The translations under genes were made by a program, and so were the position numbers. From Rutstroemia sp. NJR-2017a BVV2 (taxonomy: Eukaryota > Ascomycota > Leotiomycetes > Helotiales > Rutstroemiaceae), in NCBI GenBank assembly GCA_002946415.1, contig NJPS01000059.1, forward strand, positions 186,001 to 250,000: a DNA stretch of 64,000 bases, given 5' to 3'. Of this stretch, positions 1 to 64,000 are shown in pieces. Below the pieces are notes generated by a model. The model was not told the DNA's origin. It made no database searches and saw only the letters and a list, made by a program, of their open reading frames with translations. Numbering within the stretch: position 1 is the first letter of the stretch; each line of letters begins with the position of its first letter.

Positions 1-380
1 TAGATCTCATATTCCAGAGACTGAATCTTTAATCGAGGAGCTTCTCGTCCTGGAACTGGGGCTTCCGATATCGTAGGTCGCCATTCTAAAGTTGGTGTGG
101 ATGTGAGGATTATATCAATATGTTCTGAGGATTGTGATTGGGAAGATAGACCTGCGTCGAGGGCGAGAAGATATGGTAAATAGTTCTTGAGAGCTTGGAC
201 GATAGAAGATAGATTCGAGGCTTGTTGAGCTGCCGGAAGCCTCTTGTGCTTCTTCAGAGTATCACGAAGGACACCCCGATAGGTACTTGCGGCTAATGGT
301 AAGGAGGGATGCGAGTCGCTGGTGAAATATGCAGAGAACGAGAAGGTTGAGGTTGTCGGGAGAGCGAATGGAAAAGGCAT
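1..380 (-). CDS. palC: pH-response regulator PalC-like, BRO1-type protein (N-terminal part only)
   Basis: The minus strand is open from an ATG at 380 to the left window edge, giving 126 residues of an incomplete protein that starts [15 protein letters not shown]. The N-terminal block, with a [14 protein letters not shown] stretch, an [11 protein letters not shown] segment and a [13 protein letters not shown] segment, is what I recognise as the start of fungal PalC. PalC is a BRO1-domain protein of the Pal/Rim ambient-pH pathway that works with ESCRT-III at plasma-membrane signalling sites. The rest of the BRO1 domain lies outside the window. No intron is needed in the visible part. Family identity comes from recall of the N-terminus, not from a search; another BRO1 protein is the main alternative. 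Confidence 0.72.
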
Positions 381-921
381 TGAAGAACGATTCCGGAAGA
401 CGTAAGATATCACAAAATCATAACCTAGGGTCCAAGCACGTGGGGACAGCAAGGCTTCCCAGTCTTCTCTCCGTTCCCGCCGGCGCTTCGCGTCGGTATG
501 ATATTGAGATGCTCAAGTTTTGATTCGAGTGCCTAGGGAGTTTCTTGATAGAAGCAAAAAGAATCTACAGAAAGGTGGTTTGCGAAATGTGGAGTTGATT
601 GTTGAAATAACGCGATGAAACAAAAATACTCTTGGCTATCAAGGTTCTCTAGGTGGGACAGTACTTGATATTGGCTGCGGTTCGGGCTGATGCTGCCTGC
701 CGTATTCACCACTTATCCATCGCTTCATCTACGTCATATCATTCTACAGGTTGGAATTGATGCACTAGGTAAGTGGGTGAAGTATTTGAATTATTCTCAA
801 TACTAGATTAATTCCTCAAGTTATCGCATTTCAATCTCACAAAGTACAAATCATACTTCAAAGTTCTCATATATCAATCCCGAGAACATCTTTGCCTATT
901 CACCAGACTTCATAACAAACC
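381..921. other. intergenic region, divergent promoters
   Basis: This 541-bp stretch separates the 5' ends of palC (minus) and the small hydrophilic gene (plus). Short open frames are present but none has coding character. The last 120 bases before 922 are pyrimidine-rich with CAA tracts, as is common in fungal 5' leaders. Confidence 0.5.
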
Positions 922-1371
922 ATGTCGGCCTCGCAGAACCAATCCTCTCTCAACGAAGCACCAAATTCCACACCAGCTGGCACCACTTTTGGCGCAAATG
1001 ATGCCAAACCATCTAGTGAGGCCAAGCCAGCAAACACCGTAGGCTCTGCGACTGCGATGGGTCATGGCGACCATCCTAAGGATAACGCGGACGACAGCAA
1101 CGCAGAGTTGTCCGGTTCCAAGTATGGTGTACAAAAGGAAGACCTAGAAGGAGAGCAGATGGCTGTATATGCAGAGGGACATGCTATGCACGCACAGCTG
1201 GACAAGAAGAACGCCGGATGGGGTGAGGAGGGGAGTTTTACGAGTGACTTGGATAGGCAGAAGGCAGAGCAGAAGGAAGCCAGGGAAAATATCAAGGCTC
1301 AGCGGGAACAGGGCGTGAACATTGATGGAGGGAACGGCAGACTTCAAAATGAAGGGCTCGGAGCCGTTTGA
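922..1371 (+). CDS. small hydrophilic conserved fungal protein of unknown function
   Basis: This is a single-exon frame of 149 residues starting MSASQNQSSLNEAP. It has no signal peptide and no membrane segment. The N-terminal half is rich in Ser, Ala, Asn and Gly and is probably disordered. The second half is charged, with an AEGHAMHAQLDKKNAGWGEE segment and a Lys/Glu/Arg-rich helix (about residues 105-130), and ends NEGLGAV. Such proteins resemble small stress-associated fungal proteins in composition, but I know no function for this one. The ATG is preceded by an ACC context and a pyrimidine-rich leader, which supports the start. The open frame on the opposite strand is a shadow. Confidence 0.6.
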   Translation: MSASQNQSSLNEAPNSTPAGTTFGANDAKPSSEAKPANTVGSATAMGHGDHPKDNADDSNAELSGSKYGVQKEDLEGEQMAVYAEGHAMHAQLDKKNAGWGEEGSFTSDLDRQKAEQKEARENIKAQREQGVNIDGGNGRLQNEGLGAV

Positions 1372-1557
1372 GTCGAACATTGTTCAATTCCCGAGGAGAG
1401 ATTGATGGCTGCGGGACTGGGTGCGCATTTATGACGAACTTTGGTAGACGGTCAATCATCATCGACATGTTTATCATCTTCTGCATATCTCCATGTATCA
1501 TATATCAAAATCCCAAACGCCTTCGCCATGCCGACAATAATGATATCATCCTGAGCA

Positions 1558-2229
1558 TCAAAAATCCATATTCTCCATGACTTGATCACCAACCGAGCTC
1601 AATGCCGACGATGCTTCTCTGGTCGAAGGAGTTACTGTGGCTTGCTTCGAGACCATCTTTAATCGATCTGCCCATTCTTTCACGCTTGATATTTCCCCTC
1701 CCTCCACTTTGACTACTCGAGGCTCCGCAGGCTTGCCCAGTAATGTACCATGATATCGCGAGTCTTCGTCTGTCGTGCTATGCTTCTTCTTGAGTGCTGT
1801 AAAATGATTAGCTATTATCTCAATTACAACAACCTAAGTTTGACCTGTTAAATAATCTTCCTTCCCATCTCCAAGGGCAATTCGTCTGATTTCCTTATTC
1901 CCCTCTCCTGTAGCCCATGCCAAAAACTCCTCGACACCACGCATATCCTCCATGCCCTCAAACTCTTGATCTTCTATAACTTTCTCCGGCATAAGCGCCC
2001 CACAATCTTGCATTGCCATTCGTACATCTTGTATTGTAATGTCAAGCTCAGTGTGGTTGAGGTCGGCGTGCGCTGCAGTCGACTGTGCAAGTAGATACAT
2101 ATACCGGGCCGCCAAATCCGTTAAAGTATCAAGAACTGAAGGTCTAGTCGAATGGTAACCAGCCGCACGTAGGATATGCAAGACGCAAGGTCTAAGGAGG
2201 GAGTGATGGAGCGCTGGAGGAGTTGCCAT
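1558..2229 (-). CDS. bromodomain-associated (histone-fold) protein, TAF3-like TFIID subunit
   Basis: Two exons, 2229-1845 and 1796-1558, join across a 48-nt intron (1844-1797, GTCAAA...ACAG) to give 207 residues. Residues 1-80 form a histone-fold helix set, with LHHSLLRPCVLHILRAAGY, a TLTDLAARYMYLLAQ helix and DVRMAMQDCG. This is the Bromo_TP pattern of TAF3/TAF8-type TFIID subunits. The C-terminal part (KKKHSTTDEDSRYHGTLLGK, then a KVEGGEISSVKEW segment) is typical of short fungal TAF3-like proteins. The gene is head to head with TAF7, 429 bp away, so two TFIID subunits may share a promoter. The exact subunit (TAF3, TAF8 or an Spt7-like factor) is not settled. Confidence 0.75.
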
Positions 2230-2658
2230 GCTGGAAAAGGTTGCGTTGTCGAGACGGTAAAGTCAAGTTCAAGACGCAATGTGGACTGACGATACCATGG
2301 CCAAAAAGTAAAAGTATGGCAAATGCACCAATATATGGTGGAATTGTTTGCAACCGTACTATGTTCTCTCCAGATGGTGAATCCTCATTAAATCAATTTC
2401 CAATCGCAAAGTTACCAAAAAGGAAACGCGGCTGCGCGAATGGTTTTGCTGCGACCCGTAGAATTCTCCATTCCAAAGTCCAGAGCTTCCAAACTCCACC
2501 ATATCAAGCTACCAATCGAACACAATAATTTCGGACGCCTTCGACATTTTTTTATACGGAAACGCGACGTACTTCGATCTCGAGTGTCCGAATTTATGGT
2601 CCATAGTGATAGCAGCAGCAACATCATCCACCCTCAGTACCACTGAGCTACATCCAAC
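2230..2658. promoter_or_regulatory. bidirectional promoter region between two TFIID subunit genes
   Basis: These 429 bp lie between the start codons of the TAF3-like gene (minus) and TAF7 (plus). No credible coding frame is present. The region must hold both promoters and both 5' leaders. I see no strong TATA box near either start. Confidence 0.5.
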
Positions 2659-4236
2659 ATGAGTGGTTTAAAGCTAAAGTTGAATATCGGTAGCAGTGGA
2701 GCTGGATCGATGAACCCCCCATCATCGACCACACCTATAGCCACCACGCCAGGCGGTTCTAAGCCCAAGATCAAATTCAATACGAAACAGGCGATATCTC
2801 CTGCAATAGAACAACCTCCACAACTGAAAACAACCAAAGCAGGGCGAGCGCCCAAACCAAGCAAGAAGCTTGCAGAAAGCCGAAAGCGAGTCAAGGAAGA
2901 AGACGACAGCGAAGATGACACCATCAATGTAATTCCTCGAGCTCCGGTGGCGGCGGCTGAACCTCTGAGGAAGAAAGTTAAAATCAGTATTGGAGGAAAC
3001 AAAGGGAAGACTGTTGTTGGGCCATTGAGCGCGAATGGATTGCCAAAAACGCCAATCCAAATCAAAGCTAAAGTGAAAGGGAAGCCACCGAAGCGGCCAC
3101 TGGGTGAAGGATATGATTCTGAAGCTAGCGATACGGAAAGAGACCCCGCGATTGAGGAACAGTTTGTCATGCGCATGATCCCAGGCGACGACTGCGATTA
3201 CCTTCGACAATGTATAACTGAGAAGAAGATCGGATTATCACGGTCCTTAGGTGGTGCAGATGTGCAAATGAAATTCTTTCACGCAGAAGGACGGCGTGCG
3301 ATGGTCACAATACGTGGGAATATGTATGCGGCTACTCTAGTTGACCTACCTTGTATCGTGGAAGGGATGAAGAGCTGGGACAGGAGGGGATGGTGGAAAA
3401 GCGCAGATATCTGTCAGATGCTTTGGATATTCGCGAAGGTATCTAGCGAGGCTGAAGCAAAAACTATCGAGTTACCCAAAATTATCGACCCGCAAACCTT
3501 TCAATATCCTCATGGTTTAACGCCTCCAATGCACTTTGCGCGCAAACGTCGGTTCAGGAAGCGAATCAGCAGAAATGCGATTGAGGCCGTGGAAGAAGCA
3601 GTTGAAAGGCTACTCGAAGAAGACAGAAAGGCATTGTCTTCAACATATCAAGTTATACAACCCGAAGACAGACAAGGCAGCCAAGCATTTAGTCCAGGCA
3701 GCGACGGGTTTGAGGCCGGCGAGGAAGAATACTCCGAAGATCAAGACGCAGAGGGAGAAGCCGACGACGGCAGCTACTTCGGAGGGCACATGCAACAAAA
3801 TGGCATCGATGGAGACCTCGACGCAGATCTCGCAGCAGACTTGGAAGCCGCAATGGAAGCCGAAGCCGAGTTTGAAACGGCAGCTACTCCGATGTCTGGC
3901 GTGGCAGCCACACCGTCCATGATGCAAGGCGGAACACCAGCTGCAGCCGAAGAGGAAGAAGAAGACAGTGGCGATGAGTCGATCGAGGACGGTGAGAGTG
4001 ACGAAGATAATAATGGCGCAGACGATATTGATGATGACGAGAAAGCAAGATTGGCGCACCTCCAGGAAGCTAAAGAAGATATTGCAGATTTGGAGAGACA
4101 GATTGCTGGGGTGCACGCACAGTTGGTGGTTCAGAATAATCCTATCTTGCGGAAGAGACTTGAGGATAACGCAAGGAAACTCAAGGCAGAATTGGAGCTT
4201 AAGAAGTCAGCTATTGGAGAGGCCGAGGACGATTGA
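2659..4236 (+). CDS. TAF7: transcription initiation factor TFIID subunit 7 (TAF7)
   Basis: A single-exon gene of 525 residues. The TAFII55 N-terminal domain lies at about residues 165-275. It starts with EEQFVMRMIPGDDCDYLRQC and continues through the FFHAEGRRAMVTIRGNMYAA strand region to DLPCIVEGMKSWDRRGWWKS and ICQMLWIF, the hallmark of TAF7. TAF7 contacts TAF1 in TFIID and restrains its activity until initiation. The first 160 residues are Lys/Ser/Pro-rich and basic. The C-terminal half is strongly acidic (runs of Glu and Asp) and ends in a coiled coil (DEKARLAHLQEAKEDIADLE onward), as in other fungal TAF7 proteins. The start codon directly follows a CATCCAAC leader. Confidence 0.93.
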   Translation: MSGLKLKLNIGSSGAGSMNPPSSTTPIATTPGGSKPKIKFNTKQAISPAIEQPPQLKTTKAGRAPKPSKKLAESRKRVKEEDDSEDDTINVIPRAPVAAAEPLRKKVKISIGGNKGKTVVGPLSANGLPKTPIQIKAKVKGKPPKRPLGEGYDSEASDTERDPAIEEQFVMRMIPGDDCDYLRQCITEKKIGLSRSLGGADVQMKFFHAEGRRAMVTIRGNMYAATLVDLPCIVEGMKSWDRRGWWKSADICQMLWIFAKVSSEAEAKTIELPKIIDPQTFQYPHGLTPPMHFARKRRFRKRISRNAIEAVEEAVERLLEEDRKALSSTYQVIQPEDRQGSQAFSPGSDGFEAGEEEYSEDQDAEGEADDGSYFGGHMQQNGIDGDLDADLAADLEAAMEAEAEFETAATPMSGVAATPSMMQGGTPAAAEEEEEDSGDESIEDGESDEDNNGADDIDDDEKARLAHLQEAKEDIADLERQIAGVHAQLVVQNNPILRKRLEDNARKLKAELELKKSAIGEAEDD

Positions 4237-4831
4237 TCTCGGCTTTGGGTGTAATAAAAGTATGGCATGAGTTTCGGGGATTGTGGGCCGTTTGTATCTT
4301 TATGAGTTTTTCCTAGTGATCAACTTAAGGTTAGGAACTGGCTTTTTCATGCTCATCCCGAGACTGGATGGAGGGCACAACCTAAGATTTTGGGGCATGG
4401 TCCAGAATGACTACAAAGGGCAAAGCTCAGCATCAAGCATGAAGTTTGGCGTAATTCACGGAGAATATAAAAGCTGAGAGCTGATCATTCTCTTTTATAT
4501 TACTCTTTTGGCAAAAACCGAAGAGTCAATATAAGCTTGGGGTACATCATATAATACAGAAAGATCCCCAAACTCACACTATGCATACACCTATGTGATA
4601 CAATGTTCTTTCCCCCGTTGCCCTTGTGCACTTCTTCCCAGTGTCCTCAAGGACTCATGCTAGAATCGTGTGATGGCTCCCCTTCCAATTCAAACACATT
4701 CATATTCACCGCAATGGTTCACCACTGCATTCCTTCACTGACATACCACATCCTGATCCTTAGCCGTCGTCCTCATCCACACCCATTTCCACAACCTGCG
4801 CCAAAACTACAACCTCAACTTATATCCACAT
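4237..4831. other. intergenic, 3' flanks of convergent genes
   Basis: A 595-bp stretch between the convergent TAF7 and mL54 genes. It should contain both 3' untranslated regions and terminators. Weak open frames are present at 4283 and 4603 but show no recognisable protein features. Confidence 0.45.
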
Positions 4832-5619
4832 TTACATAGTCTTCAAGTAATTCTTCTCCTTAATCGCCGCCCTCCTCTCCCTCCTCATCGCCTTCCTCAG
4901 TTCCTCTCTCTGCTGCAGCGCTTCAGGTCCTTCCGCTGCTAAATCAATCGTCTGCTGCGTGATCGGGATCTTGGGTTCGAGAATACTCGTGTCGCCTGAA
5001 GCGATGGCGCGCTCTTCCGCCCTGCGCTTCGCTTTTGCAGCTTTCTGTCGGACTTTCTTGGATTTGGCTAGATGGGGGGTGGATTGTAAGTTTCCAGGGC
5101 TTGGTAAGGAGGGTTGGTGGGGCGGGGAGGTGTTGAGGTGGGATGGAAATGGTTGTGTTTGTGAGAGGGCTTGGGATGATGAATGGAATTGGGTGGTAGA
5201 AGACAGATGAACTTACAGAATTCATCGCCAGCAGCATCTTCCTCTGCTGTTTTCTTTGACACATCTAAGCAATGCCACAGCCATTCAGGATAATCCTCCT
5301 CTTTCATAGCAACAGGATCATTGTGGCCTTTGATGTAATTTATTCCTTTAAGAACTGTTCCTTCCGGCGCACTCGATACAGGCAGTGGTGTAGTAGTTTT
5401 CTTCGCAGGGTGGGAAGTAGCTCCTAGCGCGGTAGGAGAGGGACTGAGAGGTGTTGAGAAGGGTTGCGCAGCGCCTGTAGATGTTACTGTTGGGGGACCT
5501 TTGGTTCGGGGAGATGCGGGCGTCGATGAAGGTGGGGTTTGGGAGAGCAGAGATGTGCTGGAGAATGGGCGTATGAAGCGTGAAGGCACGCTGCGCCGGA
5601 GACACCGAGAACAAATCAT
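4832..5619 (-). CDS. MRPL37: mitochondrial large ribosomal subunit protein mL54
   Basis: Two exons, 5619-5217 and 5067-4832, join across an intron with GTAAGT donor and CTAG acceptor (5216-5068) to give 212 residues. The N-terminus MICSRCLRRSVPSRFIRPF is Arg/Ser-rich without acids, as expected for a mitochondrial presequence. The conserved mL54 core follows: GTVLKGINYIKGHNDPVAMK, EEDYPEWLWHCLD, and after the splice KSKKVRQKAAKAKRRAEE, ending in a basic coil with NYLKTM at the C-terminus. mL54 belongs to the mitoribosomal large subunit (yeast Mrpl37). If the intron is not removed, the frame runs into unrelated Pro/His-rich sequence, which supports the splice. Confidence 0.88.
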
Positions 5620-6162
5620 GATGGGTGGTGTGGAGGGGAATTGATATGCTCGAATAGGTGCTGGATGGAGATGGAGATTTATTTTTTTGGGTTATGTACG
5701 GTGACCGAGGTGAGCTAAGTATGCGGGCACTATCAGATTCTTGGTGGGGAGCTTTCGAGGGGTCAAGAGTAGATTAGCTTCCTTGAGTACACATTTTGAA
5801 TCTTCAAGGTAGGTCGAATTTGTAAATTCATATGGAAATTTTCAACGTATGATTTTACTGCCGGGTAGCAAGACGGGCTCATCGTCTATGATTAGCAATT
5901 GGGACAGCGCGGAAGGAAGAGCTTCCGTAGCCACAAGCTGATGCTGTAGATGGTGTGATTGTACAGAATTTGGTATTTACAATATGCATCCCTCCCAAGT
6001 GCATTTCAATTTTCTGACCGAAAGCTGGTAAAGATACCAGCTTCTTCGCACCCCCGAATAGTCTGCGTGTGCGGACCCACCGCTTGCATCATCATCATTG
6101 CTATGCTATTCCCCATTGCCCGCCTGGTGTCTTGTACATTGAGACCCAAAGTCATAACGTAT
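5620..6162. other. intergenic region
   Basis: A 543-bp stretch between mL54 and the complex I subunit gene, both on the minus strand. It holds the mL54 promoter and the 3' flank of the upstream gene. The small plus-strand frame at 5959-6198 overlaps the last exon of the complex I gene antisense and is not credible. Confidence 0.45.
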
Positions 6163-6616
6163 CTACGGCGCCTTCGTGTAGTTCTGCTGTTCGAATAGAT
6201 AACCTCTAATCTTCGACTCTTTCAATAACTCAAAGTATCGTTCTGAGGGAGTCAATGTTAGCAACAAAGCCCTGGCGCACGCTATTTATCAAGATAAAAT
6301 CAAGCTAAATTGTGACAACTTCATAGCTGTAGATCTACATTCTCTGCCAGATCCAAGGTCACTCCCAACGTGAACGCGAAAGCTTACCTCTCAAGGCACC
6401 GCATTTTTCCAGATGATTTACTCCTTCACGGTGGTAACACTTCCCCAGCTCCTCTCTAACCAATCGTGCCATCATGCTCTTAACCCATTGCTCTCTGACC
6501 ACAGCATCCTGAGCTTGCTTCAGTCGTCCCGTATCATCGTAATCGACGCCATCAAAGGTCGGAGGCACTGAAGGCTTTTTCGCAAGGAATGCGGCGGATT
6601 CGGGAGTGGGTGCCAT
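6163..6616 (-). CDS. nuo-12.3: NADH:ubiquinone oxidoreductase 12.3 kDa subunit (NDUFB10/PDSW-type)
   Basis: Exons 6616-6388 and 6242-6163 join across a 145-nt intron (GTAAGC donor, CTCAG acceptor) to give 102 residues. The protein starts MAPTPESAAFLAKKPSVPPT and has FDGVDYDDTGRLKQAQDAVV, REQWVKSMMARLVREELGKC and YHREGVNHLEKCGALRERY. I recognise this as the Neurospora NUO-12.3 type of complex I accessory subunit, which sits in the mitochondrial membrane arm and is rich in conserved Cys. The longer upstream frame would add 24 residues, but homologues as I recall them start at the MxPTPES position, so I chose 6616. Exon 2 supplies the conserved FELLKESKIRGYLFEQQNY tail. Confidence 0.9.
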
Positions 6617-7068
6617 TGTTTGTCGCAAATCTGAAATAGAGGAGGTCGCAGAGTAGAAATTGTAGAGATAGGGTGGGTAGGTAGTCAAGAGCTACGCTGG
6701 GGGTTCTGGCCTTGAAGTCAATCTGGTCAAGCTCTCTTACAATTGATACTTGGTTGATTCGATGAAGCTATTTTGGTGATTACATAAGACAGGTGGCCAT
6801 CACGCGTTTATGTGGAGAATAGAAGAACCCTTGAGCACCTTGCGACGCTATCTTTTATCGTTAGCGCGATTGAGAAAAATTTCAGATAAGAAGATATTTT
6901 TTTGCCATAGCTTCTTGCACTTTTCATCATCTCTCATCCATTACTCTTCCTCCAATTTTCACCTCTCTTCCCGTCAATTTACCATTCTTTTCTTGGTTTA
7001 CATCGAGAAATCTTCATCCTCATTAACCTTTTCATCAACTTCTTCTTCGGAAGCTCAACTCAATCACA
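6617..7068. promoter_or_regulatory. divergent promoter region, complex I subunit and nucleolin-like gene
   Basis: These 452 bp contain both 5' leaders. The 180 bases before the nucleolin-like start are very rich in TTC/TCT pyrimidine tracts, a pattern seen upstream of strongly expressed fungal genes involved in ribosome biogenesis. Confidence 0.5.
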
Positions 7069-8732
7069 ATGGCAAAGACCAAGGAACCAAAGGGCGCTAA
7101 GGCTACCACCAAAAAGGCTGAGGTCAAACAACCACTTTCAACTGTCAAAAATGCGGCTGTTGTAAAACCATCTCAAACACCAAAAGCTAAATCTAAGCAG
7201 ACTGCGAAGGTTATTGCTGCCAAAGCAAAGCCAGCATCCAAGCCAGCCAAGAAGGCCGCCACCCCATCGTCCGATGGCGAATCCGAATCCGACTCTGCTA
7301 GCGACTCCGCATCTTCGTCTGACTCCGAGTCTGAGGAGGAACAAGAAGTCAAGAAGCCCGCTGCTGTGAACGGCAAGGCGAAGGCCAATGGCAAGACCAA
7401 TGGAAAGGTCGCAGAGAAGAAAGAGGTAGAATCCTCTGACTCCTCTGATTCATCAGAATCTGAATCCGATTCCGAGTCATCTGAAACTGACTCTGAACCC
7501 GCGAAGCCCGCCAAGAAAGCTCCTGCTTCTGAAAGTGAGGATAGTGATTCTTCTAGTGACTCCGACTCCGAAGAAGAAGCTGCCCCAGTTGCCGCCGCCG
7601 CTAAGGAGACTGCTAAGAAGGTTGTTGAGGCTGGAAAGGCCAAGGTCAACGGCGCTGCTAAGGCTGTCGCTAAAGCTACCGTAAGCCAATCTCCATATAT
7701 TCCTTCAATTTCTCACATTCACTAACCATTTTACAGGAGGATTCCGATGACGAATCTGGCAGCTCCGACTCATCATCTTCCAGCGAAGAGGAATCTGGAT
7801 CAGACTCATCTGACTCCGACAGCGAAGAAGCCGAAGCCCCATCAAAGAAGCGTAAGGCAGAGGATGAGCCAGAGGCATCCACCAAGAAGTCCAAGACTGA
7901 AGAAGCCTCTGTCGAAGATGCTGGTGTCAAGAACTTGTTCGTTGGCAACTTGAGCTGGAACATCGATGATGAATGGCTCTTCCGTGAGTTCGAAGAGTTT
8001 GGTGAGATCACTGGTGCCCGTGTCATTAGCGACAAGGAGAGTGGACGCTCCAGGGGTTTTGGATACGTTGAATTCGCCAAGTCAGCCGATGCTGCTGCCG
8101 CCCTTGCTGCCAAGAAGGGTGCTCTTATCGATGGTCGTGAGGCTAACGTTGACTTCTCCACTCCCCGAGACAACACTGCACCAAAGGAGCGTGCTAACAA
8201 CCGTGCCCAACAATACGGCGACTCAAAGAACCCTCCTTCTGACACTCTTTTCCTTGGTAACCTTTCCTTCGATGCTGATGAGAATGTTGTTGGTGAGGCA
8301 TTCGGTGCTCACGGTACCGTTGTCAATGTCAGACTCCCAACCGATCCGTAAGTTTGTCCTTTCACCCATTATCTTTTGCAGCACTTGCTAATTCCAACTA
8401 GGGACTCTGGCAACCCTAAGGGTTTCGGCTATGTTACCTTCGACTCCGTTGAAGATGCTACTGCCGCCTATGATGCCATGATGGGTGCCGATATCGCTGG
8501 TCGTCCAGTCAGACTTGACTATGCTACTCCCCGCCCCGATCGTAGCGAGGGTGGTGGACGTGGCGGTGGAGGACGTGGCGGTGGACGTGGTGGTGCTAGA
8601 GGAGGTCGTGGTGGGTTCGAGCGTGGTGGACGTGGTGGAGGACGTGGAGGAAGTGCCCGTGGTGGACGTGGAGGCAGCACCAACCGTGGTGGATTCGGTG
8701 ACTTCAAGGGAAAGAAGATGTCCTTCAACTAA
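7069..8732 (+). CDS. nucleolin/Gar2/Nsr1-like nucleolar RNA-binding protein
   Basis: Three exons, 7069-7680, 7737-8347 and 8402-8732, give 517 residues. The layout is classic nucleolin: a Lys/Ala-rich basic start (residues 1-60); acidic serine stretches such as ESDSASDSASSSDSESEEE alternating with Lys/Ala-rich blocks (to about 260); RRM1 starting near residue 268 with LFVGNL and later RSRGFGYVEF; RRM2 near 374 with LFLGNL and KGFGYVTF; and a C-terminal RGG/GAR domain of about 50 residues. Such proteins act in pre-rRNA processing and 40S assembly in the nucleolus. Both introns are short (56 and 54 nt) with good splice sites. Opposite-strand open frames here come from codon bias and low complexity. 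Confidence 0.93.
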
Positions 8733-9595
8733 TTGGGGTGTTTGATGGATAATATCCTGTCGCACGTTCGCTTCTCTTTCTACCAAGGAAGCTGCATACT
8801 GATCTGTGGGGTCCCGTTGGCTTTGTGGGTTGTCGGCTCTTGACTTCTACTCCATATAGGAGATGTGGGACATGAGACTGAACTTCTTGTTCCATTTTGG
8901 ATCAGATGTTTACAACTTGTGGGCTTTGAGATTCTGTGGCTGTTGGCTTGTGGCTGTCCCTTGGGACATTATTTTGCACTTTTTGATACGATCTTTCAGT
9001 GGGGCGTTTGGACAAAATCATCATGACTTGTGGGCTTTGAACATTATTTGAAGTTGGTATGATCCTTCTTATGTCCAACCTTGTTTGGGTAGCTTGAAGG
9101 GGACTGAGCTTCATGTGGGCTTTCCCGAGGGCATTTTGCACAAAAGTTTCTGTTTTTATTAGGTACGATGGATGTAGGACTTCTAAGCATTAGCTTGGGT
9201 TGGCGAGGTGTCTCGCGCAATCAATGTATCATATGGTGAGTATTCTGCAATCGGTATTTCCCCTTGCCGCTGGCATCACGTTTCATGAACCAATCAATAA
9301 TAATTCTACAAAACATGCGCGTGCTGTCTAAGTGAGTTTCTTGTGATATGTAGATTAATCCAATTGCGAAGGGCTATAAACTTGAGTTTCTCAATCTCCA
9401 CTTGCTTGCTCTGGGCCCCGAGTGGATGACCACAAAGCACTTCCAGGGGCAAATATCTGGACGCCATGATGTTTTCTCGGGTATTAATCATTAATTTCGA
9501 ATGATCAATCATGACTACGATCAGCTAGTCATGGTCAGTTGACAATATCTGGCATATCCAAAAACACAATGTGAATACATTGTAGCACCATCAAT
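8733..9595. other. intergenic, long 3' flank with short direct repeat
   Basis: An 863-bp region after the nucleolin-like gene. It carries two copies of a 14-base word, CTTGTGGGCTTTGA, near 8915 and 9027, plus a shorter TGTGGGCTTT copy near 9113. No protein or RNA gene could be supported. Confidence 0.4.
8914..9041. repeat. short direct repeat, two copies
   Basis: The word CTTGTGGGCTTTGA occurs near 8915 and again near 9027, about 112 bp apart in the 3' flank of the nucleolin-like gene. A partial third copy lies about 85 bp further on. The function is unknown; it may be a relic of local duplication. Confidence 0.4.
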
Positions 9596-10012
9596 TCATG
9601 CCCTCCCACATATCCTAATTGCGCTCGCATCTTGAACACAGGGTTCGGGCAGCAGTTGCGCATACCCGCCGTCGACGGAAAACGTCAGATACGTGTCGTG
9701 CGCCGCGCCTTCGCTACCAATGCACTGGTACCGGGTGCCGGCGGGCAGGATCCCGGCGCATTGAGCGCTGATGGCGGAAAGTAGGTTGTTGGCGCACCCG
9801 GGGTTGGCGCCGTCCATGTTGCCCCAGCCGCCGAAGTTGAAGGTGTAGGTTTTCGCGCTGGATAGCGCGGATTCGACGGGTGTGAGGGTGGTGTTTGTTG
9901 GCGTGGGGACGAGGGAACAGCAGTTTTTGTAGGGGGTGGGGGTGCGGGCGAGGGAGGGGGTGGAGAGGAGGAGGAGGGTGGAGAGGAGGGAGAGGGGGTG
10001 GGTTGGCTGCAT
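9596..10012 (-). CDS. small secreted cysteine-containing protein, effector candidate
   Basis: A single exon of 138 residues. Residues 1-22 form a clear signal peptide, a Leu/Ser-rich core ending in Ala (MQPTHPLSLLSTLLLLSTPS onward). The mature part has seven cysteines: an adjacent pair in YKNCCSLVP, then one each in NPGCANN, SAQCAG, RYQCIG, PEPCVQ and IRICGRA. A Gly/Asn-rich TYTFNFGGWGNMDG segment lies between. There are no membrane segments and no family I recognise. Size, secretion signal and cysteine content fit fungal small secreted proteins. The odd number of cysteines means at least one is unpaired, or the C-terminus is spliced differently. The strand is GC-rich relative to its flanks. 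Confidence 0.6.
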   Translation of the reverse strand: MQPTHPLSLLSTLLLLSTPSLARTPTPYKNCCSLVPTPTNTTLTPVESALSSAKTYTFNFGGWGNMDGANPGCANNLLSAISAQCAGILPAGTRYQCIGSEGAAHDTYLTFSVDGGYAQLLPEPCVQDASAIRICGRA

Positions 10013-11283
10013 GGTTGGATCAGTGGGGTGGTTGTAGTGCTGTGGGTAAAGAGGGTCGAAGGACAGGAAGTTGTAGAGCTAGATATAGATGGATAGAGAA
10101 GAAATCGAGTCAACAATAGATAATTCTTGAGAAAGTGCATATTCATATTTATGGCAATTGTAATTCCTACCAAGTCCATCTGCTCCACATTATCCCCCTT
10201 CATCTCTTCGCCAATCTACCTCAGATCAGGTGCCTATCACTTGAAATCCCATATTTAGACAAGAATTTGGGCATTCTTCCCACCTTCCGCGCGAGGAACA
10301 GAAATGCGGCTGTTTCGATCCAAAAGAGAAACAATAGTCGTTGAGCATAACCTACCATAATCATCTCGCAAACAACCTTAACCATATTGCAGGTACTTAG
10401 AGAGCCCTTGAATTTACTTCTCATCGTATTTTCGCCGTTGTAGGCGTAGTTCCCCCTCATGCTAAGCACGCACGATCACTAGGAAGCTCCATGCTTTGGA
10501 AGTTGGAACACTTGAATCCTTCGCTGGGGACGGGCGGCTACTGCCTAAAGGTATGGGGCTTGGGCCTGTGGATAGCCGCCATCGTCAGATGTTTATTTGA
10601 GCATCATATAGGAGATTCATGACTGCCAAGAATGCGAAGGAAAGCCATTGAAGAACTTTCCAAGTCGTCGCAAATTGAAGGTAGCGATTTTGCTAGACAG
10701 CCCGAGATGAGATGCGTGGCAGGAACGCAACCCGGCGGGAAATCGTCAAAGCGATATAAAGGGGGAAGTCTGCTAGATGACAGGCTAGTAGACGCGAGCA
10801 GCGTGTGCACTATCGATGTAAATTGTCGTCTTGTTCGGTAGATTGTTGTGGTGGTTCTGAATAGTGTTGCCTGTTTGTCTTAACATCCCTTGGTCGTTTT
10901 GTAATCAACGAGCAGCGATTAGAATTGATGTTTGAACTTATTCCCCGATACCTCCTAGCCGGCATAAGCATAAGTTCTATATATCTGCCAACTGACATAC
11001 ATGTAGCTCAAAAAAGCGAATGAAAGTGTTGTTCTTGGTGATGTGCAAAGTAACGTTATTAAGCTTACTAGTACCCCGTAGTACCTAACGCTTCAGGTAA
11101 GATTACAGCCGCGTACTGGCAAAAGCTCGGGCACACTAAATGACTTCCGTACTTCATCGCTCCTGTACTGCAGTCAACTGCGATGGACTGACTGCCTGAC
11201 CCAAATATCATCTGAATGTTTGCTACATCTCCTGGCTCTGTTGCTCAGCACGGAAATAATGATCGCTACCGAAGGTAACAACG
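10013..11283. other. intergenic region, no gene recognised
   Basis: A 1.27-kb divergent region between the small secreted protein gene and the large disordered protein gene. Short open frames (10135, 10221, 10632, 10810) have no recognisable motif, unusual codon use and no splice support. Confidence 0.4.
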
Positions 11284-13104
11284 ATGGCATCCGAAGAAAA
11301 GAACGAAGTCGAGATCTTGGTTCACACTTCTGCACCAAGCCGGGGTGTGGACGATGTCAAGTACAGAGCACTGGCTGCAGCTTACCTCAACTTCCAGCCA
11401 GCGAGGCGACAGCATTTACAGGAAGATCCAAACACCGTGACAGTCGATGCTCAAGCCGATGTACAGCTTCAGGAAGAACTGGTCTCTTCGACACAAGAAT
11501 TGGACCCGGATGCATCATACAGTCCTCCGTCCCAAGAGGACCCGGAATCGAATGCGATTGTACGTCGGGATGAACTAATGGAGGATGTGTCGGAGCTTTT
11601 GCCCTCTCCTCAACTGTCCTTTCGAAGTGTTCTCGATAATCGCGATTCACCTATGTTCCGTACCAGAAGTGGAATCACGTGGGGCTCAGGAAGGACTCCA
11701 AACAGCAAGGCGGCCTACCAGAACCAGACACCGAGGTTACCGCCACCATGGCGAATCACAACAAGCGTTATTGATGAGTCTGAACATGATGAGTCCGAGC
11801 ATGATGCAGGTTGCCGTCTTGCAGAGTTCTCCTCACCGAACAGAATAAAGGCGGTACTTAAACAACAAACGGAGACCACTCAAGAGTCAACTGCCAGGAA
11901 ATCACCAAGCACAGATAAAAGCAGTATTGGAACTGGTATTCCATATATACCTCCTACCTCTAGTCCAGGAGATTCTCGCAATCAGTCAAACACGAAGATT
12001 ACTTCTTCACCTGCTTCTGGTCGCTTCCAGCCATCGTCTCCTCCGCAACGTGTTCATGCAAACCGACACCGGCAAATTTCATCCTCTCCGCTATCGAACA
12101 TCAATTTACATTCTCATTCACTTGTGATCCTGAGCAGTGTCGAATTTACTCCAGCTTCGCGGCACACTGGAGAAAATCAGGACGATCGTACAAGCCTGGT
12201 AATGGAAATCCCTCAGTCTTCCCAACCAGAAGAAACATCAAGCGACAAACGCTTAGATGAAACTGAACCGCCGGCTGTGATGTCAACTCCAACAGAAAAT
12301 CCACAGATGTCGATGCCGTTGCCTCCGTCAGCCAACAGCGGTCGCAAAAGACGCCCAGCCAAATCTCAATCATCACAAGCTGAAAACCCTCAGAATGCTA
12401 GAACCGTAATCTCTAATACTACTGCGACCAGTTCCTCCACGACGGATGTAATCCTGCAAATCCCTCCGTTGGACGCGCAATTACTTGATGCTACTACCCT
12501 AGATCGTCCGTCATCAGATGATCCAATCTCGAACGCTCAAAGTTCAGGCGCTTTACCGCCAAACCATCCGCGTTCACGTCATAAACTTTCGAGTGGTGAA
12601 CCTGCCGTCGAACCTCTATCATCACTTCGACCACCTTCACCATCATCTTCAAATACCGTGTTCACGAGGTTGAGAATTGAAGGCATCGTTCCTCCCACAT
12701 CATCTAGAGAGCTACATGAAGACGATCTCGTCACCAAATCTCTTGCCAAACTCATTGCAGTCGAGGGGATACGGGAATGCTATCAACCCTGTAAGAAGAC
12801 TCGTGAACTTCGTGGTTTGGAGCGCGGCTACTGGTTTTTTCACACCAATGAAATCGATCAACCACTTCGACATAGAATATGGAATTACCTGAACAAGTTC
12901 ATCTCCAGAGGCGATGCTGGCTGGGGTGTATCGGTCGAACGTGCAGAAGATTGGGCGACTATTAGAGTCAACTGTTGGGGCCAAATAGTGGAGCATATCT
13001 ACCTATTGGTTTTTATAGCTAGTGATAATAAGATCAGAGGTAAAGAGGCATCTTGGATAGATGGTGGCGCGGAAGTGGTTGTATCGATGACCCAATCAGC
13101 GTGA
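11284..13104 (+). CDS. large disordered protein with a conserved-looking C-terminal domain, function unknown
   Basis: A single-exon frame of 606 residues. Residues 1 to about 450 are Ser/Thr/Pro/Gln-rich and probably disordered, with an SP-rich FSSPNRIKAVLKQQTE segment near residue 185 and many Ser-Pro phosphorylation-type sites. The last 150 residues change in character: VFTRLRIEGIVPPTSS, then a helix (DLVTKSLAKLIAVEGIRECY) and a Trp-rich part (RGYWFFHTNEIDQPLRHRIW, GWGVSVERAEDW, IRVNCWGQIVEHIYLLVFIA). That C-terminal part looks folded (alpha/beta). I do not recognise the family. No signal peptide or membrane anchor is evident. The regulatory-looking disordered N-terminus would fit a nuclear or signalling protein, but that is a guess. 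Confidence 0.65.
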   Translation: MASEEKNEVEILVHTSAPSRGVDDVKYRALAAAYLNFQPARRQHLQEDPNTVTVDAQADVQLQEELVSSTQELDPDASYSPPSQEDPESNAIVRRDELMEDVSELLPSPQLSFRSVLDNRDSPMFRTRSGITWGSGRTPNSKAAYQNQTPRLPPPWRITTSVIDESEHDESEHDAGCRLAEFSSPNRIKAVLKQQTETTQESTARKSPSTDKSSIGTGIPYIPPTSSPGDSRNQSNTKITSSPASGRFQPSSPPQRVHANRHRQISSSPLSNINLHSHSLVILSSVEFTPASRHTGENQDDRTSLVMEIPQSSQPEETSSDKRLDETEPPAVMSTPTENPQMSMPLPPSANSGRKRRPAKSQSSQAENPQNARTVISNTTATSSSTTDVILQIPPLDAQLLDATTLDRPSSDDPISNAQSSGALPPNHPRSRHKLSSGEPAVEPLSSLRPPSPSSSNTVFTRLRIEGIVPPTSSRELHEDDLVTKSLAKLIAVEGIRECYQPCKKTRELRGLERGYWFFHTNEIDQPLRHRIWNYLNKFISRGDAGWGVSVERAEDWATIRVNCWGQIVEHIYLLVFIASDNKIRGKEASWIDGGAEVVVSMTQSA

Positions 13105-14089
13105 GATCAAGCTGGATTCAATTTTTGGACGGTTTTTGCGTGGCAGATTGGATATACTGATTTTTTTGGTAAGATTTCTCGCAACTGCTTCACAAGTTAG
13201 ACGCAACGGACGGTCTTGGAAATTTACGTATGGTTATTCAGACATACATCAGTACCAGACTTAGCTAGGTCAGTTTGGAACGAACTTTTGAGTGGTCAGC
13301 AATTGGATTGACAACCATCGCCCTCGCAATACTCTTTTTCTAATACTCTCAGTGCTTTCCTTCCACAACCTACTTTTTATTCAATTCTGCAGCAGTGTTA
13401 CAAGCTGCAGGGCCAGACCCTTAGGCTACCATGGTCGAATTAGAGCTACCCAGTTCTGGACTCCTTACCAACCTTGATGGGCATTTTCTGGCCTGCAATT
13501 CGGGTATTGTATTGATGTTAATGAACCAGAAGTCTGGAGAAGTGGTAGATTTTACCAAGGCTAGTGCAATTTGGAAATGGTAGGAATGCTAGTCTTCATC
13601 AACCATCACCTTCACCGTGTCTTTCTATGGGCAGGTTCCTTCTACCTGATGCATCTCTCGATGAGTCTGGGGGTACTTTCTGCAGCACAATCAAGCGATT
13701 GCGTACTTAGCAAACTCTCATGAGGAGAGTTGAGTTGAGGAAATGCTCACGGCCAAAACGAGTCCTTCTCTCGGCAGCAAATATAATCTTTCGGGCATAC
13801 TACCAAATTAATTACATCGCGATGTTTGTCCTAGCAAACTTTAAAGGTCATGCTCGCACCGCCTAAATGCTTAAAGTCGTATTTCCATGGGCCTCCAATT
13901 CTAACTATATTAGCACCAGTCCAGATAAAAATTCAGAATAATAAAAACTGTCCGTTCTGATCAGCATGGCCTTACAATCTTTTACAAATTCCCAATTTTA
14001 TCTTTCCACCTTGTCAGCCTGTTCCGACCTCCAAAACAGCAAACAAAGTTCCTCATTTAAAGCAAAAGGGCTTCAGCCCTTTCGGAATC
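13105..14089. other. intergenic region, no gene recognised
   Basis: 985 bp between the disordered protein gene and the RBR gene. No convincing coding frame, repeat or RNA gene was seen; the sequence is moderately AT-rich. Confidence 0.4.
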
Positions 14090-16332
14090 ATGCAACAAGC
14101 AGAAGCAGGCCCATCGTCGGCCAGCTATGGTGTTCAAGACGCAGAACCGTCTGCAGGCTTGCAAACCGGGGCAATGGCCCAGAATCGTGTCCCTAAGGAC
14201 TTGATCCTACATCTTGAAAGCGACGAGAGCAAATCTCGTAATCTGGATTACAGAAAAGCGTTCTTGCAATCGGCTCATTCCAAAGGCACACTTCCTTACT
14301 GGAAAATCATCCATGAACCAGAAGAACTAGGAGAGGGGGAAATCCGGGCACTCGGAGAAAAAAATATCCGTGGCCGTAACCCCAGCGCCTTCCTCAATCT
14401 GTCGGTTGTGTCTCTGAGAATGCGACATCTGCAAGTGGAACAGGCCTCCGAGGGGCAAGAGGATGCTCAGATTTTGGTAGCACGGTCGCCTGTCGTCGAT
14501 GATGGTTCTTCTTCTCTTGAAGTACTGGCACCAAGCAAGTCCAATTCGACCGAGGATTCGGGTGGCTCTGCCATCGAACAGCAACCGGATGATCAGATTT
14601 TCTTACCGCCGCCAGCTATCGCTGATGATAGTTTTGCTTCTCCAGCACCGCCAGCACCAAGCAATTACACTTTGATCAGCAATCCGAAAACTACTAAAAA
14701 CAAACCCAGGAATGTACTGCGGGCTCTATCGAGAGTCACAGAAGGACTTCCTGTACTAAATCTAACAGTTTTATTTTGCAAAAAGCTGAGAGGGACGATA
14801 TCGGAATTAGTCGGATCTGCTTCATCTTCGGGGTTGACACCTGGGTAGGTAATTTATCTATGGCAGAGAAATTGGAAGTTTCAGCAGCTAACTGGCGAAG
14901 GGAATGTACCGCTTGCTTGGAGCAGTTCAGTAACGCAAAGCTGGTTAATTTGGCCTGCCACAAATACTGCAAAGTGTGTTTTGCGCAACTAGTCAGGTAG
15001 GTTCATGTCCAAATCATTGATGTCTATCTCAACTGACCGCAAAAAAGTACTTCTCTCGAGTCAGAGGACCGATGGCCTGTGAAATGCTGTACAGAAGTTA
15101 TCCCCTCTCGCGATGTCTTGCGCCACATCAGTAGACAGCAGAAAAAAGGATTTCGTCAACGTGAGATAGAGTGGTCAACAGCAGTAGACAAACGAATATA
15201 CTGTGCAGCTATCAAATGCGGCCGCTTCATACCTCGATCAGCAATCAGGGAAAACAAGACTTGTGTAAGATGCCGCAAGTGTAAAACGGACGTGTGCACA
15301 CAGTGTCTCGCTGCGTGGCATGGAAGAGATGACTGCCCAAACGAGGTTGGCCTCCAGGATGCTCTTGCTCTTGCAGAAAGTCAAGGATGGAAGCGATGTC
15401 CTAAATGCCGGGCAATGGTCTCGAGGAAAGATGGCTGTCGAGTGATCCATTGTCGTTGCGGCTGTCATTTTTGCTATCTGTGCGGTGATTACTGCCTAAG
15501 AAACGGAACGTGCAGTTGTGGTGTCGATGGTAGCGCGGATGCTGTGGCAGCGCAACCTGCACATGTTCAGGCTGAATTGCAAAACAGTGGTGAAGCAAGC
15601 TCTGCTCCTGCAGAACTCAATGCCGCAACGAGCTCGCAAGAAACTCAAGTGGAGGAAGAAATCGAACGCGCCAGAATTGCATTGGAAAACTTGCGCAATC
15701 GCCACGTTTCTGGGAACGTCTTAGCTATTCATCGCAAATATACGGAGGCGACGAGGGAACTCGATGAGATTCACCGAAAACAAAAACAACTCATCCTTGA
15801 GCGCTGGAAGAGACAAGATAAACAATTGAGTGACGATCAACAAGATGCGATGAACAGACTCGAAGCACGTTCGCAAAGATCCATGAAAGTTTTTACTAAG
15901 GACTACGAGTTCCACCTTTCGTATCTTCAACACTTGGATGAAAAATTCTTCGCGATGGAAGAAATGGTAGCCGGAAGCAAGTATGTCTTGGAAGATCTTG
16001 CACGCCGAAAGGAAAAATCCATCTACTCTGAGAAAGACATTGCCAAATCCAAGAAAGAAATACGATTGCAAAAAGTAGGCAAGCTTGGAACCAAAGAGGA
16101 GCAGATTGGGAAGTACACTGCGGAATCCCAAAAGCTAGTCAAAGACTCAAAGCAGGCACGGGACACGACTCGATTGGTTCTTGACTCCATTTTCCAGGAT
16201 TACAGGTGGGGGATGCATACGATCCAGGTGGCAGAGGCAGGGTGGTTGGAGGCGGTGATTGCTGAGAGACAATCAATGTTGCAGGAGATGGAAAGCGATG
16301 AGATTCAGCGTGCAATTAGAAACCACCAGTAG
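14090..16332 (+). CDS. RBR (RING-IBR-RING2) type E3 ubiquitin ligase
   Basis: Best model: exons 14090-14844, 14901-14996 and 15048-16332 (711 residues). Intron 2 (GTAGGT...AAAAG) is firm. Intron 1 is my choice because the GTAGGT donor, a CTAAC branch and the phase all agree; an alternative is a separate gene starting at ATG 14860. RING1 begins ECTACLEQ near residue 253 and runs to WPVKCCTEVIP. The IBR has YCAAIKCGRFIP, CVRCRKCKTDVCTQC and WHGRDDCP. RING2 has WKRCPKCRAMVSRKDGCRVI and the HCRCGCHFCYLCG ending, with the catalytic Cys expected at residue 414. A coiled-coil C-terminus of about 250 residues follows, rich in Glu/Lys/Gln. RBR ligases take ubiquitin from an E2 onto the RING2 cysteine. 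The usual catalytic His two residues after that Cys is Val here. Confidence 0.82.
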
Positions 16333-16810
16333 TTGCTGTGATGGGTGAAACGGGTGTTTGTGAATATTGGTGCAATTGAATACTACGATTTGTGTTTGGT
16401 GATAGAAGCCTTTGTGCGTTGGTACAGTGGTACGTTGTAGTAGGGAAAGAGCAGCAGGTGCGTATTACGGAGATTTGGGAAACCCCATGATCCGGGCATA
16501 CTAGTTACCATACTTGTGTTCTCCCTACCAGAGCGTTGGGTTCGACTTGGAAATGATAGATTCTGTGTTTTCGGGGCACATCAGAAACAGTTTGGGCTGG
16601 GGGATCGTGGTGCAGATATTTACCCCAGTATTCGGGCAATCTCCTCGATGTAAATCACATGCAAACTGGTGTATAGCATCAAGAATACTGTACATTGCGG
16701 GTTGGAACATGGAAATTGTATATAATTCACGTACTAGGACGTTCTGCTTGGATAGTTGTTAAGAATTCCATTCCTTTCTCCTAACATTGCACGCGGATCT
16801 CGCATACAAA
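16333..16810. other. intergenic region
   Basis: 478 bp between the RBR gene and the CFEM gene, both on the plus strand. It holds the RBR 3' flank and the CFEM promoter. No other feature was seen. Confidence 0.4.
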
Positions 16811-19722
16811 ATGATTCGGCTTTTCATTCTTTTGCTTCCATTCTCTTCATTCCTTCATTGCGCTTTGTAAGATATAACAACCAAACAAGCCTCCCAACAT
16901 CCTACTCAACTAACGATACCAACCTAGAATTCCAAGATCTCCCCGAGCACGCGTAGGGAGCAATGCCGCTTCCCCACTACCCGACTGTGTTGCTGGCTGT
17001 ATCCTAGAAGCAGGAGTCACTATAAACTGCTTATTTCAAGATGCTACATGCGAGTGTCTACCGGAAAATAAACTGCACATCCTTACTGGGACTGTGTACA
17101 ATACTTGCCTCTCCACTGACTGCACAGACCACACAATCAGTGAGTAGTCCAACCACTAAGCTTGAGGAAATAACAATACTAAGTTCATACAGATCCTGAA
17201 AGTGCTTTCGACACATATTGTTCTTCCGTTCTCGGTGGTTCGAGCACGCCCTCCTCAGTCACTAATTCTGCCATAGGATTACTACCTACAGTTCCAGAGT
17301 CATCAGCCGCTTCAAGCGCAGCGGCAATCACAGACTCAGTAACCGCTCCGGCCAGTCAGATCACCGTCACAGTGTACCCTTCTCTACCGCCAACACCCGC
17401 AGCACCGCTATGTGGACCCGTGTCTTCAGATCCCTTTCTTCCGAGCTCTTCTGTTGTAGGGACTAGCTCCTCGGATATACCAGCTCCCAATCCATCACTT
17501 TCGCCATCAAGTTCTGCGGATCCATCGTCAGTGCCGAGCTTCCCGACTACAATTACTTCGGATCTGTCGGCTACTCCAAGCTCATCTGTCGATCCGTCAG
17601 CGGCCCCGAGCTCATCAACTAATTCCAGCTCTCCTGCTGCAGCTTCGTCGAGCACGCTAGCTGGAAGTATTGCAACGAGTAATCCATCCTCGCCGTCTTC
17701 CTCTAATTATATCCCACCGCCGTCTTCTTCTGACTATATCCCCCCGCCGTACTATTATGGTTACGGATATCCACCGCCGGCTGCGGCATCAAGTAGTATT
17801 CTTCCTTCTGGAGCGGGGCCGTTGGTTCCAACGGATTTGCCTTCTGCAGCGCTAAGTTCTCCCCTTGGACCTCCGCCGTCCGTCACTTCGGATTTGCCTT
17901 CTGCATTACCTAGCAGTGACTTTCATCCTGGACTTCTTCCGCCAATTACTTCGGATTTGCCTTCTGTGGTACCTAGCAGTAATGGCCCTCCAGGGATTGT
18001 TCCCTCGATTACTTCGGATTTGCCTTCTGCAGTGCCTACTAATGACGTCCCTTCAGGGGCCCTTCCATCAGATCCGGCAAGCTTGCCATCTACGGCGTCG
18101 ACCACCACTCTACCTTCGGGTGACTTACCATCGACTGCGATACCATCAGACGAATTGCCATCAGTAATAATACCATCAGTTCCAACTGAGCCACCTTCCG
18201 CGATTACAAGCAGCTTAAACCCTAGCGGAATAGTCGTACCTACAGAACCGTCCTCAGCAGGCTCAAGTAGTGCAGACCCCAGCGGACTTTTACCCCCAGC
18301 AATTACTACCACCTCAACTGAACCAGGCCCCAGCGGAGGTGTATTCCCAACTGATCCACCGTCTGTAGGTACAAGCAGTGATGCACCAAGTGCATCAGCA
18401 AGCAGTCAATTTACTCCATCGATTGGTGATTCGAGTATCACTTCTGGAAGTTTCCCTTCTACTACAGTATCTAGTAATCTACTTCCAACGGACCCGCTTA
18501 CGTATGGTTACGTACCGTATTATTATCCGCCTGCTTCTCCAAGTACATTGACTAGCGATTTTCCTTCGGCAACAGTGACCTCATCGGCCTCTGTTCCTGC
18601 AGATGGGAATCCATCAACGACAGATATACCACCCATCTCGCTGCCCACATCTCAGGAACCATCAGCAAGCGCATCTTCTACACAGCCTACGGAGTTTCCT
18701 TCGTCAGACTCATCCACACAAGATCCTACTTCTGCTTTGTCTTCGAGCAGTCAGTCTTCCTCGACTCTATCTTCATCGACTCCATATTCTACTCCTTCAT
18801 TCAGCCAATCATTCACGCAAGATCATACTGCGCCTTTATCTTCAAGCAGTCTATCTTCTTCGACTCTATCTTCGTCTGCTACTCCATCACCGAGCCAATC
18901 TTTCTCAACAATCACAATCCCAACACCAGGTACTTCTGACGTCGTTCCTCCACCTCCCAGCTACGCTCCACCACCTCCACCTTACTACGGTTATGGCTAC
19001 GGACCTCGTCCCACAGCTCCTGGCCCACTCTCCCAATCACTCCCCGTCCCCATCCCATCTTCCCCATCCACCTCATCCGTATCCACACCCCCCTTCCGTC
19101 TCATCCTCCTCCCCAAAAAATACACCCTCCAAACCTACATAAATCGCGTATACTACTCATTCTCCCCTCCCCCACCATACATTTCCCCCTCCGGTCTCAC
19201 CACCTCCTCCCCCGCCCAAGCCTGTACATTCACCATCGTCGAGCCGCAAGGTTTCCTCGCCTGCACCTCGGGTTCTACCCCGCCTGTGAAGAAATATTTC
19301 GGCGATACGTCGGCAAACATCCAACGTAGTGGCGGGTACACGGTTCTCGGTGCCGAGAACTCGTTAGAGGGGTTGAAGGGTATGGATATTAACGGCACGG
19401 CGACGTTGGATACGACGACTGAGTGGCCGTATGGTACGCTGTTGCGGTTGAAGGGTAAGGGCTTCGTACGGAATGGTAAGTTTAACCTTTCTATCTGCTT
19501 TCTTTTTTCCGTACTTCATTATTTCTTTGCGTCATTTGAATCAGATAGATGAACTAACATCTCTCCTCTCTAGGCGGACAAGCCAGATTCTGCGCACAAA
19601 CTACCGGACGACAGAACGATGATTTCATACCAAACTCACCCGTTCGCGTGTACGTTAATGCAAACCAGCGACTACCATCTCAGTGCGAAGAGGTCAAATT
19701 GGTTGCTGAGTGGGTGAATTAG
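16811..19722 (+). CDS. CFEM-domain secreted protein with long Ser/Pro stalk
   Basis: Four exons: 16811-16866, 16928-17139, 17193-19475 and 19574-19722 (899 residues). The acceptor of intron 1 is the least certain; I chose the CTAACGATACCAACCTAG site. Exon 1 encodes a signal peptide (MIRLFILLLPFSSFLHCA). The CFEM domain spans Cys39 to Cys99 with eight cysteines in LPDCVAGC, INC, ATCEC, YNTC, TDC and TYC context. CFEM proteins bind haem or act at the fungal surface, some as effectors. A Ser/Thr/Pro stalk of about 600 residues follows, with repeated ITSDLPSA-type units and Tyr/Gly/Pro motifs (YYYGYGYPPP, YYGYGYGPRP). The last 140 residues form a distinct, probably folded domain (CTFTIVEPQGFLACTSGS to VKLVAEWVN). 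No GPI-anchor signal is present, unlike many CFEM proteins. Confidence 0.85.
17860..18240 (+). repeat. degenerate in-frame repeats within the CFEM protein stalk
   Basis: Near-periodic units of about 66-70 bp, each encoding a variant of TSDLPSA followed by a Pro/Ser linker, occur at about 17880, 17945, 18010 and then decay downstream. They encode an extended, probably O-glycosylated spacer. Such repeats commonly change copy number between strains. Confidence 0.6.
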
Positions 19723-22383
19723 GCGGATGGTTGAGAATAGGAAATATTCTTTCTTGATTGATGAAGGGGGCAGCAGGGAGAACAGTTTTGTTTCACTTTT
19801 TTTATTTCTAATCTCGTGTTTTTGTTTTCCATACTGCATTTCGTGGTACAGTAGTGTAATTGTTTTTGTGCGATCAGATCGCTGAGCAGTGCTGTACTGT
19901 ACTGTGCCTGGGCTCTGGCAGGGAAAGGACAAGGGTAAAATTATATGTTTCGTGTACGCCGCAGGTCTGCAGCAGCTGTAAGGCTAGGGAGTTACGGTTA
20001 TTAATCTATATGTTCTAAGTTAAGTTACTGTCAGAAGCATAAGTTTAATGGAGCCAAAGTGTGAGCAGCGATGTTACCCCATACATCGAATGCTGCCCCT
20101 GCCCTGCCCCTTCCCCAGTACAAATCTCGTAGACAGAAAAAGAAACATATCAGTAACACAGTATCAGGTGAGGATAGGCTATCCCAGCCTTTTACTTCCC
20201 TGCAACCCCAACCACGGTTTTTGAAGGAAAAAGAAATCACCAACGGGAACTGGTACGTTACAGAAACGAAAGGATTTCCTTTTCGCAAGCTTGCCCTGAA
20301 GAAGTTTTTCGTCGCTGGAGAGAGGAGGCTCTTGGTTCTGGAGCGAGCGAACGAGTGAGGAAGGGGAGGAAAAGCCTTTTTCCTATAGAGGATGCAGGTG
20401 CAGGTGTGGTGGGACGAATCAGGGGCGAGGGAAATGCTGCAGCCTATGGAATGATATGGTTTGGGGTGGTTTGTGTGACATTGGGGAGTTGTACTGTACG
20501 AAGTAGGATTGAGGTAGGTTGGCAATTTGGTGAGTTAGTACTTCGTAGATTAGTATGAAAGGTTGCCTGTCAGGTGGGTAGGTGGTTGTTATAGCTCTCC
20601 GATATAGAGGGAACGGGATGATTTGGCGGAATCGAGTGTAGGTGATTATGATGCTGTAGAAGAGCACTTTGGATGGGTTGTATGTTGGGGAAGCTTGGTT
20701 GTGAATACCTCGAGCGGCTTCAAATTTTGGATGAATTGAGATATCGTACTCGAATTGCTGTCAGCCTACGCTGAAGCTGTAAAATACTGGTATACGATGG
20801 TTGTATTGCATCAATGGCATATCATAGCCTTACGAGTACTACTTCTCACTCAGTGAGTCCTCGCACAGCTAGAGGCACAGCTGACTGCAGAATGGAAATG
20901 CCATGCCCTTTCACGAGGAGGAAATAGCTCATTATCGAGATGAGGAGGAATTCAGACGATTGAAGGATTCTTGCCTCCTTTCGAGCTGTTGATGCAGGAA
21001 CAAAAAGTCGTGTCATACTCGTGCCATGCCAAGGTCAGACTTAACATTATGTGGCCTCGGGAACTTACAAATTTTTTGCTAAAGACGGGATATCGTAAAT
21101 TCGCAATCGGGAGGAGAGACGAACCTTCTCGTGGATTTATGCAAATCATTTATCTACCGGCCGATACCAAAACCGCTGGTACTGTACCCCTAAAGTCGAG
21201 AAAGACAGGACGAGCGAGCGACATGGGAATATCAGCAACGTCGTGGATCTCGATGTGGCAAGATCAATTATTGAAGTGTTGCTCTTGTGTACTGCAAATA
21301 CGGAAGTAGTGGAACAGGACTGCAATATTGGACGAGACGGATCCATGTTTCCATGTGGTTTTTGGTACTCAAGATCGCGAATACCGCTGATGCCGAAACA
21401 ACGATGAAAAGAAATTCTCCGCACTACCGACCGTGGGTAGGACCACCGCACGAAAGTAAGGTATTTCTGCGACGCCGAGCTCCTCTTTGAGCGGGTGATT
21501 GGTTTTGATACGACGAGATATGTATTCTTTTTCCTTCAGAGGTAGCATTCGACGACCTTTTCTTGCCAACACGGAAAAGTGGCTGCGGCATGTTGAGCTG
21601 AAAGATGTCGTTACTTTAGACCCATAAAAGCTAGAGTCGGAGGATGTTCAGACCATGTGGCGCTCTGATGCTTGTTTCAACCCCAGTTCATCCATCATGC
21701 CTAGCGTAACTTGCATGCTTGGGACGGTATCCATCCAATCATAAGGGGCTGAAGGGTCGGGGGCCTCGTTTGGATAATTTGGCCTGCTAGGGCATGAAGT
21801 TATTTAATCTGTCTAGCTGTTTCTGTCATCCTAGGAAAGGAAAGAGGATGAAGGGGTGAAGGTGTGAAGGGGCAGGAATGATCTTCAGAACAACTTAATG
21901 GTATTTTGCTGACATTCTAGCCAGTTAGATATCAACTGAATACACCATCAGCGGTCTGTCCCACTGCCCCCCAGAGGCACATCGCTCATGCAAACCCTAG
22001 TGCATCCAGCTTTTCGGGCGAGCTACACGTAACTTCCCTCGCAACCTTACCATGTCCATGAACGGGGACCCCTTCTCCCCCTCATTGAAACCCTGGCAAG
22101 AACATATCAAAAGGCTGGATGCCTGGCGGAAATGTTACTGCAATCGGACGCATAACGCATCCATCTTCTTTCGCTTGACGAGATGCACCCAACTACCTTT
22201 TTGCCTCTGTATCACACCAACTATGGCCACTCCACGTCTCTCCAAGATTCTCGTGGAACTTCTCTTCCTCTCGCGATGAAATCATTTTCAGCCTCTTCAG
22301 CAGTGACTAAAATGCATCTCCACCTAACCTCAAGACATTCGTTTTCCTAAGACACTGGCCAGAGCGTGTAACGTTCTTTGGAT
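19723..22383. other. long intergenic region, no gene recognised
   Basis: 2.66 kb without a supportable gene. The minus-strand frame at 20031-20525 has no conserved features and is probably chance. Frames at 20971-21572 on both strands are similarly unconvincing. No tRNA-like cloverleaf, inverted repeat or transposase remnant was recognised. Confidence 0.4.
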
Positions 22384-23851
22384 ATGTATCTCCCTCGATT
22401 GATTGCTGCGACATTAGCAGCGAGACAATTGGGGACGACAATCTTACCGGAAGCTTACTGTTCTCCCGAATGTCGTGAGTAACCTCCAATTCACGCTGTT
22501 TACTTACAACGATATCGTGAAGATTAAGAATCTCAAACTAACTGCATGTCAATCAAGCATCATGTAAAACAGAGATAGCGTCATTCAATTCGGCCACCTC
22601 TTGTCTGAAAAACTCAACATTCATCACCACTTGCGGCGACTGTCAATCATGTGTGATGACCTACTCACTTGCCAATCCCGCCGCCGATACAGACGAAGCA
22701 AACATCACAGCACTTCTAACAAAGCAACTGGATCAATGTAAAGGGACGCCTGGGGAAGCGGAAGTCGGGCAATATGAAGCTCAAGTGTCGAAATTATCGT
22801 CTCTGGCTTCACAATGGAGTGCAACGGTAACTTCTGTCAATGCAACTGCGGGAACAGCTACAGCGGCACTTATTACAACGACAATGCATCCCACGAGTCG
22901 TTCGAGTTGGACGGGTTCTTTAAGGAGCGAGACGGGGGATTGGACAACTATTCTATCGACTGCTACGTGGGCCTCGGCTTATTATAGTCGTTTGTCAGAA
23001 GGTATAGTTCGTTATTATTGTTGTTTCAGAGCATTACTAAAATCTCGATAGCTTCGGCAGCAGCGTCGGTAACCGCAAAAATCAACTCGTCCTCAACAGC
23101 CGTCCCATTTCCGATCCCAACATTCACCACTGCCTCACAACCAACCATAACCCCCTCAGCAAACCTCACCGTTCCCTCCGCTCCCGAAACTACCTCATCA
23201 TCAACACTCACAGCCAGTACCTCTACTCCTGTTCCCTCCCTCAGTAAAACCTGGGTAATCGGCCCAGTAATTGGCTCCCTCCTCGGTCTCTCCACCGTCT
23301 TCGTTGTTATTTACTTCACGCGTCAAAAACAGCACCAACAATTTCTCGCCTCACAGCGTGCTCGCCACCAACCCATCATCATAGATCCCAGCAAGTGGTT
23401 CCCTGGCTCGACCTCCCCCACAACAACCGGATCGCACAATTCGATGGATTGGACGATTAATGGCTTGACGGGCGGAAAGGCACAATTGCATGGAGAAAGC
23501 ATGGAGATGAGAGAGCTAGGGAACACGGAGGTGAGCCCACCAGCGGAACTGCCAGCTGTGGAGCCCGTGGGGATGGAATTGTTGGCGCCAAGGGGAAAAA
23601 GTGTACGGAGGAAGAGAAAAAGGGAGGATGCGAGCATGGAAAGGGGGAGAGAAGGAAAGGACGAGGATGAGGGAGGGGATGTTGGGTTATTGAGGATACC
23701 GGGGAGTGGCGGTGGAGTCGATGATGACGATGATGAAGACGATGTGAACTGGCCGTTACCGATGAGTCCGCTGCAGCAGATATTCAAGAGCACGGAAATG
23801 AGAGATGGAAAGGTGGAGGAAGTGAAACACGAGACTTATTATCATCCTTGA
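22384..23851 (+). CDS. single-pass membrane glycoprotein with Ser/Thr-rich ectodomain
   Basis: Three exons: 22384-22474, 22558-23001 and 23052-23851 (444 residues). The 83-nt intron 1 (GTGAGT...ATCAAG) is supported by an ACTAAC branch site. The ectodomain carries cysteines (YCSPECPSCKTEI, SCLKN, TTCGDCQSC, LDQC) and many N-x-S/T sites, then a Ser/Thr/Pro stalk. One membrane segment follows (KTWVIGPVIGSLLGLSTVF onward, about residue 260). The cytoplasmic tail has an AELPAVEPVGMEL motif common in fungal stalked membrane proteins, a basic RRKRKRE cluster and an acidic run. The first exon (MYLPRLIAATLAARQLG) is only a weak signal peptide, so the start may lie in an upstream exon. The role is unknown; wall or surface sensing is plausible. 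Confidence 0.7.
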
Positions 23852-25334
23852 TAAGCCAACGCAAATATTTCGAGAAAGAGGAACAGCACGCCCACAACAT
23901 ATCCCATTGGACTGAGGCGAGAGCCAATCCCAACTCACTGAATCCCACGAGACAGCACCACACCAAGCGAGTCGAATCCAACAAATTCAACGAAGCACTG
24001 AGGGCTGGACACCTCAGAGACCACATGACCACAGTATCTGGCTCATTAAAGCAAACATACTCGCAATAAGAAGAGCTTATCTAAAGCTTGAGTTCCGATC
24101 AGCATCGATGGAAAGAAGGAACATACCTATTTTCATATAGGCAGAGGAGGAATAAAACGCATCTACTACCTAATCGAGCATCTTGATACCCAAAATCTTA
24201 CATATGGACGACAGCTTTGTATATTTGTTCGCTAATGTATTTTCGCACTTATATAGATGAATATGAACAATTACAATTCTGATTTGTATGGTGTCTAAGA
24301 TATTTGAATGGTGGTGGAAATGGTGCATGCATACCTTTGATAACCTGTTATGATAGTATCAAACCTACCATATAGACCCGGCCAACAACGTCTGATAGTC
24401 TTCCCAATCGGCCCAAGAGAGTTGTCCAGGAAGCTGGGCCTTAGAATACCATATTCTGACCTCATACTCGAGGAGCTCATCGTCTCATATAAGCCGGAGC
24501 TTAGTGTGTGTAGCTTGCGAAATGGGTACCCGAAAGTGGGGTTTCCAGCTCTTCACAACCTAAAAAAGGGTAGCAAATAGCAGAACGAGGTCCGGAATAG
24601 CCAATAGGTAGTCAATATCCCCTTCAACTCACCCAATGGGTACCCATTAGTAATCATAACCCAATCCAGCGGGTTGGTAGGTTCCAAACCTAAATGCGAG
24701 GGCATCTCTTTTGCTTCCATAGGGCATCGTCCTGTATACTGATAGTTATCTGTTATTTTGATAAGAAGGGGAGAATCCCCAGAAGTCGGACAATTTGTTG
24801 TTAGTTTTACATCCAGCAGTACGTTACCGGATGTCACATTTCCGTTGATGTCAACTGTCGCATGGATACAGTAAAACGGGGCGCATCGCGGGTTTGCTCT
24901 GCCTAAAGAAGCTTTTGCTCACTGTCGATATTTTCTGGACGTTTTCGGAGAAGAACTGGCGATTACTATTCGGGACGGAATCTACAACGATTTGCGCCCG
25001 AAACACCCCGTAGTTCACCTGGGCTTAGAAGTGGGAACTCGAGGATGAAGCAAAAACGATCTATTATTTCTCCTTACTGTATTTCTGGGTTCACGTAGCT
25101 CGGTCTCGACCGTCGCGTTAGGTTGCGGACTGATTGGTTGGTAGGCTATTCGATATAGTCTGAGTCTTATGAGGTAATACAGACCCCGCTCCTTCAATAC
25201 CGGCAGTCCCCCTACTGCACCAAAACTTAACACTTATCCCTGGGTAGGGATACTATAGATCTTCTCGCGTCTGTGTTGTTATACGCTAAAATTGGCTATG
25301 GTCGTTTCTCCCGCACAAGTCTTCTGTTTCGGCC
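23852..25334. other. intergenic, AT-rich, possible decayed repeat
   Basis: 1.48 kb ahead of the decayed HET gene. Short frames on both strands (24350 plus, 24553 and 25015 minus) have no recognised family. The composition changes around 24.2 kb, and the stretch may be an old repeat, but no ends or domains could be identified. Confidence 0.35.
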
Positions 25335-27614
25335 ATGGATCCCCGTCCACAGTTTCCTAACATGCAGGACATTCTCTGTGACGAGTGTTGCTTTTGGCTT
25401 GAGTTCATTCGGGATCCCATGGGAGGAAGCCCAACTCGACCGACCCGGGTACTATTTGACGCTCTCTTGGATGCTGCAAACAAAGGATGTCGGTTCTGTC
25501 TGATTGTGCTGCGCAGACTCATTGAGCTCTACAAGGGTGATATACCATTAGCTCTTCGAAATGACAAATGGAAGTGGCCACCAAAGCTGAAACTAGACTC
25601 GATCGATTGATATTTTTCCTTTCTGCGTTATCCTCTTAGATAAGATTGGGACTCTTTAAATCCATAACTCAAAAAATTTATTCAGATTTCTACACAATAC
25701 GGAATTATAACCCAAGAGGAGGACGGAGAATTTGGGGTGAGGTGAGCGTATATGTCAACATCCCGACAAGATTTGCTCCAGAAAGATCTCCTCCAGATAA
25801 GCTAATGTTAGTCTTAGTAAAGCCTTTTGAAGGTACACTTTGTCCTTGTTTCCAAAAGGTTAGCTAATGCAGACCCTGCAGAAGATATTCCAACGGTTGA
25901 AGACAACACCGGTTCGATGGCCTCCCACCACAAGCTTTCGGCGTAGTACAGCGATTGTTTGGAGAACCACGAAATCTGCCGGAATTTTGCTACTCACCCC
26001 TCTTCAAATCAGTGGTATCCTACACGGCTTTTGGATATTGGTGATAGGGATGGCTCTTTTATAAAATTAGTGATCACGGCTCAATCCAATCTCCAAGGCC
26101 CTTACCTGACTCAGAGTTACCGATGGGGTAACGTTCCGATACTTATTTTGAGATCTGACGCTCTCGGCGACTTTCAAAGAGGAATCTCCCTAGCGGAACT
26201 CCCGAAAACATTCAGAGAGGCCGTTGTTGTCACCAGGAGATTAAAGTGCCGATATTTGTGGATCGATTCACTGTGCATTATTCAAGATTCAAGAACAGAC
26301 TGGGCCACAGAGTCCATGAAAATGAACATGGTATACAGCTCTAGTCAACTGAACCTTTCAGCTACAGCTTCACAAAACAGCAATGGAGGACTTTTCCGGG
26401 CTCGGCGACTGGATGAGGTGTGGCCACTGTTCATTGGTGATGTGCCGTTTCCCAGTGGCAAGACAGGGCGCGTCATTCTGATTGAACATGAATTAATCGA
26501 TGAAGGAATTGAACACATGCCTCTGAATCGCCGCGCGTGGGTACTTCAAGAGCGTCTTCTACCCCCTCGTCTATTGCACTTCGCCCAATACCAGCTTTTT
26601 TGGGAATGCCAACAAGGGATGGCTTGCGAGATGCTTCCGAACGGCATTCCAATCGAGATATTGAAAAATAACTTGACAACTAAAACATTGGTTCCAACGG
26701 TACTTTGGGAACGACGCCGGAAGTTCTTCCGGTCGTGGCACGAACCTGTCTCTTCTGAGCTGCCCTACCTTATGTGGAACCAAGTTGTCGAAAAATATAC
26801 AACGTGCGGAATTACGAAATATGAAGACAAGCTCATTGCCATGAGCGGACTTGCGGAAACATTTTCTCGCATGGTTGATGACACGTACCTTGCAGGCATG
26901 TGGCGCACAGAAATTCCTGTTAATCTCTTGTGGACGGTAAAGGAGTTGAGATAAAGGGACGGATCCCCTTCCTTCCGCCCTCAGGCGTACCGTGCTCCAT
27001 CTTGGTCTCGGGCTTCTGTCGAGGGGTATGTGACACCAACTGAGTATTTGTTCTCAAGATATAAAGATATCATGATTGTCACAATTCACAGCGCAGCAAC
27101 GACCGCGCTGACAGCAATTAACCCTTTTGGGCAGATTACTGGGGGATTCATCGAATTGCAAGGTAGAATTTTGAGACCATTGCAGTCAGTGATGGCGAGA
27201 TTCAAATTCTACGGCATCGTGAGTGAACGGCCACCACTTAGAACTCGGCTCGGGCCCCTCGCCGGACGTGCGGGAAATCGGGAGGTTCTTTTTCACTAAG
27301 TCGAGATTGGAGCACCGCTCATGCCCGAAGAGGATCCACGGGATCCCTTGGGGCTATGTTTGGTCAAGCAAGATACGCCGCAAAGATTTGATGCCGGCCA
27401 GGTTGGCTTTCTTCCTATCGTAGCCCGTATGAATGGTTCCTTAAAGGGGCTTCTTGTTTTATGCAAGGAAGATCGCGGATGCGCTGTTTGTGAACGAATT
27501 GGCCATGCAGTAATCGAAACATCCATCCCGTTGTTCGAATCATCCGAAGCTGGGCATGAGCTAAGAAATAATCTAGGGTGTGATTTAGTAGAAACAGTAT
27601 TTCACTTTGTATGA
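25335..27614 (+). pseudogene. HET-domain (heterokaryon incompatibility) protein, decayed
   Basis: HET proteins trigger incompatibility cell death after fusion of unlike hyphae. The N-terminus (25335-25610) has the usual Cys-rich start (DILCDECCFWLEF, NKGCRFCLIVLRRL). From about 25860 one frame runs to 27614 and carries the HET hallmarks: GPYLTQSYRWGN, CRYLWIDSLCIIQDS, LNRRAWVLQERLLPPRLLHF and QAYRAPSWSRASVEG. That frame is broken by in-frame stops TAG at 25944, TAA at 26952 and TAA at 27297. The stretch 25611-25860 is open only in other frames. The motif normally reading PSWSWASV has Arg for Trp. No sensible introns remove the stops, so I call it a pseudogene. A C-terminal piece (DRGCAVCERIGHAVIE) matches the usual HET protein end. 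Confidence 0.8.
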
Positions 27615-28131
27615 AGAAAATCGGGCTGGAAAGGGAAGAGAAGGATTATGATGCAGTAGACGGCAGAAGGACCCTGCGTGGGGAGTGGGGTGGATGGAAG
27701 ACGGCGTAACATGGGAAATTTTCCTAATATCTTAGTCGAGGAGAAGAAATTTGATTGCTGAGTCCATGGAGAATGTACGAAGTGCGATTGTAGCATAAGA
27801 AAGGTGGGATATAGCACTAGCACTATCAGAACTGTTGATTCTCTGATGTAAACATCGGCTGTGCGCAAATATCATTGCACGCAAGCTAAGACTAGATCTC
27901 GCCTGCTTGCTTAGTCTAGCAATCGGCGCTGGTGGGCGCGAGAGGCATGCCGGGTTAGAATTATTTATATCTCTCCTTTAGCCAGAGGAGGGGACAACTC
28001 CGCGTTATGGAGGTTGAGGCCGATATGGTGTCTATACGCTACGAAGTAGGTATGGCTGCTCGTTGGACCGCATGTCGAAGTTGTACGAAGACCGCTGTCG
28101 AGCGGCTTCGGCGCTGGGATAGGTTGGCTGA
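27615..28131. other. intergenic between two decayed genes
   Basis: 517 bp between the convergent HET and DUF7924 pseudogenes. No gene, repeat end or RNA was recognised. Confidence 0.35.
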
Positions 28132-29529
28132 CTAACTGAGCGCGGAGCCCTTTGAGTGAAAACACTTGGTCGTCGCCTCAGGGGAGACGAACTGATTGGT
28201 TGGCAAGCTATGAGTTTGCTTTGCCTCGACTATACCGTAACTTTCGATCTTTCCCGATAGCCCTGAGGCCATTGAGTCAAGGTCCGAATCTGACGATTCA
28301 TCGCTTTTAGGCAGATTGAAAGCCCTTATATCCAAATCCGCTCGGAACATATCGACAGCGGAACCAACCTGTTTCAAGTGACTAGGAAGCCACAGATCGT
28401 ACACGTTCTTAACAAACTTGTAGGCTTTCCACCTTTGATCCCCTTCACCGGAAGGTACGAAAACGAACTATGAAATTAGATGCCGATAGAACTTGACATT
28501 TTTTCCATCAATGAAAGTATAATGGCCCCATATCCTTACATTCTTGTCATTGTGAGATATCGAAAAGCTACTGGTTTCCCGATGGAGCTCATTTTCTCGG
28601 CCAACGAGCTTGAAAAGCCAATACAAGCCCCGTAAGGCAACGGACTGAGCATACGCGTTTTTTCGATCGGCCACATCAAGTTCTTCGTCTCCGGAATTTA
28701 CTTCGCAAGTGAGGAATGGGAAATACATCTGGTAAGTGACCGCAAATAGAGAATAATCCGTAAGAAGATCACCAAGAAACGGTTGAAGTTTTTGCAATTG
28801 CTCTGAATTGAAAGCATCCCTGTCGAAACCAAATCCAAAATCTGGCTGCAGTCGAGGTCCGGATCGAGAACTAGATCCAGAACTAGGATTGAGAAAGGCT
28901 TCAGAATTGGTCCAGCACTCATTAGTGATTTCTCTGACGTTTGTGAGATGTTTGGAGCCTCTGTCAGCTAGTAATTCAGCTGACGGAACAATGAATTCCG
29001 ATATTCTGTGAACTATTTTAGACTTATTTTCGCCCTTGATCCTACTGCATATCTTCTTGAACAAGAGATCATCGGAGAAAAGAGTATTTTGAGGCACTTC
29101 CTGCGGGGTTTTTAAGAGCTGCTGACAAAGCTTTCTGCTTTCCGCTGAGATGCCAAGTCCGTGTTCTATCATTGAGCTGCCGGCCTCTTTTAGTTGAAGT
29201 TCGAACATTGGATGCTTGTACGGAGCACATTTCTGATCCCGCGACGTTCTGCTTGTAGTCTGTGTTGTTGATAAAGACGAGTCTGATCGGTTTCAGCTCA
29301 GTGCTCGTTTCCTAGCACGCGCATGATTGATAAGCTCTCGAAAATGATCTATCATTGCCTCTTTATCATCAGTTGGCCAACGTCCATTCTCGCTCCAAAA
29401 TTCAATGCGAGCCTCGTTGATTGTTTTCTTGGTAGGGGCTCCAGGTGTTCGAATTCGTTTGGGTGTGTATCCTGCTGCCTCTGCGTACCGTCCCTTCCGG
29501 TTCACCGCAAGCTTATGTGCACCGGCCAT
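28132..29529 (-). pseudogene. DUF7924-type protein gene with two in-frame stops
   Basis: One uninterrupted minus-strand frame of 466 codons, from ATG 29529 to TAG 28132, contains only two internal stops: TGA at 29295-29293 and TAG at 28470-28468. Across both stops the protein reads through with family character: an N-terminal RWPTDDKEAMIDHFRELINH, then CAPYKHPMFELQL, LFSDDLLFKKICSRI, RLQPDFGFGFDRDAFNSEQL, LQPFLGDLLTDYSLFAVTYQ, YFPFLTCEV, HNDKNVRIWGHYTFIDGKN, and after the second stop AYKFVKNVYDLWLPSHLKQV. I recognise this as the fungal DUF7924 family, of unknown function and often found in variable or repeat-rich regions. The stops are compatible with CGA-to-TGA and CAG-to-TAG changes, i.e. 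C-to-T. A recently dead gene or a readthrough/alternative form are both possible. Confidence 0.8.
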
Positions 29530-29916
29530 ACTGGTAAGAGCAGATGGCGGTTCGTAATGTTGGCACTGCGTTTAATGTAAGGTTTGTGGTTGGAAAATGT
29601 GTGAACAATGATACGACGCAAGCACCGAGTTCTTCCGAAATCCACGTGCGCATCAACATCAACCTATCACATGCCATCAGCATATTGCTACTGTCGGCAT
29701 ATGCTATTACTTTTATATATTGCTTCGCAAATAGTTTCTTTTAGATTGCCTTCGTAGTTTACTGATATCATAGAGCGCTTGTAAAATTTCAGCACATTCT
29801 GCACCACTACAATAGTATAATTTACACCCTCAAAAGTTGAAAATAACTGCTATTGGACTAGCCGGCGTGGCTCGCACTGAGTGAATTAATACTCTTTGCC
29901 AATTCTACAACATCTT
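29530..29916. other. intergenic region
   Basis: 387 bp between the DUF7924 pseudogene (minus, 5' end here) and the 3' end of the amino-acid permease (minus). AT-rich; no feature was seen. Confidence 0.4.
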
Positions 29917-31869
29917 CTATTCCCTCTTTGTAAGCGCCACAGGCCCAATATACGTATATCTCGCCTTCATAAAGTAGTAGATCAGAGAAATAGTAATAAC
30001 GCCCACAAACATCACCGAAGACCAATTCATATTCTCCGGCGTAACGGGATTTGCCAAAGGCCAGGTTGTAAAGAACCAGATAGGCGCCAAGAAAGCTAAC
30101 GATGCAATGTTGATAGCCATACCATATTTTCCTAAGGACCATCTATGCGGTGGCAAGGGACCCTGCATACGTCTCCAGATCAGACAGCTGATGGTGATTA
30201 AGTAGGAGGAGAGAACCGCAACGACACCGAGTGAGTTGATCGCGTTAAGGGCGACGGTAGAACCGAGGTTGATGAGAGAGGCTAGGAAGCTCAAAACAAT
30301 AGAGACGCAGACTGCGTGGAGTGGAATATTCCAGCCTGGGGTAACCTAAAATGGCCATTAGAGAGAATTATGCGCTGTATGGCAGAAAATTGTGCGTACC
30401 TGAGAGAGCCAGCTCGAACATGGAAGGCCCTTATCTCTGGCAAATGACCATATTTGACGGGAAGCTGTGGCGGCTTCACTTACGCAGCAATTTATAATTA
30501 AAATGATTACAAGAACAACCATGGCATTTGTTGCAGCGTAACTTTGGGTGGCGTTGTAGAAGACTTGAATGAAAGGTTGCTCAGTTTTAGTTTGGAGAAC
30601 GCTGTCGAGGTCGCCCATAGTGAACATCAGTGTAACGGCCATGAGAATTCCCATCCCTGCATTTGGTACTATCGACCACATCATAGCTCTTGGGAGAGTT
30701 ACAGATGCGTCTTGGATTTCTTCAGCTGTAGTTAAGATTAGTATCAATCACAGAGGCGATACTATATGCTGTCAACTTACACATATGCACAGAACAATCA
30801 CTACCAACCAACACACCAATGGGTGTATTCAATCCAATCATAGCTGCCAATCCCGTAGTTGACCATTTTCCTTCGTTGGTGAACTCGAGAAGAAGGGTCT
30901 TTGCGTCACCTCGGGAAGCCATTACCCAAAGAGGGATAATAATCGCGAAGATACCAACCAAGTGAAGCATCAGCATAACACCTTCAAGAAGTGGTAAGCG
31001 GTCAGCCATAGAGGTGTTGAAGATGATCGTGAATGCAACAACTGCAATCGTGAGGAGGGTTCCATGGTAAGCTTGCCAGACATAGTTCTCGACGTTCAGA
31101 GCGATAAGACCTTGGATGACGATTCCCACCATGAAACAAGAACCAGCAAGATAAGCTTGCCATCCAATAGCGCAAAGCCAACCTGATACTTGTTAGTCTG
31201 TTGAATGCGGAAAGTGCCACAAACCAATACACACCGACGATGTAACTGAGGAATTTTTGAATCCTAGGTGGTGCAAACTCGGATACCCAATGATATTGCC
31301 CACCAGCGGTAGGTGATCTGCTTCATTGTCAATCAAATCTTCACATCCTGGTATGAATAGGATCTCACATCGATGCCATCTCCGCAATACTCGCGTACAC
31401 CAAACTCATACCAAAGGAGGCTATTATGAAACCCCAGAACATACCAGCAGTTCCACCATCTAGCAGACCATATTGGAATAGTCTAGTGACCTATCAGTAA
31501 AACCCTTTGTGCGCGAATGACGGTACTGATAACCCACGGCAGGAGGAGCTCCCAAGTCGCCATCACGGCACTTGAGAAACCCAGCACACTGATGAACTTG
31601 AAGTTGCGCTACAAAAAACAGAGAACAATGAGTTGTTAGTGAAATAAAGGATAGAATCAAACGATGAGATATGAACTTACTCGGAGAACTTGCTTTTTTC
31701 CAAGTATTTCCATATCTTGTCTGTCGGTACGAGTACCTCTCCATCTTTCCTCGACCTGACCTGGCTCGCCATGAACATCTTTCTCGACATCCTGATCTAT
31801 TTGCTCGAAAACAGAAGTTTCTTGACTCGAGAAAATAGTCTCGTCGTCCTTGGTGATAGTATCGGCCAT
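29917..31869 (-). CDS. amino-acid/GABA/choline-type permease (APC superfamily)
   Basis: Seven exons: 31869-31681, 31608-31538, 31482-31369, 31317-31235, 31182-30781, 30725-30400 and 30345-29917. Together they encode 537 residues, the normal length for fungal amino-acid/choline transporters with about 12 membrane segments. Key parts are FKFISVLGFSSAVMATWELL, LDGGTAGMFWGFIIASFGMS, YASIAEMASISPTAGGQYHW, VSEFAPPRIQKFLSYIVGWL, FNTSMADRLPLLEGVMLMLH, SDCSVHMSEEIQDASVTLPR and GLPCSSWLSQVTPGWNIPLH. All six introns are 48-72 nt with GT-AG ends, and frames agree across every join. The substrate (GABA, choline or amino acids) cannot be told from sequence alone. It is divergent from the NRPS-like gene 2.1 kb away and could serve the same pathway. 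Confidence 0.92.
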
Positions 31870-33996
31870 GATGAGCTTCGTTATTTCAACAAACTAAGAA
31901 CACGAAAGTGATGAGGTTAGGCCCAGTGCTGTGTATCGCAAACCAAAATGATAAAGGACACACGGAGAATTTCAAGGAGAATCACTTGTTACACAAAGAC
32001 ACGGCAACTAGAAGATAAGGAAAGGGCGGTAAAAGTATATGATAAACGAGCCAGCATCCCAGTCACGGCCCGCATAGTAAGCATCAGTTCAGCGAATGAA
32101 TTGACCGGACCAATTGGATGGTTCTCCAGTAGATCATCTCAACCACTACCGATACCCTCCATGCATTCTGTAACTCCAATGAACTGGACTGAAGATTGAT
32201 TGCAATAGCGGGGTAGTAGCGTAAAAGAGGCATCTTAGCCGAGTTCTTGCAGCCGAGAGGAGATATGCCGGTACCTATGCATGAGCTCTTATCACCCCCC
32301 ATCAGCTGTCGTTCTAAATAGACAAGGGGGCATGGACCGGCCGACCTATCGAGTCGGTAATCTACTCTATTTACGTGAAGAAAATGATGGGAAAATATAT
32401 TTCTGCTTATTTCTTCTGCATGTTCGCGTGAGCATGCATTGGGCACTGCTGACTAGGCACACTGCTGAGTGGCTTACAGCCTTTTTCTACACCAAGTACA
32501 ATATTTGCTTTTCTAACCCTTAGAACAGTATAAACTCGTATGAGACTGCGAGCCTACTCGCGGAATTGGGGCATTCATGAATTGGTAATGATGACTAATT
32601 GGTGCCCGCTGGGTGGCTTGAAGGGGGTATTGACTACCCATTGGCCGTGCCGGATCTGAGTCTGATGCATTTCACCCCTGCTTGAGTTGTTGAATGGGTT
32701 GCAATGGCTTTTGATCGGCATTAGTCTTCGATGCTGAATGATAGAAGTTGTATTCAGACCCAAAGAATGAGGAGTGCGGCAGAGGATCGTAGTTGTTAGA
32801 GTATCGTTATTAGTGGTGATATGATGTCCGGACAACTCGTGGGACGGGCTCCAGATAGCATTCGTTCTCAAATCATTCGGGAACAGTATTTTCTTCATAT
32901 CGCTGAATGTAAACAGCCCCGGAATGGTACTAACTTGCACATGACAGGACAAATATTTGCTCCTATTCCTATAGGAATGTTAGCTTCTATCAACTGATAT
33001 ATGGGGCACATAAAATACATTGGAACTATTGATTTCGCTCTCCTCCCTGAGTACAGTGTTGAAGCCGTCTTTGCTCATGGTGATTTAGCGACAGTGTATA
33101 GGGGTGATACAACTCAGAAGAAGAGTTCGCTTTGGCCGCCCAGAATCCAGAATTCAGAGCCTCCAGAGATACCACTGGATCACCCAGTGGAACACTTGTC
33201 TGTTGTGCAGTTCTGTTCAACCCTTGATCGGAACAATTCTCGATATACCCTCATCTTGGTGTGGTCTCTGAGTCGTAGCCTATCCATAAAAGGTTGACTG
33301 TAAGTAGCCTCTTGTGGCATGTATAGGTACTCTCATAGAAGCAAGGGGATTTTATCGTTGCAAGGTGATATTCTTACTTCTGAAAAAGCCTACGAGATGA
33401 CACTTGAGTAACCTTATATCGTACCTGCATATGCAACAAGAATACCCTGCATATCTGATTATTACCTATCGAGCGAAACTGAAATCTACTCCCAGAAATT
33501 AGCAAATATATGTATCTCTATTGGACAAACTACCATCTCTCTGGCCAACCCTATTCAACGGCGGAAGTACTTCTAAATCTTTACCAACGTAGACAATCTA
33601 TTTATCCAATTCATCCTCGTTGTATTATGCCGTAGATGTACCAATGTATTAAATTAATACATTGGTACATCTAGTATTATCATGATGCGGTGGGGTCCCA
33701 TTTCAGTTTTCGTGAAGACTTTGCAGGTTTCCCCGCAGCATTGCGGCAAATTGTGAATAGACAGTGTTGACGTGTTGTTCCAACTCGAATAATTGTTGGT
33801 ATATACCGATATCACCCGTCAGTTCCCGGGTCTCCACATATTCCAACAGTTATGCGATTGGGCCACTTAACCCCAAACACAGCTCGTCGACTACTTTGCG
33901 CCCGCCTCGTGAGTCGTGCTCAATATAAATTCTACATCAACTTAAAGGAAAATTCTAAGTACTGCATTATCAGAGTCAACTTCCCACTATTTCACG
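31870..33996. other. long divergent intergenic region with a perfect palindrome
   Basis: 2.13 kb between the permease and NRPS-like starts. No coding frame is supported. It contains the 41-nt palindrome at 33633-33673, listed separately. Regulatory DNA for both flanking genes is expected here. Confidence 0.45.
33633..33673. repeat. 41-nt perfect inverted repeat (20-bp arms, 1-nt centre)
   Basis: The left arm TAGATGTACCAATGTATTAA is followed by one A and its exact reverse complement. Pairing stops at both outer flanks. It lies about 320 bp upstream of the NRPS-like start codon. It could be a cruciform-forming site, a dimeric factor site or the closed end of a lost mobile element; the sequence alone does not decide. 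Confidence 0.85.
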
Positions 33997-36900
33997 ATGG
34001 CTTCTTCTGCCAATTCTCCCCAATCGCTGGACTATGGAGCAAGGCTACTTCACCAAACACTTGACCACTTGTCAGTGGTCTCGCCAAGTCGACTTTATGC
34101 TTCCATTCCTAAAACTTCTGATCTTTCTCAAGGTTTCCGCGATATCACGTTCCAAGATATGGCCCGGTGTTCGGATTTTGTAGCAACCTTGATCGAAGCC
34201 AACATTGGAAGAAGTACAAGCTTTGAAACGGTGTGCTTTATTGGTATTCCTGATCTCAGAAGTGTTGCTGTTTTCTTCGGTGCAGTGAAGTGTGGATATA
34301 AGGTAAGTGTGATATATTGAGAAACTACTTAGTTACTAAGTTGTTCAGGTTCTATTCCCTTCACCTCGAAATCCTGCAACTACGAATGCCTCGCTGCTTG
34401 AGCAGACAAAATGTACAACTGTCTTCTATGCAGAGGAAGTTGGACCTATTGTCAAGCAATTACTCACTGTCAAACCGGAGGTTCGATGTTTGACTGTACC
34501 GTCTTTTCAAACTATGCTGGAAAGCAACGGGCAAGCTTTTCCTTACGAAAAGCAAACCTATCAGACAGCAAAGAACAACCCTATCCTGGTATTGCACTCC
34601 TCAGGATCCACAGGTCTCCCAAAGCCAATCGTGATGACCCACGGTACATTTGCAGTTTTAGATAACGAGCGTAATCTTCCTCAAGTTCCCGGACGTACCA
34701 AGCGAGACTTCTCTATCTGGGATTTTCCTGGAGGCGGTAAATTCTATCATGCGTTTCCTTACTTTCATCTAGCTGGTTTTCTGTCTAACGTCAGTAAGTA
34801 AACACATCTTGTTCCAAATCCGAAAGCTTTCGTGTCTTAACGTTATTTAGTAAACCCTACTTTTACAGAGGCATCTAGCCCTGTTCTTGGTCCACCACTC
34901 CAGCCACCTGGTGGATCTCTTCTGAAAGAGATCATGCAGCATCAGAAGCTCCGGGCGTTGTATATCCCTCCAGCCGTAGCAGAGCAGCTGCTTCAAGAAC
35001 CACAAGGCATCGACTTCTTCAAGAGCTTGGACTTCCTAGTTTATACTGGTGCTCCTTTCTCGCCAAATGCCGGAAAGCAGCTGATCGAGGTCACCGACCT
35101 AGTCTCTCTATATGGCTCCACAGAGGCTTTCCAGGTACCACAAGTTGTCCCATCGAAACAAGATTGGGCTTATATGGAATGGAATCCCACATTCAAGCTG
35201 GAAATGCAACCATCAGAAGATGAACAAGGAGCGTATGAAATGGTTCTCTTCACAGATTCAACAACCGAGAGTATGTCTGCTCTGAATCATAATATGCCAG
35301 GTGTGACAGAGTGGCGAACAAAGGACCTCTTCATGCCTCATCCGACCAAGAAGAACCTCTGGAAATATTTCGGTCGCAGAGATGATATCATCGTGCTTTC
35401 CAACAGCGAGAAATTCAACCCTGTTCCCATGGAGCTACATGTACAAGGTCATCCCTTGCTCGCCGGCGCTTTGGTTGTAGGAATGGGAAGAGTGCGCGCC
35501 AGCCTTCTCTTAGAGCCTAAGCCGCATGTTCAAGGCGATGAAAGACAGGCATTAATTCAGACTGTCTGGCCTCGTATCGAAGAAGCTAACAAATTGGTAC
35601 CTGGCCACGGACGAATTCTTCAGTCAAACATTATCATTGCTGATAAGCCATTTCTCCGTGCCGGTAAGGGAACGATCGTACGCAAGCTCACGGAACAGAG
35701 TTTCAAAGAAGAAATCGATGCCCTGTACAGCCAGACAAAGCTGCATGTCCCGGCGAAACTTCCGACTCTTCGAGCCACTTTTGAGCACGAGGCTGTTTTG
35801 CAATTCGTGCGCTCTATCGTCGTCTCTTGCTTTCCAGCTGCTGCTAATGCAAGCGATGGCGAAGATCTGTTTTCTCATGGCTTAGACTCTCTCAAGATTA
35901 CTGAGCTAGTAGCTTTTCTGAAAGCTGGCATCGCAGAGCACTCCAAATCGTCTGATGCATCATGGATATCTCCCGAAATCATATATCTGCACCCGACTAT
36001 TAACCAATTGACGATCATTTTCAGTGCTTTCCTGAACTCTGGAAAGGTCCCCAGTGGTAGCAATGACATCGTACGGATTGCGAACATGGAAAATATTGTC
36101 GAGACTTATACCCGCGATCTACCAAAGCGGTCCGAACACAACGCCTCCTCACAGAAGGACTCCGATTTTTGTGTCGCCATAACAGGATCAACAGGCACAT
36201 TGGGGACTTACATTCTATCTTCGATCGTGATGAAGGAAAGCATAACTCGCATCTACTGTCTCAACCGTAACCCTGCTGCCAAGCAACAACAAGAAAGTAT
36301 CTTAATCAGTCGAGGAGTGCCTGAGCACTACCTCTCAAAGCTCCAATTCATGACTGTCAGCATCGGTCAGCCGCAGCTTGGGCTCTCAGCAGAGGATTAT
36401 GATCGTCTCCTCGAGGATGTCGATCTGATGCTGCACAATGCCTGGAAACTCGACTTCAATCTATCGCTCCCGTCATACGAGACTCCATACATAGTCAGTG
36501 TTCGAAATATGATTGAATTGAGTGCCAAGAGTAAGAAAAACACTCGAATATGTTTCGTCTCTTCGGTATCAGCGGCGATGGAATCAAAGTCCACGATCCA
36601 GGAGACTCCGGCCTTGGATTTCACGGCTGCGCTCAAGCTCGGCTATGCAGAATCTAAATGTGTAACTGAGGCGATTCTCACTGCCGCAAACCGGGCTTCG
36701 GGAAGTAAGTATTCTAGTCCGTTTCCTCATAGAAGAATAGCTGCTAATCTCTCAACCTAACACCAGTTCCTGTCACTATTCTTCGCGTCACACAAATCGG
36801 TGGGTCTACAGTTCGTACAGACCCTCCATGGCCAACAAAAGAATGGCTATATCCCCTGCTTAAAACCTCGAAATCGCTTGATATCATAGCATCGAACGTG

Positions 36901-37299
36901 GCAACCATCGACTGGATACCTATCGACCAAGCAGCTTCCGTGATATCGGACATCATATCATCAACTCCGAAATCCAATGATCTCCAAGTTTTCAATGTCG
37001 TCAATCCGAACCCGGTTCCGTGGAAGGTCCTCGTCGAAGTACAGCAACAACGATTTGGGCCGCAAGCTAAGGTTGTTCCACTACAAGATTGGATCCGGAC
37101 GATGGAGAGCGATAATGCGCAGAAGATTGCGGAGCCGAATTTGAAGGCAGCGGTAAAATTGGTGAGTACATTAGGTGATGGTAGAGATGAGATTAAATAT
37201 GCTACGGAGCAGGCCGTGAGAATAAGTAAGACTATGACCTCGATTAAGCCGATTGATAGGGTTATTCTCGAGATGTGGTTCGATCAGTGGGGACTGTGA
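33997..37299 (+). CDS. NRPS-like A-T-R enzyme (adenylation, thiolation, reductase)
   Basis: Four exons: 33997-34302, 34349-34793, 34851-36704 and 36767-37299 (1045 residues). The adenylation domain has LHSSGSTGLPKP (residues 184-195, core A3) and SLYGSTEAF (A5). The carrier domain has DLFSHGLDSLKI with phosphopantetheine Ser at residue 597. The reductase has an NAD(P)-binding ITGSTGTLGTYIL, the CFVSSVSAAM strand and a catalytic Tyr849-x3-Lys853 (GYAESKC), and ends with a Thioester-reductase-type C-terminus. There is no condensation domain. Such enzymes activate a carboxylic or amino acid, hold it as a thioester and release it as an aldehyde or alcohol. A methyltransferase gene lies 840 bp downstream on the same strand and a permease is divergent upstream. 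Substrate unknown; the closest logic is that of Lys2-like and aryl-acid reductases. Confidence 0.92.
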
Positions 37300-38140
37300 T
37301 GGCTTCAATACTATATAACTAGGCGGCTACCCCCAAGTACGGGGTTTATCCAGTAGAAACTACTGATTCTACTCATTTCTGTCTACCCCGAGTACTATGT
37401 GAACCTTAGATTAGATAAATTGGAGAACAGCAAGGGCTGCAATAACTCGCATAATACGAAAGTACCCTACTTACAGTTTCTTGCCTTCTTACTCTGATCT
37501 GCCAAATGACCTCTATTCTAGGGAGACTAGGGGGACGTGGGGAAGAGAGGGGCATGAGGGGCTGCGGGATTTTCCCAAGTCAGGGGGGATCCAGTACTAA
37601 CCTCCCCACTGTGAGTTTACAGTGAATCAGCCCCCACTAATAGGCCTGTAAGCCGGCGAACAGACTACTTACTGTCCTTGCCGGTGGATCTCCCGTTGAA
37701 AATATTGTGACTGTTTCAATGTAAACATTTTTGGGGGCCGTATCAAGAACTCGTTTGCGCGAGTCTCAAGCAACGCAACTGCAGAATAATTTCAGTTGCA
37801 TATTCATTTGCTATGCGAGTAAGCTTAGATGTCCACTAGGACCGGCCCGGTCCCGGTCGGGTATTATCCTTGATAACCACATGCCCCTGTCACAGTACAG
37901 TAAGCTTCCGGACGGGTCTGCCGAATGAGATATCTAACCAACCCTCGCTTCCACCAAGCATCATCACGATTAGATTCTGGTCCATCAGGACATCATTTTT
38001 ATTCCAGCTGTAAAAGCAGCTTGCAAATCAATCTCTCCGCCCCTGCCGTTTTAGCAGTGCTATTTGCATGATCCTGGTTGATCTTCCCCAATTTCTGATC
38101 CCCACCAAACCTCTCCTCTCCTTTCACCCTACCCAAAACC
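37300..38140. other. intergenic region
   Basis: 841 bp between the NRPS-like and methyltransferase genes. It includes G-rich tracts (about 37520-37590) and C-rich pyrimidine sequence just before 38141, consistent with a promoter. No gene was seen. Confidence 0.4.
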
Positions 38141-38863
38141 ATGTCAACCACCACCCTTCATTCCAAAGCCGGCCTCGAAACCTTCGACGACATAAACATC
38201 GACTACGAGAAAGCCTACGCAAACAACCCTTTTAAGAAATCCTGCATCACCAAAGCCATCTCCATGCTCCCCCCCAGATCACGCGTCCTGGACATCGGCT
38301 GCGGCACCGGAATCCCCGTCTCCGAAATGCTATCCAACGCCAGTCTCGAAGTCGTAGGATTTGATATCTCCCCCAAAATGGTCGCGCTCGCGAAGAGTCG
38401 AGTCCAAGGCACATTTTCCGTGTCCGACATGGTCGAGTTCGAATTCCAGGGCATGTTTGCTGGCGCTTTTATGATTTTCTCTCACCTCCAGATGTCGTAT
38501 GCTGCGGTGCACGCCGCGGTCTATAAGTATGTTAGTGCGCTTGAGCCCGGGGGCATTTTTGTTATCGGGCAGACGCCAGCTGATACCTATGTGGAGGAGG
38601 AGTCGGTCTATGATGAGACGGGGACGTATGTGGAGGATTTTAATATTCCGTTTATGGGGGAGGCGCTGCCGACTTTTGCGATGAGTGAGGAAGGGCAGAG
38701 GAAATTTTTGAGCTCGATGGGATTGGAGATTGTGAGTGAGACTGTGGATGTATTCCAACCAGGTAATCCGAAGTGTGAGCCGGAGGTGCAGCAATACATT
38801 ATTGCAAGAAGGCCAATCGAGGGGTCGATATCGAAGCCACGACCGCTCCCAAGAGAAATATAG
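38141..38863 (+). CDS. class I SAM-dependent methyltransferase
   Basis: A single exon of 240 residues. Motif I is VLDIGCGTGIPVSEML (about residues 49-64), followed by a LEVVGFDISPKMVALAKSRV segment (motif II region, acidic Asp for SAM ribose), SDMVEF, and GAFMIFSHLQMSY / LEPGGIFVIGQTP. This is a typical small-molecule methyltransferase fold with a C-terminal lid (EDFNIPFMGEALPTF). It could methylate the product of the neighbouring NRPS-like enzyme; that link rests on adjacency only. The ATG follows a C-rich CCCAAAACC leader. The strand has very different codon use in its two halves (C-ending codons first, G-rich later), but the frame stays intact. Confidence 0.85.
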   Translation: MSTTTLHSKAGLETFDDINIDYEKAYANNPFKKSCITKAISMLPPRSRVLDIGCGTGIPVSEMLSNASLEVVGFDISPKMVALAKSRVQGTFSVSDMVEFEFQGMFAGAFMIFSHLQMSYAAVHAAVYKYVSALEPGGIFVIGQTPADTYVEEESVYDETGTYVEDFNIPFMGEALPTFAMSEEGQRKFLSSMGLEIVSETVDVFQPGNPKCEPEVQQYIIARRPIEGSISKPRPLPREI

Positions 38864-39298
38864 TGCGTAGCAATGGTCAACTTTCTTATTATATGAGTGT
38901 AGTAGCATAATCACCATCTGCTTGCGGAAGCTTTCGTGCGTGTGATCAGTGCATGTTTCTTGAGGCAGAATACATCAAATACAATGGCACGACTCCTGAC
39001 TGCTTCACAAGCATTATCGAAGAGACTCAAGAAATCCCGTGGTGGGTTGAGTCACCAAGAGGCAGCTCAGGTCGTAGTAATGGTATAGCTGAACAGTCAA
39101 TGTTAGGGAAAAATCTCGAATATCCTTACAACCAGCAATTACGTTAGCATCGAAGCCACCGTCAGCACAACATTCAACGCCCAACTTGTGACTAGAATTT
39201 GAGCAACACATCTGGTATCATTATATCGAAACATACGAGAAACATTGAATTAATAAACTCAACCACCCTTTCCGATTGTACCAAGCCAATCTCAATAT
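38864..39298. other. intergenic, convergent 3' ends
   Basis: 435 bp between the convergent methyltransferase and membrane-protein genes. No additional feature was seen. Confidence 0.4.
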
Positions 39299-39928
39299 CT
39301 AAAGCTCCTTTTTATCTGCATACTCCGTCTTCCCCGTCTTGCCAATCGTCGGTCTGAAGGTCATTAGTACCAGCCATCACCTAAAAGTAATAGTAAGTTC
39401 AACTTACACAGCCGCTGTAATGGGCTTCGTCTCATGCCCATGGTATGTTCCCTCACTCCGTCTCTCGTCCTTCTCTAGCCCCATCAAAAGCCTGGGCATC
39501 AGTGCAAAAAGTAGCAAAGACAATACTCCAAGCCCCGCACTCAAGAAATCCGTATCCCATACCCACTCGCGATACCCCTCCTGCTTCAAGACGAAGCCTA
39601 GTATCAACTCTGCCAATACCATGTATATACTTGCAAGCATGCCGATCGCTAACCTGAATCCTGCTACCCGTGGTAGCTCGCATGCTACAATCGTGTAACG
39701 CGCCCAGAGCATGATGCAGAGGAGTTGTAGGGGAAACGCAACAAACTCGGCCGGGGGACCTGTAAGATGGGTATAGGGCGCGACGTTGGAGGTTCGAATA
39801 AAGGTGTGGATGAGCGAGGAGGCAAACGTAAGTGCGAAGTAGAAGAAGGAGATTCGGATAATGAATAATGCGAGAGCTATATCCCACATCAACTCGAAGA
39901 CTGAAGCGCTAGTTTCGAATAGTATCAT
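39299..39928 (-). CDS. small multi-pass membrane protein, function unknown
   Basis: Exons 39928-39408 and 39353-39299 join across a 54-nt intron (GTAAGT...CTTCAG) to give 191 residues. Four or five hydrophobic segments are visible: ELMWDIALALFIIRISFFYF, FAFPLQLLCIMLWARYTIVA-like, FRLAIGMLASIYMVLAELIL and AGLGVLSLLLFALMPRLLMG. The C-terminal tail is charged and ends YADKKEL, which resembles a KDEL/HDEL-like lumenal retention ending, although in a multi-pass protein its side of the membrane is unknown. Layout and length are reminiscent of fungal multi-pass proteins of secondary-metabolite neighbourhoods, but I cannot name the family. Confidence 0.65.
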
Positions 39929-40946
39929 GGTGATGGTGTTTGGCGGTCGATGTCAATGGATTGGAGGATCTGTTTTTTTGGTTTTGCGTTCGGTATTTCG
40001 AGATAACCTGTTATTTAGCATAATGGTAAATGGGTAGAGTAAATATATATACAGTCGTGGAGTGATAAAGCATGTTGGATTCACCGGTTTCTTTGTCTAC
40101 CTACATGTTTTATGTGGTCTGATTTATGGCGAGACGCGTTCATCTTCACGCCACATTGAGCTCCGAGGTAGCAAAAGCAAAAGTCACTATCGCATACTTT
40201 GCGCGAACGTGATGCCGAGTGGTTTCATGGATGACTTACTCTTGGAGTGGGTATCATGAAAAAATGAAGTTGTTGATGAATATTTTTCGAGGTGGTAAAC
40301 GAAAGGTTGTTGCGTCACTAGTTTCAGGGACGAAAACTACTTAACAGCCCTAAATATCCGTGGTCGCTAGGTTCTTGCGCCCTACGCCTCGCCCCGCACC
40401 GCCGCTAACAGCCATGCTAGGTCTAATACGCGAATCTCCGTCCCTCCCATTGCGCTTTGGATTGGACGATTAGCACCCGCCGAGAGATCTCGAAAGCTAT
40501 GTGCTCCTGAGAGTACTTTGAGCTTGGCAGGGAAATCCAGCAGAATTCGTTCAGTCAATGAGCTTCAGTGAGCTCCAGTGAGCTTCAGAGAGTCCGTTGA
40601 AGTGTGCTCACTGGATAGTTTTAGTTGAAGCAGAGTGCCTAGTGAATACTGACGCGCTGGACCAATGTCTGAATAGTACTTAAATTAGTTGATTATTTCT
40701 GATAGAATTATGTTCCCACTGTAGTAACGGGTAATTTATCAAAGACGCCCAGTGGTGATAATGTGACGTAGTATTGGGCATGCTATATTCTGAAGCGGGT
40801 TTGCCCCTCGTGTCATCGATCCAAGCACTGGGACTATGGTATTATAACACTGCAGTATTTTCATTTCATTTTATTATTTGTCTCCAAGTAGGAGAGCGCA
40901 AAGACCTATTGACTCCTATATGCATGAAAATGATATTGAATATAGC
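39929..40946. other. intergenic region with short tandem repeat
   Basis: 1.02 kb between two minus-strand genes. It holds the 10-bp triplet repeat at 40560-40589 and the 3' flank of the next gene. No coding frame is supported. Confidence 0.4.
40560..40589 (+). repeat. 10-bp tandem repeat, three copies
   Basis: The unit GAGCTTCAGT occurs three times in tandem with one substitution in copies two and three (GAGCTCCAGT and GAGCTTCAGA). It lies in an intergenic region and is too short to assign a role. Confidence 0.7.
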
Positions 40947-42158
40947 CTATGGCCGAACCTCCGTGTACTTAGGCGGAGCTGAACTCTTTCCAGAAGGTTC
41001 AGCAGTCATCTTATTCTCCCACTCCCCCTCCGGCGGTGTCAGCATCTTCCAGTCCTCCGTATTCAAATCCTCAAACATCCTCGTCCGCACTGAACTCTCT
41101 CCAGTCTCTACTCCCGGCACAAATGTAACCGGCCTCTCCTTAGTCCACGGAAACCCAAATATTCCATTCATCATCGGCGTATCAACAGTCACCTCCACTT
41201 CCGCAGTGAACGGCCCATGCCGTTCCACAATAATCCCTACCACCAGTTGATCCGGTATCCCCTCTTTGGTGCGTCGGTTCTCTTTCATATCCCAATACAC
41301 TATATCCCACCCAGACTCCTGGTTGCTAGACCAAAAATTCCCGACAAGACTATACCGGTGGTTCTTCTCGAACGTGGACTCGTGACCAACAGAGACTGAA
41401 GGTCCGACAGTCACTGGGCCAGCAGGTACCTGAAGAGAAAATTCTCCATCGACGGTGTGTTTCTTGCCTTCGACAGTGGGACGACCGTACAGTTTCCGCG
41501 GTGCAAACTTCACTACCGATGGACCAGGTTCGTTGGATGATGCCGAAGGATGTGGGGCAAATGCAACTTTTACATTTGCTTGTTTGAATCGAAAACCGTG
41601 ATCCCCGGAACGCAGAGCAAATGTGAGGATGATCAATGATGCGGGACGACCCTTGAACGTGCCGTCGCAAACTGTGGTTACCATACCCCGGACACCAGCA
41701 TGCGAGAGCCAGCCCACATTTTTGTGAGCTACCGTTAATGGAGCTAGTCTGGGAGAGTAGGCGGTAGAAGATCTGTTTGTTGAGTCTTCGGCGGCGGTGG
41801 CTGGGAGAGAGTATACGACTGCCTTGTCATTGATCGGAGGGAAGTGAACAATCGGATATTCATATGATGATTCATTGCTGGTTACTGGAAGAAAACGTGG
41901 GACTGAGCGTTTGTATTTGTCCTTCTCGTTCGTGGCTGGGAGGGAATATGGGACTGAGGACTTGTACGTAGATTGAACGGTGCTTGTTGTTGATGGGGAG
42001 TTCCACGCCGCATGGTTTGAATCCACATCTTCGCTGATGGGCAGGGCTGCAAATTCTTTGAGTTGTAACTCCACAGTTGCGGGGGCATGAAATTTCGCCT
42101 CTCGGGGCCGATAGTTGGCCAAGACGGCCTCAAAATCGGATTGTGTAAAGCTTGTCAT
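40947..42158 (-). CDS. hypothetical protein with predicted beta-rich C-terminal domain
   Basis: A single exon of 403 residues. Residues 1-150 contain loosely repeated segments (SSVPYSLPAT, RSVPRFLPVT, VVYSLPATAA) joined by polar linkers. The C-terminal 250 residues look like a folded, beta-rich domain: ASLIILTFALRSGDHGFRFK, ANVKVAFAPHP, GEFSLQVPAGPVTVGPSVSV, YSLVGNFWSSNQESGWDIVY and EVEVTVDTPM. There is no signal peptide and no membrane segment. I do not recognise the family; similar lineage-specific proteins occur in filamentous ascomycetes. The short frame on the opposite strand at 40774-41250 is antisense and not credible. Confidence 0.6.
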   Translation of the reverse strand: MTSFTQSDFEAVLANYRPREAKFHAPATVELQLKEFAALPISEDVDSNHAAWNSPSTTSTVQSTYKSSVPYSLPATNEKDKYKRSVPRFLPVTSNESSYEYPIVHFPPINDKAVVYSLPATAAEDSTNRSSTAYSPRLAPLTVAHKNVGWLSHAGVRGMVTTVCDGTFKGRPASLIILTFALRSGDHGFRFKQANVKVAFAPHPSASSNEPGPSVVKFAPRKLYGRPTVEGKKHTVDGEFSLQVPAGPVTVGPSVSVGHESTFEKNHRYSLVGNFWSSNQESGWDIVYWDMKENRRTKEGIPDQLVVGIIVERHGPFTAEVEVTVDTPMMNGIFGFPWTKERPVTFVPGVETGESSVRTRMFEDLNTEDWKMLTPPEGEWENKMTAEPSGKSSAPPKYTEVRP

Positions 42159-42766
42159 ATTTGTTTCGTTCTCCGTGGTATGGTATCGTACACGATGGTG
42201 CTAGTTGAGATTGCTGTCGCAGGAGCAGGCTTTAAAGGGCCAAGACACTTTGGCCATCAGGATTGACGTCGTGCTTCTAAAGTTGGACTCGCAGCATGGT
42301 AGGCTAATGTACGGCCCAAGATCCGCATGATCCTAGGTGTGAATCAGTGTCTGACTCCCCAGCCTGAGATCTACCCGACTTTCAAAAAGAAAGTCACGAT
42401 ACAAATCGTCTTGGTAGGTATTATCTCTGCCTGCTTGCTTATTGCAAGACGATGATGTTATGTGTTTGGGAGTCATCTTAAGGTTACCAAGCAAGAGGTG
42501 CTCAGCCACACCAACATGATTGGTGGCCTCTGCTCACGGGCGTTCTTAGCCTCACCTCCGCCACATGATGTTCCAAGACATTTTTCCCGCTGTCATTTCT
42601 TCAGCTTCTCTTCATCATGTGTTTTTCCTTTTTGCGAGTGACTCTCCCGTTGCGTCAATCCAGGAGCAAAACTACGAAATGAGTCTTTCGAGTATGACTC
42701 TGGCGACATCTTCGAGATAACCCGTGCTCTGTAGAGCCACTTACACATCTCTAAAATTTGCAGAAG
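42159..42766. other. divergent intergenic region
   Basis: 608 bp between the hypothetical gene (minus) and the HeLo-E2 gene (plus). It must hold both promoters. No distinct motif cluster was seen. Confidence 0.4.
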
Positions 42767-45700
42767 ATGGAAGCTGCTGGCCTAGTACTAGGCGTGCTGG
42801 GTGTAGCTGGATTATTCAGCGCATGCATCGATAATTTTGACATCGTCGTCCGAGCAAGGGACTTCAGTGAAGACTTCGATATTCTCTGTACTCTTGTAGG
42901 ACCTTAATCAATTCATTTGGTGGCACCGTGCTTCCTACTAACAACATCGCTGTAGCTTGTTACTCAACGAGTTCAATTCGCTATCTGGGGAGAACTGGTG
43001 GGACTGGTTCCCGACGCAAATGGTAGGAAATTACCATACAAAAAGGCGATTGATCGTCCTGACATTCGCCCTGCTCTTGAGCGTACCTTGAACAATATTC
43101 GCTTGTTACTTCAAAAGACAGATGTCACCGTTGACAGATATGAAGTCGACTATGGCTCATCACCGAGTACCGAAGTCTCTACGTCGAGAGGTATGGATGT
43201 CTTTAAGGACCAGTGGGACTCCTTCAAAACCCGACTTCGGAAGAACCAGAAGCAGACCTCTGTGACCAAAGTAACCAGGTGGGCTGTGCACGATTCTGCG
43301 CAATTTGAGAAACAAGTATCGAGAATCAAAGAATTAGTTGAAGCACTGTATTCAATCACAGGCTCTCTTGGCCTTCTGGAACAACAACAATCTAGGCTGA
43401 GGCAAGAGATTGAGTCGATTTCTGACGCTCAGAGCCTTCGTCTATTGCGAGATGCGGCATCCATGGATCACCATACGTCTTCCTTGATTCAAGATGTCTC
43501 CGACACTGCAAGTCGCCGCCTAACTTTCGTTACTAAATCTATTACTGGGGGAGGGACTACTACGGACCGAACAGGCGCCAGTACCACATTTTACTCCGCA
43601 CATTCTCAAACTTCCGTTCGCTCCACTGCGTCAATGATAGATGAAGAATTACACAGCGAGTATGATGGTGGCAGGGTCGAGGAACATGCTAATTCAGTCA
43701 ACAAGGTTACTGTTCAAGAAAATGCGCCAGCCACTCCGCCCGTTGACTTACCACAAAATCAGAGGTTGCTTGCAGAAATCTTGAAGAAAGCCGACAAGCA
43801 CAAACCCCTCAGCTTTGCCTCTGGTGACAGCCGCTATGGACAACAACTAGCAGCGTACAAGAAATCCGATGAAGAATTCTGCTTAAGAAACTCGGCCCGA
43901 ATGATTGCGTATGCATCTACCGGAACGTCTGCGGCGAAACGCATGTTTTTCGAGCTTAGACGGATACGGGAAGCAGGAGTACCGTTTGTCAGCGCCGCGC
44001 CTATCGGCGATAATCTAAGCAGAATTCTAGCAAGCATTGAAGGGCCACCGGAGACCCCGTATGAAGGCGGCATCTTCTGGATCACCGTTAGTGTCTCCGA
44101 GGAGAACCCATCGAAACCTCCACTCTTACGGTTTCATACACGAGTGTACCACCCGAATGTGGATCACAAGGGAAACATATGTGCCGATTATCAAGAACGT
44201 TGGAACGCCTTCCCGAAGAGCCGATATGTGAAGGGCGCGTATAAAGATCCTAATTCTCAGTGGTTCCAAGAAAAGTCGACTGGAATATGGTCGCTAGGTG
44301 CTCTGCTAACTGCACTTTGTGCGCTCCTGGCGACCCCGGACGTCGACGACCCTCTAGTTCCAGAGATTGCGCAGGCGTATCTGGAGAACTATGATAACTA
44401 TTGTGCTGCCGCCAAGCTATATACACAACGTTACGCCACGCAGAGCAAGCCCGATGAGAGTAGCTTAATGTTCTCCAATGCACCAGAAGAAACTCCTTCC
44501 GAGCATTCCGAAGAAGAATTGGAACCTGACGAAAGTCTGGAGGAAAAGTTGCGACAGTTAGAGTACAACGACGAAGCTAATACTATTGAAAGTTTGAGCT
44601 CTTCAGAGACGATGAAAGGATTGGAGTCATGGCTTACGAAGTATCGCGAGCGAAAGACGAACGGAAAAGTTCTTCGGGATTATAAAAGAAAAGAACCGAC
44701 TCATTCCTACGGGATATCTTCCAACGTTGACTCTTATACTCCTGATGTTTACAAGTATACTGTGTATTCTGATCTGCCAAATGGGTATGAAAAGGGATAC
44801 AGTGATAGGCACTACTACTACTCGCCGTCAGCTGGATCCTACTATTTGGGCGTAGATAGATGCAATCCAGACGGTAGTTATAGCTATATCTCCAAGTCCA
44901 TACATGAACCAGTAACGAAAAGTTTTTCGAAGGTTAGTAACCTGGCTGGGTATGGATATCCTCCTTCCAATGAACCAGCACGAAAAAATTCTTCGAAAAT
45001 TGGCTACACGAATGATGAACGCCGCGCCAAGCGACCCAGGGCAAAAAGGCCTGCCTCAAATTCAAACTTCAAGCCCAAGCCTAGTAGGAAATCCCGCGAA
45101 GCAACGGAGCTAGACGCCCGCGCCAATTATATTCCTCCTGGATACTCGCTGAAGCATTGGGATCCTGCAGAGGAACCTATATTGGTACTCGGTAGTGTTT
45201 TTGATGCCGACTCTCTCGGAAGCTGGATTTATGACTGGACCGTGTACCAATATGGCCCTTCAACGCCTATTTCAGATATGGCTGGTGAATTATGGTTATT
45301 ACTTATTCAGATTTCTGTGAAATCAAAGCGATTGGACGAAACTATACCCAAGATGGAAACCTCTGATGACAGAGACATGATTGAGGATTTTTCCGAATCT
45401 GCCGAACGGTTGATGAAGAAGCTCAAAACGTTATTGGGAGCAGCCGAGGTGAATGCTCTATGGGAGTATAAAGCAGCTAAGGCCCTAACTTCTTCGAGGC
45501 TCCGAAACACAAATCAACAAGGAGATGGGCTGAGAGGCCAGACAGAAATACCCAACCTGGACAGACGATCACCAACTGCAGAGTCAGATACCGGAAAGTT
45601 TCCATCTGCTCAAATTAGAAGTAGAGATCGCGCGCTTCCCATAAAACGAATTGAGAAGATCCCGCGGAGCCAAATGGGTAACCCAGAAAAGCAAAAAGAT

Positions 45701-46723
45701 CGTGTCCTCGCAACAGAAATAATCAAATCACTCTTTGGAATCGAGCATCTGTTGTTAAAGACTGAGAATCTTATGACCAGGCTACGGCTCTGGAACTTGC
45801 GATTCGATGCCAATTGTGAAGAAATCATACGAAGAGTCTCAACATCAGCCACTATCAAACGTCACTCCCAGAACGAGGAGCGACTGCCAGAGTTAAAATA
45901 CCCGTCTGTAGCCAAGCAAATAAAGAATTCTGATGGCCTGTCCCTAGAAGAAAATTGGGAGGAGGAAGTCCCTGCTACGGTAACAGATAAACCTCAATCT
46001 GATGAAGAGTCGGAAGAGTCAATGTCAAACGCAGAAAGTAAAGCAAGCATCAATTCTAACATCAAAATATCTGCAATGAGTCGAAGTCCTGGAAATAAAG
46101 ATGAACGACAAAAAGGAACTTATCAGGGATCGGACCCGACTAGTCAAAATCAAGTTTCTGCGGCAAAGCCAGAAGAAACTACCGCAACTGCAGACACGCA
46201 AAGGAAGTCCGAAAGCTGGGGCACTTCTTGGAATTCTGGGGGTGTTTCCTGGGACACCTATGTCAAGAAGGAGGGAGAGACGAAAAAAGCCGAAGCAGAC
46301 GGCAAAGGGAAGATGATAGATGATGGCAGGGATTCCTTCATGCCTACCAAGATGGAGAAGAAGAAATACGAGCATGATTTGGAACGGTTATGGTCGAATC
46401 CGATAACTGAAGAGACAAACGAGATCACCACAGAGAATAAGCCCAAGCCAGAAACAACCCCTCGAGCGGAATTTGAACCGAAAAATCCATCTCAAGCGAT
46501 ACGAATACGGGCCACGGCTCCAGAACCCCCAACAATCTCTCCAGAGCGAGAGCACGCCATTACCACTGCACCGCAAGATTCAATATCAAAGAGTGATCAG
46601 ACTCGCAACTTAACCAGACGCATACCGCGGACAGAGGCGCTACGCCTGGTCGATTCGACTATGGAGTATTTGGGCAAAATGCATCTGGAATCGCTACCTG
46701 AGATGACCGAAGAAGAAGATTGA
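42767..46723 (+). CDS. HeLo-domain protein with internal E2 ubiquitin-conjugating (UBC) domain
   Basis: Exons 42767-42895 and 42956-46723, with a 60-nt intron (GTAGGA, ACTAAC branch, TGTAG), give 1298 residues. HeLo domain, residues 1 to about 220: hydrophobic first helix MEAAGLVLGVLGVAGLFSAC, then DFSEDFDILCTLLVTQRVQF, AIWGELVGL and TKVTRWAVHDSAQFEKQVSR. HeLo domains are membrane-targeting cell-death domains (HET-S type). E2 domain, residues about 379-540: RIREAGVPFVSAAPIGDN, SILASIEGPPETPYEGGIFW-like strands, His442-Pro443-Asn444, catalytic Cys452 at the canonical spacing, and PDVDDPLVPEIAQAYLENY. About 28 extra residues separate Cys452 from the WSLGALL helix. A third block (770-1000; PPGYSLKHWDPAEEPILVLG to RLWNLRFDANCEEI) also looks conserved. 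The tail is charged and disordered. No amyloid motif or NLR was seen. Confidence 0.85.
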
Positions 46724-47166
46724 TGTATGATGCTTGTGAATACTTATGTCTGTATTTTTCACAACCCGTGTAGAAGTTTAGGCTCGGGTACTGTAGTTTT
46801 GGAAGGGGCGTCGTATCTAGGGGTTGGACATGTAGTGTTGGGTTTGGTAGCCCCACGTGTGGTTGATAGCATTATGAGGACAAAGAGGCGCAAACGGAGC
46901 TCTGCGCAGGATTGGACATTGCATATATTATGGACATCAGTTCAGATACAGCTCACCGAAGGAAAATTTCTCTGTAACTACAGATATCCACACGCCGACT
47001 CGCTTCCCCTTCCGTTCCTGTTCCCTAGTTCATCCTCCCCAGCGCCATTCTACCTCCAGCATTCCCACATACCATCCCGTCGCCATTTCACCATCATCCT
47101 CATGCACACCCAGCACCCCTCCCTACTCCCCGCCTGCCTCCTCACTGCTCCACTTCTCCCCCCCCC
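46724..47166. other. intergenic, convergent 3' ends
   Basis: 443 bp between the HeLo-E2 gene and the convergent LysM gene. No additional feature was seen. Confidence 0.4.
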
Positions 47167-47856
47167 TTACGAAATCACCGTCACATTCCCCGCCCCCACC
47201 TTACACCCCATCGGCATCGTCAATACCGGCGCCGCCGCATCACTCGCATCACTAAACCGATAACCCGTATTAAACCCAAAGATCTGGCCCACCGTCGTAT
47301 TGAACTCTTCCGCGAGATCCTTATACGTGCCATACGTAAACTTATACGGCATCACCGTACACGTACTCGGCGCGCACTGCGGAAGTTTGACAATCGTGCC
47401 CGCGGTAATAATCTCATCTATACTAGAAACATTGCCCGCACTGGGCAGTGCCGCAACAACTGACGTCGCGAGATTGAACTTCGTCGCAATCAGCGCAAGC
47501 GTGTCGTTGCGCACGGTGGTGTACGTGTGCGGGCCGCCGGCGACGCACGTGCTGGTGCTGTTTGCGGCGGGGGCGACGAGGAGACAGGAATTGTTGTCGG
47601 GGGTGCAGGTTTGTGCGGGGATGATCAGGGTGAAGCCGACGTCGATGTATTGTGCGTCGGGCATGCGGTTAGCACGGGCGATGTCGCAGACGCCGCGAGC
47701 GGTGGCGGCGGCGATGCTGAAGATGGTGTCGGTGGCGGTGACGGCGTAGAGGGAGGTGGTGGTGTTGAGGGTGGAGGGGTCGCAGGTTGAGGTGGAGAGG
47801 GCGAGGGAGGAGAGGTGGGTGAGGAAGAGGAGGAGGGTGGTGGGTGAGAGCTTCAT
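47167..47856 (-). CDS. secreted LysM protein, Ecp6-like effector candidate
   Basis: A single exon of 229 residues starting MKLSPTTLLLFLTHLSSLAL, a clear signal peptide. The open frame extends 56 codons further upstream, but that extension has no signal and no conserved features, so I start at 47856. Three LysM-like units are visible: SLYAVTATDTIFSIAAATAR to FTLIIP; HTYTTVRNDTLALIATKFNL to GTIVKLP; and YKFTYGTYKDLAEEFNTTVG with a GYRF ending before PMGC. Cysteines sit between the units (STCDP, QTCTPDNNSC, STCVAGG, LPQCAPSTC, MGC), as in LysM effectors. LysM domains bind chitin oligomers; such fungal proteins shield walls or hide chitin from host receptors. Length and three-unit layout match the Ecp6 type. 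Very GC-rich. Confidence 0.85.
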   Translation of the reverse strand: MKLSPTTLLLFLTHLSSLALSTSTCDPSTLNTTTSLYAVTATDTIFSIAAATARGVCDIARANRMPDAQYIDVGFTLIIPAQTCTPDNNSCLLVAPAANSTSTCVAGGPHTYTTVRNDTLALIATKFNLATSVVAALPSAGNVSSIDEIITAGTIVKLPQCAPSTCTVMPYKFTYGTYKDLAEEFNTTVGQIFGFNTGYRFSDASDAAAPVLTMPMGCKVGAGNVTVIS

Positions 47857-48701
47857 CTTGGCGGGGGGAGGATTGGGTATATGATGGGAGAGATGCGATG
47901 TGGATGGAGGCTTCGTAAAGCGGATGAGAAAAGATTGAGATGAAGGTTTCGAATATTCAGATGAAACGACGGATGAGTCGAAGGTTTTTGTAAACAAAGC
48001 TTGATGAGTAGCTCTGTGGAGCACTTAGCTACACAGTCCCCTGACCTCCCCCTATCCTTGGCATTAACCGGAGTATCCCCTAATTTCCTGAAAGCAAGGC
48101 TGGGTCTCTCCTCTATATCAAACTTCTCCCACCAATAACAGCACCGCAGAACCACAGTTCCGGGAACAATTCCCGCTCCCGCATACAGTATACGCACACA
48201 CGACAAACAACCCAGACTCCCGCACTGAAACAATCCCACGCCAATCGCCCACAGCAACTACCGAAACAAAATGTGGAGCCGAGCTCACCGTTCAGACGAC
48301 GCAAGGCACATCGTAATGTATTACGAATCTGCGAGTGAGAAACAAAGATAACGGACCGCATCTGCATGTTCCCGCGAGGGTCTAGTGGGGCATGCGGGGT
48401 TGGTGCTTTCTCGGTTTCGGGACCGAAGGTCTTGGCTCGATGATGTAGGGAAGGGATAAAGGCGGTCGCAATGGAATTGTGGCGGGAGAGAACATTCTTG
48501 CGTCTACCCATGGGATAAGGTATCATAGTTGACGCGGCAGTATGTTGGATAAGGAAAGTAGTATAGAAGTGTAACTTTGCACGACGATGCCGCCGGTCAA
48601 ACTGGTAGATGACCCACTGCAAGTATATCTCGGACATCTCGGTGGTTATGATAAAAGGTATAAAATGTAAAATATAGCAGATTATATATCTACAGAAGGA
48701 T
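47857..48701. other. intergenic region upstream of the LysM gene
   Basis: 845 bp between the LysM gene 5' end and the 3' end of the allantoate permease gene. Minus-strand frames at 47853-48257 and 48113-48724 have no recognised features and are probably chance. Confidence 0.4.
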
Positions 48702-50452
48702 CTATAGCGCATAAACAAACTCATGATTTTCCTTGTCGGTCAGATCCAAGAACTCTTGTCTCTCCAACTTCTTATATCCAGGCGCCGCTCTGATCGCCTC
48801 ATTCTTCTTATTCATCCTTCTGTAATACCAATAAATGAAAGCTACGTCGATAGCACACACGCCATAGCAGACAATAATTGTGATCTCCGCCGGTTTGTAA
48901 CGCGGTGCGTCGGATGGTCTGAAAGTCTGGGGACCGATGATGTTGCCCACGCAATAGGCAACGAGATACATGGCTGCGACGGTTGTTTTCTTCGTATATC
49001 CAGCGATGTTGCTGGAGATAAGGGAGAGAATCATGACAAATGCTGTGGGGGAGGCTTGAGTGAGATAATAGCCTGCGAGTCGGCCGTTGTTGTTGGAGAG
49101 GGGAAGGGCGACAATGAGAATCATGCCGAGCATGGCAATGATAAGACCAGAGATGGAGATTAGGATTCGGTGGCCGTATTTATCTCCGAGGTAGCCGCAG
49201 ACGATAAGAGCAACGACTTCGACAGCACCGCCAGGGGTGCCGTACAAGAGAGACTCGTCAGGTGTGTAGCCGAAGGAGACGATCAGTTGGGAGAAGAAGT
49301 TCGAAATACCACCTACAAAATGTTAGTGAGTCAACGCGGTGGCTAGTTGTGAAGATATCATTACCATTCGGTATATCAGCAACCAGAGCATAGAATACAA
49401 ACGCCCATGTCATTGGATCAGATATAGCTTCCATCAATTGGTACATTTTGAAGTGCTTATTTCCAACACCTTGCTGGTTCTTCCTGATCCGCTCGATAGC
49501 CATTAGTCGTTCATGTGGCTTGAGAAACTTGGCGTTAAGTTGATTGTCGGGCATGAAGTACAGGAATATAAATCCGATGGCCACAGTCAGGAGACCAATA
49601 GCCAAGAATACGATCTTCCACGCTTCAATGGCAGCTCCGTGTTTCTTTACGCCAACCGAGATGCCGTATGCTACAAGACCACCAAATATTTGAGCAAAAC
49701 CATTGAAACTGAACCATATTCCGGTTCTTAGTCCTTGTTCTTCTTTTGTGTACCATTGCGATGTAAAGAGAGCAAATCCGGGTGTAACAGCTGCTTCGAA
49801 TAGTCCTAGGAAGAAACGAACGGCTACGGCACCAGCGAAGTCGCTCGTCGCTGCCATACAACACAATGTAGCTCCCCAAGCGATAATGTTAAATGAGGAC
49901 CACTTTGCAAGTGGCAGTCGTTGTAGGAGACGGTTGGTTGGATATTCCCAGACCAAGTAGCCGATATAAAACATGGATCTTGTACTTCAGTCAGCAAATG
50001 GGAATAAGTAGGTGTCCGAGCCAATCATACCCGAGCCATTGGTAGTTGTCGCCCTTCAGATGCAACGAAGTCTTAAGGCCCATGATACTTGCGTATGAAA
50101 GGGTCGTCTTGTCAAGGTAATTGAGTCCGTAAACGACACATAGCATCTGAGTTTACGGGATCAGCAACACGTCTCAAGCCCAGTTTGACCAATACATAAT
50201 TACCGGCATCAAATTCCAATCAATCTTTCGTAGTAACTTCTTCTCCATTTCAGGCGTCATAACAATCATTTCTCCATCATGGCCAGCGAATGCCTTCAAT
50301 GCTTCATCGCCATCATTGGGGTCGGCATGCTTGAACATTGGATCACGTAATTCCCCTTCGCCCAGTGTGGTTTTCTCCTCGAGAGGATGTTGGTTCTTCT
50401 CGAGATCCTTAGGACCACAGATTTCGACATCTTTCTCGTTCGACAGCGACAT
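48702..50452 (-). CDS. MFS transporter, Dal5-like allantoate permease family
   Basis: Four exons: 50452-50204, 50146-50031, 49978-49365 and 49312-48702 (529 residues). The cytoplasmic N-terminus ends EMEKKLLRKIDWNLMPMLCV, the usual entry to the anion:cation symporter group. Then come YGLNYLDKTTLSYASIMGLK, GDNYQWLGSMFYIGYLVWEY with PTNRLLQRLP, RFFLGLFEAAVTPGFALFTS, WYTKEEQGLRTGIWFSFNGF, and later GTPGGAVEVVALIVCGYLGD and RILISISGLI. About 12 membrane segments are present. Family members import allantoate, ureidosuccinate or related small carboxylates, often under nitrogen control. The ATG at 50452 opens a conventional N-terminus; the longer upstream frame lacks a convincing start. The promoter carries the GATA-rich palindrome at 50656-50759. 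Confidence 0.92.
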
Positions 50453-51503
50453 TGTGTCAATCAGTCCAGGTTTGGCCCTCGAGGGATCTGTGTCTCTTGA
50501 TTGAGGAATCAGACCACGACGCGGGGTATGGGAATGGAAAGTGGGGTGCGTGGTGACAGAGTGAGAGCGTTCTGCGACAGGACCGGGCAAAGAGACGGTG
50601 CCAGAGCAGCAAAGAATCTAGATATAAAGATACTTATCCGGCCGAAGGGCCAAGCGATAGACGATAGCAATATCACATCGATAGCACTATCGATGTGATA
50701 ATAGTTTCGTGCTATCAGGCGGCGATCGACGACGCCACGACATGAGCATGGCCGCTATCACTCGAAGACTTTCAGCCAGCAGTGGCATCAACCAATGGCA
50801 TGCAACGCATGGATGATATCAAATTGCATCATCAGCATCATCGCGGAGTAAAACCGAACGGCAAATGAGGGGAAATGGGTCGACACTACCTGGCGCCTCG
50901 CAGCAGACGACGAATACTGTACAAAGTATGTGGAAGAAGTAGGGAGCTTTGTCGAAACAGGAAGGTTGCAGCTGGAAAATTGTCGGGAGAGAAGCTTATC
51001 GATAAGACTACCTCAGGCTAGGACCCTTCTGTCCCTTCTGTTTGTCGTGCTACAATTCAAATGGACATGCAACTCCGCTGTCTCTTTTCGCGCATAGTTA
51101 TTTATCCATTTGGTCTGAGAATGCAGGACGCCGAATATGAGTCGCGAAGAGACATCGACTGCAAAGCGAGAATCCACGGTTTTTGCAGCATGTGGAAACC
51201 AGCGGCGAACGTCTCATAACGCTGGCTTGCCAACCTGAGGTTCTAAGGTTTTGGCTGTCGTTTGGAGCGATATCGCCGTTGCCAGACATTGTGTGTCTTT
51301 CTGCGGAGCCAACTTCTGCCTCTCTGCAACAATTAGCTCCAGCTCTCTGCATGTAGGTCTCGCTGTACATTGACTATTATAGTCAAAAAGTAGGTACCTA
51401 CCACATATCGCCCGCTTCAATTGCTTCCTTACTCGGACTCGCACTTGTCTTGAATTGCCATCTTCAACAACCTACAATCCGTCTGCGACCGCTCTCCTTC
51501 AAT
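50453..51503. other. divergent intergenic region
   Basis: 1.05 kb between the allantoate permease and the next plus-strand gene. Contains the GATA cluster listed separately. No gene was recognised. Confidence 0.45.
50656..50759. promoter_or_regulatory. cluster of GATA-factor-type sites around a 14-bp-arm palindrome
   Basis: Seven sites fit HGATAR on one strand or the other within 105 bp: CGATAG at 50655 and 50662, CGATAG at 50679 and its mirror at 50687, TGATAA at 50696, and inverted TGATAG near 50712 and 50755. The centre is a perfect palindrome, 50671-50700 (arms TATCACATCGATAG, 2-nt spacer). It is 200-310 bp upstream of the allantoate permease start. GATA factors such as AreA control nitrogen-source permeases in fungi, so nitrogen control is a reasonable inference. 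Confidence 0.65.
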
Positions 51504-52055
51504 ATGGCTTCCTCTGCCGCGGATACAGGAACCATTTTCCATCTTATGACAGAAATCCCGCAGATCCACGACTTCAGTCGGTTCGGGCCTTTCCATTCTC
51601 GAAAAGCGATGCTACTTTCGATACAACAAAAATTAGAAGATGAGACACCCATGGGGCTGGACGAATTCATGGATTTTATCTCAGAGCCACCTGGGATTGA
51701 CGGTTTTGAAGGGATGACGACGCGGACAACGGATGGCAATACTCTGAAGATATATGTGCTAGAGGAAAAGAATGCGGAGGTCGCTGCGACACTGCCAGGA
51801 CCTGCTTGGGTTGTGGTCACTGCGAGGTTCAACATGATCCCATACTACCAGAAAGACCACGAAATCGGCCGCACCTACACTTCAGCGGAAGCTGCCAATC
51901 AAGGGGCGAAGGAAATTCTTGTGCAGATGATGCCGGGTGCTAGATATGTGGAGAAGTACGACGAGAAGGGTCTCTTTGTCGGCGCTACTGAGGCTGCTGG
52001 TGAGGCGGTGATGGTGACCGTTAGCTATGACCGCGGACCACTTCCTCCTGTGTAG
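51504..52055 (+). CDS. hypothetical protein, 183 residues
   Basis: A single exon starting MASSAADTGTIFHLMTEIPQ. The ATG at 51504 is preceded by TTCAATATGG; the frame extends upstream only to a non-ATG codon. The protein is soluble and has no signal peptide. Segments GLDEFMDFISEPPGIDGFEG, LKIYVLEEKNAEVAATLPGP, WVVVTARFNMIPYYQKDHEI, ANQGAKEILVQMMPGARYVE and VMVTVSYDRGPLPPV suggest a small alpha/beta fold. I do not recognise the family. The 3' flank has an AATAAA-like signal (GTCAATAAAGG) 14 nt after the stop, consistent with a real gene. Confidence 0.6.
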   Translation: MASSAADTGTIFHLMTEIPQIHDFSRFGPFHSRKAMLLSIQQKLEDETPMGLDEFMDFISEPPGIDGFEGMTTRTTDGNTLKIYVLEEKNAEVAATLPGPAWVVVTARFNMIPYYQKDHEIGRTYTSAEAANQGAKEILVQMMPGARYVEKYDEKGLFVGATEAAGEAVMVTVSYDRGPLPPV

Positions 52056-52740
52056 GCAGGGAGATAACTACCGTCAATAAAGGAGTTTTTTGGGTAGCCA
52101 TCTACGAATTTTTAGGAAAAGTTGCTGCACCAATCCGAGACACATGCTTCAAGAAAAGTGGAAAACTTCCAATACTTGCAGACGACAGGATCATAAAGGT
52201 GCTGAGGCGGGGATGCCGTCGAACGAAGAAAACCGATGACAACTCCACCACTGGCTATTTAGTTGTATTTCCGAACTCGATAGCCTACATGGCTCATGGA
52301 TAAGATTACACACCAAGACCTATATCCGTGCCAGGAGGGAAAGAGAGCCATACTGACGGGTGTCACGTTGTTATTGCTGACGCCAAGCTTCTGCTGACAC
52401 TGGCAATTTATGACCTCCTTTATCACTACCTTTCAGTCATATCGGCGCAAGGCACCTAACGCCAGTTATCCAGCCTTACGGCATGCAATGAACTGTCCAT
52501 CTCATTACACGGCGCGCGCTCTTCCCGACTTGCAGCAATCTAGTTCTCATCTTTGTCTTCCCAAAATATCTCCGTTCCAGATCTCGTACGCCTTATCTGT
52601 GCCACAAGGGTCTAGCGTTGTAACGTAAAATAGTGGATTGTCCCACTTTCCAGATAGTTGGGTTGCCCTGTGTTCCCGCTGTCCTCGCATGTCTTCCTGT
52701 CGAGAGGTTGGACGACACCGAATCGATGTACGGCAGGATT
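52056..52740. other. intergenic, convergent 3' ends
   Basis: 685 bp between the 183-residue gene and the convergent double-HET gene. The frames at 52410 and 52633 are weak; the second overlaps the last exon of the HET gene antisense. Confidence 0.4.
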
Positions 52741-55700
52741 TTATTTGATTATAAAGTCTTGAATTTCTATATTCCCAAGCTCTTGCATCAGCGCTCCCTG
52801 CATGATTCCATGGACATCTATCTAGAGGTCAGTGAATTGGCTCAATAAGAAAATAGCTTCGGGGACTTCGTTGTAAACTTACAGCATTCTCCGAGGATGC
52901 GATACTCGTCTGTACCTTCAACCTTCCTCATGACATGCGGAACTTTTGCCCCTAGAAATATCACTACAGGATCCCCTTTCGCAGTTGTGATTGGTCCTCT
53001 GCCGATGTATCCACGTTTGGTGATGAAGAAACGACTGATGTATGTAGTAGTTTTAAAGGCGTTCAACACTTGGACCCGACCCTCATCGTCTGGAAGCACC
53101 ACAGGGTCTATTTCATCGTCTAGAGGTGTTGCTTGATATCTCAGATCTTTAGGATCGCCGCCATTGCCATCACTGGTGTCATCATCGTCATCGATTTCCT
53201 CGGCCTCTTTATCTTCCAATCCATATATATCGTAGCTAATAGGCTGGCCTAGGGAAATCGTTTGATTGAACGCGTTCTTAAGGTCCGTGAGATCTTTCCC
53301 GTAGAGATTTCTGGAACGTCGAGATGCTGAACAGAGCCTCCATTCCTGTACATGTCTAAAACTCCACTCTTCACTCGCAGTACATTCTATTTCGTCAACA
53401 ATCGCACCTCGAACCATTAGAAGCATTTCTTCGTCTAGCAATCTGAAGACTGGCCTAGTATTCCCTGCAGCTTTGAATCGTTTACGCCGAGAAGTTTCCT
53501 CGGCTAAGAGGACAGACCGTGCCATCCTGCTATCAACTGGCTTTATTGACCAGTTTGGGAGCCAGGACGGCCAAGTGGTTTGGTCACGAATTTTCCCCTG
53601 GAGTTATCAGTTAAATTGAATGAATGTTGTTCTACTTTCTCAATCCTTAGGCACTTACAATTGGGTCCGTATGGTAATGATTGCGCACTTCACAAGCAGT
53701 CAGAACATCAATGTTCCCTTCCGTATCAAGAATGTGTTGGAAGATATCACGACTGATGTAGAATAGATCTCTGTCATAGTCAGGCTTTCCGAGAGAAGCA
53801 CCGGTGCTAATGATGCCTAGTACACCGAAGACATAATCCTGTTTCATCGTCGCGGAACGCTCGCGGCTCAGGAGCATTCCGGCCAGAGGAGACGGCATTC
53901 GGCCGCTTTGTATTTCCCATCGAAGCGTAAGAAAACGCTCCAGGGGTGAATCGTCATTATATTCTCCATAGTTGTATGACTCTTGTGGGATAGTCCGCTT
54001 CCATTCTCGTAAAAAGAGGAAGAGGAGGGTTTGGAAGTAAACGACGTAACCTCCGTGACACAAAAGCATGTTGCGACCTAGTAAAGCTTCCTGCATGGTC
54101 CAGACCCGAGTCCAATAGCTGCGAGTGAATAATTCCTTGTAAGAGTGGAGGTTCATCCAACCGCGCGAGAGTTCTTGAAATTTCTTGAGGACGGGTTGCT
54201 CCTTGTCATTGCTTCCGACTTCATACAAGGGAGAGAACAAGAACATCTCGAACGTTGACAGATTATCCATAACGAAGGATGTAGGGTCCTCCATACCCAC
54301 CAGGTCGTACCTTGGCGGCATAGTCTCTTTGTCATCTACCCATATCAAGACACATCCAGCCCTATTATATATGGGACCCATCATCCCAACTTGGTGATTC
54401 TTTTCGGAAGCATTGCTCTGATCAATGCACAGTGCGTCTACCCAGAGCAGTGCCGGGACGCTTGGATCACGTAATTCTTTCAGTGCCTCGAAAAGACTAG
54501 GGCCAACATTCCTCCTCTTTCCGCCTAAGAAAATACTCCTCGGTGGGTTGGGGTTACCCCAAACATAAGACAGGGCCATGTAAGGATAACTCTCGACTCC
54601 TTGCTTTTGCCAGTAATCGAGGTCCAAAACAAAGACGTCGCAATAGATATCTGCCGAAGGATCTCTGCTTGGGTGGAGCAACAAGACTCGGATTTGCTGA
54701 CAATTTGGCTTCAGTGGTTCATACACGTAGGTTGCACTTTCACCCTCCGCGGAATCTGCCGCTTCCTGATCACTTGTCGTTGTTTTTTGGTTTGAACGAG
54801 CAGCTTTGAGAATGGCCTGTGATCGCTCGTACTTATGGAAGGCACCCGCTGCAATAAGTACGCCAAGCCAAGCATCCAAAGCCCTGTCGGAGTCGCTGAG
54901 CCCGCCAAAGAGCTGAGCGCTGTCGGAGAGGTCAGCGCTGGGGAGGCCATTTGAATCAGAGCTTGGGCTACTGCTCGATTTTTTTGCTGCTGCATGGTGA
55001 CGCTCTTTGCTATCACGCTTCATTTTCCAAAAACATCTGTTCTTGTATCGATTGCACAACCGGACGCTAAGGCCGGTGAGCACACGTCCCGCTTTTGACG
55101 CTTCTGATTTGTTTGTCAACCAATAAAGCACATCTTGTGGGTGCGCGAACATGGGGCCGTAGCCCCAAGTGATCTCATCCTGTTGGTGACTAGTTCTGTC
55201 CCCTTCAAATTCCTCGTAGAAAACCTCTCGAAAACTCTCAGGTATCTTGCCCGGAATTTGGAGCAATATCTGATCAAACCAGACGGGATAGTCATAGCGA
55301 AGCCTCGGGAGTGTAAACCTTAGCGTGTAGACAAAGGTCGAAAAGATATCCCAGCTCATGCCATATCTACCGCACCGAAACGATGCCTTCGCAGGGATGC
55401 CAAGCTGGATAATAGCCTCGATGCGTTCCCAATGCCACCAAGAGAGGTTGAAGAGAGGCTGGCTGCTAGATAAAGCATTCTCAATATAGGGAATGCGAAG
55501 TTTTTTTTCCAACTGCTCTGACTTCTCGACGGACGTTCTGGGCCGCGCGAGCGTTGGAAGTAACGCCACGGCCGAGAACGCAACTCGGGAGAGTGGGGTA
55601 TCTTCTCCCAGCCATATGATCATCTCTCTTGCGGCAATGTGGATGTCGGCATTATCTTTAATCACAACCCTGGGATCACTGGGATATGGTTCTCCGAGAC

Positions 55701-56076
55701 AAAGGGATTGTACCCACAAATATCGACCTTCGCTGGGGAGGCGTAAATGACGAAGGGCTGATTCCAGGATTACTGTAACCAGGACGTCCTTCCCATCGAG
55801 TTGGATCAATTTCGAGGGTGTAATGTCAATATCTAGGTAGGAGATTGCATCAAAGGGCGGCGGGTTTTGACCGTTGGAAGATATTGAGAGTAGATCACAG
55901 GTGATCTGGGAGTCTTGCTCCTCGGAAGAGTGTAGCAAAACTAGCCGAATATCCTTTGAAGTTGTCAATCCAAAATCTGAGGCTCATCTTTACCATGAGG
56001 TATAACCGAAGACGGAATATGAGGGAGGGGAAGTAGTGGGATGATTAGAATTATTTGCAACCTTCAAGTCCGCCAT
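52741..56076 (-). CDS. protein with two HET domains
   Basis: Main exons: up to 55968-53659, 53597-52883 and 52817-52741, joined by introns with GTAAGT donors. The ORF at 55968 opens without an ATG, so a short first exon starting at ATG 56076 (MADLKVANNSN) is likely; its splice is unresolved. The first HET-like part (IRLVLLHSSEEQDSQITCDL, FDAISYLDIDITP, YLWVQSLCLGEPY) is degenerate. The second, from about residue 424 of the open frame, is canonical: IRVLLLHPSRDPSADIYCDV, YPYMALSYVWGNPNPPRSIF, ALLWVDALCIDQSNASEKNH and SYWTRVWTMQEALLG. The C-terminal part ends RILGECYVHGIMQGAL, typical of HET proteins. HET proteins drive incompatibility-type cell death. The protein exceeds 1030 residues, long for the family. 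It looks intact apart from the start. Confidence 0.82.
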
Positions 56077-56756
56077 ATCGCCACGTGTGTACATAAAACA
56101 ACTGAAGCACGTTCTGGTTGAGGTTTATAGCAATAGAATGACTATTCACAATAGACTTGATATCATTGCTCACTCTGGAATGAGGCATTATAAACAGAGA
56201 AAAAGTCATGTTGGTGCGGTTTCCTTTTATAACCTGAACACACATCCAAACCGCCCACTATTATGAACTCGCCAATTGAAAACTAATTAGACCGGACCTC
56301 TAACCCATCAAGTGGACATCGAACCTGCGCTGCTACCCTAAATGCGTTATTTTCAGGGCGTATGTCAATAATACAGCTTTTTGGAGACTGGCTAGCTCTG
56401 TTACTGGTGGCGAACCTGTAATGACTAATCTATTGTACTCGGTAAGCTGCGTTTTGTTGTTCCCGTGTACAACTCACCTGCGCGATGGTTGGCCCAATTA
56501 CCCTCCATCTCTTCCGTTAGTCTCTGTTTAGAAGAATACTTCATTTCATTTGCGTACATTCTATGGACAGCCTTGCCGGTAGACCAACCAAATCTTATCG
56601 TCTAGCCGGTGCAATGCCCAACGTCTCATCACAGGAAGAGTTTCCCCCCAGAGTAGAAAGTGGCTTTTTTTGCTGCATTTCTGTATGAAGGAGGAAAGCA
56701 AAGGGCGATGCACAGCACAGCACGGATTGCGGGGTACGTAAGCAGACTCATTGGCA
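56077..56756. other. AT-rich flank before the Tc1/mariner copy
   Basis: 680 bp between the double-HET gene and the transposon copy. No gene was recognised. A CCCCCAGAGTAG-type sequence near 56643 and a poly-T run lie next to the transposon. Confidence 0.35.
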
Positions 56757-58215
56757 CAACAGTGGGTGACAGAATTCCGTGCGCACGGGCCATAAGCGTA
56801 AATATCATCATTTTAGCCATATGTATTTAATCATCAACAACTACAACTATGGCGCCACTAATATGCTTGAGACTCTTTAGGACTCCTTCTCCTGGTCCTC
56901 TAGGAGGTGGGGAAGCTGATACTCCAAGAAAGACTATATTCTTTAATGTGCTAGTGCAGGAGGGCAACTCTAAAGCTATTCGTACAATAGCGAAAGAATA
57001 CGGTATCGCAGAGTCAATAGGACAGAAATAGTGTAAGTAATACTTGGATATAGGCGAGAAGGCAAAGCGGTATATACGGCTAAGGTCTAAAGTACTTAGA
57101 TATAACTCAAGAGTTACTAAATCGATATATAAGATACTGGTTTCTCCGTCCAAAAATCCTATCTATAAACAGTTACTTGATGCTCAAATAGAATACCACA
57201 AAATTCCAGTTCAAAAGCGTCAACTACAGTAGAAACTCAAGAAGTATACTAAGAAGGGTAGAAGGTATCTTTATACCTTTATGAAGAAAGTTATTTCATC
57301 TAAGAATTATAAAGATCGGATAGTCTATAGGAACGAGTATTTGTATAACGAGATATTCGACTTTTGGGATTATATAATCTTTATAGATAAAGTATATATT
57401 GATCCTACTTCCCAGACTCAAGATAGAATTCTCTGGGAGCAAGGGACTCGCAATAGGCCAGAGAATATCGAAGAAAGACTGCTACTTAAAAGTATCCGAT
57501 TCTATATTGCTACTTGGATCAGTTGGTAGGGGAAAGCAAAGAAATTGAGGTTCTATAATAACGAGAAGGATAAAGTAGAGCAGCCTCCTATACCCCCGAA
57601 GCCTTACCGACACCTAACAACAGAAACAGAGGAGGAGTATTACTATCGATTAGCTAAGTAGGAAGCCTCTAAGCTGTATCCCCGCGATATCAAGGTGCAG
57701 GGTAATTCTATAACTCAAAAGTACTATATAAAGAATCTCCTACCTATATATATTGATACTATAGAAAAGATAAGAGAAATCGATAGCAAACTGTAGTATC
57801 TACAAGAGGATGATAACCTATTGTATAGGATATATAAAGCAGGTCTAGTATAGAAGTATAGGGATACCTATAATATTAAAAACCTTCGGTATCCTGCTCA
57901 GAGCCCTGATATTAATCCTATAGAAGGTATTTGGGTAATTATTAAATAGAGGTTGTAGAAGAGGATCTTTGATACCGAGGACGAAATGAAACAAGCTTTA
58001 CAAGAGGAATAGGACAAAATCACTATGGAGGAGATCTGCCACCGCATCGCCGATATGCCCAGAAGATGCGCCGAGCTCGTATAATCAAAAGAAGGTCCTA
58101 TTCGAGGCAATAAGTGGTAGTTTAGATTTATTATTAAATTAATTACAAGTTGTTGAAATGATGATTCTGTTGCCAGTTATGGCCCCTGCATACGGAATTC
58201 TGTCACCCACTGTTG
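56757..58215 (+). mobile_element. decayed Tc1/mariner-type DNA transposon with terminal inverted repeats
   Basis: About 1.46 kb. The left end CAACAGTGGGTGACAGAATT is matched in reverse at 58196-58215, and similarity continues inwards (GGGCCATAA on both sides, then ATCATCATTT on both). The transposase frame on the plus strand (56849-58120) keeps helix-turn-helix-like segments, a WDYIIFIDKVYIDP strand (first DDE Asp), the RYPAQSPDINPIEGIWVIIK motif (second Asp region) and ends IADMPRRCAELV then GPIRGNKW. No clear TA target duplication was seen at the ends chosen, so the exact boundaries are uncertain. Confidence 0.88.
56849..58120 (+). pseudogene. transposase gene with eleven in-frame TAG/TAA stops, no frameshift
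   Basis: The frame from ATG 56849 stays aligned for 424 codons to TAG 58118. Internal stops are at 57029, 57038, 57230, 57527, 57659, 57794, 57851, 57947, 57956, 58010 and 58082: nine TAG and two TAA, no TGA. The TAG positions fit CAG (Gln) to TAG, i.e. CpA to TpA, the signature of RIP. Tyr, Lys, Ile and Asn codons are strongly AT-shifted. The gene cannot make a functional transposase. Confidence 0.88.
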
Positions 58216-59385
58216 GGCAGATAATGGGATTCTGCATGTGAGAACATCGCAAACTTCACTCAGAATTACCCAAGGCATTTCGGTGGCCCAATTATCTATC
58301 AAGTTACTTAAATCTTAACACTACTTACCAAGCCTCCAGTTATAAGTACGGAACAGCTTTCATATATAAAAGCCAGTTGATCAGTTCCTTAGTTAGAAAT
58401 TCTAAGATCAGATTGAACTCAAAATCGAAATATGCCTTTAACTAGCAACCCGATCTTAGAGTCTACAATAGAAGAACTAGTTCAATTGAGGACAAGTAGC
58501 ACATGGCTGTTTATATAGCTCTAGGGTAGCCCTAAGCGAGGATGTGTGTAAGTGAGCCTTCGGGCTAGTGCTATGCCTACTAGGTGGTGGAGTCGTACTG
58601 TAGCTTTGGCGGCTGTAGAATCGCTGGTGTTTTATTTGTGTTGAAGAGCAGGATCGCAATAGGCCTTACGGTGTATACCCTATAGATACTTTCAGTTACC
58701 TGCGTTCCTCTCATGAGCTTGGAGGCCTCCTTCAAGGACGCCTTCAGGAGTCAATTGAAGGCCCGGACAATGTACTGACACTTGCAGTGCGACTTGATGT
58801 TTGCGAATCAATGCTATTCGAAATATTCGTGACTTGGATATACTACTTCCAATACAGTCTGAGCATGGAAGCTGGGAAACGGATCATATGTAACACATTC
58901 CCAGCCGAGATTTTGGCATGGGAATCACTGTTTTGAATTTCAAGACTGGTCAGACTATATGATCCGAAATTCGTGATCAAAGGAATCGGAACATTGAAGC
59001 AGCAGAAAGCCCCCTCGCAGCGGAATTTGCTCCTATAGCCGACCAAGGGGAAGGAGTATATAGGTTGACAGAGACGTGATGTTCTGGGTCAGAGCTGCTC
59101 ACATTGGGTCAGACGTGTCAATCCTACTTGATCCATGACATGAACTTGTCCCTCTCTGCAGGTAGTTACCTGTTGAAAACATTACAGCACTATCGTCACG
59201 GCATTTCTTGTTGGTGTTGGAGTGAATGCTCAATTCGTTTGTGACCGATTCGAAGTATGACGCCTCAAAAAGCGAGACTTATGACACTATACCACCATAG
59301 CTAAGTCGTATTTACCTCCCCTCCCCCTCCCCTAAAGAGATCACGCGTAATCATCAGTAAATAAATATAGATATGCAGAAGAGAT
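58216..59385. other. AT-rich accessory DNA, no gene recognised
   Basis: 1.17 kb between the transposon and the 2EXR remnant. A 28-codon frame at 58432 (MPLTSNPILESTIEELVQLR) has some coding character but ends quickly and has no evident splice continuation. Confidence 0.35.
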
Positions 59386-59480
59386 TTAGTTGTATAATGT
59401 CAAATCGACAAATTGGAAATGCCCGTTGCACATTCTAGCCAACTTGTATAGTTGCGAAAACGGAGGCAGGTGAGGCATTC

Positions 59481-60077
59481 TCAATACTCTTCGCGGGAAG
59501 TCATCACGCCATGATCCTGGATAGCGGTATGCCCGGTCCCAATTTTCATCCTGTAGATTTCTTTCCAAGCCCTCCATCCACTGCCAAGCAATTTCCCTTC
59601 ATCAACATGTTTCGCAACGAATACAATCTCTTCCAGGGCCCTCAGGGCAGTGACATTCCATCCTAAGGAATACGATGTAGTCGCTCGTGTCACTAGATCA
59701 AGAGAAATAGCTAGAGAGCGAATTCTTTCGGATCCTGATCCCATTGTAATCTGGGTCAAGAGTCCTTCCTGTCCCCATTTCCGCATCCAATAGTTCTTAT
59801 TATTCGGAATATAAAGAGTACCAATCGCAGGATCGGGATAAATGTCAGGTGAACTTGTTTCAGGGAATAAGAGATAGCCAGAGAGGCGAGCTAACCTTCG
59901 AGCCTCGTTGCGGGCTTTGCGATATATATTGACAATAGGAGAGATAGGGCTAGGCGAATATCGCGGATACCATAGATTATATAGTTGATTGTAATAGTTA
60001 TATTCTGCTGTTTGTACTTCTATGATACGAGCTGGTGTTGTGAAATAAATAAGGCCCTATATAGCCAGAATCTCCAT
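59481..60077 (-). pseudogene. 2EXR-domain protein remnant
   Basis: One minus-strand frame runs from MEILAI (60077) through an in-frame TAG at 60059-60057, then GLIYFTTPARIIEVQTAEYN, YNLWYPRYSPSPISPIVNIY, RKARNEARRLARLSGYLLFP, IGTLYIPNNKNYW, and on to SREEY followed by a stop at 59481. The order (a helix with xEIL, then PxRIIEV, then SPPI...VCxxARxEA, then D..IGTLYI) is that of fungal 2EXR proteins, whose function is not known. A further fragment (MEGLERNLQDENWDRAYRYP, 59577-59386) continues in another frame. The stop fits a C-to-T change (CAG to TAG). I call it a decayed copy; a working gene with unseen introns is less likely. Confidence 0.65.
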
Positions 60078-60246
60078 AGCGATGGAAGGAATCGGGGTCC
60101 TTGCTCTAGATTGTTGTATAGTCTGTGGTGAAATTGGCAATACAGCAGCCGACTTCAGTCCCAGATATTGTTTCGATGAGAACTCTAATACTCTCGAGGC
60201 ATTCGTATACTACTTCTAAAACATATCTTCTACTAGGATTTATATA

Positions 60247-60679
60247 ACGTGCACCACCACCAAAATGGCCACCCCATAATGTTGGCCACTTTTATAGCTT
60301 CATATTGGAATTAAACCACAATAACAATAAAAAATAAAGAAGTCTAAGTAGAAATTAGTAGATCTCGATCTCCTCAACAATCTAGCAAGTTCTTTTATTG
60401 TACTCAGGTTCCTAGTATAAGTTATTATTATTACTAGGTAGTAAGGTTGAGCTCTTCACCAAAATTACCCGAAAATCGACCAACTCTTCTTATAACTCCA
60501 CAAATCATCAGTACAACCTCCTAAATACTTAACTTAGGGGTACGATTAAATGGCTTGAAGTAGACGATTAATCTAAGCCTCTTTATTAAGCTCCACTATT
60601 GTTGGTTGTTGAGAAAATTATAGATATATATGAAAAGTGGCCAACATCATGGGGTGGCCATCTTGGTGGGGTTGCACGT
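60247..60679. mobile_element. 433-bp MITE with ~47-bp terminal inverted repeats and TA flanks
   Basis: The left end ACGTGCACCACCACCAAAAT continues through a GGCCACCCCATAATGTTGG core to 60293. The right end (60633-60679) is its reverse complement with about four mismatches in 47 bases. Both ends abut TA (60245-60246 and 60680-60681), as expected for Tc1/mariner-type target duplication. The interior is AT-rich with no coding frame. This fits a non-autonomous miniature element. Confidence 0.85.
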
Positions 60680-60681
60680 TA

Positions 60682-61302
60682 CTTCGCTTCGAGATTATTG
60701 ATTCCAAAGAAGGAGTTGTCAAAACGCCAGGTGTTATTCTATATGGAAAAACCGCCTGTAGTCATGACAGTCCCCGGATATCCTTTTTTTTTTTTTGATG
60801 GTAGAACCTATGAATATTGAATCTTCCAGCCTATTACAAAGCTAAGGTTCTTGATTCTTGATCTCGAAGTAGACTGACTTGAGCACCTTACCGTATCCGG
60901 AGGTATCCGAATATGGGGTTCGTCTCCTTGGTCTCCTTGTTTATATTGTGGAGTCTCCGGTTTTGCCTCCCGATTCAAATCTACGTACCTGGGGTTAGTA
61001 CCGGGAATACAATCAAAGGGGGTATCTCGGGATCTATATTTTACTTCGGTCACAAAAAGTGCAGGGTACCTTGACGCTTCTAAAAGTTTTACAGAACGTC
61101 CAACCAACTATATATTACCCGTTTGGGCTGTCCCGCTGGTAAGCTGAGACCACCAGCATACGGCATTCTGTATACTCGGAGGTATTACCCACCTTTAGTA
61201 CTAGGTATATAATGGGTTAGTTTCTTTATATACAGTTTTCTCAATATGAGGAAAGTATTTTATCGACTCTAACCACTTTAACTCTACCATGCACCACGGT
61301 GG
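60682..61302. other. accessory DNA without recognised gene
   Basis: 621 bp with a 13-T run near 60786 and a minus-strand open frame (60808-61107) that has no recognised features. Probably decayed repeat sequence. Confidence 0.35.
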
Positions 61303-61660
61303 GGCCTACGCCGCAAAAATACATTATAGCTACCACACCACCAACACTTCTCATATATTTCTTGTTGGTGATTGAAATTGGCTGTTGGTTAGCATCAAGG
61401 TAAACGGACCAATTTCATTCGGCTGCACATCAGCCGCACAGCCCGTGCCGCAACCATACACTGTCGAGCTACCAAAAATTCTCACATATTGATTGTTGGC
61501 AATTCAACTTAGTTGTTGACTGGCATGAAGGTTTTAATTGACCACATTCATTCAGCAGCTGACGGGCCTATGCCACAACATTACATTAAACTGTGACATT
61601 GCCAGACTCCTTATGGTAATTCTTTCATGATTGAAGTTATTTGTTGGTTGACACGGAAGA
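61303..61660 (+). repeat. diverged tandem repeats, about three copies of ~125-137 bp
   Basis: Unit starts are at about 61303 (GGCCTACGCCGCAA), 61440 (AGCCCGTGCCGCAA) and 61564 (GGCCTATGCCACAA). Each is followed by a CATTA/CATAC word, a CTCATATAT-type segment, a TTGTTGG word, a second TTGTTG/CTGTTGG word and a GCATCAAGG-type end. The third copy is truncated. They have no coding potential. Confidence 0.65.

Positions 61661-64000
<2,340 letters not shown>

Follow-up and report, generated by a model that had tools for sequence, protein, structure and literature searches.

What controls a protein that carries a HeLo domain and an E2 ubiquitin-conjugating domain on the same chain? The known switches of HeLo/MLKL pore formers are amyloids, NLRs or kinases, and a gene of Rutstroemia sp. 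NJR-2017a BVV2 raises the question of whether ubiquitin belongs among them. The gene lies in a 64,000-nucleotide stretch of contig NJPS01000059.1, hereafter called the window, and continues past the E2 into a third, conserved-looking block. We here ask how real this arrangement is, where its parts come from and what they might do together.

Gene model and HeLo domain

The features of the gene are collected in Table 1. Its splice sites were inferred: six in-frame joins are possible, and the one chosen was picked because it leaves the HeLo domain whole. Aligned with the proteins of two relatives, the spliced N-terminus is identical at 201 and 194 of 213 positions. Annotated homologues in two other fungi share the layout, which speaks for a single transcript: P0001 covers 86% of the window protein at 85% identity, P0002 100% at 60%. 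Within the Rutstroemia genome, a search found this HeLo-UBC gene only.

Table 1. Features of the HeLo-UBC gene, in window coordinates
Feature	Position	Strand	Description
Whole gene	ATG 42767, stop 46721-46723	+	1298 aa encoded, one inferred intron
Exon 1	42767..42895	+	Begins with the ATG and encodes the TM-like helix at the HeLo N-terminus; KD19 hydropathy 2.23, residues 3-21
Intron, 60 bp	42896..42955	+	Inferred; GTAGGA...CTGTAG, branch-like CTAAC, non-consensus donor
Exon 2, stop included	42956..46723	+	Open frame of 1255 codons
HeLo domain, residues 5-207, intron inside	42779..43447	+	PF14479, E 4.5e-43
E2 ubiquitin-conjugating domain, ~residues 376-531	43952..44419	+	PF00179 (UQ_con), E 1.1e-24, exon-2 ORF
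HPN motif, His442-Pro443-Asn444	44150..44158	+	Sequence and family alignment
Active-site Cys452	44180..44182	+	Cys in 138/138 family rows covering the site
Loop-7 insertion, residues 460-487	44204..44287	+	~25 extra residues; the model of homologue P0001 has pLDDT < 50 at 462-485
Captured gp1 block (by sequence match), first part, residues 756-882	45092..45472	+	gp1 HMM, 185.8 bits
Captured gp1 block (by sequence match), second part, residues 954-1003	45686..45835	+	gp1 HMM, 42.1 bits

The initial annotation had proposed an N-terminal HeLo-type domain, and database searches bear this out: PF14479 scores 147.9 bits against a gathering cut-off of 23.2, and residues 5-211 match the HET-s crystal chain (PDB 2wvo) at E 1.3e-16. 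Judged by these matches, the domain is a HET-s homologue. Its TM-like N-terminal helix is retained in 73 of the 76 family rows with a complete N-terminus (KD19 of at least 1.6); the extreme N-terminal position of HeLo domains is argued to be necessary for membrane insertion (PMC3531502). UQ_con is the only other domain that Pfam recognises in the window protein, which is without NACHT or NB-ARC.

An intact active site within remodelled contact loops

The HPN motif and Cys452 were found exactly where the initial annotation had placed them, at canonical spacing, and the UBC fold that it had set as a check on itself is matched significantly in both Pfam and PDB. Against a cut-off of 27, UQ_con scores 87.1 bits when the exon-2 ORF is searched and 91.9 bits for the cut-out domain; 302 distinct PDB sequences match at E <= 0.01, the best at 2.3e-30, and among the 60 matches listed all are E2s or E2 fusions. 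Eukaryotic UBE2D/UBE2E/Ubc4 enzymes are nearest (UBE2D/Ubc-2 in PDB), and the structure model of homologue P0001 likewise finds UBE2D/UBE2E in Foldseek. Loss of the catalytic Cys was looked for among the homologues, and every row covering the site keeps it. His and Pro of the motif are equally strict (138/138 each), as is Asn in all rows but one (137/138), and the equivalents of Asp117 and Asp87 are present in 133/135 and 123/138 rows, respectively. The domain is of the UBC4/UBE2D type and, as far as conserved residues tell, apparently a working enzyme.

Loops 4 and 7 of the family depart from the canonical UBE2D-like E3-contact loops. Loop 7, a standard E3 contact, measures 21-31 residues in 131 of 133 rows, its insertion occupying the place where UBE2D contacts E3s through Ser-Pro-Ala. 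In loop 4, the Phe62 position is Phe or Tyr in 32 of the 82 rows with a letter, another 59 rows have a gap, and the window protein has Ser. The position of backside Ser22, a residue with a part in chain building, is Ser in 136/141 rows.

A family with differing third parts

Does the fusion extend beyond this genome? The family set comprises 142 rows, that is, 141 proteins plus the window protein. In line with the search for further HeLo-UBC proteins that the initial annotation had called for, both Pfam domains occur together in 127 of these rows, and in 132 when profiles made from the family are used; NACHT and NB-ARC are absent from the Pfam listings of the HeLo-UBC homologues. What follows the E2 differs from member to member, with some relatives carrying ankyrin, TPR, kinase, DnaJ, SAM or PPIP5K2_N. 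The 85 longer tails fall into 10 BLAST clusters and 24 singletons: 12 hold a Pfam domain (a count taken from the database listing and partly re-checked), nine a gp1 block, and 64 are unrecognised. Fewer than 150 residues follow the E2 in 56/141 rows, some of which are partial models, and a folded sensor therefore has little space in many members.

With HeLo and E2 common to many relatives and the third parts differing, the HeLo-UBC proteins look like an unstudied family of ubiquitin-linked cell-death switches. Among the papers listed from the open-licence PMC literature, none describes a HeLo-UBC fusion in its title or abstract start.

The third block matches fungal gp1

By its HMM matches, the third block was captured as a copy from a fungal protein that goes under the label 'vegetative cell wall gp1'. 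The conserved-looking block that had initially been noted at residues 770-1000 is hence real, while its origin as a gp1 copy, its fast change and its variation between members had been missed; the gp1 family match rules out a new domain peculiar to this gene. A Diphtheria_C match to the block (E 0.045) fell short of the cut-off and was taken as chance. The stand-alone gp1 is retained in the Rutstroemia genome (G000:C15:205073-206260), so that, as in an integrated decoy, a conserved cellular protein has been copied and the original kept.

A second feature of integrated decoys is that the fused copy evolves faster than its source. Between Rutstroemia and Clarireedia jacksonii, the stand-alone gp1 is identical at 123/127 positions (97%) and the fused gp1 at 84/127 (66%; Fisher p 8e-11 for the difference). 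Elsewhere in the fused protein, the same two species agree at 231/240 positions of the E2 (96%), its most conserved part, and at 194/213 of the HeLo domain. Near-invariant gp1 positions number 89 in the alignment; the fused window copy keeps 69 of them, and the 115 stand-alone gp1 proteins on which they were defined keep 90-100%. Set against its own stand-alone gp1, the fused copy has an NG86 dN of 0.28 with dS undefined, probably saturated. The quick divergence may reflect relaxed constraint instead of an arms race.

Was gp1 captured once or repeatedly? Bootstrap trees contain 4-7 changes of the 'fused' label, which here included P0079, P0104 and P0172, listed without HeLo-UBC. Several independent captures are suggested by these sequence trees. 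The AU test, however, rejects neither a single group of the fused rows (p 0.30) nor groupings of the window clade with P0017 (p 0.51) or with its own and the C. jacksonii stand-alone gp1 (p 0.47), and the FastTree core tree came with a warning of long branches meeting. As for what gp1 does, the PDB search returned no relative, none of 280 Foldseek matches to a structure model reached E <= 0.001, and no function was found for fungal gp1, with no paper on it among the matches listed from the open-licence PMC literature.

Genomic neighbourhood

NLR-type P-loops are plentiful in the Rutstroemia genome (49 NACHT, 14 NB-ARC and 107 NPHP3_N matches). No match to any of the three lies in the window (C55:186001-250000), and no NLR domain occurs in the 19 Pfam-scanned ORFs among its 33 other ORFs of at least 150 aa. 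On this contig the closest such match sits at C55:321744, ~89 kb off, and an immune role therefore draws no support from an NLR link. Pfam and PDB searches with the divergent neighbour yielded nothing convincing. No PADLOC family matches the exon-2 protein, nor was an NCBIfam match found. The suggested parallel with bacterial defence operons containing E2 domains is accordingly one of function only, the E2 being nearest to eukaryotic structures.

Discussion

What, then, could this protein do? The fusion is real and conserved and the active site of its E2 is intact, so that the most natural reading, as proposed in the initial annotation, is an effector of cell death linked to the conjugation of ubiquitin; catalysis, killing, sensing and the direction in which ubiquitin acts, we infer. 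Our tentative proposal, quite possible albeit short of an even chance, is a fungal cell-death receptor in which the E2 sits between a HeLo executor and an exchangeable, decoy-like sensor, with ubiquitin as the brake. The HeLo domain, being of the HET-S/MLKL kind, would perforate membranes once released and clustered. The central E2 would be charged by the ordinary ubiquitin E1 of the cell and attach ubiquitin to its own protein or to anything bound by the third part, probably without an E3 or with a dedicated one, because the standard RING/HECT contact loops are remodelled. The variable C-terminal part would serve as the sensor, the gp1 copy being bait or decoy for a factor whose usual target or partner is the real gp1. 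At rest, conjugation would keep the HeLo domain silent or short-lived; engagement of the bait would stop or redirect conjugation, and the HeLo domain would then kill the compartment. The brake direction is suggested by analogy with mammals, where MLKL is steered from its killing site to endosomes by K63 chains on its HeLo domain (PMC8816944). That such proteins are receptors parallel to NLRs, in innate immunity or allorecognition, with the E2 replacing the nucleotide switch and gp1 as the integrated decoy in this lineage, strikes us as somewhat unlikely. The fused, fast-changing copy hints that gp1, a conserved ascomycete protein, may be worth attacking or guarding and offers a named handle for finding the attacker.

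Other readings deserve consideration. HeLo could be only a membrane or oligomerisation tether, in which case a membrane-recruited E2 (an E2/E3-like hybrid) would ubiquitinate a C-terminally bound substrate with no cell death involved. The slow evolution of the E2, its remodelled E3-contact loops and the typical protein-binding modules at some C-termini (ankyrin, TPR, SAM, DnaJ) would all suit such an enzyme, but the HeLo fold is so consistently kept in full, TM-like helix included, at the extreme N-terminus, where a mere tether needs less, that we consider this unlikely. Nor do we favour the idea, extremely improbable in our judgement, that adjacent HeLo, E2 and gp1 genes were mis-joined by chance or annotation: although the intron donor is non-consensus and some database rows (P0017 and P0021, for example) could be mis-joined gene models, one unbroken 1255-codon frame runs from most of the HeLo domain to gp1, the layout recurs in other genomes, and the two Pfam domains keep each other company throughout most of the family.

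Could the E2 itself be the decoy, mimicking UBC4/5 so that an invader (e.g., a mycovirus or competitor) attacking the ubiquitin system trips HeLo? UBE2D/Ubc4, which it resembles, is a very general E2, strict active-site conservation suits mimicry too, and fungal NLRs have been proposed to contain integrated decoys (PMC12258605). Yet E3-contact loops strongly unlike those of Ubc4 make for poor mimicry, and no part of the protein evolves more slowly than the E2, in contrast to the fast C-terminal block; we regard this as decidedly improbable. Quite unlikely, too, is ubiquitin as the trigger, whereby sensing would lead the E2 to build chains on itself or its neighbours, and the clustering of HeLo domains into pores by these chains would stand in for oligomerisation through amyloids or NLRs. 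The conserved backside Ser would fit chain building, HET-S oligomerises in the membrane while killing (PMC3531502), and the E2 lies between HeLo and the variable part, the place of the nucleotide-binding domain in HeLo NLRs (PMC12881547). The mammalian MLKL precedent points in the opposite direction.

Comparison with known systems

The receptor with an internal ubiquitin brake that we prefer can be set beside several known proteins. BIRC6 and UBE2O are large E2/E3 hybrids whose UBC domain needs no separate E3, and BIRC6 controls cell death; unlike the HeLo-UBC protein, they are without HeLo, restrain death and carry no executor. Cap2 of bacterial type II CBASS is an E1-E2 fusion acting on a cyclase. 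Protein conjugation is there proposed to hold an immune enzyme inactive (PMC11153139); the exon-2 protein, as stated, has no PADLOC match. UBC4/UBE2D enzymes share the fold, HPN motif, Cys and gateway Asp and give the best PDB matches, whereas here loop 7 has a long insertion, the loop-4 Phe is mostly lost and a HeLo domain is fused.

HET-S of Podospora anserina has the same HeLo domain, N-terminal position and TM-like helix, but ends in an amyloid prion domain and takes its switching signal from an NLR next door; in the HeLo-UBC protein, the HeLo domain is followed by an E2 and a variable third part, and no NLR-type P-loop was found in the window. Fungal NLRs with HeLo or HeLo-like domains likewise combine an N-terminal executor with a central domain. 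Their variable C-terminus may have a counterpart in our family, where some rows have ankyrin or TPR but most long tails are unrecognised and many tails are short, and for Sordariales NLRs decoy-like extra domains have been proposed (PMC12258605); their centre is NACHT or NB-ARC, and here it is an E2 enzyme. MLKL, finally, is a HeLo/4HB pore former under ubiquitin-chain control, and has a pseudokinase, unlike the HeLo-UBC protein. Its ligase ITCH acts in trans (PMC8816944), whereas here the E2 is in the same chain. If our reading is true, ubiquitin control sits inside the executor, and how ubiquitin governs HeLo/MLKL killing becomes testable in one polypeptide.

Family and genomic setting

Does the HeLo-E2 fusion recur in other ascomycetes? 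Two protein searches (78 and 95 matches) were merged without P0078, another kind of protein labelled UBC and U-box by Pfam, leaving 141 database proteins (P-numbers) plus the window protein. Both domains are present in 126 of the 141 by the database's Pfam listing (127/142 with the window); profiles built from the family itself, a partly circular measure, give 132/142. The family may be larger, since each search scored only the ~8,000 candidates sharing most words. Of the ten rows lacking a domain by the family profiles, P0260 has no UBC and nine have no credible HeLo; one of the nine comes from ncbi, and the other eight, drawn from jgi, lgn or ena, may be incomplete gene models. Named members include Rutstroemia, Lasiosphaeris hirsuta and Cladophialophora psammophila, whose taxonomy was looked up; we take the spread to be Leotiomycetes, Sordariomycetes and one Eurotiomycete, placing the remaining taxa by name.

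Four entries from Apiospora arundinis (P0216, P0219, P0221 and P0231; mutual identity 64–82%), on contigs of 3.41–3.47 Mb, may be paralogues or else strongly diverged strain alleles of a single locus, the pattern an incompatibility gene would lead one to expect. P0260 (Immersiella caudata) carries a HeLo close to the family's, followed by a full protein kinase without UBC, and P0045 combines HeLo, UBC and kinase in one protein by Pfam.

Among the papers listed by full-text searches of open-licence PMC, none describes a HeLo-UBC fusion in its title or the beginning of its abstract. 'UBC' is absent from the reviews and surveys PMC9815663, PMC4986451, PMC12881547 and PMC12258605, in which 'ubiquitin' occurs two, zero, zero and one times (the last in a reference). 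Because both Pfam labels co-occur on many database entries, the architecture is already recorded in databases and, as far as we have seen, unstudied in print.

The Rutstroemia genome comprises 43.4 Mb in 79 contigs, with the window at C55:186001-250000, and HeLo and UBC matches coincide only at the window gene. On the contig pairs C25/C74, C8/C37 and C50/C74 the same matches recur at equal or mirrored coordinates, which suggests that the assembly includes redundant contigs. NLR-type P-loop matches number 49 NACHT, 14 NB-ARC and 107 NPHP3_N genome-wide; none of the three types lies within the window, and the closest one on this contig starts at C55:321744, ~89 kb past the gene. The neighbouring 403-aa ORF, which had no Pfam match and nothing convincing in PDB, could be a partner gene.

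Features of the window
Feature	Position	Strand	Remark
HeLo-UBC gene	ATG 42767 to stop 46721-46723	+	one inferred 60-bp intron; 1298 residues
ORF with two IBR matches, candidate RBR-type E3 ligase	15079-16332		26 kb upstream of HeLo-UBC gene
HET-domain ORF	25959-26954		~16 kb from HeLo-UBC gene
DUF7924 ORF	28468-29208	-	E 3.2e-65
Divergent 403-aa ORF	40947-42158	-	start ~600 bp from HeLo-UBC start
HET-domain ORF	53647-55968		~7 kb from HeLo-UBC gene

The HeLo domain

The gene model contains an inferred splice: six in-frame joins are possible, the donor is non-consensus, and the join chosen preserves the whole HeLo domain. The proposed HeLo-type N-terminus proved sound, with PF14479 scoring 147.9 bits on residues 5-207 (cut-off 23.2) and the HET-s HeLo crystal chain 2wvo matching residues 5-211 at E 1.3e-16. 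In the AlphaFold2 model of P0001, a protein of the same layout, the HeLo region has moderate confidence (block pLDDT roughly 35–90), and no HeLo chain was found among the best 50 Foldseek matches listed for it. Residues 3-21 of the window protein are strongly hydrophobic (KD19 = 2.23); of the 76 family rows whose N-terminus is complete, 73 open with such a segment (KD19 ≥1.6), compared with 1/76 in the remaining HeLo domain. In HET-S, according to PMC3531502, this hidden stretch enters the membrane.

Other HeLo genes of this genome were scanned at four loci (L001:448-2052, L002:1498-3378, L003:1189-3288 and L007:679-2148). HeLo is paired with DUF7580 above cut-off in L001, L002 and L003 and below it in L007, and L003 and L007 give weak sub-threshold kinase matches. 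These genes may have an MLKL-like layout of HeLo plus pseudokinase.

The E2 domain and its altered ligase surface

The E2 fold with HPN442-444 and Cys452 was correctly recognised in the initial annotation: UQ_con scores 87.1 bits on the exon-2 ORF (cut-off 27), and the best 60 of 302 PDB sequence matches are E2s or E2 fusions, headed by UBE2D-class chains. The P0001 model (85% identical) has an E2 core at block pLDDT 88–96, the loop-7 stretch excepted; its best 50 Foldseek matches listed are UBE2D/UBE2E/Ubc4-like with TMt 0.84–0.93, bar three RNF168-UbcH5c fusion chains (0.32–0.33). The catalytic set is completed by aspartates at what we take to be the equivalents of UBE2D Asp87 and Asp117. 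Across the family, 138 of 141 UBC rows cover the active site (the segment is missing from P0049, P0252 and P0256, which were left out); Cys, His and Pro are present in all 138 and Asn in 137, P0238 having Thr. At the backside Ser22 position, 136/141 rows have Ser.

The E3-facing loops are altered. Loop 7, Ser-Pro-Ala in UBE2D, measures 21–31 residues in 131/133 rows; the two exceptions have 12 and 16. The P0001 model gives its insertion (462-485) a pLDDT <50. At the loop-4 Phe62 position, 59 rows have a gap and 82 a letter, which is Phe or Tyr in 32; the window protein has Ser there. With both loops changed, ordinary RING or HECT ligases probably lack their usual way of docking. Among the own-genome E2 loci compared, a stand-alone 234-aa E2 (L010:1393-2097, minus strand) is the best tblastn match to the window E2; it shares the stretch ASIEGPP.(T/S)PY.GGIFW without the loop-7 insertion and is possibly a relative of the donor.

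A variable tail and a captured gp1 copy

After the UBC domain, 85 of 141 rows have tails of at least 150 residues and 56 shorter ones. BLAST placed 61 of the 85 long tails in 10 clusters and left 24 singletons; 12 carry a Pfam domain by listing, nine a gp1 block, and 64 are unrecognised. When Pfam was re-run on 10 rows picked for extra listed domains, the C-terminal parts gave ankyrin repeats in three and TPR, kinase, SAM, DnaJ, PPIP5K2_N and DUF7896 in one each; the tenth row has a WW domain N-terminal to the E2. P0237 carries a fungal zinc finger. In P0021 (Oculimacula yallundae) HeLo-UBC is followed by PPIP5K2_N, part of an inositol kinase, which may be another decoy-like capture or may reflect a mis-joined model. 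On a FastTree restricted to the 108/142 rows in which enough of both domains is present, six tail labels (two of them, short and other, catch-alls) require 26 changes; shuffled labels average 54.6, so inheritance accounts for part of the tail pattern. By its starred branches ankyrin changes three times and gp1 twice, and one starred clade holds two TPR and two ankyrin rows. The gp1 block may have been captured once or several times.

The conserved-looking third block noted at 770-1000 is real: residues 756-882 and 954-1003 match the family labelled 'vegetative cell wall protein gp1' in databases, and the block is to be read as a captured copy. This family has 642 proteins at E ≤0.001; most of the 120 matches listed are ~400 aa, without HeLo or UBC. 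In the model of the Clarireedia jacksonii protein the conserved part consists mainly of helices, and no PDB relative was found by sequence or by Foldseek at E 0.001. Within the fusion family the block is clear in nine rows and weak in P0046 (22 bits). The Rutstroemia genome also has a separate gp1 copy of 396 aa on contig C15; it occupies a single open frame and shares 94% identity with the C. jacksonii copy. Window and C. jacksonii agree at 194/213 HeLo and 231/240 E2 positions, and at 84/127 for fused versus 123/127 for stand-alone gp1 (Fisher p 8e-11); with the nearer P0001 the figures are 201/213, 232/241 and, for fused gp1, 112/125. At positions conserved to at least 95% among the 115 stand-alone proteins listed, fused copies retain 69/89 (window), 66/89 (P0001), 70/89 (P0002) and 44/67 (P0003), compared with 90–100% in the stand-alone proteins on which these positions were defined. 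The fused gp1 of the P0001 model is nevertheless a confident fold (block pLDDT mostly 86–96).

We conclude that, in Rutstroemiaceae, the fused gp1 diverges fast while host domains and parent gp1 do not. An integrated decoy would show this pattern; so, at the amino-acid level, would relaxed constraint, which may be at work instead. The gp1 block of P0017, unlike those of its sisters P0053 and P0056, keeps 64/67 near-invariant sites, near the stand-alone level; it may have been captured recently, or the gene model may be mis-joined.

A possible brake on HeLo

How might an E2 serve a HeLo protein? Conjugation by the E2 may trigger HeLo, HeLo may be a tether, or the E2 domain may itself be the decoy. 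By analogy, we favour a brake: E2 activity would hold HeLo in check until engagement of the third part releases or redirects it. The precedents behind this preference are K63 chains on the mammalian MLKL HeLo domain, which route MLKL to endosomes and not the cell membrane (PMC8816944), and bacterial Cap2 conjugation, proposed to keep the CBASS cyclase inactive (PMC11153139). Executor, middle domain and variable end are also the layout of fungal NLRs (PMC12881547, PMC12258605); the HeLo-UBC protein is laid out alike, but its middle domain is an E2.
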